A stretch of DNA of 45,486 nucleotides from contig NZ_FTOH01000015.1 in assembly GCF_900156675.1 (NCBI RefSeq), positions 1 to 45,486 on the forward strand, given 5' to 3'. The notes under the pieces were generated by a model. That model had not been told where the DNA came from and ran no database searches. It saw only the letters and a program-made list of their open reading frames with translations. Both the position numbers and the translations under genes were made by a program. Source of the stretch: Thalassolituus maritimus (GTDB taxonomy: Bacteria > Pseudomonadota > Gammaproteobacteria > Pseudomonadales > Oceanobacteraceae). Positions within the stretch are counted from its first letter, which is position 1; every line of letters starts with the position of its first letter. Shown piece by piece: positions 1 to 45,486 of the stretch.

Positions 1-10
1 CTTGACCATA
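1..10 (+). rRNA. 23S rRNA, extreme 3' end (partial)
   Basis: The first bases (cttgaccatataacaccc) match, from memory, the sequence at the 3' end of Pseudomonas-type 23S genes and the start of the following spacer. Only the last few bases of the gene can lie in the window. The exact mature end cannot be fixed here. The 5S gene that follows at 169 supports the reading. Confidence 0.5.
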
Positions 11-168
11 TAACACCCAAACTGGTGTATAAACAGTTAAAGACACGAACAGGCAGCCGCCGGTTCGCGAGAGAATCTCGACTCATGTATCCAACTTATT
101 GTGCGAAGTATGAAAATGCTTCAAGGTCCAGCGACAAAACGCGTAAGAGACTGATGCACAAACAGTTT
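11..168 (+). other. 23S-5S internal transcribed spacer
   Basis: This is the sequence between the 23S tail and the 5S gene. It contains short inverted repeats such as cggttcgcgagagaatctcg around 61-80, of the kind processed by RNases in rRNA spacers. No tRNA cloverleaf was seen. Confidence 0.6.
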
Positions 169-285
169 GCTTGACGACAATAGAGCTGTGGAACCACCTG
201 AATCCATTCCGAACTCAGAAGTGAAACGCAGCATCGCCGATGGTAGTGTGGGGCTTCCCCATGTGAGAGTAGGTCATCGTCAAGC
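169..285 (+). rRNA. rrf: 5S ribosomal RNA
   Basis: The conserved 5S core is present (ccgaactcagaagtgaaacg near 209-228, then gccgatggtagtgtggggc and gagagtagg). The first ten bases (gcttgacgac) pair with the last ten (gtcgtcaagc) as helix I. The length of about 117 nt fits. It is the last gene of an rRNA operon and is followed directly by a strong terminator. Confidence 0.95.
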
Positions 286-294
286 TTCTATCCC

Positions 295-328
295 AAAACC
301 CCAGCAGGGTATCCTGCTGGGGTTTTTT
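295..328 (+). terminator. rho-independent terminator of the rRNA operon
   Basis: A ten-base GC-rich stem (CCCCAGCAGG at 299-308 with CCTGCTGGGG at 313-322) has a four-base loop and is followed by six T residues, just after the 5S gene. Confidence 0.9.
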
Positions 329-329
329 C

Positions 330-694
330 TTGTTTTAAATTTATGCCAGGTTGCCTGCTGGGGTATTGGGTAGAATACGATAATCACTTTCACTACCTAT
401 CGGGCAGGCCGGTGATTGCATCCTGCATAACCGGCATTTCCGCCATCCATGGCGGTCACGAGCGTCATGTGACAAATTCATCAGGAATGAATTTGGACAA
501 CCGTAGGTTGCCCTAAGGGTGAAGGCAGGACGCCTGAATCTTCGGCGATGCACCGAAGGTGCCAGCCTTGAGCGCCGCAGGCGTACCCAAAGCACTCACT
601 GCGTTCATGGGGCAGGCCCTGGCGAAGCCAGAGAAAGCGTAGCTTTGGACTCATAGAGATCATCGTCAAGGTCGGGCGCGACCCCGGTCTATTC
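330..694. other. gene-free repeat-like block after the rRNA operon
   Basis: No convincing gene was seen. The stretch is rich in short hairpins (aaattcatcaggaatgaattt near 474-494; cgcctgaatcttcggcg near 530-546; gccagccttgagcgccgcaggc near 561-582) and looks like a degenerate intergenic repeat. At about 654-670 it contains gatcatcgtcaag, which repeats the 3' end of the 5S gene (gtcatcgtcaagc at 273-285). It may be an element inserted after a 5S gene, or the remains of a second 5S copy. Family unknown. Confidence 0.4.
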
Positions 695-729
695 AAAACC
701 CCTGATTGCTTACGCAGTCAGGGGTTTTT
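695..729 (+). terminator. second rho-independent terminator
   Basis: CCCCTGATTGC at 699-709 pairs with GCAGTCAGGGG at 714-724 and is followed by five T residues. It lies just after the 5S-tail-like sequence. It may be the original or a duplicated rRNA operon terminator. Confidence 0.8.
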
Positions 730-1123
730 GTTTGCCCGCAAGAAAGTGAACCGTGTAAGAACGCTTCAAACAGCTGGCCTGCCTATACGCGATGATCGGG
801 TTGTAGGAAATGAGATGGCTATCCCGGACACCTCCCTCAATACCCGATCTCGCAAAGCCCTAGGCACCTCTCTTCGGTCACGACCAGACTCTGTGCTAAA
901 GATTTATTACGTGTGTCTATATGTGGCGTCGAGTAACAATATGTAACCAACTGATTTATATTGATAAATGATAAAATGTCCCTTTTGAAATATGGCATGA
1001 CGTGTCATTATGGCTCGATATGATGCAGGTTATTTACCGATCCTTGATTGGAAATTACCTGATAGGAGAACTAGATTTAATTTAATCTGACAGTTGTTCA
1101 ATAAATACAAGAATAGGTGAAGT
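730..1123. other. intergenic region upstream of the secreted-protein pair
   Basis: No convincing gene: the 72-codon open frame at 728-946 begins within a terminator and has no family features. The last 200 bases are AT-rich and should hold the promoter of the next gene. An imperfect palindrome (atgacgtgtcat, about 997-1008) is a possible operator. No single promoter can be assigned with confidence. Confidence 0.4.
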
Positions 1124-2284
1124 ATGCGTTTACAGGATGTAGGTCCAGTTTTCGTAATGTCCGGCTTGCTACTCAGCGCATCTGTTTGTGCGCTTGAGCC
1201 ATTGACTGATCGAGACCTCTCTGACGTCTCAGGGCAGGCATTTATCACCATTGATACAAGTGCATACAACCAGGGCTCAGGCAAATGGGCTGGCGACTAC
1301 GAGTTCACCAAAGTTAATCTTGGTATGGAGCTTGAAACTGTATTTAACATAGATGAATTGAAACTCGGGCGCTTCGAACGCGAGGCATACGTAGATGGCA
1401 CAGTTCCGATTACGGATGACGATCGTAACATCCTTTATAATTCTGATGGCAGTGCACAGGTCTACGATTCCGATATCATTATTGAGGATTTTGCGCTCGG
1501 TAGGGTTGATAATTATAACGATGCTGCGAACGCAGCTTATGTTCCGTTTATGGCCAGAAACCCTTTTATTGAGCTGGCATACAAAACGGAAAATGGTCAA
1601 AAGAGAATCTCGGGTATTCGGGTAGGCTTTGAGAAAGCTCAGGGTGATCTCTCTGGCGATCTGATTTCGGTTACTGGTATCGTAGAGGGCGAGATTCGAG
1701 GCGATATCCAGGTTGTCTACGACAATAACTGTGGTGGGTGGAATGCTCTGGCACCGAACTGCCTCCTTCTCCTGGCATCTTCGGATAAAGAAATCTATAC
1801 GCAAGTGGATTTGCTCGATGGTGCAACGGGTAACGGTGCTGATCAGCTGAATACGACATACCTCAAACGAGCATCCTGGTTTGGTGTACCAAACGGCCGT
1901 AATTTCCAGACCGATGAAACAGGTCTTATTGCCTCATTGATCCCGACTCTCACAAATTCGAGTGATTGTGAGGTCCTTGGTACCCCAGCGTGCTTCCGTT
2001 CTACTATTTATCAGTCGATATACATTGGCGATAAAGATACTGACTTCGAGACTGGGTCTGCATCGGGTGTATTCCTGTCAGTACAAACCGAATCTGTGCC
2101 ATGGGAAGATCTCTCCGGCGTTCCGGGCTCTGATCGTGTTTTAACCGATAGTGGCGCCTTTATGAATATTTCGCGTTATCAGTCGGGTAATGAAACCAAG
2201 TACCCACTGTATCTGACACTTGAGGAAGCTACACGTGGTACGCCGCGGGTCGCGACTTGCGTTGGTCGGGTTAAGGGATGCTAA
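1124..2284 (+). CDS. secreted protein of unknown function (DUF6160-like N terminus)
   Basis: A 386-residue protein. It has an N-terminal signal peptide (hydrophobic residues about 8-23, likely cleaved after VCA). The mature protein begins with LEPLTDRDLSDVSGQAFITI. From memory this D-x-x-L-S-x-V-S-G-Q-A pattern is typical of the DUF6160-type surface/secreted proteins of marine gammaproteobacteria and of Fil-type proteins in Acinetobacter; this is recognition, not a search. The rest is rich in Gly, Asp and Asn with predicted beta strands and two Cys pairs, and has no catalytic motif. The start is preceded by aggtga. It ends four bases before the start of a second protein of the same type, so the two form an operon. 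Function unknown; an envelope or surface-fibre role is inferred. Confidence 0.75.
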   Translation: MRLQDVGPVFVMSGLLLSASVCALEPLTDRDLSDVSGQAFITIDTSAYNQGSGKWAGDYEFTKVNLGMELETVFNIDELKLGRFEREAYVDGTVPITDDDRNILYNSDGSAQVYDSDIIIEDFALGRVDNYNDAANAAYVPFMARNPFIELAYKTENGQKRISGIRVGFEKAQGDLSGDLISVTGIVEGEIRGDIQVVYDNNCGGWNALAPNCLLLLASSDKEIYTQVDLLDGATGNGADQLNTTYLKRASWFGVPNGRNFQTDETGLIASLIPTLTNSSDCEVLGTPACFRSTIYQSIYIGDKDTDFETGSASGVFLSVQTESVPWEDLSGVPGSDRVLTDSGAFMNISRYQSGNETKYPLYLTLEEATRGTPRVATCVGRVKGC

Positions 2285-2288
2285 TGAT

Positions 2289-3326
2289 ATGAAGAAGTTA
2301 TTATCACTATCGGTTGCTTTGGTTATTTCTCATTCCGCAAACGCGGAGTTGCAGGCACTTGATGACGCCGAAATGTCTTCTCAGAGTGGTGCTGGCCTGG
2401 GCTTCGCCCTGCAGGACTTTATATTCAGTACGGATGATGCTTCTCTTGCAGTTACCGGCATTGAGGATGGCAACAGTAATGAAGTTGGCATTAAGTGGGA
2501 TCAGTTCTACATCATGGGAGAAGGGAGCCAGAACGGGTCTGTTAAAAAGCCTGTTGATATTGGTAGCTATCTTCATCCTTGGGTCGTGCGAAGTGTTCGT
2601 GGCAGTTCTGATTGGGATGGCGATCCCGCTGACTTCTATACCGGCGATGCACCTGCCATCGGCGATGACGTCGCAGCGTTGCAGATACTGACTGATGTTT
2701 ATACTTCTGCCGCTCAGAATACGCGACAGTACGTGATGGATTGTATTTTTGCGAGTGCAGGTGATTGCGGTCAGCGGGCTGCTATCAGACGTAGTGGAGC
2801 AGACATCGGTTCCCGCTTCACGCTCGATTTTGCTGATGGTACGAACCACGTCTGGAATATCGATATGCGGGGTGTGTATCTCGATGGGTCTGGTTTTACT
2901 TTATGGTCTCGACCAGACGATTCGGGTCAGTCAGAACTACTGGGGCAATTGAACCTGTCTCTGTTGGCTGAGGAATTTCAGATCGATACATGCGGAGAGG
3001 CATGTACGGGTACCGGATCTCTTTTACAGATTGACCAGTTTTATCTCGGTTTGAATTTAGGGTTTGGTGACATACAGCCGCTGAAATTCAGTGCAACATC
3101 CGACGGTAACTTTGTACTGGAATTGAGCAAGCCGGACCCATCTTCCCGAGGAGTTGATGAAACTGACAGCGATGCCATGCTGGCTTTCTTTAATGAGTAT
3201 TACGCTAACGCGCCCAAGAGCGATATTTATATCGGGGAAATCACTGTTGGAAACCGAACGGCCGGTGAAACAGTGATTAACGGTTTCCGCGCGCAGTATC
3301 TTAAAGCGACCAGTATCGATCTCTGA
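2289..3326 (+). CDS. secreted protein, second member of the tandem pair
   Basis: A 345-residue protein. I chose the ATG at 2289 because it gives a clean signal peptide (MKKLLSLSVALVISHSANA) and follows taaggga by about ten bases; an open frame extends upstream to 2220 but overlaps the previous gene. The mature N terminus (ELQALDDAEMSSQSGAG) is the same kind of motif as in the preceding gene, where L-x-x-L-x-D-x-x-M/L-S is followed by S/G-G. The body alternates predicted beta strands with Asp/Gly-rich turns. It has no enzyme motif. The family resembles DUF6160-type proteins. It lies at the end of a two-gene operon closed by a terminator whose hairpin overlaps the stop codon. Function unknown. 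Confidence 0.75.
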   Translation: MKKLLSLSVALVISHSANAELQALDDAEMSSQSGAGLGFALQDFIFSTDDASLAVTGIEDGNSNEVGIKWDQFYIMGEGSQNGSVKKPVDIGSYLHPWVVRSVRGSSDWDGDPADFYTGDAPAIGDDVAALQILTDVYTSAAQNTRQYVMDCIFASAGDCGQRAAIRRSGADIGSRFTLDFADGTNHVWNIDMRGVYLDGSGFTLWSRPDDSGQSELLGQLNLSLLAEEFQIDTCGEACTGTGSLLQIDQFYLGLNLGFGDIQPLKFSATSDGNFVLELSKPDPSSRGVDETDSDAMLAFFNEYYANAPKSDIYIGEITVGNRTAGETVINGFRAQYLKATSIDL

Positions 3327-3351
3327 TCGATACTGGTGCGTCTCTTTTTTC
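3309..3351 (+). terminator. terminator overlapping the stop codon of the secreted-protein gene
   Basis: A perfect 12-base inverted repeat (ACCAGTATCGAT at 3309-3320, ATCGATACTGGT at 3326-3337) is followed by a T run at 3345-3350. The TGA stop (3324-3326) lies at the loop. Three further cagatct copies occur at 3351-3399, leading into the convergent gene. Confidence 0.75.
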
Positions 3352-3392
3352 AGATCTTCTTTTTTCAGATCTGGCTCGTCGGGTCTGGCTTC

Positions 3393-4220
3393 TCAGATCT
3401 GATCCGCGTCCGTTACTATGGTCACAGGGTAAACCTGAGACTTTTTAAGTTGCGGGTTCAGCGGTAGCATTTTTTCCCCAAGTTTATCGAGCGTTGATGC
3501 CCGGTTATCAGGAGAAGGGTGAGTACTCAGGAACTCCGGGCCACCGCCACCTCCGGCCTCTGCCATTTTCTTCCATAAGCTCACCGCAGCATCTGGGTTG
3601 TATCCGGCGCGAGTAGCCAGCTCGATGCCTATTTCGTCGGCTTCTGATTCAGCGGTACGACTGTTTGGTAATTCCAGTGCGACCTTGGCTGCCATGGCGG
3701 TTCCTGTCAGCACATAGCCATTGTTGTCAGTGACGACGGCGGTTGCTGCCAGCGCGCCATTCATGAGTACTGCGCGGGACATACGCTCAGCAGTGTGATT
3801 GGCCAGGGCATGAGAAATTTCATGACCCATGATCTGTGCGATTTCATCGTCGTTCAGATTTAACTGGGTGACGATGCCGGTGTAGATCGCCATACGCCCG
3901 CCAGCCATACACCAGGCATTTAGGGTATCAGGGTCGTCAATAATCGCGACGCTCCAGTCCCAGTCTTTGGTGTCGGGATCAAGTTTTATCGCTTCAGTGA
4001 CCAGTCGCCCGGTGATTGTCTCAATGCGTTTTACCCAGGCAGGGTCCGTAACCAGCTGATCATTCTGATCGAGTTCACCTACGGTGCTCGCGTAAGCTTT
4101 CTGAGACTCAACAATCGCCGAATCCGGCGAGACGATCATAAGTTGATTGCGGCCGGTCAAGGTGGTTGCACAACCTGCTATGGCTGCGCTGATCAACGTC
4201 AGGCTGATCACTTTCTTCAT
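3393..4220 (-). CDS. M48 family metalloprotease lipoprotein (LoiP/YggG-like)
   Basis: A 275-residue zinc endopeptidase. The N terminus is a lipoprotein signal (lipobox AIAGC, Cys17). The residue after Cys is Ala, so outer-membrane anchoring facing the periplasm is expected. The zinc motif HEISH is at residues 133-137, and the third ligand is expected in ESEADEIG near residue 194. The length fits the LoiP/YggG group, which helps control outer-membrane protein quality. The gene is transcribed alone, convergent with the secreted-protein operon and divergent from the helicase gene. Family assignment is firm; the substrate is not known. Confidence 0.9.
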   Translation of the reverse strand: MKKVISLTLISAAIAGCATTLTGRNQLMIVSPDSAIVESQKAYASTVGELDQNDQLVTDPAWVKRIETITGRLVTEAIKLDPDTKDWDWSVAIIDDPDTLNAWCMAGGRMAIYTGIVTQLNLNDDEIAQIMGHEISHALANHTAERMSRAVLMNGALAATAVVTDNNGYVLTGTAMAAKVALELPNSRTAESEADEIGIELATRAGYNPDAAVSLWKKMAEAGGGGGPEFLSTHPSPDNRASTLDKLGEKMLPLNPQLKKSQVYPVTIVTDADQI

Positions 4221-4319
4221 ATCCGTATTCCTGAAGTAAGGTATGTATCGTTAGTCTAAGGTGTTGCTGAGTGAGTGTGTAGTGCTAATGCCGACAGCGC
4301 AGTCCTACGCTTTAAGGTC

Positions 4320-4328
4320 TGGTATACT
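4320..4328 (+). promoter_or_regulatory. extended -10 promoter of the helicase gene
   Basis: TGGTATACT has a TATACT -10 box at 4323-4328 with a TG extension. The -35 region is weak, as expected for an extended -10 promoter. It lies 29 bases upstream of the GTG at 4357, inside the longer open frame, which argues that translation does not start at 4261. Confidence 0.5.
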
Positions 4329-4356
4329 CGCGTTTTTTCTCCAGCGGGATTTCAGC

Positions 4357-5700
4357 GTGTTTGCCGGAACAGAATTACACCCAAGGCTAATTGCCGGGCT
4401 TGAAAAACAGTCCATTACAGAAGCAACAGACGTGCAGCTTGAGGTTATCCCTGAAGTATTACGCGGGAGTGACGTTCAGGTATGTGCAGAAACGGGCAGT
4501 GGTAAGACCTTTGCCTATTTGTTGCCGATTATGCAGAAGTTACTGACGGTCGATGCACCAGACAGCGCCACGCGTGCTCTTGTGATCGTTCCTACCCGCG
4601 AGCTCGCCCGACAAGTGTTCAAGGATGCTAAGCGCCTGACCGACATGAATCACCTTGAGGCCGGAGTGTTAACCGGCGGTGAAGAGTTCAAGTATCAGGC
4701 TGCAGTGCTGCGTAAGAACCCGGAGATCCTTATTGCAACACCGGGGCGGCTTGTTGATCACCTTAAGCGCGAAACGGCAGAGCTGGGAGATATCGAGTTC
4801 TTAGTTCTCGACGAAGCGGACCGAATGCTGGATATGGGCTTCTCTGAAGATATGGAGCATATCGTTGGCAAGTGTGGCTCTGAGCGTCAGACACTGATGT
4901 TGTCCGCAACTTTGCGCCATGAGGGCGTAGGGCGTGCTGTACGTTCGTGGCTTAAGGATCCGGTAGAGATCACTACGCAAGGTATTCAGGAGCGTCATGA
5001 CGATATTACTCAGCAGCGTATTCTGGCTGACGATAACGCACATAAAGATCGCCTGTTAACCTGGCTCCTCGCCAATGAAACCTATGATAAGGCGATTGTA
5101 TTCGTTAATAAGCGCACAGAAGCAGAACGTCTGAGCGAGTTCCTACGCCGTCACAGAGAGGGTATCGCCGTACTCCACGGTGATATGACGCAGGATGAGC
5201 GTAACTATGTCATGCAGAACGTTCGCGAAGGTCGACGGAATATACTCGTAGCCACCGATGTGGCAGCGCGGGGACTTGATGTCGACGGATTGGATCTGGT
5301 GATCAATTACGATCTTGCTCGTAAGGGGGATGAATATATTCATCGTATTGGTCGAACCGGGCGGGCAGGCCGCAGCGGTCTTGCGATCAGTCTGATTGCA
5401 CCTAATGAATGGAACCTGAAAGCGGCCATTGAGCGCTACATTCAGCAGGAGATGGATTCGCGTACGATCAAAGAGCTTAAGGCGAAGTATACCGGGCCTA
5501 AGAAGGTTAAGGCCTCGGGCAAGGCTGCTGGTATTAAGAAGAAAAAACCACGTGGCCCAGCTGCGAAAAAAGCGGCTGCGAAGAAAGCTGCCGAGAAAAA
5601 AGGCCCGTCTCCTAAGAAGAAAAACGGGCCCCGGCCTTCACGTCCAGCAGGTAACCTGATGGACAGTGAAGGTTTTGCGCCTATTAAGAGAAAGAAGTAA
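4357..5700 (+). CDS. srmB: ATP-dependent RNA helicase, DEAD-box, SrmB-like
   Basis: A 447-residue DEAD-box RNA helicase. The start is set at GTG 4357: it follows gcggga at a good distance, lies just downstream of a TGGTATACT promoter, and places the Q-motif Gln (27) and Walker A AETGSGKT (44-51) where SrmB has them. The frame is open back to 4261, but those residues match nothing. Motifs in order are PTRELARQ, TPGRLVDHL, DEAD, SAT, VFVNKR, ARGLDVDGLD and HRIGRTGRAG. The C-terminal tail is rich in Lys, Ala and Pro, as expected for RNA contact. The sequence after the core (ERYIQQEMDSRTIKELKAK) resembles the SrmB C-terminal region. SrmB helps assemble the large ribosomal subunit. An RhlE-like role is the alternative. 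Confidence 0.85.
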   Translation: MFAGTELHPRLIAGLEKQSITEATDVQLEVIPEVLRGSDVQVCAETGSGKTFAYLLPIMQKLLTVDAPDSATRALVIVPTRELARQVFKDAKRLTDMNHLEAGVLTGGEEFKYQAAVLRKNPEILIATPGRLVDHLKRETAELGDIEFLVLDEADRMLDMGFSEDMEHIVGKCGSERQTLMLSATLRHEGVGRAVRSWLKDPVEITTQGIQERHDDITQQRILADDNAHKDRLLTWLLANETYDKAIVFVNKRTEAERLSEFLRRHREGIAVLHGDMTQDERNYVMQNVREGRRNILVATDVAARGLDVDGLDLVINYDLARKGDEYIHRIGRTGRAGRSGLAISLIAPNEWNLKAAIERYIQQEMDSRTIKELKAKYTGPKKVKASGKAAGIKKKKPRGPAAKKAAAKKAAEKKGPSPKKKNGPRPSRPAGNLMDSEGFAPIKRKK

Positions 5701-5744
5701 ATCAGAGAAAGTAGGACGCCTGAAAACAGGCTGACATCTTTCCC

Positions 5745-6587
5745 TCAGCGGCCAAACTGGCCGCTGTTGTAATCCTTGATGGCCTGCTCAATCTCTTCAT
5801 GCGTATTCATCACAAAGGGACCATAGTGTGCGACGGGCTCAAGGATTGGGTCACCTGTCAGTACCAGAAAGTTCGCATCACTTTCGGCTTTAAAAACGAG
5901 CTCTTCCCCTTGGGTGCTGTAAATCAGTAACGGCTTCTCTGGCAGTGACTGACCTGTCGCCAGCTGCCCCTTATAGACGTAGGCGATGGCACGTTTGCCC
6001 GAAGTGACCGGGAGTGTCAGAGTCTCACCTTCAGTAAGAGAGACGTCCAGGTAGCTGGCGTTAGCAGCTAACTTGTCGAGAGGTCCCGTCACCTGCTGAC
6101 CTTCGATCTGCCAATCACCTGCAAGAACTCTGACTTCGCCACCCGTATTAAGAGCGACCACTGGGATCTCTGATTGCGGAACATCCCGGTAATCCGGTGC
6201 ACTCATTTTGTCTTTTGCTGGCAGGTTGATCCAGAGCTGAAAACCATGGAGGCCACCCTGATCGAGTTCAGGCATTTCACTATGGATAATACCGCGCCCA
6301 GCAGACATCCACTGAGCACCACCACTGCGTATTTCGCCCCGGTTGCCCATATGATCTTTGTGGATCAGAGCGCCTTTACGTAAATAGGTCAGCGTTTCCA
6401 TACCGCGATGAGGATGGGGTGGGAAGCCTCCCATGTAATCCGCTTCGTCATCGGACACCAGTTCATCGAGCATCAGAAAAGGATCGGCATCGCGTTGGTT
6501 GAAAAGGGCAAGGCGTCTGATTTTTACCCCATCACCGTCTGAGCTGGGGTAACTACGAATGATATTTTCGAGAGAGCGTTGTGTCAT
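5745..6587 (-). CDS. pirin family protein
   Basis: A 280-residue bicupin. The pirin signature is clear: GGFPPHPHRGMETLTYL with the metal-binding His residues, then HKDHMGNRGEI, AGRGIIHSEMPE and GLHGFQLWINLP. The C-terminal cupin ends with GPFVMNTHEEIEQAIKDY, usual in bacterial pirins. Members bind iron and some, such as E. coli YhhW, show quercetin 2,3-dioxygenase activity in vitro. The real role here is unknown. It is a single gene with a good ribosome-binding site (ggaggt). It converges with the helicase gene; a perfect inverted repeat (CAGCGGCCA/TGGCCGCTG, 5747-5767) spans its last codons. Confidence 0.9.
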   Translation of the reverse strand: MTQRSLENIIRSYPSSDGDGVKIRRLALFNQRDADPFLMLDELVSDDEADYMGGFPPHPHRGMETLTYLRKGALIHKDHMGNRGEIRSGGAQWMSAGRGIIHSEMPELDQGGLHGFQLWINLPAKDKMSAPDYRDVPQSEIPVVALNTGGEVRVLAGDWQIEGQQVTGPLDKLAANASYLDVSLTEGETLTLPVTSGKRAIAYVYKGQLATGQSLPEKPLLIYSTQGEELVFKAESDANFLVLTGDPILEPVAHYGPFVMNTHEEIEQAIKDYNSGQFGR

Positions 6588-6686
6588 AAGTACCTCCGGT
6601 TAACGATTACTTTATCGCGCTTGCCGGAGGATAACGAGGGGGTTACGTCGGTATAAATTGTTCTATTTGTGCTTCCAATCTGGTGG

Positions 6687-9383
6687 TCAAACTGCAGATT
6701 GTTCTTCTACTTGCTCGTCGAGCCCGTCTTCCAACGCTTTGCAGAGCTCTTCGCATGAGGCTGGATCTGAATACGGCTCACCGTTCGCGTCGACGATGAA
6801 GAAGATATCGGATACCTGCTCACCTTCCGTCAGAATTTTAGCCCCCTGGAGCTGAGCGCCGAAATCCATAAGGATACTGCCGACTCGTGCCAGCAGACCC
6901 GGGCGGTCAGCGGCAGTGACTTCGAGCACGGTTCTGCGCATCAAAGGATCGTTGCTGATAGTCACCTGGGTAGGTACATCGAATTGTTTCAGAACGCGCG
7001 ATGTCCGACGACGGATGATGGTGTCGAACTCCTCAGGCTCATCGAGTGCGTCGCATAGGGTATTGCGGATGACGCGGATGCGTTCCGGATCCGTAATCGC
7101 CTCGTTATTTTCGTCCAGAACAATATAGGTATCGACCGCGTTATTCTCTGACTCAGACGTCATGATACGAGCGTCCTGAATGTTCAGGTTGAGCTGGTCC
7201 AGGGTTGCCGTCGTTACCGCGAACAGATTGGGCTGATCTTTCATAAAGAGGAAGATCTGTGTGGCGCCCTCGAACTGACGGTCGGAGGTCTGTCGTACAG
7301 AAACCAGCGGCTTAGCGCTGTTGCCGTGCGCATCTATTTCGCGGGTTTGCCAGACGATATTGTCGACGCCTTCGCGTAAAAAGTAGTCTTCCCCCGGCTG
7401 TCCCCAGATCTCTCTGGCGCGCGCTTCCGGCAGGCCATAATCCTGAAGCTGTGCAATGGCTTCCTGTTGGATCTCTTCAATCACATCATCTTTATGGAGG
7501 CGATTTTCCAGACCACGTCGCAGCGCAGCCTGGGTATTTCTGTACAGCTCGCGCATCTGTTCGGCGCGCCACGGCGTCCACAGCTCGGGATTGGTTGAGT
7601 GAGTATCTGCCACAGAAATCAGGAACAACATATCGAGGTGGTATTGATCACCTACCTCCACAGCAAACTGGTGAATATCATCAGGATTGCTCAGGTCGAG
7701 TCGTTGGGATGCGTTCGACATTAATAAGTGGTTACTGACCAGCCAGGTCACCATATGTGTATCAGCTGGCTTAAGTCCGTGCTGTATACAGAATGCTTCG
7801 GCAATCTCTCCACCATTGGCAGCATGATCACCTTCGCGGCTCTTACCCACGTCGTGAAGCAGGGCAGCCAGATACAGCACTTCTTTTTTATGAACCTTGT
7901 GGATCAGGCGTGATGCAATAGGAAAGCGCTCTCGCACATCGCCGTAGCGGAAATGCCTCAGCAGTCGGATCATGCGGAAGGTATGTTCATCGACTGTGTA
8001 TTTGTGCAGCAGATCGTATTCCATCATGCCGATAACCCGACCGAACGATGGGATATAACGACCAAGAATGCCGTAACGCATCATGCGTGACAGCTCTCGC
8101 ACAACGCGTGACCTGCTGCGCATCAGTGTCATGAAAATAGCATTGTGTTCCGGATTCTGTCGGTACTCTTCATCAATCAGGTTGCGATTGTCGCGAAGGG
8201 CGCGGATCGTCGCGGAATGTATGCCTTTGGATTCTGAGATCTGTGCCAGCATAGGGAAGACCCTGAGGAGCCAGGCGGGTTCTTTTTCGAACAGATCTGG
8301 TGTGGTCAGTTGCAGATAGCCATTGCACAGAACGAAGTGCTCATTCACCGGTGTGATGGTGTCGTCATCACACTGCATATAGTCCTCGGTAAAGTGCATC
8401 ATCAGCATATCGCTCAGCTCCATGGTAGAGAGCTGGTGACGATAGAACTGCGACATAAAACGCTCGACGCCGAGCTGTCGACCTGTGTCTTTGTACCCCA
8501 GAACTTCTGCAACCTGAGTCTGTAGGTCAAAAAGAAGCCGGTCTTCCTCGCGACCTGCCAGCATATGTAGGGCGTATCGTACTTCCCAGAGAAAGCTGAC
8601 GCTGCTGGCCAACCTTTTATGTTCGAACTCGGTCAGAAAGCCGTTATCTTCCAGCGCCTGTAAGGTGCCTTTACCAAAGTGTCGGATTGCCACCCAGGTG
8701 ATGGTCTGGATATCACGCAGAGCACCGGGCGAGTTCTTAACATTGGGTTCGAGGTTGTAATCGGCACTGTTGTGCTTGTCGTGGCGGGTATTGAGCTCTT
8801 CTGACTTAGCTTCGAAGAAGACCGCCGCCGGCCACTGAGCTTCTGGGGTGATCCGTGCGCGAAGTTCGGAATGCAGTGTTTCATCACCGATCAGGGTTCT
8901 GCTTTCCAGCAGGTTGGTGATGATAGTCAGGTCGCCTTCGGCTTCGGTGACACACTCATCCAGAGTACGGACACTGTGGCCGATATCGAGTTTGATATCC
9001 CAAAGCAAGGTAATGAAGTCCTGCAGGTCACTGGCGTGGCGGTTGATGCTGTCTTCGTCACGAGCAAGCAGGAGCAGGTCGATGTCAGAGTGAGGATGCA
9101 GTTCCGCACGGCCATAACCGCCCACTGCGATCAGGGCGATGTCCTGCGTCGCTATATTGCGGAAACGCCAGAGCGCGCGTAAAACCCGGTCGATAAGCGT
9201 GGCACGATGCCGGACCAACAGGTCGGCATCGAGAGTTTCCCGGAAATAATGGTGAGCTTCATTCTGAATGCGGGTTAGAAGAGGCTTAATGACGGGGAGA
9301 GGGAGGGATTTCTCCTTCAGTTCTTCCAGTAGGGCATCTTCATCTACCTGAGGTAGTACCGGCATGTCAGATAGATCGGTCAC
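6687..9383 (-). CDS. glnD: bifunctional [protein-PII] uridylyltransferase / uridylyl-removing enzyme
   Basis: An 898-residue protein, full length for GlnD. It senses glutamine and adds or removes UMP on PII proteins, controlling nitrogen assimilation. The nucleotidyltransferase motif GGYGRAELHPHSDID is at residues 88-102. The central HD domain for the removing activity carries LLHDVGKSREGDH. Two C-terminal ACT domains (around 705-780 and 815-890) are the glutamine sensor, with the pattern VLEVTAADRPGLLARVG in the second. The start ATG overlaps the stop of map by four bases, so the two genes are co-transcribed, the usual order in pseudomonads and relatives. Confidence 0.97.
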   Translation of the reverse strand: MTDLSDMPVLPQVDEDALLEELKEKSLPLPVIKPLLTRIQNEAHHYFRETLDADLLVRHRATLIDRVLRALWRFRNIATQDIALIAVGGYGRAELHPHSDIDLLLLARDEDSINRHASDLQDFITLLWDIKLDIGHSVRTLDECVTEAEGDLTIITNLLESRTLIGDETLHSELRARITPEAQWPAAVFFEAKSEELNTRHDKHNSADYNLEPNVKNSPGALRDIQTITWVAIRHFGKGTLQALEDNGFLTEFEHKRLASSVSFLWEVRYALHMLAGREEDRLLFDLQTQVAEVLGYKDTGRQLGVERFMSQFYRHQLSTMELSDMLMMHFTEDYMQCDDDTITPVNEHFVLCNGYLQLTTPDLFEKEPAWLLRVFPMLAQISESKGIHSATIRALRDNRNLIDEEYRQNPEHNAIFMTLMRSRSRVVRELSRMMRYGILGRYIPSFGRVIGMMEYDLLHKYTVDEHTFRMIRLLRHFRYGDVRERFPIASRLIHKVHKKEVLYLAALLHDVGKSREGDHAANGGEIAEAFCIQHGLKPADTHMVTWLVSNHLLMSNASQRLDLSNPDDIHQFAVEVGDQYHLDMLFLISVADTHSTNPELWTPWRAEQMRELYRNTQAALRRGLENRLHKDDVIEEIQQEAIAQLQDYGLPEARAREIWGQPGEDYFLREGVDNIVWQTREIDAHGNSAKPLVSVRQTSDRQFEGATQIFLFMKDQPNLFAVTTATLDQLNLNIQDARIMTSESENNAVDTYIVLDENNEAITDPERIRVIRNTLCDALDEPEEFDTIIRRRTSRVLKQFDVPTQVTISNDPLMRRTVLEVTAADRPGLLARVGSILMDFGAQLQGAKILTEGEQVSDIFFIVDANGEPYSDPASCEELCKALEDGLDEQVEEQSAV

Positions 9384-10159
9384 TTCCAGAACTGCTCTTC
9401 TTCTTTGCGTTTCGTTAAGACTTCGACACCGTCAGCAGTCACCAGCAGAGTGTGTTCCCACTGAGCTGAAGCCTTGCGGTCTTTGGTTACCACGGTCCAG
9501 CCATCTTTAAGTAACTTGTTGTGCCGGGAGCCGAGATTGATCATTGGCTCGATGGTAAAAATCATACCTTCCTGAATGGCCATACCAGTGCCCGGCTTGC
9601 CATAGTGAAGGATCTGAGGGTCTTCGTGGAAGACCTTTCCGATACCATGACCACAGTACTCCCGGACAACGGAATAGTGGTTGGATTCAGCGTATGTCTG
9701 AATCGCATGGCCGATATCACCGAGCTGAACACCGGGCTTGACCATATCAATCGCGAGATACAGTGATTCCTGAGTGACACGGATAAGACGATCCAGCGCG
9801 GGCTGGACGTCGCCAACCATAAACATCTTGCTGGTATCACCGTGGTAACCGTCTTTGATAACGGTGACATCAATATTAACGATATCGCCTTTCTTCAGAA
9901 TCTTGTCATCGCTGGGAATGCCATGGCAGATGACCTGATTCACTGAGGTGCATATCGACTTCGGAAAACCGTTGTAATTGAGAGGGGCAGGGATCGCTTT
10001 CTGCTCGTTGACTATATAGTCGTGGCAAATGCGGTCGAGCTCACCTGTAGACACCCCCGGCTTTACGTAGTCGCCGATCATCTCCAGAACTTCTGCAGCC
10101 AGACGCCCGGCTACCCGCATTTTGGCGATGTCTTCCGCCGTATTGATCGTTACACCCAT
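9380..10159 (-). CDS. map: methionine aminopeptidase, type I
   Basis: A 259-residue enzyme that removes the initiator Met from new proteins. The five metal ligands are visible in context: the two Asp in IDVTVIKDGYHGDTSKMF, His in GHGIGKVFHE, Glu in FTIEPMI and Glu in QWEHTLLV. The length matches the short type Ia bacterial form without an N-terminal extension. It is divergent from rpsB, an arrangement conserved in many gammaproteobacteria, and is first in an operon with glnD. Confidence 0.97.
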   Translation of the reverse strand: MGVTINTAEDIAKMRVAGRLAAEVLEMIGDYVKPGVSTGELDRICHDYIVNEQKAIPAPLNYNGFPKSICTSVNQVICHGIPSDDKILKKGDIVNIDVTVIKDGYHGDTSKMFMVGDVQPALDRLIRVTQESLYLAIDMVKPGVQLGDIGHAIQTYAESNHYSVVREYCGHGIGKVFHEDPQILHYGKPGTGMAIQEGMIFTIEPMINLGSRHNKLLKDGWTVVTKDRKASAQWEHTLLVTADGVEVLTKRKEEEQFWK

Positions 10160-10198
10160 CAGAGGAGATCTTCCGTTTCATTGAATAGCAATGATTGT

Positions 10199-10227
10199 AT
10201 TGTACTTCTTGTGTGGCTGGGGTTGAA
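10199..10227 (-). promoter_or_regulatory. promoter for map-glnD
   Basis: On the minus strand TTCAAC (plus-strand 10222-10227) and TACAAT (10199-10204) are separated by exactly 17 bases, about 40 bases upstream of the map start. A consensus-type sigma70 promoter is inferred. Confidence 0.5.
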
Positions 10228-10287
10228 CCGTTGAATAAGAAGTCCGTAAAAGGATCGTGTAACTGCTGGCATATAGGCGCGCAAAAT

Positions 10288-10295
10288 GGTATAAA
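10288..10295 (+). promoter_or_regulatory. promoter of rpsB-tsf
   Basis: TGGTATAAA is a -10 box (TATAAA, 10290-10295) with a TG extension and is followed by the GC-rich stretch gcgcccgcgc. Such a discriminator is typical of promoters of translation genes under stringent control. The -35 candidate (TGGCAT, 10267-10272) is weak. Confidence 0.5.
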
Positions 10296-10309
10296 GCGCC
10301 CGCGCTCAG

Positions 10310-10451
10310 CGCCGTGCTGCTACAAAGTAGTTGCACGTGAATACTTAAACGACACACACGGACTGAAACTGATGTGCCGGGGTGCCTGTTTCGACAGGTC
10401 GGGGCTCAGGGTTCGTGGAGGCATAACCCCTACATATAAGGTAGTAAAACA
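10310..10451 (+). promoter_or_regulatory. rpsB 5' leader with hairpins (probable S2 autoregulation site)
   Basis: The untranslated leader between the promoter and rpsB holds a CCTG/CAGG hairpin (10385-10398) and a second hairpin (GGGTT 10409-10413 with AACCC 10425-10429) shortly before the start codon. In E. coli and other gammaproteobacteria S2 is known to repress its own rpsB-tsf message through a conserved leader structure. That this is such a site is inferred from position and structure. The ribosome-binding site (aagg, ten bases upstream of ATG) is atypically weak. Confidence 0.5.
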
Positions 10452-11189
10452 ATGGCACAAGTTAGCATGCGTGACCTGCTGAAAGCAGGCGTACACTTCG
10501 GTCACCAGACTCGTTACTGGAACCCAAAAATGGGTCAGTACATCTTCGGCGCCCGTAACAAAATTCATATCATCAACCTCGAGCAGACTGTTCCAGCACT
10601 GAATGATGCGCTGAAACTGATCGAAGGTATGGCTGCGAAAAACAACAAAGTTCTGTTTGTTGGTACTAAGCGCGCAGCAGGTAAGATCATCAAAGAGCAG
10701 GCAGAACGCGCGAACATGCCGTTTGTTGCTCACCGTTGGTTGGGCGGTATGCTGACCAACTACAAAACTATCCGTCAGTCTATCAAGCGTCTGCGTGACC
10801 TCGAAGCACAGCAGAAAGACGGTACTTTTGAACAGCTGACCAAAAAAGAAGCTCTGATGCGTTCACGTGAGATGGACAAGCTCGAGCGTTCAATCGGTGG
10901 TATTAAAGAAATGGGCGGTCTGCCAGACGCTATGTTCGTTATCGACGTAGATCACGAGCGTATCGCTGTTCAGGAAGCCAACAAGCTGGGCATTCCAGTA
11001 ATCGGTATCGTTGATACTAACTCTAACCCAGATGGCATCGACTACGTTATCCCAGGTAACGACGATGCAATCCGCGCTATCCAGATCTACGTTTCTGCAG
11101 CTGCAGATGCGATCCTGGAAGGCAAGCAAGGCGGCGCATCTGCTGATGAGTTTGTTGAAGTTGCTGAAGAAGCGCCAGCGGCTGAGTAA
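10452..11189 (+). CDS. rpsB: 30S ribosomal protein S2
   Basis: A 245-residue protein with the classic S2 start ([20 protein letters not shown]), the central [17 protein letters not shown] and [19 protein letters not shown]. It is a small-subunit protein needed with S1 for mRNA binding. Codons are strongly biased to the preferred set, as for highly expressed genes. It is first in an operon with tsf, separated by a terminator/attenuator. Confidence 0.98.
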
Positions 11190-11204
11190 TCAGAGCTGAA
11201 TACG

Positions 11205-11230
11205 AAAAAAGGGGCTTAGCCCCTTTTTTT
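11205..11230 (+). terminator. attenuating terminator between rpsB and tsf
   Basis: aaaaaaggggcttagcccc followed by seven T residues: a short perfect hairpin in the 83-base gap. In E. coli the same gap has a partial terminator that lowers tsf relative to read-through; the same role is inferred here. Confidence 0.75.
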
Positions 11231-11272
11231 AAATCTTTATCGTCAATTTATAGATTTAAGAGGATATTCCAC

Positions 11273-12127
11273 ATGGCAACTGTATCTGCTGCCCAGGTAA
11301 AAGAGCTGCGTGAACGTACTGGCCTAGGCATGATGGAGTGCAAAAAAGCACTGACTGCTGCTGGCGGTGACATCGACCAGGCAATCGAAGATCTGCGTAA
11401 GAACTCAGGCCTCAAGGCTGCTAAGAAAGCTGACCGTACCGCTGCTGAAGGTAAGCTGCGCGTTATCGTTGGTGAAGGTAATGCAGTTATTGTTGAAATC
11501 AACTCTGAAACTGACTTCGCTGCTGGCGATGCCAACTTCGGTGCGTTCGCTGATAAAGTCGTTGCTAAGCTGGCTGAGACTAAAGAAGCTGACGTTGCTG
11601 CCCTGATGGCTGGTGATCTGGAAGATGCTCGTGAAGCTCTGGTTCAGAAGATCGGTGAGAACATCACTGTTCGTCGTCCAGCAATCGTAGAAGCTGAAAC
11701 TGTAGGTGCTTACCTGCACTCAAACGGCAAAGTCGCTTGTATCGTTGCGCTGAAGGGCGGTAACGAAGAACTGGCTAAAGACATCGCCATGCACGTGACT
11801 GCATCTAACCCACGCGTTGTTCGTGGCGAAGATATGCCTGCTGACGTTCTCGAGAAAGAAAAAGAGATCATCAAGGCACAGCCTGACATGGCTGGTAAGC
11901 CAGATGAGATCGTTGAGAAGATGATGGGCGGTCGTATCAAGAAGTTCCTGAAGGAAAACAGCCTGCTGGAACAGCCTTTTGTTAAGAACCCAGACCTGAC
12001 TGTTGGTCAGTTGGCGAAAGAAGGCGGTGCAGAAGTCATCAGCTTCCTGCGTATGGAAGTAGGTGAAGGTATCGAAGTTGAAGAAACTGACTTCGCTGCT
12101 GAGGTTGCTGCACAGCTGAAAGGCTGA
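11273..12127 (+). CDS. tsf: elongation factor Ts
   Basis: A 284-residue protein that exchanges GDP for GTP on EF-Tu. It has the N-terminal UBA-like domain with [15 protein letters not shown], the core TDF motif in ETDFAAGD, and [10 protein letters not shown]. The length fits the E. coli type (283). The aggatattccac leader gives a fair ribosome-binding site. Strong codon bias matches rpsB. Confidence 0.98.
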
Positions 12128-12167
12128 TAACAGCACAGGTGGGGCTCACATTCTGAAAACCACCATT

Positions 12168-12195
12168 AATATGCCGGGCTTGCCCGGCATATTTG
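12168..12195 (+). terminator. terminator-like hairpin after tsf
   Basis: AATATGCCGGGC and GCCCGGCATATT form a 12-base perfect inverted repeat with a two-base centre, followed by a short T-containing tract. It may end the rpsB-tsf message or act as a processing stem before pyrH. Confidence 0.6.
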
Positions 12196-12251
12196 TATAT
12201 GTCTGATGTAAATATACGTAGAATACGCCAAACATTTTCAGGAGAAGGTTC

Positions 12252-12989
12252 ATGGCCGAGCAAAAAAGCGCGAAATATAAGCGAATTCTGCTGAAACTCA
12301 GCGGTGAGGCCCTGATGGGCGAGCTGGATTTCGGTATTGACCCTAAAGTACTCGATCGTATGGCGCTGGAAATTGCTCAGCTTCGTGGTCTGGGAGTGCA
12401 GGTAGGGCTGGTTATTGGCGGTGGTAACCTGTTCCGTGGTAAAGCGCTGAGTGAAGCTGGTCTTGATCGGGTTGCAGGTGACCATATGGGTATGCTGGCG
12501 ACAGTAATGAATGCTCTGGCGATGCGTGATGCCCTCGAGCGCTCCAATATGCCGACCCGTGTTATGTCGGCGATTCCAATGAGTGGTGTCGTTGATCACT
12601 ACGATCGCCGTAGTGCGATCCGTGCTCTGAACCAGGGGGATGTTGTTATCTTCTCTGCTGGTACCGGTAATCCTTTCTTTACGACCGACTCTGCTGCGTG
12701 TCTGCGTGGTATCGAAATCAATGCAGATCTGGTTCTGAAAGCGACGAATGTCGATGGCGTGTATACTGCCGACCCGAAGAAGGACCCGACTGCAGAGAAG
12801 TACGACCTCCTGACGTACAGCGAAGTCCTTGAAAAACAACTGGGTGTGATGGACCTGACTGCAATCGTTCTGGCGCAGGATCATGACATGCCACTGCGTG
12901 TGTACAATATGAATGATACAGGAGTGCTGGGTCGCCTGATGACTGGTGGCGATCACGGAACCCTGATTGTAAGTGGAGAAAAAGCATGA
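12252..12989 (+). CDS. pyrH: UMP kinase
   Basis: A 245-residue amino-acid-kinase-fold enzyme that phosphorylates UMP to UDP in the hexameric bacterial form. Seen: [10 protein letters not shown] at the N terminus, [23 protein letters not shown] and the [14 protein letters not shown] nucleotide-binding region. A good ribosome-binding site (caggagaagg) precedes the ATG. Its last codons overlap the start of frr by four bases. Confidence 0.98.
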
Positions 12990-13543
12990 TTAATGAAATC
13001 CAGAAAGACGCTGAAGATCGTATGAGCAAGAGCGTTGCAGCTCTGGTAGATGCATTTAAGAAAGTTCGTACTGGTCGTGCTAATCCAGCGATTCTTGATA
13101 GCGTGATGATCGATTATTACGGTACACCGACACCGATCAATCAGGTTGCAAACGTTATTGTTGAAGACGGTCGTAGCCTTGCGATCAACCCTTGGGAAAA
13201 GAACCTGGTACCACAGATTGAGAAGGCCATTCTGAAATCTGACCTGGGTCTGAACCCGGCAACTAACGGCGATACTATCCGTCTGCCAATGCCTGCGCTG
13301 ACAGAAGAAACCCGTAAAGACTACATCAAACAGGCTCGTGCTGAAGCTGAAAAAGGTCGCGTCTCTGTGCGTAACATCCGTCGTGATGCAAACGGCAGTG
13401 TGAAAGACCTTCTGAAAGAGAAAGAAATTACTGAAGACGAGTCACGCGGCGCAGAAGATGCTATCCAGAAACTGACGGATAAGTTCATCGGCCAGGTGGA
13501 CGACCTGCTTGCAGAGAAAGAAAAAGACCTGATGAAGGTCTGA
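12986..13543 (+). CDS. frr: ribosome recycling factor
   Basis: A 185-residue protein that, with EF-G, splits the post-termination ribosome. Seen: [18 protein letters not shown]-type [20 protein letters not shown] and [21 protein letters not shown]. The length is standard. The ATGA overlap with pyrH implies translational coupling. Confidence 0.98.
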
Positions 13544-13549
13544 TCGGAC

Positions 13550-14317
13550 ATGTCCACAAGTATTGATGACTCCAGTGCAGCACAGGGAAGTGTGCCGCGC
13601 CATGTCGCCATAATTATGGACGGCAATAACCGCTGGGCGAAAAAGCGGTTTATGCCGGGTGTGGCAGGGCATAAAGCGGGTGTGGATGCGGTCAGAGCAG
13701 TCGTTGAGACATCTGCGAAAGCAGGGGTTGAGGTGCTCACTCTGTTCGCATTCAGTAGTGAGAACTGGCGCCGCCCAGAGCAGGAAGTCAGTGCACTTAT
13801 GCAGCTGTTTATTGCAGCCCTGCAACGGGAAGTAAAAAAGCTTCACAAGAATAATATCCGCCTGAAAATCATGGGCGACCTCTCCGCTTTTTCTGAAAAA
13901 ATCCAGGGCCTGGTGGCCGAATCTGAAGCAATGACTCAGTCCAACGATGGTATGACGCTGGTGGTAGCGGCGAACTATGGCGGGCAGTGGGACATCGCTC
14001 AGGCGGCGCGACGTATGGCTGAGGAAGTAAAAGCAGGTCGGATGCAGCCCGAAGATATCACTGAGCACAGTCTGCACCAGTACACCTGGCTGAGCGAGTT
14101 CCCAGCGCCGGATCTGATGATCCGTACCGGTGGAGAGCAGCGTATCAGCAACTTTATGCTGTGGCAGACGGCTTATGCTGAGTTCTATTTTTCAGACGTA
14201 CTCTGGCCTGATTTCAAAGAAGAAGAATATAAAAAAGCATTAGACGTCTTTGCCAGCCGGACGCGGCGCTTCGGGCGGACTGATGATCAGTTAAAGGAAG
14301 CCAAGAACGGTGACTAA
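13550..14317 (+). CDS. uppS: undecaprenyl diphosphate synthase (cis-prenyltransferase)
   Basis: A 255-residue enzyme that makes the C55 lipid carrier for peptidoglycan and O-antigen from farnesyl and isopentenyl diphosphate. The signature HVAIIMDGNNRWAKKR holds the catalytic Asp. Further motifs are GHKAGVDAVR, LTLFAFSSENWRRP and IRTGGEQRISNFMLWQTAYAE. It lies six bases after frr and its end overlaps cdsA by eight bases. Also called ispU. Confidence 0.97.
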   Translation: MSTSIDDSSAAQGSVPRHVAIIMDGNNRWAKKRFMPGVAGHKAGVDAVRAVVETSAKAGVEVLTLFAFSSENWRRPEQEVSALMQLFIAALQREVKKLHKNNIRLKIMGDLSAFSEKIQGLVAESEAMTQSNDGMTLVVAANYGGQWDIAQAARRMAEEVKAGRMQPEDITEHSLHQYTWLSEFPAPDLMIRTGGEQRISNFMLWQTAYAEFYFSDVLWPDFKEEEYKKALDVFASRTRRFGRTDDQLKEAKNGD

Positions 14318-15155
14318 GCAGCGCGTTATAACGGCATTGATACTCGCCCCGGTAATGATCGTGGGTATCTTCTTCCTGCCGCTCAAGCCTTTCGCATTTT
14401 TCATCGCAGCGATCTGCAGTATCGGTGCATGGGAGTGGGCGAATATCGCGGGCTACAAAAAGAACTGGAGCCGTATCCTCTACGCCTTCTTCGTATTTGT
14501 CTGCCTTTACGTCAGTGCCCGATTCCTCCGCATCAATCCAGAGTGGAAAATCTGGTTTCTTGCTGCCGGCACCTTGTGGTGGACGGTCGCTTTTGCTCTG
14601 GTAAAGCGTTACCCCGGTGGTACCGACATCTGGAACGCGCGTGTTATCAGAGCCTTCCTCGGTTTGTGTGTATTGATCCCGATGTGGGTAGGCTTTATGC
14701 ACCTTAAAGAAGAGCCGCACAGTTCTCTGCTGATCATCTATGTCATGCTGGTGGTCTGGGGTGCTGATACAGGTGCTTACTTCGCAGGCCGTAAGTGGGG
14801 CAACAGCAAGCTGGCGCCACACGTGAGCCCGGGTAAGTCCTGGGCTGGTTTCTGGGGTGGCTTTGCCACAACCATTTTCCTGGCTGCAGTAACCTGTGTT
14901 GGTCTGGATCTGTGGCTACAGCCTCTGACAACGGAAGATGTTGTTAAGGTATTTGTCATTACCGCTGCGACCACTGTGATCTCTGTGTTGGGAGATCTGG
15001 TTGAAAGTATGATGAAGCGTCATCGTGGTATCAAAGACAGCTCATCGCTGCTACCGGGACACGGTGGTGTGATGGACCGTATTGATAGCATGGCGGCGGC
15101 TGTGCCCGTATTTGCGTTTATGATGATGTTGCTCAATTGGGGCCTCGCTGTATGA
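14310..15155 (+). CDS. cdsA: phosphatidate cytidylyltransferase (CDP-diglyceride synthase)
   Basis: A 281-residue inner-membrane enzyme that makes CDP-diacylglycerol for phospholipid synthesis. It has about eight hydrophobic segments. The CdsA signature is near the C terminus: [36 protein letters not shown]. The start is GTG, overlapping the end of uppS by eight bases; no better ATG lies nearby. The stop overlaps the ATG of dxr. Confidence 0.96.
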
Positions 15156-16333
15156 CGCAGTGGATTACCGTGCTGGGTTCTACGGGCTCTATCGGTTGCA
15201 GTACCCTAGATGTGGTGCGTCGCCACCCTGAAAAATATCGTGTGTACGCCCTGACTGCGGCGACGCGTGTGGCCGAGATGGCCGGACAGATTGCTGAGTT
15301 TTCACCGCGTTATGCGGTAATGGCGGACGCCAGTGCGGCAGCTCAGTTGCGTGAACAGTTACCAGAGGACTGTGTCACCGAAGTACTGAATGGCGACGAT
15401 GCACTGGTTCAGGTTGCTTCTGATGAGCGTGTTGACCAGGTCATGGCAGCGATTGTTGGTGCTGCCGGACTGCTGCCAACCCTGGCGGCTGCGAATGCAG
15501 GCAAACGGGTTCTTCTGGCAAACAAAGAAAGTCTGGTCATGGCTGGACCTTTATTCCTGGGTGCAGTGAAGAAGGGCGGTGCCGAGCTGCTTCCTATCGA
15601 CAGTGAACACAACGCCATTTTCCAGTCTATGCCGGCTGACTATGCAGGTCGTCTGGATGCGAGCGGGATTCGTAAGATATTGCTGACGGCATCCGGCGGG
15701 CCTTTCCGCGGACGTCAGTCTTCTGAACTGAACGATGTGACGCCTTCTCAGGCCGTTGCTCACCCGAACTGGTCGATGGGTGCCAAAATATCCGTCGACT
15801 CTGCCACCCTGATGAACAAAGGCCTCGAGCTGATTGAAGCCTGCTTCCTGTTTAATTGTGACGCTGACGATGTTGAAGTCGTCGTTCACCCGGAAAGCGT
15901 TATTCACTCGATGGTTCAGTATTGCGATGGTTCAGTGTTGGCGCAGTTAGGTCAGCCAGATATGCGCACACCCATTGCGTATGGCATGGCCTGGCCGGAG
16001 CGTATTGAGGCTGGCGTTGAGTCACTGAATCTATTTGATATTGCGCGACTCAACTTTGAAGCGCCGGACGAAGAGAATTTTCCTTGTCTGGCTCTCGCCA
16101 GGGTGGCTTTTGCGCAAGGCGGTACCATGCCTGCGGTACTGAATGCAGCGAATGAAGTCGCTGTAGCGGCTTTCCTGCGCGAAGACATCCGCTTTACGAC
16201 GATTCCTGCGTTGATTAAAAAGGTGATGGATCAGCACTCTGTAGTGAGCGCCGATTCGCTCGATGTTGTGCTGTCGGCTGACAGCTGGGCGCGAGCAACC
16301 GCTGAAAGTTTTCTTCAGGAGGAGAGCCTTTGA
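15152..16333 (+). CDS. dxr: 1-deoxy-D-xylulose 5-phosphate reductoisomerase
   Basis: A 393-residue NADPH enzyme, second step of the MEP isoprenoid pathway. The ATG at 15152 is chosen because it puts VLGSTGSIG at residues 6-14, as in the family, and overlaps the cdsA stop as ATGA. The open frame extends five codons further to a TTG at 15137, which is not needed. Active-site regions seen: [52 protein letters not shown] and the Glu-rich ELIEA. Its product feeds isoprenoid supply for uppS next door. Confidence 0.97.
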
Positions 16334-17667
16334 CGCTGTTATATTTCATCATAGCGATCAGCATTCTGGTGGTTATTCATGAATATGGTCATTTCTGGGT
16401 TGCTCGCCGTGCCGGAGTTCAGGTACTGAGATTCTCTGTAGGCTTTGGTAAACCTCTGTTCTCTGTGAAAGATCGCCACGGCACCGAGTACTCTCTGGCG
16501 CCTATTCCATTGGGCGGTTACGTCAAAATGCTGGATAGCCGGGAAGCTCCGGTTGCTGAGCATTTACGTGATCAGGAATTTAACAGTAAGTCGCCATGGG
16601 CGCGGATTGCGATTGCATCGGCGGGGCCTATTGCCAACTTCCTCTTCGCAATACTTGTCTATACCTTACTTTTCTGGGCTGGCTCAAAGCAGTTTATCCC
16701 GGTAGCGTCTGACATTACTGAGGGTTCGCCCGCTGCGATTGCAGGGGTACTGCCGGGTGACGAACTGAGCGCGATTGATGGCGAGAGTACTCAGTCGTGG
16801 CAGGACGTCAGCTGGGAACTGTTGTCCTTTCTGGGAGAGACGCGCACGGTCAGCCTGGAAGTCATCCGTGACGGACGCCCGGTTGAACTGAGCCTGCCAC
16901 TTAACCGCTGGTTAAGTGAAGAAGAAGGGCCAGACCCTCTGAGCAAATTGGGTATTACCCCGCGGATGCCAGAGATTCCGCTGGAAATTTCCCAGATAAT
17001 GGAAGACTCGGCAGCAGAGTTAGCGGGGCTTCAGGCCGGTGATACTCTGGTTGCTGCGAATGGTGAGCCGATTGCCAACTGGCAGGACTGGGTGACCCTG
17101 ATTCGTAATTCAGCGGGCACGTCGGTACGGGTTGAAGTGGATCGCGCCGGTGAGATTATTGAAGTCGAAGCCTGGCCACAGAGTATCACCCTGGAGAGCG
17201 GCGAAGTCATTGGCCGTATTGGTGTGATGCCGGTTGCTCCGGTTGCACCAGACGACTGGGTGAGAGAAGTTCACCCGGGCCCTGTGAAGGCATTTGTGAT
17301 GGGTGTCGACAAAACCTGGAGCCTGATCGTACTGACGCTGGACTCCTTGTGGAAAATGCTGATGGGCGATGTCTCCGTAAAGAACTTGAGCGGCCCCATC
17401 ACCATTGCTAAAGTAGCCGGCGATTCTGCGTCGGGCGGCCTCATTGTTTTTGTTAACTTTCTGGCGCTGCTGAGTGTGTCGCTGGGCGTACTTAACCTGT
17501 TACCTGTGCCCATGCTCGACGGTGGTCACATTTTGTTTTATACGGCTGAGCTGATTCGTGGTAAACCACTGCCAGAGTCTGTTCAGATCGCTGCGGTAAA
17601 AGTAGGCATGATGTTGTTGCTTATGCTGATGATTGTCGCTTTCTACAATGATATAAGCCGCCTCTGA
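16330..17667 (+). CDS. rseP: RIP zinc metalloprotease RseP (site-2 protease)
   Basis: A 445-residue inner-membrane protease that cuts the anti-sigma factor RseA and activates the sigma-E envelope stress response. The zinc motif HEYGH is at residues 17-21 in the first membrane segment. The second active-site segment is [12 protein letters not shown] near residue 392. Two PDZ domains lie between them (about 125-205 and 220-305). The start is a TTG at 16330, preceded by ggaggag and overlapping the dxr stop by four bases; no ATG or GTG would keep the HEYGH helix. It sits just before bamA, a sigma-E-linked gene in many bacteria. Confidence 0.96.
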
Positions 17668-17694
17668 GGAGGCGGCGACTGGGTTTTTATTTAC

Positions 17695-20253
17695 ATGCGT
17701 TTTCTGCTGTCGGTTATATCCCTCTGGCTCTTGTCTGCCTCACTCCATGCTGCCTCCTTCACTGTTGAAGATATTCGCCTTGAAGGGCTTCAGCGGGTCT
17801 CGGCGGGTACCGTGTTCTCGGCGTTCCCGATTGCAACCGGTGATACTGTGGACGACGCACGTATCGCTGAGGCGACGCGTGCACTGTTCCGCGAAGGTTT
17901 CTTTGAAGATATCGAGCTGTACCGCGACGGTAATGTGCTCGTTGTACGTATGGTCGAGCTGCCGACCATTACCTCGATCGAAATTGAAGGTAACAAAGCG
18001 ATTCAGACAGAAGCACTGATGGATGGTCTGAAGCAGAGTGGGCTGGCCGAAGGCCTTGTCTTCAAACGCTCAACCCTTGAACGAATTTCACTGGAGCTGG
18101 AGCGACAGTACGTTGCTCAGGGCCGTTACGACGCCGGTATTGTCACTGACGTAGAACCTCTGCCGCGCAACCGGGTAGCACTGAAAATTAATGTCGACGA
18201 AGGCAACGTTGCGACCATTGAGCACATCAATATTGTCGGTAACGAAATTTTCCCGGATGAGGAGCTGCTGGGTCCGCTGGCTTTGCAGAGCACGAACTTC
18301 TGGTCGTGGTACTCCAGCGACAATAAATACAGCCGCGAGAAGCTCGCCGGTGACCTCGAAACACTGCGCTCTTACTATCTTGATCGCGGTTATATCCGCT
18401 TTAACATCGAATCAACCCAGGTGTCTGTATCTCCCGATAAACGTGGTGTCTACATCACCGTCAGTGTATCGGAAGGTGAGCTCTACAATATCCGCGATGT
18501 AAAACTCGCGGGTGATCTGGTCGTTGATGAAGACGAGCTGACTCGCCTGTATATGGTGAAAGAAGGCGATGTGTTTTCACGCCGCCGCGTTACTTTCACC
18601 AGCGATCTGATGACTAAGCGCCTCGGCAACGACGGTTATACCTTCGCTAAAGTGAACGGTATTCCAAAAATCGATGACGAAGAGCGTCTGGTCGACATGA
18701 CCTTCTACGTTGAGCCTGGTAAGCGTACCTACGTGCGTAGCGTGCAGTTCTCAGGGAACGACGGAACCCGTGATGAAGTGCTGCGTCGTGAGATGATTCA
18801 GATGGAAGGCGGCTGGGCATCTACCGAGAAAATTGAAGCCGGTAAAAATCGCCTGAATCAGCTGGGCTTCTTCAAAACAGTTAACGTGGAAACTCCAGCG
18901 GTTCCGGGCACCGATGACCTGATCGATGTTAACTATACGGTCGAAGAGCAGCTGAGCGGCAGTCTGAACTTTAACATCGGTTATGCTGCTGGCTCAGGCA
19001 TGATCCTGGGTGCCAGTGTCAGCCAGAATAACTTTATGGGCAGTGGTAACCGTATGTCTCTCGGTGTGCAGAAGACGGACACGGTTGAGTCTTATAACTT
19101 CTCCTACCTGAATCCTTATTACACTGTCGATGGCGTCAGCCGTGGCTTTAACTTCTTCTACCGTGAAACCGACTTCGAAAGTCTGAGTACGGTGAGCGAT
19201 TACCAGACCAACACTTATGGTGGCAACGTCACGTTCGGCTATCCGATTTCTCGCCGCCAGCGTTTGTCGTTCTCGGTCGGTTATGCGAATACCGAAATGT
19301 TTGAAGGTGTGACTGTTCCGGCTGAAATCACTGACTTTATCGACTCAGAAGGTGATGTGTTCGATGAATACACACTGGGCCTCAGCTGGCGTTACAGCTC
19401 TCTCAACCGCGGTCTGTTCCCGACCGATGGTATGGAGCATAAGGTAAAAGCCGATATCTCGGTGCCGGGCAGTGATCTGACGTATTACAAGACCAGCTAT
19501 ACCTCGAACTACTACTTCCCTCTGGCGACTGAGTGGAGTGTACGCCTGAGAACGGACCTGGGTTACGGTGATGGCTTTGGTGATCTTGAGCGCCTGCCTT
19601 TCTTCAAGAACTTCCGCTCTGGTGGTATCGGTTCTGTACGTGGCTATCAGATCAACAGCCTTGGACCAAAAGGCTTGCCTGAGTACGTACCCGTCAGCCT
19701 GGCTGAGACCGATGCAGCAGGCAATGTCGTGTATGAAACGGACGAGTTAGGCCGACCACTGACCAGCGACAGTGCGCCTCAGGTTATCTACATCAAAGAC
19801 GCCGATGGTGGAGCAACAGCAATTTCTAACAGTGCTGGCTACGTTCCATCTTACGAGACAGACAGCTCTGGCGCCGTTGTGACGGCACCTTTCTTCCGTG
19901 AAACCGAGCGCGCTTTAGGCGGTAATATGCTGGTGGAAGGTAGTCTGGAATTGATTTTCCCAACCCCGTTCATTGAAGACCGCAGCTCTGTTCGCAGTGT
20001 TGTCTTCCTGGATGCGGGTAACACCTTCAGCAGCGAATGTTATGTGCCGTCTGATGTTGATCTGCCGAGTTTTGATTCACACCCGTTCTGTGATGAAGGC
20101 CTGCAGTTTGAAGAGCTTCGTTACAGCACAGGTGTTGGCTTGACGTGGGTAACGGCAATCGGTCCTCTGACATTTACTTACTCATTCCCACTGAACGAAC
20201 AGCGTGGGGATAGAACAGAAGGCTTTGAATTTACACTGGGTCAGGTATTCTGA
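17695..20253 (+). CDS. bamA: outer membrane protein assembly factor BamA
   Basis: An 852-residue beta-barrel insertase, the core of the BAM complex. It has a signal peptide (residues 1-19, LHA cleavage), five POTRA domains to about residue 420, then a 16-stranded barrel. The loop-6 motif is VRGY (usually VRGF) near residue 648. The C terminus ends in Phe (FTLGQVF), the usual beta-signal. It is longer than E. coli BamA (810): about 90 residues separate VRGY from ALGGNM, roughly twice the E. coli length, and are rich in Asp, Thr and Ala. The gene lies 27 bases after rseP and 27 before skp. Confidence 0.97.
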   Translation: MRFLLSVISLWLLSASLHAASFTVEDIRLEGLQRVSAGTVFSAFPIATGDTVDDARIAEATRALFREGFFEDIELYRDGNVLVVRMVELPTITSIEIEGNKAIQTEALMDGLKQSGLAEGLVFKRSTLERISLELERQYVAQGRYDAGIVTDVEPLPRNRVALKINVDEGNVATIEHINIVGNEIFPDEELLGPLALQSTNFWSWYSSDNKYSREKLAGDLETLRSYYLDRGYIRFNIESTQVSVSPDKRGVYITVSVSEGELYNIRDVKLAGDLVVDEDELTRLYMVKEGDVFSRRRVTFTSDLMTKRLGNDGYTFAKVNGIPKIDDEERLVDMTFYVEPGKRTYVRSVQFSGNDGTRDEVLRREMIQMEGGWASTEKIEAGKNRLNQLGFFKTVNVETPAVPGTDDLIDVNYTVEEQLSGSLNFNIGYAAGSGMILGASVSQNNFMGSGNRMSLGVQKTDTVESYNFSYLNPYYTVDGVSRGFNFFYRETDFESLSTVSDYQTNTYGGNVTFGYPISRRQRLSFSVGYANTEMFEGVTVPAEITDFIDSEGDVFDEYTLGLSWRYSSLNRGLFPTDGMEHKVKADISVPGSDLTYYKTSYTSNYYFPLATEWSVRLRTDLGYGDGFGDLERLPFFKNFRSGGIGSVRGYQINSLGPKGLPEYVPVSLAETDAAGNVVYETDELGRPLTSDSAPQVIYIKDADGGATAISNSAGYVPSYETDSSGAVVTAPFFRETERALGGNMLVEGSLELIFPTPFIEDRSSVRSVVFLDAGNTFSSECYVPSDVDLPSFDSHPFCDEGLQFEELRYSTGVGLTWVTAIGPLTFTYSFPLNEQRGDRTEGFEFTLGQVF

Positions 20254-20280
20254 CGACAATCATTATAAAAGGAGAACAGA

Positions 20281-20781
20281 ATGCGCTGGATAATGGCACT
20301 CATTGCAGCAGCAACCATCAACGTAGCGGTCGCAGCCGAGGCAACCAAAGTGGCTGTCGTCGACATGGAGCGGGCGTTATTCCTGTCTGACGCGACACAG
20401 GAAGCGTTGAAAGAATTCGAGAAAGCCAACAAGGCAGACATCGATAAACTCAAAGGCCTTCAGGAAAGCCTGACTGAGCTGCAGAAGAAAATTGAAAAAG
20501 AAAAAGACTTCATGAGCGACGAAGAAGCTCGTGAAATCAAAAATGAATTTGAAACCAAGGGTCAGGAATACCAGTTCTACGGCAACAAACTGCAGAAGCT
20601 GGAACAGAAGTGGCGTCAGGAGCTTTTCCAGAAGCAGCTTCCAAGCCTGGAAAAAACCCTGAAAGAACTGATCGACAAAGAGGGCTATGACGTTGTTCTG
20701 AATGCTCAGGCAGCGATCTACAAGTCTCCAAAAGCAGATATCACCAAACTGCTGCTGGAACGTCTTAACGCTGAGAAATAA
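20281..20781 (+). CDS. skp: periplasmic chaperone Skp (OmpH family)
   Basis: A 166-residue protein with a signal peptide (cleaved near VAVAAEA) and a long charged coiled-coil middle (residues about 45-125) that forms the tentacles of the Skp trimer. It carries unfolded outer-membrane proteins to BamA, encoded just upstream. The ribosome-binding site aaaggagaac is strong. Confidence 0.93.
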   Translation: MRWIMALIAAATINVAVAAEATKVAVVDMERALFLSDATQEALKEFEKANKADIDKLKGLQESLTELQKKIEKEKDFMSDEEAREIKNEFETKGQEYQFYGNKLQKLEQKWRQELFQKQLPSLEKTLKELIDKEGYDVVLNAQAAIYKSPKADITKLLLERLNAEK

Positions 20782-20798
20782 TAACGGACGATCCTCCC

Positions 20799-21815
20799 GT
20801 GCAGATCAGTCTATCTGAATTGGCCGATCACCTCGGAGCTGAGCTTCGTGGTGACGGCAATCAGCAGATCACCGGAGTTGCGACCTTAAAGGAAGCATCC
20901 TCCGGTGAAATTGCTTTTCTGGCCAACGAAAGTTATCGCAAGCAGCTCGCAGACTCTGCGGCGAGTGCGGTGATCGTTCGTGATGCCGATGCTGAACTCG
21001 TCTCAGGCAGTGCTCTTGTCTGTGACAATCCCTACCTGGCGTTTGCCCTCGCTACACAGTTATTCGATAACCGCCCACGTACTGCCTCTGGCATTCACCC
21101 GACAGCGGTGATCGCAGAGTCGGCAAAAGTGGGTGAGGGATGTCGGATTGCGGCTAATGTCGTAATTGGCGAAGACGCGATTATCGGCGACGATTGTGAA
21201 GTCGGCTCGGGTACGGTGATTGGTGATCATTGTGTGCTGGGTGGTGGATGCCACCTGAATGCTAATGTCACGCTCTATCACGACGTTACTCTCGGAGAGC
21301 GGGTGAGAATCCACTCAGGAACCGTGATCGGTGCTGATGGTTTCGGGTTTGCGCCTGATAAAGGGCGTTGGGTCAAAATCATGCAGCTGGGTGGCGTGCG
21401 CATCGGCAACGATGTCGAAATCGGAGCCAACAGTTGTGTCGACCGCGGTGCGCTGGGCGACACGGTGATCGGTGATAACGTCATCCTCGATAATCACGTA
21501 CAGATCGCTCATAACGTTGAACTGGGTGATGGGACCGCGATGGCAGCTCAGGCCGGTGTTGCTGGCAGCACTAAGCTTGGCAAACATTGCACACTGGCGG
21601 GTAACGCAGGCGTTGCCGGCCACCTTGAGTTGTGTGATGGCGTCTTTGTTGCTCCGAAAACCGTTATCAGTAAATCCATTAACACTCCCGGTGGCTATGC
21701 CACCGGGACTGCGCAGATGCCAATTAACGACTGGCGTAAAGCGGCGACCCGCTTCCGTCAGTTAGACAGTATGGCAAGGCGCATTAAAGACTTAGAAAAA
21801 CAACTGAAGGACTGA
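20799..21815 (+). CDS. lpxD: UDP-3-O-(3-hydroxyacyl)glucosamine N-acyltransferase
   Basis: A 338-residue trimeric acyltransferase, third step of lipid A synthesis. The N-terminal uridine-binding domain (to about residue 100) is followed by a left-handed beta-helix of hexapeptide repeats (VGEGCRIAANVVIGEDAIIG and many more). The catalytic His is expected in NHVQIAHNVELG. A GTG start at 20799 is used; it gives the usual N terminus MQISLSELADHLGAEL. It is 17 bases after skp and three bases before fabZ. Confidence 0.97.
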   Translation: MQISLSELADHLGAELRGDGNQQITGVATLKEASSGEIAFLANESYRKQLADSAASAVIVRDADAELVSGSALVCDNPYLAFALATQLFDNRPRTASGIHPTAVIAESAKVGEGCRIAANVVIGEDAIIGDDCEVGSGTVIGDHCVLGGGCHLNANVTLYHDVTLGERVRIHSGTVIGADGFGFAPDKGRWVKIMQLGGVRIGNDVEIGANSCVDRGALGDTVIGDNVILDNHVQIAHNVELGDGTAMAAQAGVAGSTKLGKHCTLAGNAGVAGHLELCDGVFVAPKTVISKSINTPGGYATGTAQMPINDWRKAATRFRQLDSMARRIKDLEKQLKD

Positions 21816-21818
21816 TGC

Positions 21819-22283
21819 ATGTCCGGTGCAACCATTGAACAGATTCAGCGGGTGATGCCTCACCGGTATCCCTTCCTGCTGCTGGACAGAGTTTTGTCCT
21901 GCACAACTGACCCGGAAGAAAACTCCCATATTGAGGCGCTGAAGAACGTCTCAATCAATGAGAACTTCTTCAACGGTCACTTTCCAGGCCATCCAGTTAT
22001 GCCCGGTGTACTGACGCTTGAGGCTCTTGCTCAGGCAGCAGGCTATCTGGGCATGATGATGATCGGCGATGCCCGTGATCCAAACACTATTTTTTACTTT
22101 GCGGGTTCAGACAACGTGCGCTTTAAGCGGCCCGTTATGCCTGGTGATCAGCTTATTCTGAAAGCAGCATTCGTCAGCCGCCGTCGGGGTATCTGGAAGT
22201 TTGACTGCAAGGCTGAAGTGGATGGTGAGGTTGTCTGCTGTGCTCACATTATTTGCGCTGAACATACTCTGGAGGTGGCATGA
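21819..22283 (+). CDS. fabZ: 3-hydroxyacyl-[acyl-carrier-protein] dehydratase FabZ
   Basis: A 154-residue hot-dog-fold dehydratase of fatty acid elongation. The active-site His is in [13 protein letters not shown] and the Glu in LTLEALAQA; the N-terminal [13 protein letters not shown] is diagnostic. It competes with LpxA for 3-hydroxyacyl-ACP, which explains the conserved neighbourhood. A ggaggtgg inside its last codons serves lpxA, whose start overlaps by four bases. Confidence 0.97.
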
Positions 22284-23050
22284 TTGACCCAAGAGCTGTG
22301 ATCGATCCTGCTGCGAAAATTGCAGAGGGTGTGGAGATCGGTCCTTTCTCTATTGTTGGCCCGGACGTTGAGATCGGTGAAGGAACCGTCGTAGGTCCTC
22401 ATGTGGTTATTAAAGGTCCGACGACGATCGGTAAGAACAACCGCATCTTTCAGTTCTCGACCATCGGTGAAGAGTGTCAGGATAAAAAGTATGCCGGCGA
22501 GCCGACTACTCTGGTGATTGGTGATAACAACGTGATCCGCGAAGCCTGTACCTTCCATCGCGGAACCGTTCAGGACAAAGGCACCACCCTAGTTGGTAGC
22601 GACAACCTCTTTATGGTGAATGTTCACGTTGCTCACGATGCGGTGATTGGTGATCACTGCATTCTGGCCAACGACACTAACGTAGCGGGTCATGTTCATG
22701 TAGGTGACTGGGCGATCCTTGGTGGCTCTACTCAGGTTCACCAGTTCTGCATGATTGGCGCCCATGCCATGTGCGGTGCAGGGACTGTCGTTCTGAAGGA
22801 CATCCCAGCGTTTGTGATGGCGCAGGGATATCCGGCGCAACCTCATGGCATTAACAGTGAAGGCCTGAAGCGTCGCGGCTTCGAAAAAGACAGCATCATG
22901 CGTATCCGTGCAGCCTATAAGACGATCTATCGTCAGAACCTGACTCTGGCAGAAGCCAAAGAAGCGCTTGCGCCTGTGGCAGCAGAGGATGCTGGCGTAG
23001 CCATGCTGCTCGAAAGTATTGAAGCTGCCAGTCGAGGGATTATCCGCTGA
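22280..23050 (+). CDS. lpxA: UDP-N-acetylglucosamine acyltransferase
   Basis: A 256-residue trimeric acyltransferase and first step of lipid A synthesis. The hexapeptide repeat beta-helix covers residues 1-185. The catalytic His lies in [14 protein letters not shown]. The helical C-terminal domain carries [20 protein letters not shown]. The start overlaps fabZ (ATGA), and lpxB follows after one base. Confidence 0.97.
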
Positions 23051-23051
23051 T

Positions 23052-24188
23052 ATGCGAATCGCGTTGGTGGCCGGAGAGACTTCCGGAGATATGCTGGGCG
23101 CCGGTCTTATCCGCTCGTTGAAGGAAAAATACCCAGAAGCGACGTTCGAAGGCATCGGTGGCCCAATGATGCAAAGCGAAGGTATGGTCAGCTTTGTGCC
23201 GATGGAGCGTCTCTCTGTGATGGGCCTGGTCGAAGTGCTCGGTCGCCTGTTTGAGTTGATCAACGTACGCAAGAAGCTCGTCCGGGACTGGATTGCGAAT
23301 CCGCCTGATGTGTTCATCGGTATCGACGCGCCAGATTTTAATCTGGGGCTCGAACAGCAGCTTCGCGCTGCCGGGATCAAAACCGTTCATTACGTCAGTC
23401 CTTCCGTCTGGGCCTGGCGCCAGAAGCGTGTTCTCAAGATTGAAAAAGCCGTCGACCTGATGTTGACACTTTTTCCTTTTGAGGCGCGATTTTATGAAAA
23501 CCACAAAGTACCGGTACGTTTTGTTGGCCATCATCTTGCCGACAAAATTCCATTCGAGACGCCCAAAACACCCGCCAGAGAAAATCTCGGCCTTGAGCTG
23601 AACAAGAAAACCGTCTGCCTGATGCCAGGTAGTCGGGGCAGTGAAGTCTCGCGTTTGGGTAAGCTGTTTCTGGATACGGCAAGCCTGATGCTGAAAAAAG
23701 ATCCGGACCTCAGGTTTATTATTCCTGTCCCTGGTGTTGAGCGTCGTGATCAGGTCGAGCAGCTGGTGAATGAATACCCGGAAGTGTTGCCGGTAAAAAT
23801 TATTCTTGGTCAGTCGCAAACCTGTATGGCGGCTGCCGACGTGATCCTTCTGGCCTCAGGAACCGCGACCTTAGAAGCGATGCTGATGAAGCGGCCCATG
23901 GTGGTGAGCTACCGTCTGGCACCGCTGACTTACTGGATTCTCAAGCGCATGGTGACACAGGAGTTTATCTCCCTGCCGAACCTGCTTGCAGGCCGGGAAG
24001 TTGTACCTGAGTTGCTGCAGCATGATGCTCAGCCAGAAAAACTCGCGGCGGCCTTGGCAGAGCGCCTTGAAGATAACGATACTGTGCATCAGCTACAGGA
24101 AACCTTTCAGTTTATTCATCGTCAGCTGCAACGAAACGCGGATGAAGAAGCGGCCGAGGCCATCAGCCAGCTGTTGAAAGCCAGATGA
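23052..24188 (+). CDS. lpxB: lipid A disaccharide synthase
   Basis: A 378-residue glycosyltransferase (GT19) that joins UDP-2,3-diacylglucosamine and lipid X at the membrane surface. The ATG at 23052 gives the family N terminus [20 protein letters not shown]; the frame is open 11 codons further upstream within lpxA, but these are not homologous. Also seen: [22 protein letters not shown] and [12 protein letters not shown]. Its end overlaps the start of rnhB by four bases. Confidence 0.97.
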
Positions 24189-24853
24189 CTGATATCAACA
24201 AGCCAGAAGTGGCTGACTCAGAAGTAATCGAGCCAGAAATAACCGACCCAGAAATAACCGAAGAAGAAGCCGCTCTGATTCGCGAGGGGCTGATCTATTG
24301 TGGCGTGGATGAGGCGGGCGCTGGCCCTTTGTGCGGAGATGTCGTCGCGGCCGCTGTGATTCTCGATCCCGATAAGCCGATCCCTGAACTCACAGACTCG
24401 AAAAAGCTGACTGAGAAAAAGCGTGAGCGGCTGTTCGACGAAATCCGTGAAAAAGCCGTTGACTTCTGTATTGCCAGCGCATCGGTCGAAGAGATTGATA
24501 GCATCAACATCCTCAATGCCCGGATGCTGGCTATGACGCGCGCTGTCGAAGGGTTGCGTGTCCCGTGCGACCACGCCCTGATCGATGGTAATAAACTGCC
24601 TGATTTAAACCTGCCTGCTACTGCCCTGATCAAGGGGGATGCCAGAGTTGCAGCAATCTCTGCGGCTTCTGTGTTGGCCAAAGTTCAACGTGATCGTGAC
24701 ATGGTCGACATGGAAGAACAGTACCCGGGCTACGGCTTCGCGAAGCACAAAGGCTACGGTACCAAAGCGCATCTTGAAGCTCTCGAAGCCTTAGGCCCGT
24801 GTCCTATCCATCGTCGGACTTACGCTCCGGTAAAACGTCTTCTGAAAGACTAA
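24185..24853 (+). CDS. rnhB: ribonuclease HII
   Basis: A 222-residue enzyme that removes ribonucleotides from DNA. The core begins at [20 protein letters not shown], with the DEAG active site, followed by [23 protein letters not shown] and [14 protein letters not shown]. Ahead of the core is an unusual acidic extension of about 37 residues with a repeated P-E-I-T pattern. The start overlaps the lpxB stop. In many relatives dnaE follows; here it does not. Confidence 0.94.
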
Positions 24854-24957
24854 CCTTCAGATTTTGAGGGTTTATGTAAACCACCTGCCAGTTTTGTGCA
24901 AAGTCGGTTCCCGGTACTAGTCTGGAAATAACTATCCATTCCCGAGGGCTGCTCTGA

Positions 24958-26430
24958 ATGCTGCGTTATTTGGATTCCTGCATCGCCACACCGCGGCCGG
25001 TTAAGCCTGAAAAGCTACTGAAGGCCCGGGTACTTGCAGGTTTGGCTATCTGTGCCATTTTCGCCATGCTGGTGATTCTGGTGTCGCAGGCCATGCTGGG
25101 CGTACAGGGATTTACCGCAGAGCATCATGCGTTTCTCGCTTTAGGGTGTATCTGCCTTCTCCTGGTCCGCTTCACTCATGCGATAGAAATCACGGCTCGT
25201 CTGCTACTGATCGGAATCCTGTTGTACTTCTCCTACGGCGCTTACTTAACAGGCGGCCTGACAAGCTTCCTTATCCCCGGACTGTTGGTTTACCCATTGG
25301 CTTGCGCCATTCTCGCGGGCCTGAAATACGCACCCTATTGGGTAATTGCAGGTCTTGGCTCTCTTGTTGTTCTGGGGGTTATGGACCCAGACAGCAGCGT
25401 ACCGATGTCGGATTACGCGTCCGATATGCTGCACATGATAGGCATGTTACTGGGCGCGGGTGCGATTGCTGTGCTGGCGCTGATTTACGAAGGCTCTAAG
25501 AATACGGGGTTCCGGAGACTTGAGCATCAACGTAAAGACGCAGAAGAACTGAGTGACCGGATCAGTGAGCTGTTGATTTCAGTAAATTACTCCATCGTTG
25601 TGATCAGCCAGGAAATAAGCGCCATAGCGCGTCGCTCCGATGAGACCGCAGGCGAAATGAAGTTACAGTCTGAATTTGCTAATGAAATTCATAGTGGGAT
25701 GGGCGAGCTTCGTCAGCAGGTGGCGGAGAACGCCGGGCTTTCGAAAAAGCTTGCTGAGGATGCCTCGTCGTCTGGTGAGCTGGCCTCGGAGAGCGTCGAC
25801 ATCATGGCCGCATCCAACAAGGCAATGGCTGCGGTGTCAGACAAGATCTCGGAAGCCGGACGGCATATTGAAGAACTCGACCGGCGTAGCAGTGAGATAT
25901 CAGAGATAGTGACTGTGATTCAGGCGGTCGCAGAGCAAACCAACTTACTGGCACTGAATGCAGCGATTGAGGCGGCCCGGGCAGGAGAGCATGGTCGCGG
26001 TTTTGCGGTGGTGGCCGACGAAGTGCGTCAACTTGCAGAGCGAACGCACCGTTCGAGTGGAGAGATCAGCGATAAAGTCACGGGTATTCTCAAAATTACT
26101 CATCAGGCACAGGAGTCCATGCGTCAGGTGAGTGAGCTGGCGGAGTATGGCCGTGAGAGTTCTGATAAGTCGAATCAGGCGGTAGGGGTGTTGCTGAATA
26201 CTTCTAACGAGATTAATGCATACCTCTCGGGGTTATCTGAGTCGAGTGAGAGCCAGAATGCACTGAATGAAACAGTGACGGAGCGGTTTGATTCCATCCG
26301 TTCTGCGATAGAGAAGGCGTTTTCCTCAACCTCTGAAGTTGCTGACGCGATTCAGAGGCTGGAAAATGAGGTCTCGACGCTTTCTCAACTGGCCAGTTCA
26401 TTTGCAGGTAGTGACGCCGAGTTATTCTGA
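24958..26430 (+). CDS. methyl-accepting chemotaxis protein
   Basis: A 490-residue chemoreceptor. The N-terminal part has about five or six membrane segments (residues about 25-180) with only short periplasmic loops, so there is no classical ligand-binding domain; a signal in the membrane or inside the cell is inferred. The long cytoplasmic coiled coil contains the hairpin tip, with [19 protein letters not shown] followed by [18 protein letters not shown]. No HAMP domain is obvious. The gene stands alone, 104 bases after rnhB, with no che genes nearby. Confidence 0.92.
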
Positions 26431-26464
26431 TCTCCTCTTTAGGGAGGCTCAGGTACGAGGTTGT

Positions 26465-27262
26465 TCAGGTCAGCCCCTTAAGGCCGTACGTCATATTTTT
26501 GAGCCAGTCCGCCAGTTCTTCATCTGAGAATTGCGTAACCTGTTCAGGCGTAATGGGCTCACCAATCACCATCCGAATGGTTTTATTCTGCTTCTTAAGA
26601 AACTCAGCAGGAATCCGCAACGTACGGATCAGCGGATGTACCTTGCCGAGCAGGTGAAAGCTCAGGCTGTTCTGGCTATCAAAATAGATCGGGATGACCG
26701 GAACGTCCGCGCGCTTAATAAGCCGCATACTGGAGAGTGACCAGCTTTTGTCTTTGATGCCTGACTGACCTTTGTACCAGGTGGATACTTCTCCTGCCGG
26801 GAATAATCCCAGACCCAGTCCTTTGCTTAACTGATCCAATGACTTCTGTGTACCCCCCATCGCCTTTGGGCCACTGTTCTCGAATGGATTCACTGTGATA
26901 AACAGATCGGAGAAGGGCTCAAAGTAGGCCAGCAGGAAGTTCGCAATGACCCGGTACTCGGGGCGTATTCGTCCGATAATCAAAAGCAGAATGATACCGT
27001 CGAGGAATCCGAAGGGATGATTCGACACAGTAATAAAGGGGCCGCTTTTGGGAATAACCTGAGCTAATCGTTCGACATCGTAATCTAACTGGATGTTCTG
27101 ATCTTTCAGTGCGTCTTCAATAAGATCAATGCCATGCTGGCGATCAACACGGTCATAGATTTTCGTCAGCTGAGGAATTTTTAATAATCTGAGTACAATG
27201 TCAGCCTGCCATTCAGCGAGGCCTGACGCCTTTATCAATCCTTCCCGATCAATCAGGGGCAT
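26465..27262 (-). CDS. lysophospholipid acyltransferase family protein (PlsC-like)
   Basis: A 265-residue acyltransferase counted from the ATG at 27262 (MPLIDREGLIKAS); an in-frame ATG at 27322 would add 20 residues with no family likeness. The catalytic block HPFGFLD (H-x4-D) is preceded by VSN. A second block is LGLFPAGEVS and a third PVIPIYFD. These are the PlsC motifs. The layout, with a helical N-terminal region before the H-x4-D block, resembles the acyltransferases annotated as hemolysin or ornithine-lipid type. The acceptor is not known. It is divergent from the flavoprotein gene at 27337. Confidence 0.85.
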   Translation of the reverse strand: MPLIDREGLIKASGLAEWQADIVLRLLKIPQLTKIYDRVDRQHGIDLIEDALKDQNIQLDYDVERLAQVIPKSGPFITVSNHPFGFLDGIILLLIIGRIRPEYRVIANFLLAYFEPFSDLFITVNPFENSGPKAMGGTQKSLDQLSKGLGLGLFPAGEVSTWYKGQSGIKDKSWSLSSMRLIKRADVPVIPIYFDSQNSLSFHLLGKVHPLIRTLRIPAEFLKKQNKTIRMVIGEPITPEQVTQFSDEELADWLKNMTYGLKGLT

Positions 27263-27336
27263 ATCAGCAGTCCAGTCAGTCACAAAACGCTGGCATAATA
27301 GCAGCCGCAAACAGCAGGGCAATAGCAGGAAGAAGA

Positions 27337-28542
27337 ATGTCGACGACCACAGATGTCATCATTATTGGTGCCGGAGCAGCAGGTTTATTCTGTGCTGCAC
27401 GCACCGCCGCCGAAGGGCGCACGGTCACAGTACTGGACCACGCCAATAAGGCGGGTAAGAAAATTCTGATGTCGGGTGGGGGGCGTTGCAACTTCACTAA
27501 CTACTACATAGAACCTGCCTGTTATCTCAGCCAGAATCCACATTTCTGCAAGTCAGCACTCTCCCGGTATACACAATGGGACTTTATCGATCTGGTCAGT
27601 CAGTACGGTATTCCGTTCCATGAGAAGAAAGACGGGCAGTTGTTTTGTGATAACAAATCCTCGGACATTCTTGAAATGTTGCTTGAAGAGTGCCGTCGGG
27701 CAGGGGCTGAATTACAGCTGAATACCTCGGTAGAGGAAGTCAGGAAGAGTGATACAGGCTTCACCCTGAAAACCTCGGCCGGTGATTATTCGTGTCGTTC
27801 GCTGGTGGTTGCAACAGGGGGGCCGTCGATACCGACTCTGGGGGCCACGGGCTTTGGTTATGATCTTGCGCGTCAATTCGGACATCAGGTGTTTGCGCCG
27901 CGCGCCGCACTGGTGCCATTTACCATTACAGATCAGTTGAGCACTTTGTGTAAGGCGCTCTCGGGTACCGCCTTACCAGCGTCTGTAACCTGTGGTGATC
28001 AGGTGTTTAATGACGACTTACTCTTTACACACCGGGGCTTGAGTGGCCCGGCTATCCTGCAGATTTCTTCATACTGGACTCAGGGAGACACGGTTGAGAT
28101 TAACCTTCTGCCTGCTATCGACCTGACTGAAGCCTTCAAAGAGGCCCAGCAACAGAAAGGTAAAACCCATCTCAAGACCTGGCTGGCGAGCCTGACGACA
28201 CAGAAGTTTGCTGAACAGTGGCTGGCACATCACCAGCTGGAAGATCGCTTTCTCGCTGAAACGGGCAAGAAAACCATCAAGGCACTGGCCGAGTCGTTGC
28301 ATCAGTGGCGTGTCAAACCGGCGGGTACGGAAGGCTACCGGACTGCAGAAGTCGCGATTGGTGGAGTCGATACAACAGAGTTGTCTTCTCAGACGATGGA
28401 GTCCCGTAAGGTGCCTGGCCTCTACTTTATTGGTGAAGTTGTCGACGTCACAGGCCATCTGGGCGGATTCAATTTCCAATGGGCCTGGGCCAGTGGCGCT
28501 GCGGCTGCTGAAGCGCTTTCTGGGGCGCTTCCTGAAAGGTAG
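27337..28542 (+). CDS. NAD(P)/FAD-dependent oxidoreductase, HI0933/YhiN family
   Basis: A 401-residue flavoprotein. The N-terminal FAD-binding motif is IIGAGAAGLFCAA, followed by the family signature KKILMSGGGRCNFTN. Further blocks are VVATGGPSIPTLGATGFG, FTHRGLSGPAILQ and the C-terminal GEVVDVTGHLGGFNFQWAWASG. The family includes E. coli YhiN and the gut BaiN protein; its usual substrate is unknown. It is a single gene. Confidence 0.92.
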   Translation: MSTTTDVIIIGAGAAGLFCAARTAAEGRTVTVLDHANKAGKKILMSGGGRCNFTNYYIEPACYLSQNPHFCKSALSRYTQWDFIDLVSQYGIPFHEKKDGQLFCDNKSSDILEMLLEECRRAGAELQLNTSVEEVRKSDTGFTLKTSAGDYSCRSLVVATGGPSIPTLGATGFGYDLARQFGHQVFAPRAALVPFTITDQLSTLCKALSGTALPASVTCGDQVFNDDLLFTHRGLSGPAILQISSYWTQGDTVEINLLPAIDLTEAFKEAQQQKGKTHLKTWLASLTTQKFAEQWLAHHQLEDRFLAETGKKTIKALAESLHQWRVKPAGTEGYRTAEVAIGGVDTTELSSQTMESRKVPGLYFIGEVVDVTGHLGGFNFQWAWASGAAAAEALSGALPER

Positions 28543-28667
28543 CCCTGCATAGCAACCTGCCTATTATGACATTCAGGATATGGCCTTACGGGAATATTAC
28601 GTAAGGTTCAGGCATGGGTCACAGCTTTGTCTAGACTGAAATCAGTTCCTTATGCCGGAGTGATTTC

Positions 28668-30026
28668 ATGGCGTTTGCAAAAGCAGCAGCCCAGGACACT
28701 GAAAAGCCCGTCAAGCCTGTCATTCTGTTGGTTGATGACGAGGAGAATATTCTCAAGTCTCTGACCCGCTCTCTGGGCCGGCTGGACGTTGATATCACTA
28801 CGGCGAGTTCTGTAAGCGACGCACTCTATATTCTCGAGAATACCGACGTGGATCTCATCATCAGCGATATGCGCATGCCCGGAGCGGATGGCGCCGAGCT
28901 GTTCAGAACCGTCGCTGAAAAATCCCCCAGTACACTGCGCTTCCTCCTTACCGGTCATTCCGACATGGAGTCGACAATACGGGCGATTAATGAAGGTCAG
29001 ATACATCAATACCTGACCAAACCCTGGGACGACAACAAACTCAGAGAATTGATCGAAGAGTCGCTGCACACGCGTTTGCTCGAAGCGAGAAACCAGCGTC
29101 TGCAGGCCGAGCTGGTGAGTAAGAATCAGGAACTCGAAGAACTCAATAGTTCCCTTGAGAAACGAGTGACTGAACGCACCGAAGAGTTAAGGCTGCATGC
29201 GCGTCTGCTTGAACACGCATTCGATGACCTGCAGAAAAGCTATGGGCACGTGCTCAGGTTAGCGTCAAGCCTGGGGGCTTTGCGGGAGCCAGGCGCTGCA
29301 GCGGCTGCCGAGCTGCGTTCCTCAATGGCCGAGTCACTGGCTGAGGCTCTCGGACTGGCCGAGGCTGATGTACGTGAAATCCGGGATGCTGCTCTGCTTG
29401 CGGACCTTGGCAATATAGGCCTTCCTGATGAATTGTTGAATAAACCGCTGGTGGACTTTGACGGTGCTGATATGCAGCAGTATGCCCAGGTGCCAGTGCT
29501 CGCGGAGGCGGCTTTGATGGGCATACCCGGGATGCGCCATAGCTCCGCTATGTTACGCAGTCAGTTCGAGCGATTCGATGGTTCTGGCTATCCAGACCAC
29601 TTGTCTGGCTCAGGGATACCAGCAGGTGCCCGCATCATTGCGATAGTAAGAGACTACACTGATCTTATCCGTGGTCGCTTCACTGGAGAAGAAATGGAGC
29701 CGCAACAAGCGAAAGCCGAGTTAGTTCGCCAGAGCAATATGAGATACGACCCGGCAATCCTGAATATCTTCTGTGAAGAATGTGGGGCTTTTGATACCAA
29801 CAACCTCGCCGATAACGCCTGCTACCTGAGTACAGACGAACTTGAAGCCGGAATGGTGTTAGCGCAGGACCTTTACAGTGAGAAAGGCATGATTCTTCTG
29901 CGTAAAGGCCACGACCTGACTGCCGAGTTGATCAGCCGTCTGAGTCATCTGGAGGAATGGTCCGGTCGTACGTTGGATGTGGCGGTCGAAAAGCAAACAG
30001 GTTTTACCAAAGAGATGAGGGGATGA
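28668..30026 (+). CDS. response regulator with degenerate HD-GYP domain (HnoD-like)
   Basis: A 452-residue protein. The receiver domain (residues about 18-130) has the acidic pair DD at 23-24, phospho-acceptor Asp67 in ISDMRMPG and Lys118 in LTKPW. A coiled coil follows (about 138-185), then an HD-GYP-like domain (about 190-375). That domain has lost its metal site: the expected LLHDIGKIG is LLADLGNIG (245-251), so His is Ala and Lys is Asn. The expected HHER before DGSGYP is QFER (299-302). GYP itself remains (307-309). In Shewanella the H-NOX network includes HnoD, a regulator with a degenerate HD-GYP domain that inhibits the phosphodiesterase HnoB. The link to H-NOX and kinase genes one base downstream strongly suggests the same role. 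It is first in a three-gene operon. Confidence 0.9.
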   Translation: MAFAKAAAQDTEKPVKPVILLVDDEENILKSLTRSLGRLDVDITTASSVSDALYILENTDVDLIISDMRMPGADGAELFRTVAEKSPSTLRFLLTGHSDMESTIRAINEGQIHQYLTKPWDDNKLRELIEESLHTRLLEARNQRLQAELVSKNQELEELNSSLEKRVTERTEELRLHARLLEHAFDDLQKSYGHVLRLASSLGALREPGAAAAAELRSSMAESLAEALGLAEADVREIRDAALLADLGNIGLPDELLNKPLVDFDGADMQQYAQVPVLAEAALMGIPGMRHSSAMLRSQFERFDGSGYPDHLSGSGIPAGARIIAIVRDYTDLIRGRFTGEEMEPQQAKAELVRQSNMRYDPAILNIFCEECGAFDTNNLADNACYLSTDELEAGMVLAQDLYSEKGMILLRKGHDLTAELISRLSHLEEWSGRTLDVAVEKQTGFTKEMRG

Positions 30027-30027
30027 A

Positions 30028-30576
30028 ATGAAAGGGGTAGTGTTCGACATCCTCAGAGACATGATCGAAGAGAAGTTCGGCCTCGAAGGCTGGAACCACT
30101 TGCTTGAGAAGGCAGGTTCCCATGGTATGTACCTTTCTTCGGAGAGCTACGATGACAGCGAGATGGTTGCTCTTCTTGGTGCTGCCTCCGACATGACCGG
30201 CCACGATGTCCCGACATTACTGCATTCGTTCGGCGAGTATATGGTCAAAGAGTTCTATGCTCGTTTCCCCATCTTCTTTGAAAACAGCGACGGACTGATC
30301 GACTTTCTCAAATCCGTGGATCAGATCGTTCATGCCGAAGTGTTGAAATTCTATCCAGACGCCAACCTGCCATCCTTTTCTTATGAAGAGGATGGAGAGC
30401 ACACATTGACGATGATCTACAAGTCGCAACGAAAGCTATGTCACCTCGCAGAAGGTCTGATAAGTGGGTCGGCGAAGCACTTCAAAGAACCGGTAACGAT
30501 TAAACAACCTAAGTGCATGCACCATGGTGATGAGGTGTGTCACATTGTGATAACCGTCGGGGGAGCTGATGATTGA
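30028..30576 (+). CDS. hnoX: H-NOX heme nitric-oxide sensor
   Basis: A 182-residue stand-alone H-NOX domain. The proximal heme ligand His102 is in QIVHAEVLKFYPD. Pro115 is in place, and the heme-propionate motif Y-x-S-x-R is Y131-K-S133-Q-R135, at the numbering of the Thermoanaerobacter protein. The distal Tyr140 found in oxygen-binding members is Leu here, so NO selectivity is expected. Three Cys (138, 163, 171) with nearby His match the zinc/redox site of the Shewanella and Vibrio proteins. The gene starts one base after the regulator and overlaps the kinase by eight bases. By homology, NO-bound H-NOX inhibits its partner kinase. Confidence 0.95.
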   Translation: MKGVVFDILRDMIEEKFGLEGWNHLLEKAGSHGMYLSSESYDDSEMVALLGAASDMTGHDVPTLLHSFGEYMVKEFYARFPIFFENSDGLIDFLKSVDQIVHAEVLKFYPDANLPSFSYEEDGEHTLTMIYKSQRKLCHLAEGLISGSAKHFKEPVTIKQPKCMHHGDEVCHIVITVGGADD

Positions 30577-31504
30577 AGACTATCGTGCTGCCTATTTGAG
30601 AGAGAAAACGCTGCGGAAGCAGGCAGAGCAGATGCTCGAGGATAAATCCCGGGAGCTCTACGACTCATTCCGTAAGTTACAGCAAGCTCATGACAGTATG
30701 CAGGAGAACCAGAAAGCGCTTCTGCACAACGAAAAAATGGCATCTCTGGGTGTCCTGTCTGCTGGCGTTGCGCATGAAATCAACAACCCGATCGGCTTTA
30801 TCTACAGTAACTTCTGCACCATGTCGGAAGGAATGTCTGACATCCAGACGTTCGTATTCACCATGGACAAGCTGGTCAACAGCGACGCCGATGGAGAAAA
30901 GATACGAGAGGCATGGCGGGAAGGCCTGACACGGTACGACGTAGAATATCTGCTCATGGACTTCGAGAGTCTTACCTCCGAAACCATCGAAGGCCTTGAA
31001 CGCGTCAAGCAGATTGTAGCTGATCTTAAATCCTTCACCCGGGAAGACAGCGGTGAAATGGACCTGGTCGACATCAATGAGTGTGTGCGTGGTGCTGTAA
31101 ACATTCTCAGCAACCAGACCAAGTACCATGCGCAGGTACATGTCGATTATGGTGAACTGCCTAAGGTTAAAGGTTACTTCGGTAAGCTGAATCAGGTCTT
31201 CACCAACATGATCGCTAATGCGAATCAGGCGGTTGACGAGAACGGCGACATTCACATCTCCACAACGTACAACAACGGTTACATTGAGATCCGCTTCCAG
31301 GACAATGGCCATGGCATCAGCAAAGAGCACCTCAACCTGCTCTTTACGCCGTTCTTCACCACGAAACCCGTGGGTGAAGGAACAGGGCTTGGGCTGTCGC
31401 TTTCGCACGGGTTCATCGAAGAACACAATGGCCGCATCAAGGTCGAAAGTGAGATCGGAGAGGGCACAACCTTCACTATTTTCCTGCCTCCCGCAGACGA
31501 CTGA
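30569..31504 (+). CDS. hnoK: soluble sensor histidine kinase, H-NOX-associated (HnoK-like)
   Basis: A 311-residue kinase without membrane segments, so it takes its signal from a soluble partner. An N-terminal coiled coil (about 8-55) is followed by the phospho-acceptor box GVAHEINNPIGFIYSN, with His69. The ATPase domain has the N box in QVFTNMIANANQAV, G1 in DNGHGI, the F box PFFTTK and G2 GEGTGLGLS. The start codon overlaps the H-NOX stop, a tight coupling that argues for a complex. Phosphate is expected to pass to Asp67 of the regulator encoded first in the operon and perhaps to other regulators outside the window. Confidence 0.93.
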   Translation: MIEDYRAAYLREKTLRKQAEQMLEDKSRELYDSFRKLQQAHDSMQENQKALLHNEKMASLGVLSAGVAHEINNPIGFIYSNFCTMSEGMSDIQTFVFTMDKLVNSDADGEKIREAWREGLTRYDVEYLLMDFESLTSETIEGLERVKQIVADLKSFTREDSGEMDLVDINECVRGAVNILSNQTKYHAQVHVDYGELPKVKGYFGKLNQVFTNMIANANQAVDENGDIHISTTYNNGYIEIRFQDNGHGISKEHLNLLFTPFFTTKPVGEGTGLGLSLSHGFIEEHNGRIKVESEIGEGTTFTIFLPPADD

Positions 31505-31664
31505 CCTCCCCTTAATGCCCATTCACTGAAGAAATAGTACATATAGATACTATTGATTTTAATTATGGGATCTAAAGCACTACTATTCGCTCTGTCAGAA
31601 GTCGCGGATCAGCAATTTCGCTGCTCTGTGAAACTTTTCAACCCACTCTTTTAAGGACTGACTC

Positions 31665-33260
31665 ATGTCAACTTATCAAGAAGACATCAAAGCGGTAGCA
31701 GCGCTGAAAGAAGCAGCTGGTAGCCCATGGGATGCTATCAACCCAGAATCAGCAGCACGTATGCGCGCTCAGAACAAATTCCAAACTGGTCTGGACATCG
31801 CTCGTTACACTGCCAAGATCATGCGCGAAGACATGGCAGAGTTCGACAAAGACAAGACTAAGTACACTCAGTCTCTGGGTTGCTGGCACGGTTTCGTAGG
31901 TCAGCAGAAGCTGATCTCTATCAAGAAGCACTTCGGTTCTACTAAGCGTCGTTACCTCTACCTGTCTGGTTGGATGGTTGCAGCTCTGCGTTCTGAGTTC
32001 GGTCCTCTGCCTGACCAGTCTATGCACGAGAAAACTGCTGTAGCGTCACTGGTTAACGAACTGTACACCTTCCTGCGTCAAGCTGACGCTCGTGAACTGG
32101 GTGGCCTGTTCCGTGCACTGGACGCAGCTCGCGAAGCTGGCGATTCTGCTAAAGAAGCAGAAATCCAGGGTCAGATCGACAACTACGAGACTCACATCGT
32201 ACCAATCATTGCTGACATCGACGCTGGTTTCGGTAACGCTGAAGCGACTTACCTGATGGCTAAGCAGATGATCGAGGCGGGTGCTTGCTGCCTGCAGATC
32301 GAAAACCAGGTTGCTGACGAGAAGCAGTGTGGTCACCAGGACGGTAAAGTGACTGTTCCACACGCTGACTTCCACGCTAAGCTGCGCGCTCTGCGTTACG
32401 CATTCCTTGAGCTGGGCGTTGACGACGGTGTTATCGTTGCACGTACTGACTCTGAAGGTGCTGGCCTGACTAAAGAAATCGCTGTTGTTCGTGAGAAAGG
32501 CGATCAGGGTGACGTTTACAACTCATTCCTGGACGTTGAAGAAGTTAACGTTGAAGACGTTAAGAACGGCGACGTACTGCTGAACCGTGACGGCAAACTG
32601 GTTCGTCCTAAGCGTCTGCCTTCTGGTCTGTACCAGTTCCGTCAGGGCACTGGCCACGAGCGTTGCGTATTCGACTGTATCGAAGCTATCAACGCTGGTG
32701 CTGACCTGCTGTGGATCGAAACTGCAGTACCTACAGTACACGAAATCAAAGGCATGATGGACGAAGTACGTAAAGTACACCCAGATGCGAAACTGGTTTA
32801 CAACAACTCTCCATCATTCAACTGGACTCTGAACTTCCGTCAGCAGACCTACGATGCATGGGAAGCTGAAGGTAAAGACGTTTCTGCGTACGACCGTTCT
32901 AACCTGATGTCTGCTGAATACGACGACTCTGAGCTGTCTGCAGCTGCTGACGCTCGCGTTAAGACGTTCCAGGCTGATACTTCACGTGAAGCGAACGTAT
33001 TCCACCACCTGATCACTCTGCCTACTTACCACACGACTGCACTGTCTGTGGACAACCTGGCTAAAGAGTACTTCGGTGACCAGGGCATGCTGGGTTATGT
33101 TGAAGGCGTACAGCGTAAAGAGATCCGTCAAGGTATCGCTTGCGTTAAGCACCAGAACATGGCTGGCTCTGACATGGGCGACGACCACAAAGAATACTTT
33201 GCTGGTGAGAACGCCTTGAAAGCCGGTGGTGCTAAGAACACTTCTAACCAGTTCTCTTAA
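31665..33260 (+). CDS. aceA: isocitrate lyase (long type)
   Basis: A 531-residue enzyme that splits isocitrate into succinate and glyoxylate for growth on acetate or fatty acids. The catalytic-loop Cys is in the form KQCGH (KKCGH in E. coli). The region DIDAGFGNAEATYLMAKQMI and VARTDSEGAG are typical. The length matches the long form of Pseudomonas, not the 434-residue E. coli form. Codon choice is extremely biased, as for a very highly expressed gene. It has its own terminator. The 160-base upstream region is AT-rich with no clear consensus promoter. Confidence 0.96.
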   Translation: MSTYQEDIKAVAALKEAAGSPWDAINPESAARMRAQNKFQTGLDIARYTAKIMREDMAEFDKDKTKYTQSLGCWHGFVGQQKLISIKKHFGSTKRRYLYLSGWMVAALRSEFGPLPDQSMHEKTAVASLVNELYTFLRQADARELGGLFRALDAAREAGDSAKEAEIQGQIDNYETHIVPIIADIDAGFGNAEATYLMAKQMIEAGACCLQIENQVADEKQCGHQDGKVTVPHADFHAKLRALRYAFLELGVDDGVIVARTDSEGAGLTKEIAVVREKGDQGDVYNSFLDVEEVNVEDVKNGDVLLNRDGKLVRPKRLPSGLYQFRQGTGHERCVFDCIEAINAGADLLWIETAVPTVHEIKGMMDEVRKVHPDAKLVYNNSPSFNWTLNFRQQTYDAWEAEGKDVSAYDRSNLMSAEYDDSELSAAADARVKTFQADTSREANVFHHLITLPTYHTTALSVDNLAKEYFGDQGMLGYVEGVQRKEIRQGIACVKHQNMAGSDMGDDHKEYFAGENALKAGGAKNTSNQFS

Positions 33261-33285
33261 GATCTGATTAAAAGCGTTTAGAAAG

Positions 33286-33311
33286 AGGCGACCTTAGGGT
33301 CGCCTTTTTTG
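33286..33311 (+). terminator. terminator of aceA
   Basis: AGGCGACC and GGTCGCCT form an eight-base stem with a short loop, followed by six T residues, 26 bases after the stop codon. Confidence 0.85.
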
Positions 33312-33338
33312 TGCCAGCAAAGAATGTCTTTGCGGTCG

Positions 33339-33437
33339 CGACCACAAAGCCATTAAAGAAAAGCGTTGCTGGTGAGAATGATTTGAAAGCTAGTGGTGCT
33401 AAGAACACTTCTAACCAGTTCTCTTAAGATCTGATTA
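33339..33437 (+). pseudogene. scar of a second aceA 3' end
   Basis: Bases 33366-33437 repeat 33199-33270, the last codons of aceA, its TAA stop and ten following bases, with only a handful of differences. The reading frame is kept (AGENDLKASGAKNTSNQFS then stop); two of the four changed codons are silent. An 11-base match just upstream (cgaccacaaag at 33339-33349 and 33182-33192) extends the homology, with an unrelated stretch between. A separate terminator follows. This looks like what is left of a tandem or paralogous aceA after deletion. Confidence 0.8.
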
Positions 33438-33448
33438 GTTGTTCTTAA

Positions 33449-33476
33449 AGAAGCGGCCTACGGGCCGCTTTTTTTG
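33449..33476 (+). terminator. terminator after the aceA scar
   Basis: AAGCGGCC and GGCCGCTT with a four-base loop, then a run of T residues. It has a different stem from the aceA terminator, as expected if it came from another aceA copy. Confidence 0.85.
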
Positions 33477-33502
33477 TTTCCGCGGTTTCATACGCCTCTG
33501 AT

Positions 33503-33722
33503 CTGTAGGAGCTCAACGCGAAGCTTGAGCGATTCTGTAGGAGAGGAGCTTCTCCCAGAAATATCGCGCATAGCCAGGCAAGCTGGCTGGAGCGCTCCTA
33601 CGAGTTGACCTGCCGACCTGTAGGAGCTCAACGCGAAGCTTGAGCGATTCTGTAGGAGGGAAGCTTCTTCCCGACATCGTTATTACCCGATATATGTTCG
33701 GGGATATGATCCCCTCCTACAT
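33503..33722. repeat. REP-like palindromic repeat cluster
   Basis: A unit of about 42 bases beginning ctgtaggagctcaacgcg and ending gattctgtaggag occurs at about 33502-33543 and 33618-33658. Inverted heads (ctcctacg near 33594-33602, cctcctacatg near 33713-33723) close each pair. The GTAGGAG head and palindromic centre (cgaagcttgagcg) are like the REP elements of pseudomonads, mobilised by RAYT transposases. No RAYT gene lies in the window. Confidence 0.75.
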
Positions 33723-34144
33723 GTGCCATGGTCAGCTTCGGCGATGACATTAAAATGACAACGGTAAGCCATTTCCGGAAGCATGGCACGAGATGTGGTA
33801 TTTTCCTGACACTTACATAAGAAATTCTTCCTATGTGGCTTGGAAAATGTTTCCATTATCACAACAAGAATAAAAACATTATTTCCTGAGAAGCACTAAT
33901 TACCGCGCACAACGCTGATCTACGGCAAGTAGTCGTCTGACAAAGTCGTCCAATATACTGATTTATAAGGATTTATTTGCAGTAGCTGATGAATTTGTCA
34001 GTAACGGGCAAGCTTTTTGCTGTTTTCCGTTCAGCCTATGTGGCCTCTGTCGCCAATAGACACATGGTCACAGTTCGTTAACATTGCGTGGGCAATCTCA
34101 GCCGATGAGACAGCGCATTCTCACATTACGAAAGTAGAATAATT
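33723..34144. other. intergenic region upstream of the desaturase cluster
   Basis: No gene seen in about 420 bases. The sequence is AT-rich and should hold the promoter and control sites of the downstream reductase-desaturase genes. The word ctatgtggc occurs twice (33831-33839 and 34036-34044), and cacatgg follows in the opposite sense near 34061-34067. This may be an operator, but no known regulator site could be recognised. Confidence 0.35.
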
Positions 34145-35272
34145 ATGAGCCAAGCAGAAACCAGTGTGCAGTCAGGATCTTTCTTCTCTAAAGCCCACGA
34201 GTGGGTGGCACAGAGCCTGACACAGCAGAACAAAATCAGCGCATACCTCGAACCTCTTATTCAGATGGCCGTACCAGGCTGGACGACCGAAGCGATCCGC
34301 TCAAAAGTCATCCAGGTGCGCCCAGAGACTAACGATGTATACACACTGGTCATTCGCCCCGGAAAACGCTGGAAAGGCTTTACAGCCGGTCAGCACCTGC
34401 AGATTACCGCCGAGCAGAACGGTACCCTTCAGACTCGCTTCTTTTCAGTATCGAGCGCTCCTGCGCACTTCAGAAAAACCGGTCTGATCGAAATGAGTAT
34501 TCGTGTACAGGAAGGTGGTCGTGTAACCCCTTGGCTGCGCGAGGCTTTTGCAGCGGGTGGCATCTGTAACCTGACGCCTGCGGAAGGTGACTTCGTTCTT
34601 CCTGCTGGCAATGATCCTGTTCTGATGATCGCTGGTGGCAGCGGTATTACGCCATTCCGCTCAATGCTGAGCCAGATGGCCGCAACCGGCGATAAGCGTG
34701 ACGCGCACCTTATGTTTTACGTGCGTGATGAAGCTAACGCGCTGTTCAAAGAAGAATTCGAAAAAATCGCGGCTCAGCACGAGAACATCCGTGTGACCTT
34801 TATGAATAGTGCCGAAAAAGGCGTGTTCAGTGCCGAGCACATTCAGGAAGTCTGTCCGGATTTCGCTGAGCGCAAAGTAATGATCTGCGGCCCTACGCCA
34901 ATGATCCAGCTCGTTCGTGGTGTGGTTTCAGAGCAGGGTGTGTCTGCTGAGAACATCATGTTCGAATACTTCGGTGCGGCTCCGATTGAGCTCGACCGTG
35001 CCGATGCAAAAGATGCTTATGTAAACTTCGAGAAGGGCGGTGTTGCTGCGATGAGCAGTGCTGAAAACCCAGTGAGCCTTCTTGAGCTTGCAGAGCAGAA
35101 TGGACTCAAGCCGCTGGCCGGATGCCGTGTAGGTGTCTGCCACCAATGCAAATGTACTAAGAAAAGCGGCGTAGTTCTTAACACTCTCACCGGTCAGTAC
35201 TCAGACACTGGCAGAGAAGACATTCAGTTATGTGTGTCTGTTCCTGTCAATGACGTGGTACTGGATGTCTAA
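34145..35272 (+). CDS. flavodoxin/ferredoxin reductase with C-terminal 2Fe-2S domain (DesC-like)
   Basis: A 375-residue electron-transfer protein. Order: a short N-terminal region; an FAD domain with RFFSVSSAP; an NAD(P) domain with GGSGITPFRSML and the CGPTPM block; then a plant-type ferredoxin domain with the Cys cluster GCRVGVCHQC and a last Cys in LCVSV. It is expected to pass electrons from NADPH to the membrane desaturase encoded 15 bases downstream, as in the desCB pair of Pseudomonas aeruginosa. Start ATG at 34145. Confidence 0.9.
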   Translation: MSQAETSVQSGSFFSKAHEWVAQSLTQQNKISAYLEPLIQMAVPGWTTEAIRSKVIQVRPETNDVYTLVIRPGKRWKGFTAGQHLQITAEQNGTLQTRFFSVSSAPAHFRKTGLIEMSIRVQEGGRVTPWLREAFAAGGICNLTPAEGDFVLPAGNDPVLMIAGGSGITPFRSMLSQMAATGDKRDAHLMFYVRDEANALFKEEFEKIAAQHENIRVTFMNSAEKGVFSAEHIQEVCPDFAERKVMICGPTPMIQLVRGVVSEQGVSAENIMFEYFGAAPIELDRADAKDAYVNFEKGGVAAMSSAENPVSLLELAEQNGLKPLAGCRVGVCHQCKCTKKSGVVLNTLTGQYSDTGREDIQLCVSVPVNDVVLDV

Positions 35273-35286
35273 CAAGGAATATTATA

Positions 35287-36399
35287 ATGACAACACATCT
35301 TCCTAGTGCCGATACACTGGAATCATTCCATAAAGACCTGGATGAAATCCGCGACGACATCATGGCCAAAGTGGGTCAGGAAGACGCGAATTACATCCGC
35401 AAAATAGTACGTATCCAACGTGGTATGGATCTTGTTGGCCGGTTGACTATGGTCGCTGGTTTTTATCACTGGATCTTCTGGGTGATCGGCGTCGTCATGC
35501 TTGGCTGCGCTAAAATTCTGAACAATATGGAAGTGGGTCACAACGTCATGCACGGTCAGTACGACTGGATGAACGATCCACATCTGAACTCACGCGAATT
35601 CGACTGGGATGCTGTTGCTGATGGCAACTCCTGGCGTCGTACTCACAACTTCGAACACCACACTTACACCAACATCATCGGTAAAGACCGCGACTTCGGC
35701 TACGACACTCTCCGTCTGAGTGATGATGTACCGTGGAAAGATCATTACCGCTTTCAGCCAATCCGACTGATTGTACTGATGCTGATGTTCGAATGGGCTG
35801 TTGCCTATCACGAACTGTTTGGTGAGCGGATTTTCATTGGTAAGCGCCACAAAGAAGGCAAGCTGCCGATTTCTCACGCCCAGCTGATTAAAGACTTCTT
35901 TACCAAGATTCGTCTGGCTGTTTTCCGTGACTACATCTTCTTCCCGGCGGTTGTCGGTCTGTTCCTCGGATGGCCAATGTTCTTCGCGATTCTTGGCGGT
36001 AACTTCGTAGCGAACCTGATCCGTAACCTGTGGGCTAATATCATTATCTTCTGTGGTCATTTCACCGAAGAAGTACACACCTTTAACGAAGAAGAGTGCG
36101 TCAATGAGAGCCGTGGTCAGTGGTACTACCGTCAGATTCTCGGTTCTTCAAACATCGAAGGCTCTAAAGTCATGCACATCATGAGCGGTCACCTGAGCCG
36201 TCAGATCGAGCATCACCTGTTCCCGGATATGCCATCTTACCGCTACATGGAAGCGGCCGAGAGAGTTCGTCAGGTATGTGCCAAGCACAATATCCCGTAC
36301 AACACAGGTACCCTGTGGGATCAGTACAAAACAGTGGTTGCGCGTGTCATCAAATACAGCCGTCCACCGAAGAAAACAGGTGAAGTGGCTAACGCCTGA
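35287..36399 (+). CDS. membrane fatty-acid (acyl-CoA type) desaturase, copy 1
   Basis: A 370-residue di-iron desaturase. His boxes: HNVMH (85-89), HNFEHH (120-125) and QIEHH in the C-terminal third (LSRQIEHHLFPDMP). Hydrophobic segments flank the first two boxes and lie near residues 170-190 and 220-260. The layout matches DesB-type delta-9 desaturases, which use the reductase encoded upstream. The exact position specificity cannot be read from sequence. The gene is in an operon with the reductase; a terminator follows. Confidence 0.9.
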   Translation: MTTHLPSADTLESFHKDLDEIRDDIMAKVGQEDANYIRKIVRIQRGMDLVGRLTMVAGFYHWIFWVIGVVMLGCAKILNNMEVGHNVMHGQYDWMNDPHLNSREFDWDAVADGNSWRRTHNFEHHTYTNIIGKDRDFGYDTLRLSDDVPWKDHYRFQPIRLIVLMLMFEWAVAYHELFGERIFIGKRHKEGKLPISHAQLIKDFFTKIRLAVFRDYIFFPAVVGLFLGWPMFFAILGGNFVANLIRNLWANIIIFCGHFTEEVHTFNEEECVNESRGQWYYRQILGSSNIEGSKVMHIMSGHLSRQIEHHLFPDMPSYRYMEAAERVRQVCAKHNIPYNTGTLWDQYKTVVARVIKYSRPPKKTGEVANA

Positions 36400-36418
36400 T
36401 ATCTGACACCTGTCTGAC

Positions 36419-36457
36419 AAAAGCGGCATCTTCCGGAAGGGATATGCCGTTTTTTTA
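36419..36457 (+). terminator. terminator after desaturase 1
   Basis: AACGGCAT-type stem: CGGCAT (36425-36429 region) pairs with ATGCCG (36444-36449) around a ttccggaa inner hairpin. A run of seven T residues follows. Confidence 0.75.
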
Positions 36458-36767
36458 TGCCTCTTACTTTTCCATGCTGAGTAAGCCCATCTCTTTGTTG
36501 AACAAAAATGTCCGACTTGGAAGTTCACCTCACTGCTCGTAAAAGGCCAGCAATCAGGCCTTTTCGGAGTACTTGGTTGCCTGAATTCAGAAGTAAGCGC
36601 GTGCAGCTGACTATTGATGAAATAGAGGAAAGGGTGACTTTCGTCGACACTGACCGCTCTCTGTATGACACTGACAACCAATGCCGTCGTGGCACGTAAA
36701 GTGCAATTCGCTGTCAGGCAATTGATTGATTGCTCAATAGCAGAATAGTCATTTCAGGAGAATTAAA
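36458..36767. other. intergenic region between the two desaturases
   Basis: No convincing gene; the 63-codon frame at 36508-36699 has no family features. A hairpin (aaaggccagcaatcaggcctttt, about 36541-36563) and short palindromes (GCAAT...ATTGC near 36718-36733; ATTGCTCAAT near 36729-36738) occur. The last lie about 30-50 bases before the next start and may be an operator. The second desaturase therefore probably has its own promoter. Confidence 0.4.
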
Positions 36768-37889
36768 GTGACGACTCAGATACCAAGTGCAGAAACGCTG
36801 GAGTCATTCAAAAACGACCTCGACCAGATCCGGGATGAGACCATGGCCAAGGTGGGTGCAGAAGACGCCCGTTACATCCGCAAAGTCGTTCGTGTGCAAC
36901 GCATACTTGATATTGGTGGCCGTGCAATCATGGTTGCAGGTTTCTACCACTGGATTTGGTTTGTTGTAGGGGCTGTCATGCTGGGTGTGGCTAAGATCCT
37001 CGATAACATGGAAATTGGTCATAACATCATGCACGGTGCCTATGACTTTATGAACGATCCACACCTGAACGGCACCACGTTCGAATGGGATAACGTGTGT
37101 GACGGTCAGTCATGGCGTCGTACGCATAACTTTGAGCATCACACCTACACCAATATCATTGGCAAAGACCGTGACTTTGGTTACGACCTGCTGCGTCTGA
37201 GTGATGACACTCCCTGGAAGCCACGCTTCAAGAATCAGTTCTTCTGGTACCTGGGTTTGTCGACTTTCTTCCAGTGGGGCGTTGCTTACCATGAGCTGAT
37301 TGGTGAGCGTGTATTCTTCGGTAAAAAGAAAGTAGACCGTGAGAGCGTTGTAACGAAGAAGCAGCTGGCTAAGGACTTCTTCTCTAAAATTCGCAAAGGT
37401 GTGTTCCGCGATTACCTGTTCTATCCGGGTGTTGTTGCTCTGTTCCTGGGCTGGCCAATGTTCTTCGGTATACTGCTGGCGAACATGGGCGCGAACCTGA
37501 TCCGTAACTTCTGGGCATCCACCATCATCTTCTGTGGTCATTTTACAGAAGATGTGCACACCTTCAGTGAAAAAGAGTGTGAGAACGAAACGCGCGGTCA
37601 GTGGTACTACCGTCAGATTCTGGGTTCCTCTAACCTTGAAGGCTCAAAGCTGCTGCATATCATGAGTGGTCACCTGAGCCGCCAGGTAGAGCACCACTTG
37701 TTCCCTGATATGCCATCGTATCGCTACAACGAAGTGGCAGAGAAGGTTCAGGAAGTCTGTCGCAAGCACAACATTCCGTATAACACAGGCTCGCTGTGGA
37801 GCCAGTACAAAACGGTGGTTGAGCGTGTATTGAAGTACAGCAAGCCAACACCAGAAGAGAAGGCGGCCTTCAAACAAGCCAGAGCCTGA
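36768..37889 (+). CDS. membrane fatty-acid (acyl-CoA type) desaturase, copy 2
   Basis: A 373-residue paralogue of the preceding desaturase, alike over its whole length: the same HNIMH, HNFEHH and QVEHH boxes and the same C-terminal PDMPSYRYNE block. It differs most between residues 155 and 215. A GTG start at 36768 is preceded by caggag and gives an N terminus matching copy 1 (MTTQIPSAETLESF). It has its own upstream region and terminator. Tandem duplication with separate control suggests different conditions (temperature or substrate) rather than simple dosage. Confidence 0.9.
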   Translation: MTTQIPSAETLESFKNDLDQIRDETMAKVGAEDARYIRKVVRVQRILDIGGRAIMVAGFYHWIWFVVGAVMLGVAKILDNMEIGHNIMHGAYDFMNDPHLNGTTFEWDNVCDGQSWRRTHNFEHHTYTNIIGKDRDFGYDLLRLSDDTPWKPRFKNQFFWYLGLSTFFQWGVAYHELIGERVFFGKKKVDRESVVTKKQLAKDFFSKIRKGVFRDYLFYPGVVALFLGWPMFFGILLANMGANLIRNFWASTIIFCGHFTEDVHTFSEKECENETRGQWYYRQILGSSNLEGSKLLHIMSGHLSRQVEHHLFPDMPSYRYNEVAEKVQEVCRKHNIPYNTGSLWSQYKTVVERVLKYSKPTPEEKAAFKQARA

Positions 37890-37899
37890 TCTCGAAGCA

Positions 37900-37931
37900 T
37901 AAAAAAGCCGCTCATTGAGCGGCTTTTTTGT
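37900..37931. terminator. bidirectional terminator between convergent genes
   Basis: AAAAAAGCCGCTC and GAGCGGCTTTTTT form a perfect hairpin with an A run on one side and a T run on the other. It can end both the desaturase 2 message and the minus-strand lipoprotein message. Confidence 0.85.
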
Positions 37932-37941
37932 TTCACTGCTT

Positions 37942-39588
37942 TTACTGTGCGTAGTACTTCGTAGGCGGTACTATCTCGTTCGCGGAAGCAGCTGCAGCGC
38001 CACCATCCCCTTCTTCTGCACTGCCGTAGCAATCGTCGCGCGTCACCCACTCTCCGACGGTTGTTAAAGCCGGCTCACCACCGCTTACAGTGATATCGAA
38101 CACATGCCAGCATTCTGAAGGCTCACCCGATGGCGGAGCGAAGACAGAAGAGTTGCTTCCGATAGTCAGCTCTACGCGCGCAGGCGAGTCCTGAATACTT
38201 CCATCACCAGAATACAGATAGACATAATAGCTATAGGTACCATCGTATGGGAAACCGCTCAGGTAAGTGATTTCAGGGCCAAAGCCGTCGGTGTCGTCAA
38301 CATCGATAAAGATACTTTCATCACCAATGACCAGGTCGTCATCTGAGTAGTACAGGTGGAATTGCCCACTTTCACTTGCGTCATCCGGCCCTTCCAGATG
38401 GGTATCCAGGTCTTCTGGTTCTTCAGACCAGCTTAGCGCTATCGAAATATCGACGGGAGAAAGCGTCAAACAATCGCTGAGTGTTTCGTCCTCTTCTGAT
38501 GAAGACAGCTCTTGAGAGCCACTGAGCAGACCGTTTCCGGAGGCCTGAATACGGAGATAAGAAGCCATACGGACAGGGATGGTAAAACTACCGAATTCGT
38601 CGGTGTACACAGAAGATGTACCCGTGTAGTCGAGGCCAGTTGCCGTAACGCGGACGTCAGCGGCAACACTGTTGTCTTCATTAACAGCACAGCCGGTCAG
38701 GTATACCGTCTCATAGACCCTGTCGGCATTCCACGTGGTGAAATGAGAAACTGTACCAACGTAAAAGAATCCGCCAGAAATTTCTGTCAGAGTGGCAGAG
38801 CCCTCTTCAATCCAATAGCCAGAGTCATCGTCATAGTAGAAAAGAGGGATGCTCTCAGGGGCATTTTCAGGGTCACCAGAGAGAGGAATACGAACGGTGG
38901 CTGTTTGACCTGAAGCCAACTGAAGTGGGTTGCCATCAGCATCTTCGAAGGTCGCATTAATTGCACCGAAACTTTCGATATTACTGATCTCCCCTGTTGT
39001 ACCATCCACAGCTTCGTATTGACCCGGCATTAACTCAGGGTCTTCACGAGGGTCGATCACGGTAAGCTCGGCATCAATGTCACCTGAGAATGCATTCCCG
39101 TCGGCATCAACGAATGCATTAGCGGGTAGTGAGATAATTGACTCACCATCGACCAGAATCTCGTTTTCTGATCCACTGCCTATCGTTACGCTCGTATGAA
39201 CGGGGATTAAAGAAACAGAAATTGTCTCTGTATCGAAGTTAAAAGTACGTCCAAATTCGGCGTAACCTTCGGCATCTGAGTAGATGGTCAGAGTGTCTGT
39301 GCCATCAGGGTAGCGCAGGGTAGCCTTACCAGTTGAGTTGGTTTCTGCCGAGAAGTATTCGTCAGAACTGTTTCCCCAGCGAACGCTGACCATGGCCTCA
39401 GTAACAGGAGAGCCTGTGTAGTAGTCCGTAGCCACAGCGGAAATAGACGGGCGGTTATCTGGAGCAGGATCTGTGATAGGGAGTGTGGGATCAGGGTCAG
39501 AACCCGAACTACTTCCACCACCGCCACCACATGAGGCAATGAGGGTAGCAGCGAATACAAGCGAGAATGAAGAGAATGTCCTGAGCAT
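37942..39588 (-). CDS. surface lipoprotein with YfaP/DUF2135-like C-terminal domain
   Basis: A 548-residue protein counted from the ATG at 39588, which follows aaggaag and gives a proper lipoprotein signal (LIASC, Cys20); a longer frame to 39633 is not needed. After the Cys comes a Gly/Ser/Asp/Pro linker. Predicted beta-sandwich domains follow, including carboxypeptidase-regulatory-like repeats near residues 45-115 and 320-370. Near residues 385-490, LSWSEEPEDLDTHLEGPD followed by DVDDTDGFGPEI is the D-L-D-x-H and D-x-x-G-x-GPE pattern of YfaP/DUF2135 proteins. It is acidic and Thr/Ser-rich. Role unknown; a cell-surface or adhesion-related function is inferred. Confidence 0.8.
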   Translation of the reverse strand: MLRTFSSFSLVFAATLIASCGGGGGSSSGSDPDPTLPITDPAPDNRPSISAVATDYYTGSPVTEAMVSVRWGNSSDEYFSAETNSTGKATLRYPDGTDTLTIYSDAEGYAEFGRTFNFDTETISVSLIPVHTSVTIGSGSENEILVDGESIISLPANAFVDADGNAFSGDIDAELTVIDPREDPELMPGQYEAVDGTTGEISNIESFGAINATFEDADGNPLQLASGQTATVRIPLSGDPENAPESIPLFYYDDDSGYWIEEGSATLTEISGGFFYVGTVSHFTTWNADRVYETVYLTGCAVNEDNSVAADVRVTATGLDYTGTSSVYTDEFGSFTIPVRMASYLRIQASGNGLLSGSQELSSSEEDETLSDCLTLSPVDISIALSWSEEPEDLDTHLEGPDDASESGQFHLYYSDDDLVIGDESIFIDVDDTDGFGPEITYLSGFPYDGTYSYYVYLYSGDGSIQDSPARVELTIGSNSSVFAPPSGEPSECWHVFDITVSGGEPALTTVGEWVTRDDCYGSAEEGDGGAAAASANEIVPPTKYYAQ

Positions 39589-39658
39589 AAAAACTTCCTT
39601 GTGGATTGTTAGATCAGGACAGAATGGAAACACGAAACATCGGTAACCACAAGCGGGG

Positions 39659-39679
39659 CAGGGGCTTTCCTAGCCCCTG
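39659..39679 (-). terminator. hairpin after the enoyl-CoA hydratase gene
   Basis: CAGGGGCT and AGCCCCTG form an eight-base perfect inverted repeat with a five-base loop, 12 bases after the stop codon. No T run follows on the minus strand, so termination is uncertain. Confidence 0.35.
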
Positions 39680-39690
39680 AACAGAGCGTA

Positions 39691-40446
39691 TTACTTGCCG
39701 CCTTTAAGAACGTGCTGAATACGCATCTGAGTTTCTGGGGTTGCCAGTAGATCAGTGAATGCGCCCATCTCTGCCTTCACTGCAATGTTCAAGCGCTCAC
39801 GATGCCCTTCAGCACGGCCCAGCGCTTTGATTGCCTTAAGTGAACCCTGGTGATTCTTTAGCAGCTCGGCAGCGGTGGTCATCGCAGTCTCAAGGGCTTT
39901 GCCATCCTCAACGGCAGCATTCAGGAGGCCCCATTTCTCAGCTTCAGCGGCAGAGAAGAAGCGACCGGTAAGCAGCAGGTCTGCCGCGTTCTTAGGACCG
40001 ATTGCTTCAGCCAGCATCACAGAAGAACCACCTTCTGCGGCAACACCAATTTTGGCAAACGGCAGGCTGTAGCGGATGCTCTTACCAGCGTAAGCCAGAT
40101 CGGCATGCAACAGCAGGTTTGCGCCGATACCGACAGCAACGCCTTCCTGCGCAAGAATCAGCGGCTTCTCTAGGCCACCCAGGGTATCGAAAATACCGGC
40201 GACACCATCGCGTACACCTTCGAGATCACCGTCGGTCAGCAGATCACGAAGATCATTGCCCGCTGTAAACTTGCCTTCTGCCCCCGTCATCACGATGACA
40301 GATACAGCATCATCGGCATCTGCTGATTGCAGCGCAGCAATGATGTCCTTATAGGTCTGAACACGAATTGCGTTCAACACCTTAGGGCGATTGATCGAAA
40401 TAATCGCGATGCGATCGTTAACCTGATACTCGATATCCTGATACAT
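39691..40446 (-). CDS. enoyl-CoA hydratase/isomerase family protein
   Basis: A 251-residue crotonase-fold enzyme. Seen: INRPKVLNAI at the N terminus, the oxyanion-hole segment GKFTAGNDLRDL and the second GVAVGIGANLLLHADLAYA. At the second catalytic position, where hydratases usually have Glu in E-G-G, the sequence is KIGVAAEGGSSVMLAEAIG, so an acidic residue is retained. The substrate is unknown; fatty-acid or related acyl-CoA breakdown is likely. It is the last ordinary chromosomal gene before the cassette array and points away from it. Confidence 0.9.
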   Translation of the reverse strand: MYQDIEYQVNDRIAIISINRPKVLNAIRVQTYKDIIAALQSADADDAVSVIVMTGAEGKFTAGNDLRDLLTDGDLEGVRDGVAGIFDTLGGLEKPLILAQEGVAVGIGANLLLHADLAYAGKSIRYSLPFAKIGVAAEGGSSVMLAEAIGPKNAADLLLTGRFFSAAEAEKWGLLNAAVEDGKALETAMTTAAELLKNHQGSLKAIKALGRAEGHRERLNIAVKAEMGAFTDLLATPETQMRIQHVLKGGK

Positions 40447-40743
40447 AAGAAACCCTGACAGAAAGACCTTAAAGAGACTGGATCATGGCAAAGGGTGCCC
40501 ACAAGAGCAATGATCAAAGATAACATCGCAATGATCGAACGTGTGGATTACGTGATGCCCTTCGAAGGCGCCTGAATGCAAAGATAGTATGGGTATCCAT
40601 ACAGTATATTTTGGAGTTATCGAATAAAACTGGCACGCTTTACATTCGCGCTTGCGCGTTTTGCCGGTGGGTAGTACGGTAAACATTAAACGAATCAAAG
40701 GCTTACAAACTTGGTTTACAAGTTTATGTGCAAGCTCTCGCCG
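40447..40743. other. junction between chromosome and cassette array
   Basis: No convincing gene. No integrase gene and no clear attI were seen. An inverted repeat AAACTTG-gttta-CAAGTTT (40707-40725) and a possible weak promoter (CTTACA at 40702-40707, TATGTG at 40725-40730, 17 bases apart) point towards the cassettes. Both are tentative. Confidence 0.4.
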
Positions 40744-40881
40744 AAATAACAGGCGTGCGCGTTTTTCTGGAAAGGGTATTTGAGTTATGGAAGATTCTTC
40801 AATGAAGTCAGTGAGTTACCCTGGAAAGCTCGAAAGAGTGTTCCAGGATAAACGCGCACGCACACTAACAAGCTGTTATGC
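40744..40881 (+). repeat. attC-like site 0 (long, partly degenerate)
   Basis: The 3' end has a good L'-R' pair: ACACTAAC (40862-40869) and GTTATGC (40875-40881). The arms gcgtgcgcgtttttctggaa (about 40753-40772) and ttccaggataaacgcgcacg (about 40841-40860) are inverted repeats over about 20 bases, so the bottom strand would fold as an attC. On the left AAATAAC is the R'' candidate, but a clear L'' is missing. At 138 bases it is about as long as the Vibrio VCR sites. It marks the left edge of the array. Confidence 0.55.
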
Positions 40882-40900
40882 GTACTCGTAGGCTGTATCC

Positions 40901-41233
40901 ATGTTGAGTAAGATCTTGATTTACATTATTTCAGCAGCGTGCTTAATTGCGTTGACTTACTGGATATATCTGTACATAACCGACGCTCCAAAAGTAGTGA
41001 GCGTTGAGCGCGGAGTAATAAGCTCACACCGTGGCGAATCAACATTTGTTGAGTTAGAAAGTGGTGCAATAATCGAAACACCGATTTATGAGAGTCAGCA
41101 AGGTTCTGAAGTGCTTGTTGTTGTGAAATCGGGTAGGAGAACGGGTAACATCTCATACCTAATATCTAAGCCTTCAAAGATCTTGATAGCAGTAGACGCT
41201 GACAGTTTCGATGAAGACGGCAATTGGAAGTAG
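40901..41233 (+). CDS. cassette protein of unknown function, membrane-anchored
   Basis: A 110-residue protein with one N-terminal membrane segment (residues about 5-27, LIYIISAACLIALTYWIYLY) and a soluble domain of about 80 residues, predicted beta-rich with alternating Ile/Val. I do not recognise the family. It is the first cassette, between attC site 0 and attC site A; its stop codon lies directly before the R'' core of site A, the usual compact cassette layout. Confidence 0.7.
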   Translation: MLSKILIYIISAACLIALTYWIYLYITDAPKVVSVERGVISSHRGESTFVELESGAIIETPIYESQQGSEVLVVVKSGRRTGNISYLISKPSKILIAVDADSFDEDGNWK

Positions 41234-41234
41234 C

Positions 41235-41346
41235 GCATAACAAGGCCAGTAACAGCGAGCAATTTTTCCGTCGCTTTTTCGTGGCGGGCGCTACGCTGCC
41301 ACAAAAAATCCACTCCAAAATTGCCGCGTTCTGGCGGCGTTATAAG
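41235..41346 (+). repeat. attC site A
   Basis: R'' GCATAAC (41235-41241) and R' GTTATAA (41339-41345) bound a 112-base imperfect palindrome. ggccagtaacagcgagcaat near 41243-41262 pairs with the region attgccgcgttctggc near 41320-41335. This is the recombination site of the first cassette. Confidence 0.85.
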
Positions 41347-41359
41347 GCATAGTCGAAGA

Positions 41360-41908
41360 ATGTTGAAAACGGATAGATTACTGCTTCGTCAATGGACAGA
41401 GGATGACTTTCTTCCTTTTGCTGAAATGTGCAGTGATAAAGAGGTAATGGAGTATTTTCCTAAGCTCCAGACTAAAGAAGAAAGCTACGAAATGGGGATA
41501 AAGATCTTATCCCTTATACATGATCGTGGTTGGGGATTTTGGGCCGTCGAAATACCTGACCAGCATAAATTCATTGGCTTTGTTGGTTTGCATACTCCAA
41601 CAGACAAAATGCCGTTTTCGCCTTGTGTAGAAATTGGCTGGCGATTGTCAAAGGAGCACTGGGGTAAAGGGTATGCAACCGAAGCAGCCAAAGAAGCCTT
41701 AAAATTTGCATTCACTCAGCTAAATCTAAATGAGGTTGTCTCATTTACAACGCTCTCCAATGAACGTTCTAAATCAGTCATGCAAAAGATTGGCATGCAA
41801 AACAGTAATGAAAATTTTATGCACCCCGATATTGAAGTATCACACCCTCAATGTGAGCACGTTCTGTACAAAATCAATAAATCAGACTGGCAGCAAAATG
41901 CCTTATAA
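41360..41908 (+). CDS. GNAT acetyltransferase, RimJ/RimL type (cassette)
   Basis: A 182-residue acetyltransferase counted from the ATG at 41360 (MLKTDRLLLRQW); the frame is open to 41321 but that part lies in attC site A. The RimJ/RimL hallmarks are TDRLLLRQWTEDD at the N terminus, FIGFVGL, and the acetyl-CoA segment WRLSKEHWGKGYATEAAKEA. Substrates of cassette-borne members are usually unknown; small molecules or protein N termini are possible. Second cassette. Confidence 0.88.
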   Translation: MLKTDRLLLRQWTEDDFLPFAEMCSDKEVMEYFPKLQTKEESYEMGIKILSLIHDRGWGFWAVEIPDQHKFIGFVGLHTPTDKMPFSPCVEIGWRLSKEHWGKGYATEAAKEALKFAFTQLNLNEVVSFTTLSNERSKSVMQKIGMQNSNENFMHPDIEVSHPQCEHVLYKINKSDWQQNAL

Positions 41909-41997
41909 CAAGTTGCTCAAATTCGTTCCGGGCGCAAAAAGCGCGCCCTCCACCGGACAGCCTACGCTACGCTTTGGCTGCCGTTTAGCAAGGCGTT
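41903..41997 (+). repeat. attC site B, interrupted by an insertion sequence
   Basis: R'' TTATAAC (41903-41909) overlaps the stop codon of the acetyltransferase gene. The palindrome runs to ggcGTT (41992-41997), where the insertion sequence begins. Beyond the insertion the sequence continues GTTAGCT (43788-43794). Joining the two sides over one GTT restores a normal R' core, GTTAGCT. Confidence 0.8.
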
Positions 41998-42068
41998 GAG
42001 GCTGTAGAAAAACTCTGAAAAACAGACGTTTTTTGATAAAATAGACCTCTGATTTTCGGAGGTCTTAA

Positions 42069-42758
42069 ATGCCCAACTTTAAAAAGTACGACTACGATCA
42101 AACCGCAATGGTGGTCGTTAACTTTCTTGAACAACTTCAGCCAGGCACCTTCGAATTTACTCTTCATCAGCTGATTGAAGGTCATATCGATTTATCTGTC
42201 TTCTATGAAAAATACCAAAACGATCAGGGTGGTCGCTCTGCTTACGACCCTGCCATTTTATTGAAAATAATATTGTTCGCGTACTCTAAGGGCATCACCT
42301 CAAGCCGTGAAATTCAGTGGCAATGCGAGAATAATATTATTTTTAAAGCGCTGTCATGCGACTCTGTCCCTCACTTCACCAGTATTGCAAGTTTCGTTAG
42401 CAGCTATCCCGATGCTATCGAATCTGTATTCGAACAAATACTGCTGGTCTGCTCTGAACAAGGCCTTCTCGGTAATGAACTGATCGCCATTGATGGCTGC
42501 AAAATGCGATCAAACGCGTCGAAAGAACACTCTGGAACCTTGTCTGAATTATCTGAGAAACGTCAGAAGATACGTGCTCAAATTAAGCACTGTATGAAGG
42601 AGCATAAAAAACTCGATAAGCGCAAGCCTCGGGAACGAGAGCGAAAAGAACAGCTCGAACAATCAATCGATACGTTATCAAAGCATTACGAGAAAGTTGA
42701 TCAATTCCTAAAGACGCAACCCCAAGGATGGGGCAAGGAAAACGACCCAAAGAAGTAA
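42069..42758 (+). CDS. IS1182-like transposase, N-terminal part
   Basis: 229 residues: the DUF772-type helical N-terminal domain (YDPAILLKIILFAYSKGI), then the first catalytic Asp in IAIDGCKMRSNASKE, then a charged coiled coil (about 155-215). It stops at 42756-42758, shortly before the rest of the catalytic domain. The next frame (-1) continues the family sequence without loss. The overlap contains a C CCA AAG heptamer. Alone this part lacks two of the three catalytic residues. Confidence 0.85.
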   Translation: MPNFKKYDYDQTAMVVVNFLEQLQPGTFEFTLHQLIEGHIDLSVFYEKYQNDQGGRSAYDPAILLKIILFAYSKGITSSREIQWQCENNIIFKALSCDSVPHFTSIASFVSSYPDAIESVFEQILLVCSEQGLLGNELIAIDGCKMRSNASKEHSGTLSELSEKRQKIRAQIKHCMKEHKKLDKRKPRERERKEQLEQSIDTLSKHYEKVDQFLKTQPQGWGKENDPKK

Positions 42759-43630
42759 AAAGTAACATCACCGATAATGAGTCGGGAAAAATGTTAACCA
42801 GTAAAGGAACGATCCAAGGTTACAACGGTGTCGCTGCTGTGGATAAGAAACATCAGATTATTGTAGAGGCTCAGGCATTTGGTGAAGGTCAGGAACATCA
42901 CACGTTAAAGCCTATATTAGAAGGCATTCAAGCCCGATATGATCGCCTTGGAATTAGCGAAGATGTCCTGGGCGATCAGGTTATCGTCACAGCAGACACA
43001 GGTTTCTCGAACGAAGATAACAATCTCTACCTGAAAGAAAATCGAATTAATGCCTATATCCCGGATAATGCATTTCGTTCCAGGGATAAAAAATTTGCAA
43101 ATCAAAAAGAAAAGTACGGCAAGCGTCATCAAGATACAAAAGTGGGAGTTAAACAGGTTATTCCATCGAGCGAATTCAAGCTAAATCAAAAGAATAAAAC
43201 CTGCATTTGTCCTGCTGGTAATTTGATGTGGCTAAAAGACGAAGCTACTAAGAGAAATGGTGACAAAAAATTCGCCTTTGAAGGGCGACTGACTGATTGT
43301 CGAAGCTGCCCTTTGAAATATGACTGCATGAGAAATCCAGACTCTCCGAATGACCGAAGTGGTCACGGTCGACAAGTCAGCTTTACGATAAATAAAGGTA
43401 AAAGCGCGACTGAGTGGATGAAGAAGCGTGTCGATAGTCAGTTCGGTAAGAAGGTCTATGGTCATCGAATGTCAGTAGTCGAACCCGTATTCGGGAATAT
43501 CGGCACTAACAAAGGCTTGAACCGGTTTTCGCTGAGAAGCAAAGCGAAAATTCAGGGACAATGGCTACTGTTTAGCTTGGTTCATAATATTGAAAAGATC
43601 ATGAATTATGGTCAAATGAGGGGTATATAG
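42728..43630 (+). CDS. IS1182-like transposase, C-terminal part
   Basis: The open frame from 42728 gives 300 residues, but the ATG there is probably not a true start; expression is expected by -1 frameshift from the upstream part, giving about 520 residues in all. Seen: the second catalytic Asp in VTADTGFSNEDN, a Cys-rich insert (CICP, CRSCPLKYDC) typical of IS1182-type enzymes, and the catalytic Glu in HRMSVVEPVFGNIG near the C terminus, followed by RSKAKIQGQWLLFSLVHN. Confidence 0.85.
   Translation: MGQGKRPKEVKSNITDNESGKMLTSKGTIQGYNGVAAVDKKHQIIVEAQAFGEGQEHHTLKPILEGIQARYDRLGISEDVLGDQVIVTADTGFSNEDNNLYLKENRINAYIPDNAFRSRDKKFANQKEKYGKRHQDTKVGVKQVIPSSEFKLNQKNKTCICPAGNLMWLKDEATKRNGDKKFAFEGRLTDCRSCPLKYDCMRNPDSPNDRSGHGRQVSFTINKGKSATEWMKKRVDSQFGKKVYGHRMSVVEPVFGNIGTNKGLNRFSLRSKAKIQGQWLLFSLVHNIEKIMNYGQMRGI
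42735..42752 (+). promoter_or_regulatory. candidate -1 programmed frameshift site
   Basis: The heptamer CCCAAAG (42746-42752) is read C CCA AAG in the first transposase frame, the X XXY YYZ form. Slipping back one base gives CCC AAA, then GAA GTA in the second frame, restoring the family sequence (NDPKEVKSN). A Shine-Dalgarno-like AAGGA lies about seven bases upstream, a known stimulator spacing range for -1 slippage. No strong downstream hairpin was seen. Confidence 0.5.
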
Positions 43631-43813
43631 TCTGTTTTAGTGCTGAATCAGGCCGTAAGCGCGTAAAAAATGAAATTGGCTGTTTTTTAGTCGATTATTT
43701 TTGTACATTATTGTTAATTAAAAAATTAATAGCAAACAAAGGAGCGTAGAAAGATGGATTTTTCTAAGAATGTTTTTCTACAGGCTCGTTAGCTGGCAAT
43801 AATAAGGAATATC

Positions 43814-44107
43814 ATGAGTGGTTACATTATTTATCACTACAACATTATCGATGAAAAAAGAATCGACCAGCTAGGGCCGTTATCTTTACCAATTGTGGAG
43901 AAATATTCTGGCAAGTTGGTGGTGGGTAGTGGTGTTAGAGTACTAGAAGGTTCCCCATATACAAATATGGTCATATATAAATTTAAGAGTATTGAGTCAG
44001 CAAAGGTTTTTTATGAGTCCAAAGAAGCTCAAGAACTTTCAAAACTAAGAAACGAAATTACAGAGGGTATTGTGGTATTTGTTCCAGAATATGGCGCAGA
44101 GCAATAG
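43814..44107 (+). CDS. DUF1330-like small protein (cassette)
   Basis: A 97-residue protein of the dimeric alpha/beta-barrel type. The pattern GYIIYHYNIIDEKRIDQ, GKLVVGSG and FKSIESAKVFYESKEAQEL is that of DUF1330 proteins. No catalytic residues can be assigned. It is the gene of the cassette that follows the interrupted attC site B; its own attC is site C. A ribosome-binding site (aaggaa) precedes it. Confidence 0.8.
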   Translation: MSGYIIYHYNIIDEKRIDQLGPLSLPIVEKYSGKLVVGSGVRVLEGSPYTNMVIYKFKSIESAKVFYESKEAQELSKLRNEITEGIVVFVPEYGAEQ

Positions 44108-44116
44108 CATAGTATC

Positions 44117-44221
44117 AGCTAACAAACGGCTGCACCGGACAAATTTTAGCCGTCATCTTTTGTGCAAAAGTACGCACAAAAGCCGCCATCAAAAATTTGC
44201 TCGGTGAGCCGGGCGTTAGGC
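44117..44221 (+). repeat. attC site C
   Basis: R'' AGCTAAC (44117-44123) and R' GTTAGGC (44215-44221) bound a 105-base palindrome. caccggacaaatttt pairs with aaaatttgctcggtg. The tip is an inverted repeat, cttttgtgc...gcacaaaag (44157-44182). Confidence 0.92.
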
Positions 44222-44252
44222 TGTCGTAGCCGACTTACTCAAAGGTTAAGAA

Positions 44253-44738
44253 ATGGATTTCAAAATTGAAGCAACAAACTGTTTAGGTTTTCCTGATTCT
44301 GAATTATCAGAATTACTAAATGATGTTTATGTGGGCGAAGGCTACACAGAAGCTGAATTAGCAGAATCGCTATTTGATGCTGCTGCTATTCGTTCAAGGG
44401 GGCGAATTATCACAGCCTCTAATACTGAAAATCAGCGCTTAGCGGGATTAGTTATCATGGTTCCACCAACATCTAACGCAAGAAAGCTAGCAAAAGAAGA
44501 TGAGGTAGAAGTTCACCTTCTTGCTGTTAAGAAAGAGTTTAGAAATAATAACTTAGGTAGTAAATTAGTTAGTAAGCTAATTCTTCAAGCACAGGACGAG
44601 GGCTATAAAAGAATAATTCTTTGGACGCAAGACTCCATGAAAGCGGCTCAAAATCTATATGAAAAATTAGGGTTTATCCATGAGTCAAATTTTATAGCTA
44701 ATGGGCGTGATTTCTATCTGTACCATCGAACATTATAA
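44253..44738 (+). CDS. GNAT acetyltransferase (cassette)
   Basis: A 161-residue acetyltransferase. The central strand VEVHLLAVKKEFRNNNLGSKLVSKLI holds the acetyl-CoA site (R/Q-x-x-G-x form as R-N-N-N-L-G-S). The C-terminal KAAQNLYEKLGFIHES is the usual last helix and strand. The N terminus (LLNDVYVGEGYTEAELAESL) fits small-molecule acetyltransferases. Substrate unknown. Fourth cassette gene; its stop is at the R'' of site D. Confidence 0.85.
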   Translation: MDFKIEATNCLGFPDSELSELLNDVYVGEGYTEAELAESLFDAAAIRSRGRIITASNTENQRLAGLVIMVPPTSNARKLAKEDEVEVHLLAVKKEFRNNNLGSKLVSKLILQAQDEGYKRIILWTQDSMKAAQNLYEKLGFIHESNFIANGRDFYLYHRTL

Positions 44739-44837
44739 GCCTAACAAACAGTTGGTGAACGCCCCTGCGGGGCTGGGACGGTTAAACTTCGCTCGTTCCT
44801 CACTACGTTTCACCGCCCCACAACAAAAGCGTTATGA
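44739..44837 (+). repeat. attC site D
   Basis: R'' GCCTAAC (44739-44745) and R' GTTATGA (44831-44837) bound a 99-base imperfect palindrome; ggtgaacgcccc... pairs with ...caccgccccac in part. The gene on the left ends directly at it, and the next gene starts 12 bases after it. Confidence 0.88.
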
Positions 44838-44849
44838 GGTATTCATGAA

Positions 44850-45290
44850 ATGAAATTTAGGCTTATCACAGAGAATGACATTAGAAATTGTGCGCAGCTA
44901 TTTTCTCATGTTTTTTCAACGGAACCTTGGAATGAACCTTGGACAGAAGAAGATGCTTTCAAAAGATTAAATCATTTCTTCGAATCTAAGGGCTTTGTAG
45001 GTGTTTTGCTTGAGAGTGAAGATCTTATGGGGTTTGCTCTAGGTAATGTTGAACCTTTTCACTTCGGCGATATGTTTTACCTTCGAGAAATGTGTATAGA
45101 TACTAAAATGCAAGGCTCAGGTCATGGTCATAAATTACTTGAAAGTCTTGAAGAAAATTTAAAGAATATGAATGTAAATAGCATCTATTTGACTACTGAT
45201 ATAGAAATCCCAGCATCTAAGTTTTACAAAAAAAACGGGTTCAATTTCAAGGATACAATGGGGTTCTATGCTAAGCCTATCAATTCATAA
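44850..45290 (+). CDS. GNAT acetyltransferase (cassette)
   Basis: A 146-residue acetyltransferase. The N-terminal block VFSTEPWNEPWTEEDAFKRL is seen in a group of GNAT proteins near the aminoglycoside 6'-type, though no closer assignment is justified. The acetyl-CoA site is MCIDTKMQGSGHGHKLLESL (Q-x-x-G-x-G/H). The C-terminal SKFYKKNGFNF is the usual end. Resistance or a small-molecule role is possible but not shown. Fifth cassette gene; its stop overlaps the R'' core of site E. Confidence 0.85.
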   Translation: MKFRLITENDIRNCAQLFSHVFSTEPWNEPWTEEDAFKRLNHFFESKGFVGVLLESEDLMGFALGNVEPFHFGDMFYLREMCIDTKMQGSGHGHKLLESLEENLKNMNVNSIYLTTDIEIPASKFYKKNGFNFKDTMGFYAKPINS

Positions 45291-45390
45291 CAAGGTGCGG
45301 CAAACTGACCTCCGTTTACGGTCACCTTTTGTGCAAAAAAAACGCACAAAAAGCGCCAGTAATCTTCGGCTGTTGCGCACGGCGTTAGCT
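45285..45390 (+). repeat. attC site E
   Basis: R'' TCATAAC (45285-45291) and R' GTTAGCT (45384-45390) bound a 106-base palindrome. Its tip (cttttgtgcaaaa...acgcacaaaaag, 45326-45352) is nearly the same as that of site C. Confidence 0.92.
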
Positions 45391-45446
45391 GACCGAGTTA
45401 CCCATGAAAAGTAGACACCTCACTACTACCTAATGAGGGTCTTTAA

Positions 45447-45486
45447 ATGACTAAGAAAACGAAGAACAAATACAATCACTACACCG
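45447..45486 (+). CDS. start of a coding region, possibly IS3-type transposase OrfA (partial)
   Basis: Only 13 codons lie in the window (MTKKTKNKYNHYT). The short basic N terminus resembles many IS3-family OrfA proteins. The bases just before (tgaaaagtagacacct, 45404-45419) look like an insertion-sequence end. The gene follows attC site E, so it is either in a cassette or in a second insertion sequence that entered the array. Assignment is weak. Confidence 0.35.
   Translation, partial: MTKKTKNKYNHYT

Follow-up and report, generated by a model that had tools for sequence, protein, structure and literature searches.

The R' core of attC sites follows the consensus GTTRRRY, and the integron integrase, IntI, cleaves at G/TT. 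Tetu and Holmes (2008) is reportedly the original paper on the IS1111-attC group of insertion sequences, and Post and Hall (2009) is a further reference for it. According to the excerpts consulted of PMC11187229, this group belongs to the IS110 family, includes ISKpn4 and ISPst6, and targets attC, while group IIC-attC introns are described in the consulted portion of PMC7923331 as integron-associated mobile elements that insert at attC. In the part consulted of a plant-microbiome survey (PMC11089894), cassette-associated transposases of the phyllosphere are mostly assigned to IS5 (49%), IS3, and IS110, with IS1111 named as attC-targeting; some of the IS5 entries could be elements of the kind described here. 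Within the IS1182 family, the excerpted text of PMC5678879 describes IS1272 as targeting stem-loops and replacing them, with new insertions arising without target duplication. PMC10057117 was considered as a precedent and set aside, since the "cassette" in the portion consulted is a tet region beside an IS5/IS1182 transposase, and the paper was absent from those found to mention attC together with IS1182. In the open-access literature searched, which included few subscription papers, we found no description of an IS1182 element or any other DDE element that targets attC, and the attC-targeting IS1182 branch analyzed here is apparently undescribed so far.

The window element and its cassette array

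The last 4.7 kb of the window (the whole 45.5-kb stretch of DNA analyzed) is an integron cassette array with short ORFs between attC sites. We scored attC folds with an anchored measure of our own, not the IntegronFinder model, which places R'' AAC opposite R' GTT with a short spacer on both sides, L'' and L' arms, and at most one bulge. The array and the element within it comprise the following features.

41235..41345, + strand: uninterrupted attC of the preceding cassette (score 8.5)
41321..41908, + strand: cassette ORF upstream of the interrupted attC, GNAT-like by reading alone
41903..41997, + strand: attC interrupted by the element, with R'' TTATAAC (41903-41909), L'' and L' arms, and the start of R' (GTT) (anchored score 8.0)
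41995..41997, + strand: left target copy, GTT
41998..43787, + strand: IS1182-family insertion sequence, 1790 bp, with ends conserved in relatives at other sites
41998..42013, + strand: left terminal inverted repeat GAGGCTGTAGAAAAAC, similar in relatives
42069..42758, + strand: transposase ORF1, 229 aa, DUF772, with AIDGCKM as the presumed first catalytic Asp region
42728..43630, + strand: transposase ORF2, 300 aa, in the -1 frame relative to ORF1, DDE_Tnp_1_6
43772..43787, - strand: right terminal inverted repeat GAGCCTGTAGAAAAAC (reverse strand), similar in relatives
43788..43790, + strand: right target copy, GTT, the first three bases of the R' core GTTAGCT (43788-43794)
43814..44107, + strand: 97-aa cassette ORF downstream of the element
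44117..44221, + strand: uninterrupted attC of the next cassette (score 9.5)
44739..44837, + strand: further attC (GCCTAAC ... GTTATGA), identified by eye only and not among the sites scoring at least 8
45285..45390, + strand: further attC (TCATAAC ... GTTAGCT) (score 8.0)

Three ORFs of the array look like GNAT acetyltransferases by reading alone. The same genome encodes an integron integrase above the TIGR02249 cut-off on another contig (G000:C21:417-1355). By eye, the start of the array (~40826-40870) is near-identical to a stretch upstream of intI at the start of that contig (L170, ~98-145), perhaps as an attI-like duplicate. Also by eye, the end of the window's contig just past an attC (45391-45486) resembles the start of another insertion sequence, and contig C21 opens next to intI with a similar end.

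The initial annotation had placed the element exactly inside an attC R' core, with terminal inverted repeats that abut GTT on both sides, and both statements are borne out. The repeats pair at 15 of 16 positions (GAGGCTGTAGAAAAAC at 41998-42013 versus GTTTTTCTACAGGCTC at 43772-43787), and removal of the element and one GTT leaves ...AGCAAGGCGTTAGCT, which restores the R' core GTTAGCT. The restored site has the complementary R''-L''-L'-R' arms of an attC between AAC and GTT, with a span of 99 at its anchored score of 8.0. Because the right tip of the element is a C, the repeated target can be read as GTT (3 bp) or CGTT (4 bp), with the GTT reading giving the more symmetrical inverted repeat. 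A search for outward promoters at the right end of the element gave six promoter-like sites against 5.4 expected, which is no excess.

The description of the element as IS1182-like is upheld by its transposase, which combines DUF772 and DDE_Tnp_1_6 domains. ORF1 matches PF05598 (1.6e-15) and ORF2 matches PF13751 (2e-28) and PF01609 (5.8e-10), where TADTGF and VVEPVFG are presumed to be the second Asp and Glu regions. The two halves both match the IS1182 model NF033551, with scores of 111.3 and 149.5, each alone below the curated cut-off of 270 bits, while an undivided clade member (in G072) scores 301.3. The terminal inverted repeats are of IS1182 type, with GAGGCTGTAGAAAAAC of the window and CGAGGCTGTGTGAAAACG of another IS1182 element (L144) alike by eye. 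Matches of the window transposase to Pfam and NCBIfam models were solely to DUF772/DDE, IS1182, and, weakly, IS5 models, and a DEDD transposase as in IS110 elements was absent.

An ORF of at least 505 aa is present in 69 of 80 relatives, whereas the window transposase is divided into two overlapping ORFs. The same split, 229 + 300 aa, occurs in a copy at another site (L002, 3271-5060), which has the same length and 44 differences from the window element over 1790 positions. At the codon level, these are 11 silent and two replacing differences in ORF1 and 20 silent and six replacing in ORF2; two differences inside the ORF overlap alter the ORF1 protein but not the ORF2 protein. Since the split is common to both copies and the differences are mostly silent, the split form may well be in use, perhaps via (programmed) ribosomal frameshifting.

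The element resembles the IS1111-attC group, as characterized in the excerpts consulted, in being an insertion sequence aimed at one end of attC, which is a shared habit rather than shared membership. Those elements have a DEDD transposase with a guide seekRNA and subterminal repeats, whereas the present one has a DDE transposase with DUF772, terminal repeats, and a GTT next to either end. Group IIC-attC introns differ in having a ribozyme and a reverse transcriptase; no Rfam match, and hence no group II ribozyme, was found in window positions 40500-45486 up to E 0.1.

Related copies, their junctions, and their carriers

Since the window's genome contains a single copy of the element and a single copy of the interrupted attC, the insertion habit had to be examined in other genomes. 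To this end, relatives were gathered by transposase protein alone, blind to flanking DNA: genome contigs were queried with the C-terminal half of the transposase, and the best 80 of 197 relatives were taken. The 85 copies analyzed are the 73 of these 80 with both ends readable, the window copy, and 11 from further protein searches. Of the 80 loci, seven had an end that was not readable (L003, L019, L038, L047, L050, L061, and L069), and L117 and L118 (left flank of three bases) and L119 and L127 (left end not found) lie outside the counts. L123 and L125 are apparently the same contigs as L074 and L027, to which they are equal in length.

The left flank ended in CGTT in 84 of the 85 copies, the exception being CTTT in L046, and the right flank started with GTT in all 85 (GTTA in 79 and GTTG in six), with an end search that favored a GTT neighbor by a one-mismatch bonus. 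Five copies in one genome (G242) were located with GTT-containing strings, and comparison of the five with one another confirms their borders; the ends of L122 were moved one base by hand. Orientation was single throughout: with the transposase on the + strand, AAC flanked both sides in none of the 85 copies. Nine copies have less than 100 bp of left flank (L010, L011, L013, L014, L021, L024, L025, L028, and L029), each of which ends in GCGTT at the beginning of its sequence, and fold scoring therefore covers the 76 copies with at least 100 bp.

A full attC fold was found on the left flank at 59 of these 76 sites, using a strict threshold (score of at least 6.5) that was chosen after the scores were seen. 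The same score was reached by 19 of 1520 dinucleotide shuffles of these flanks (Fisher p 9e-75). Among CGTTA sites, it was reached by three of 81 in the window backbone (1-41000; p 1e-23) and by 197 of 1227 in the fetched loci plus the window, cassette arrays included (p 1e-29). All three p-values are to be read with sites of the same genome as not fully independent. At a score of at least 8, the corresponding counts were 44 of 76 insertion sites, one of 1520 shuffles, one of 81 backbone sites, and 121 of 1227 sites in the loci. The strict sites differ in sequence, with 49 different L' octamers among the 59. The anchored score also fires at two places in the window backbone, 24932-24965 and 37025-37180. 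It replaced a score that took the best AAC anywhere and separated poorly (57 of 76 versus 469 of 1229 at a score of at least 10).

The 17 sites below the threshold comprise four presumed remnants of intron-hit attCs, five degenerate or undecided sites (L046, L048, L049, L081, and L126), and eight without a recognized attC (L032, L056, L065, L071, L072, L078, L113, and L114). A group II intron match (RF02001) lies 100-200 bp left of the element in L037 (2899-3065) and L122 (3983-4182), and the end of the stretch between the L037 intron match and the attC remnant is common to L036, L038, and L039, with L122 assigned by eye. L036, L037, L039, and L122 thus appear to be attCs whose R'' side was taken by a group II intron; perhaps one attC was hit by two unrelated mobile elements, the intron at the R'' side and the IS1182 element at R'. 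A relaxed stem score rescued few of the 17 sites: three to five of 100 shuffles were as good for L037, L039, and L048, and at least nine for the others. The eight sites without attC all have CGTT on the left, GTTA on the right, and the same orientation, and indicate that the fold is not essential. The locus L071, whose full copy lies at one of them, also has a short non-autonomous copy at a strict attC.

The proposal that an IS1182-like element has a habit of inserting at attC cores, for which the initial annotation had only one copy, is therefore supported by strict attCs at 59 of 76 sites in many genomes, with one nucleotide position and one orientation; copies in unrelated targets, devoid of any attC or GTT preference, would have spoken against it, and even the eight attC-less sites are CGTT/GTTA. 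A C precedes GTT at all 59 strict sites compared with 111 of 134 unoccupied attC-like sites (p 2e-4), the latter being + strand sites held to a stricter score (at least 8) than the occupied ones. This difference implies that some primary sequence is read, and that CGTT is also possible as the repeat.

Multiple insertions within single genomes follow the same pattern. Six copies of equal score are present in Microbulbifer YPW16, and the five examined occupy five different strict attCs on one chromosome. Using a search string that contained GTT, we found four short non-autonomous versions (165-187 bp) that share the ends of the full elements and have a GTT next to each end; two occupy strict attCs.

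L024, 2939-3105: short non-autonomous element
L026, 1973-2149: short non-autonomous element
L071, 1177-1341: short non-autonomous element
L076, 5098-5284: short non-autonomous element

The L076 short element adjoins a full element through one single GTT. In an all-versus-all comparison of flanks (up to 1.2 kb), a long left flank was common only to L034 and the uncounted L038, and a right flank only to L026 and L029 (69% over 580 bp), the latter having no left flank. As to whether IntI co-mobilizes the element with the downstream cassette, this comparison, with 150 bases on the right and 250 on the left printed, favors neither side.

For 24 of the 59 occupied attCs, there were unoccupied near-copies with at least 80% identity in the portion to the left of the element; 25 sites were listed, of which L031 matched its own occupied copy. 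These near-copies are related attCs of other cassettes rather than before and after states of one locus. GTT is not repeated in the best unoccupied copy printed for each site, although that of L080 continues GTTT rather than GTTA, and one each for L041, L052, and L053 has CCTT. Uninterrupted counterparts of the window attC itself, which the initial annotation had proposed to look for, turned up at 87% and 85% identity in the same family (L162 and L163) and at 83% in the same order (L164). A single GTT in unoccupied copies means either that GTT is doubled on insertion or that a GTT-bearing element recombines at GTT, and both would fit the sequences.

The habit extends across a divergent clade. 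In a FastTree tree of 112 transposase rows, which contains long branches and for which no root was inferred, a 100* branch divides 91 clade rows from the 21 rows of other IS1182 elements, with the "attC" label assigned by clade rather than by score. The lowest identity to the window protein at which a strict attC site was found is 38% (L120), and others are at ~39-44% (L112, L115, L116, and L128). Matches to the C-terminal half at 1e-10, some of them fragments, were present in 29 of 369 genomes sampled from the class, and matches to the clade profile at 1e-50 in five of 398 sampled from the phylum, all five in the window's class; both counts include the window's own genome. Two relatives were found on plasmids at E 1e-40 (41%, Pseudoalteromonas), and none in a scan of viral contigs. 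The 98% identical copy L002 (NVXM01000009.1) is on a contig binned as Sphingopyxis, which reflects either misbinning or wide transfer; the other named carriers among the best 80 of 197 relatives are Gammaproteobacteria or unplaced proteobacterial MAGs.

IntI matches at 1e-30 were detected in 27 of 30 carrier genomes (25 over the cut-off) compared with 115 of 274 genomes of the class (104 over the cut-off; Fisher p 3e-7), where the 30 carriers were hand-picked and some are also among the 274. The three carriers without such a match were G490, G783, and G803. Both copies in G803 (Oceanospirillum linum), L071 and L078, are at sites without attC, and the copy in G490 scores just 3.5, its site resembling by eye the L044 attC with a changed R''.

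The probable joining enzyme and what it may read

Across the clade, we observed an exact insertion position, a fixed orientation, a GTT repeat, and a preference for attC over other CGTTA sites. These features are probably best explained by a DDE transposase that selects attC, inserts at the 3' foot of the fold after CGTT, and repeats GTT or CGTT. The transposase, rather than IntI, would do the joining, linking the element ends to the two strands of a double-stranded R' three bases apart; insertion would occur at the foot of an attC fold or cruciform, with the fold kept and the left end always towards the attC stem. Given that hairpins harbor insertions of some other IS1182 members as well, we infer that the transposase may recognize the fold or cruciform rather than sequence alone, and the fixed orientation implies an asymmetric reading of the target. 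An AlphaFold model of one clade member (L015) was poor (mean pLDDT 65) and uninformative on target binding.

After insertion, the left attC retains R'', L'', and L', and its GTT continues as GAGG, which gives a core close to GTTRRRY; the left end of some relatives starts with CAG or CTG instead. Because its arms and a near-consensus core are kept, this attC is expected to be usable by IntI, which would leave the element at the head of the next cassette. We tentatively suggest the fuller reading, possible but short of probable, that the DDE transposase reads the folded attC and inserts in one orientation at its foot, such that the attC stays usable and the element, now heading the next cassette, could be moved both by the integron and by itself.

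Observations that sit uneasily with transposase-mediated selection of an attC fold include the eight of 76 sites without attC, the C before GTT at all 59 strict sites, and the fixed orientation despite nearly symmetrical ends, which would also fit site-specific recombination. The main rival is accordingly capture by IntI, in which the integrase recombines an excised circle, with a CTC-GTT-GAG junction, at the attC G/TT. It predicts the same GTT on both sides and the same fixed orientation, agrees with the exact position, and is in keeping with the IntI matches in 27 of 30 carriers. However, it would have to accommodate the eight copies at CGTT/GTTA without a recognized attC, whose orientation is unchanged, the three of 30 carriers without an IntI match at 1e-30, and the occupation of hairpins unrelated to IntI by some other IS1182 elements, and we consider it unlikely.

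We regard as very improbable that the transposase reads just the short CGTTA carried by attC and that insertions elsewhere are lost by selection. The flanks do agree with this idea, since 84 of 85 left flanks end in CGTT and 79 of 85 right flanks start with GTTA, the eight attC-less sites included, but only three of 81 backbone CGTTA sites are attC-like compared with 59 of 76 insertion sites, and selection would have to purge most insertions at other CGTTA sites. Chance insertion of one copy would be compatible with the single copy in the window's genome, but is refuted by relatives from many genera that occupy dozens of attCs at the same nucleotide position and in the same orientation, with only L034/L038 (left) and L026/L029 (right) sharing long flanks. 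Selection of attC by the transposase thus remains our preferred explanation.

Hairpin targets among other IS1182 elements

A search with NF033551 gave 30 loci, one of which (L153) falls inside the clade. GTT on both sides was found in none of 23 other IS1182 loci with candidate ends, and ends were not found for six more. Four of 18 IS1182 elements examined (L129, L131, L132, and L134) repeat palindromic hairpins of 18, 18, 21, and 26 bp, respectively, on both sides; these are terminator-like by eye, with self-complementary fractions of 0.78, 0.44, 0.86, and 0.85 as printed, the L131 hairpin being palindromic once shifted by one base. The repeat of L130 is 15 bp long, and those of the remaining 13 of the 18 are at most 8 bp. 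The flanks of a further IS1182 branch (L136-L139 and L143-L146) often have, by eye, GTCCGCT- or GTCTGCT-type words, which are perhaps intergenic repeats serving as targets.

The four hairpin-associated elements resemble the attC clade in being matched by NF033551 and sitting at hairpins, and differ in having a complete copy of the 18-26 bp hairpin on each side, as well as other inverted repeats. IS1272, to the extent covered by the excerpted text of PMC5678879, shares the transposase family and a target chosen by its fold; it replaces stem-loops of unrelated sequence, whereas the present element keeps the fold, targets attC, and repeats GTT. Hairpin targets therefore occur in more than one IS1182 branch, and targeting of attC may be one such specialization.

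This suggests that branches of one insertion sequence family became specialists of different hairpins. The clade is present in dozens of copies in Gammaproteobacteria whose names mostly point to marine habitats; it would be a third lineage specialized on attC, with an enzyme unrelated to those of the other two. Insertion at R' places an element between cassettes and not inside their ORFs, so the habit bears on both the evolution and the annotation of cassette arrays. If the transposase does read the folded attC, IS1111 elements, group IIC introns, and IS1182 elements would be three unrelated lineages that converged on attC, sometimes two on one attC, and the clade would offer a natural system in which to study the reading of DNA structure and the fixing of orientation by a DDE transposase.
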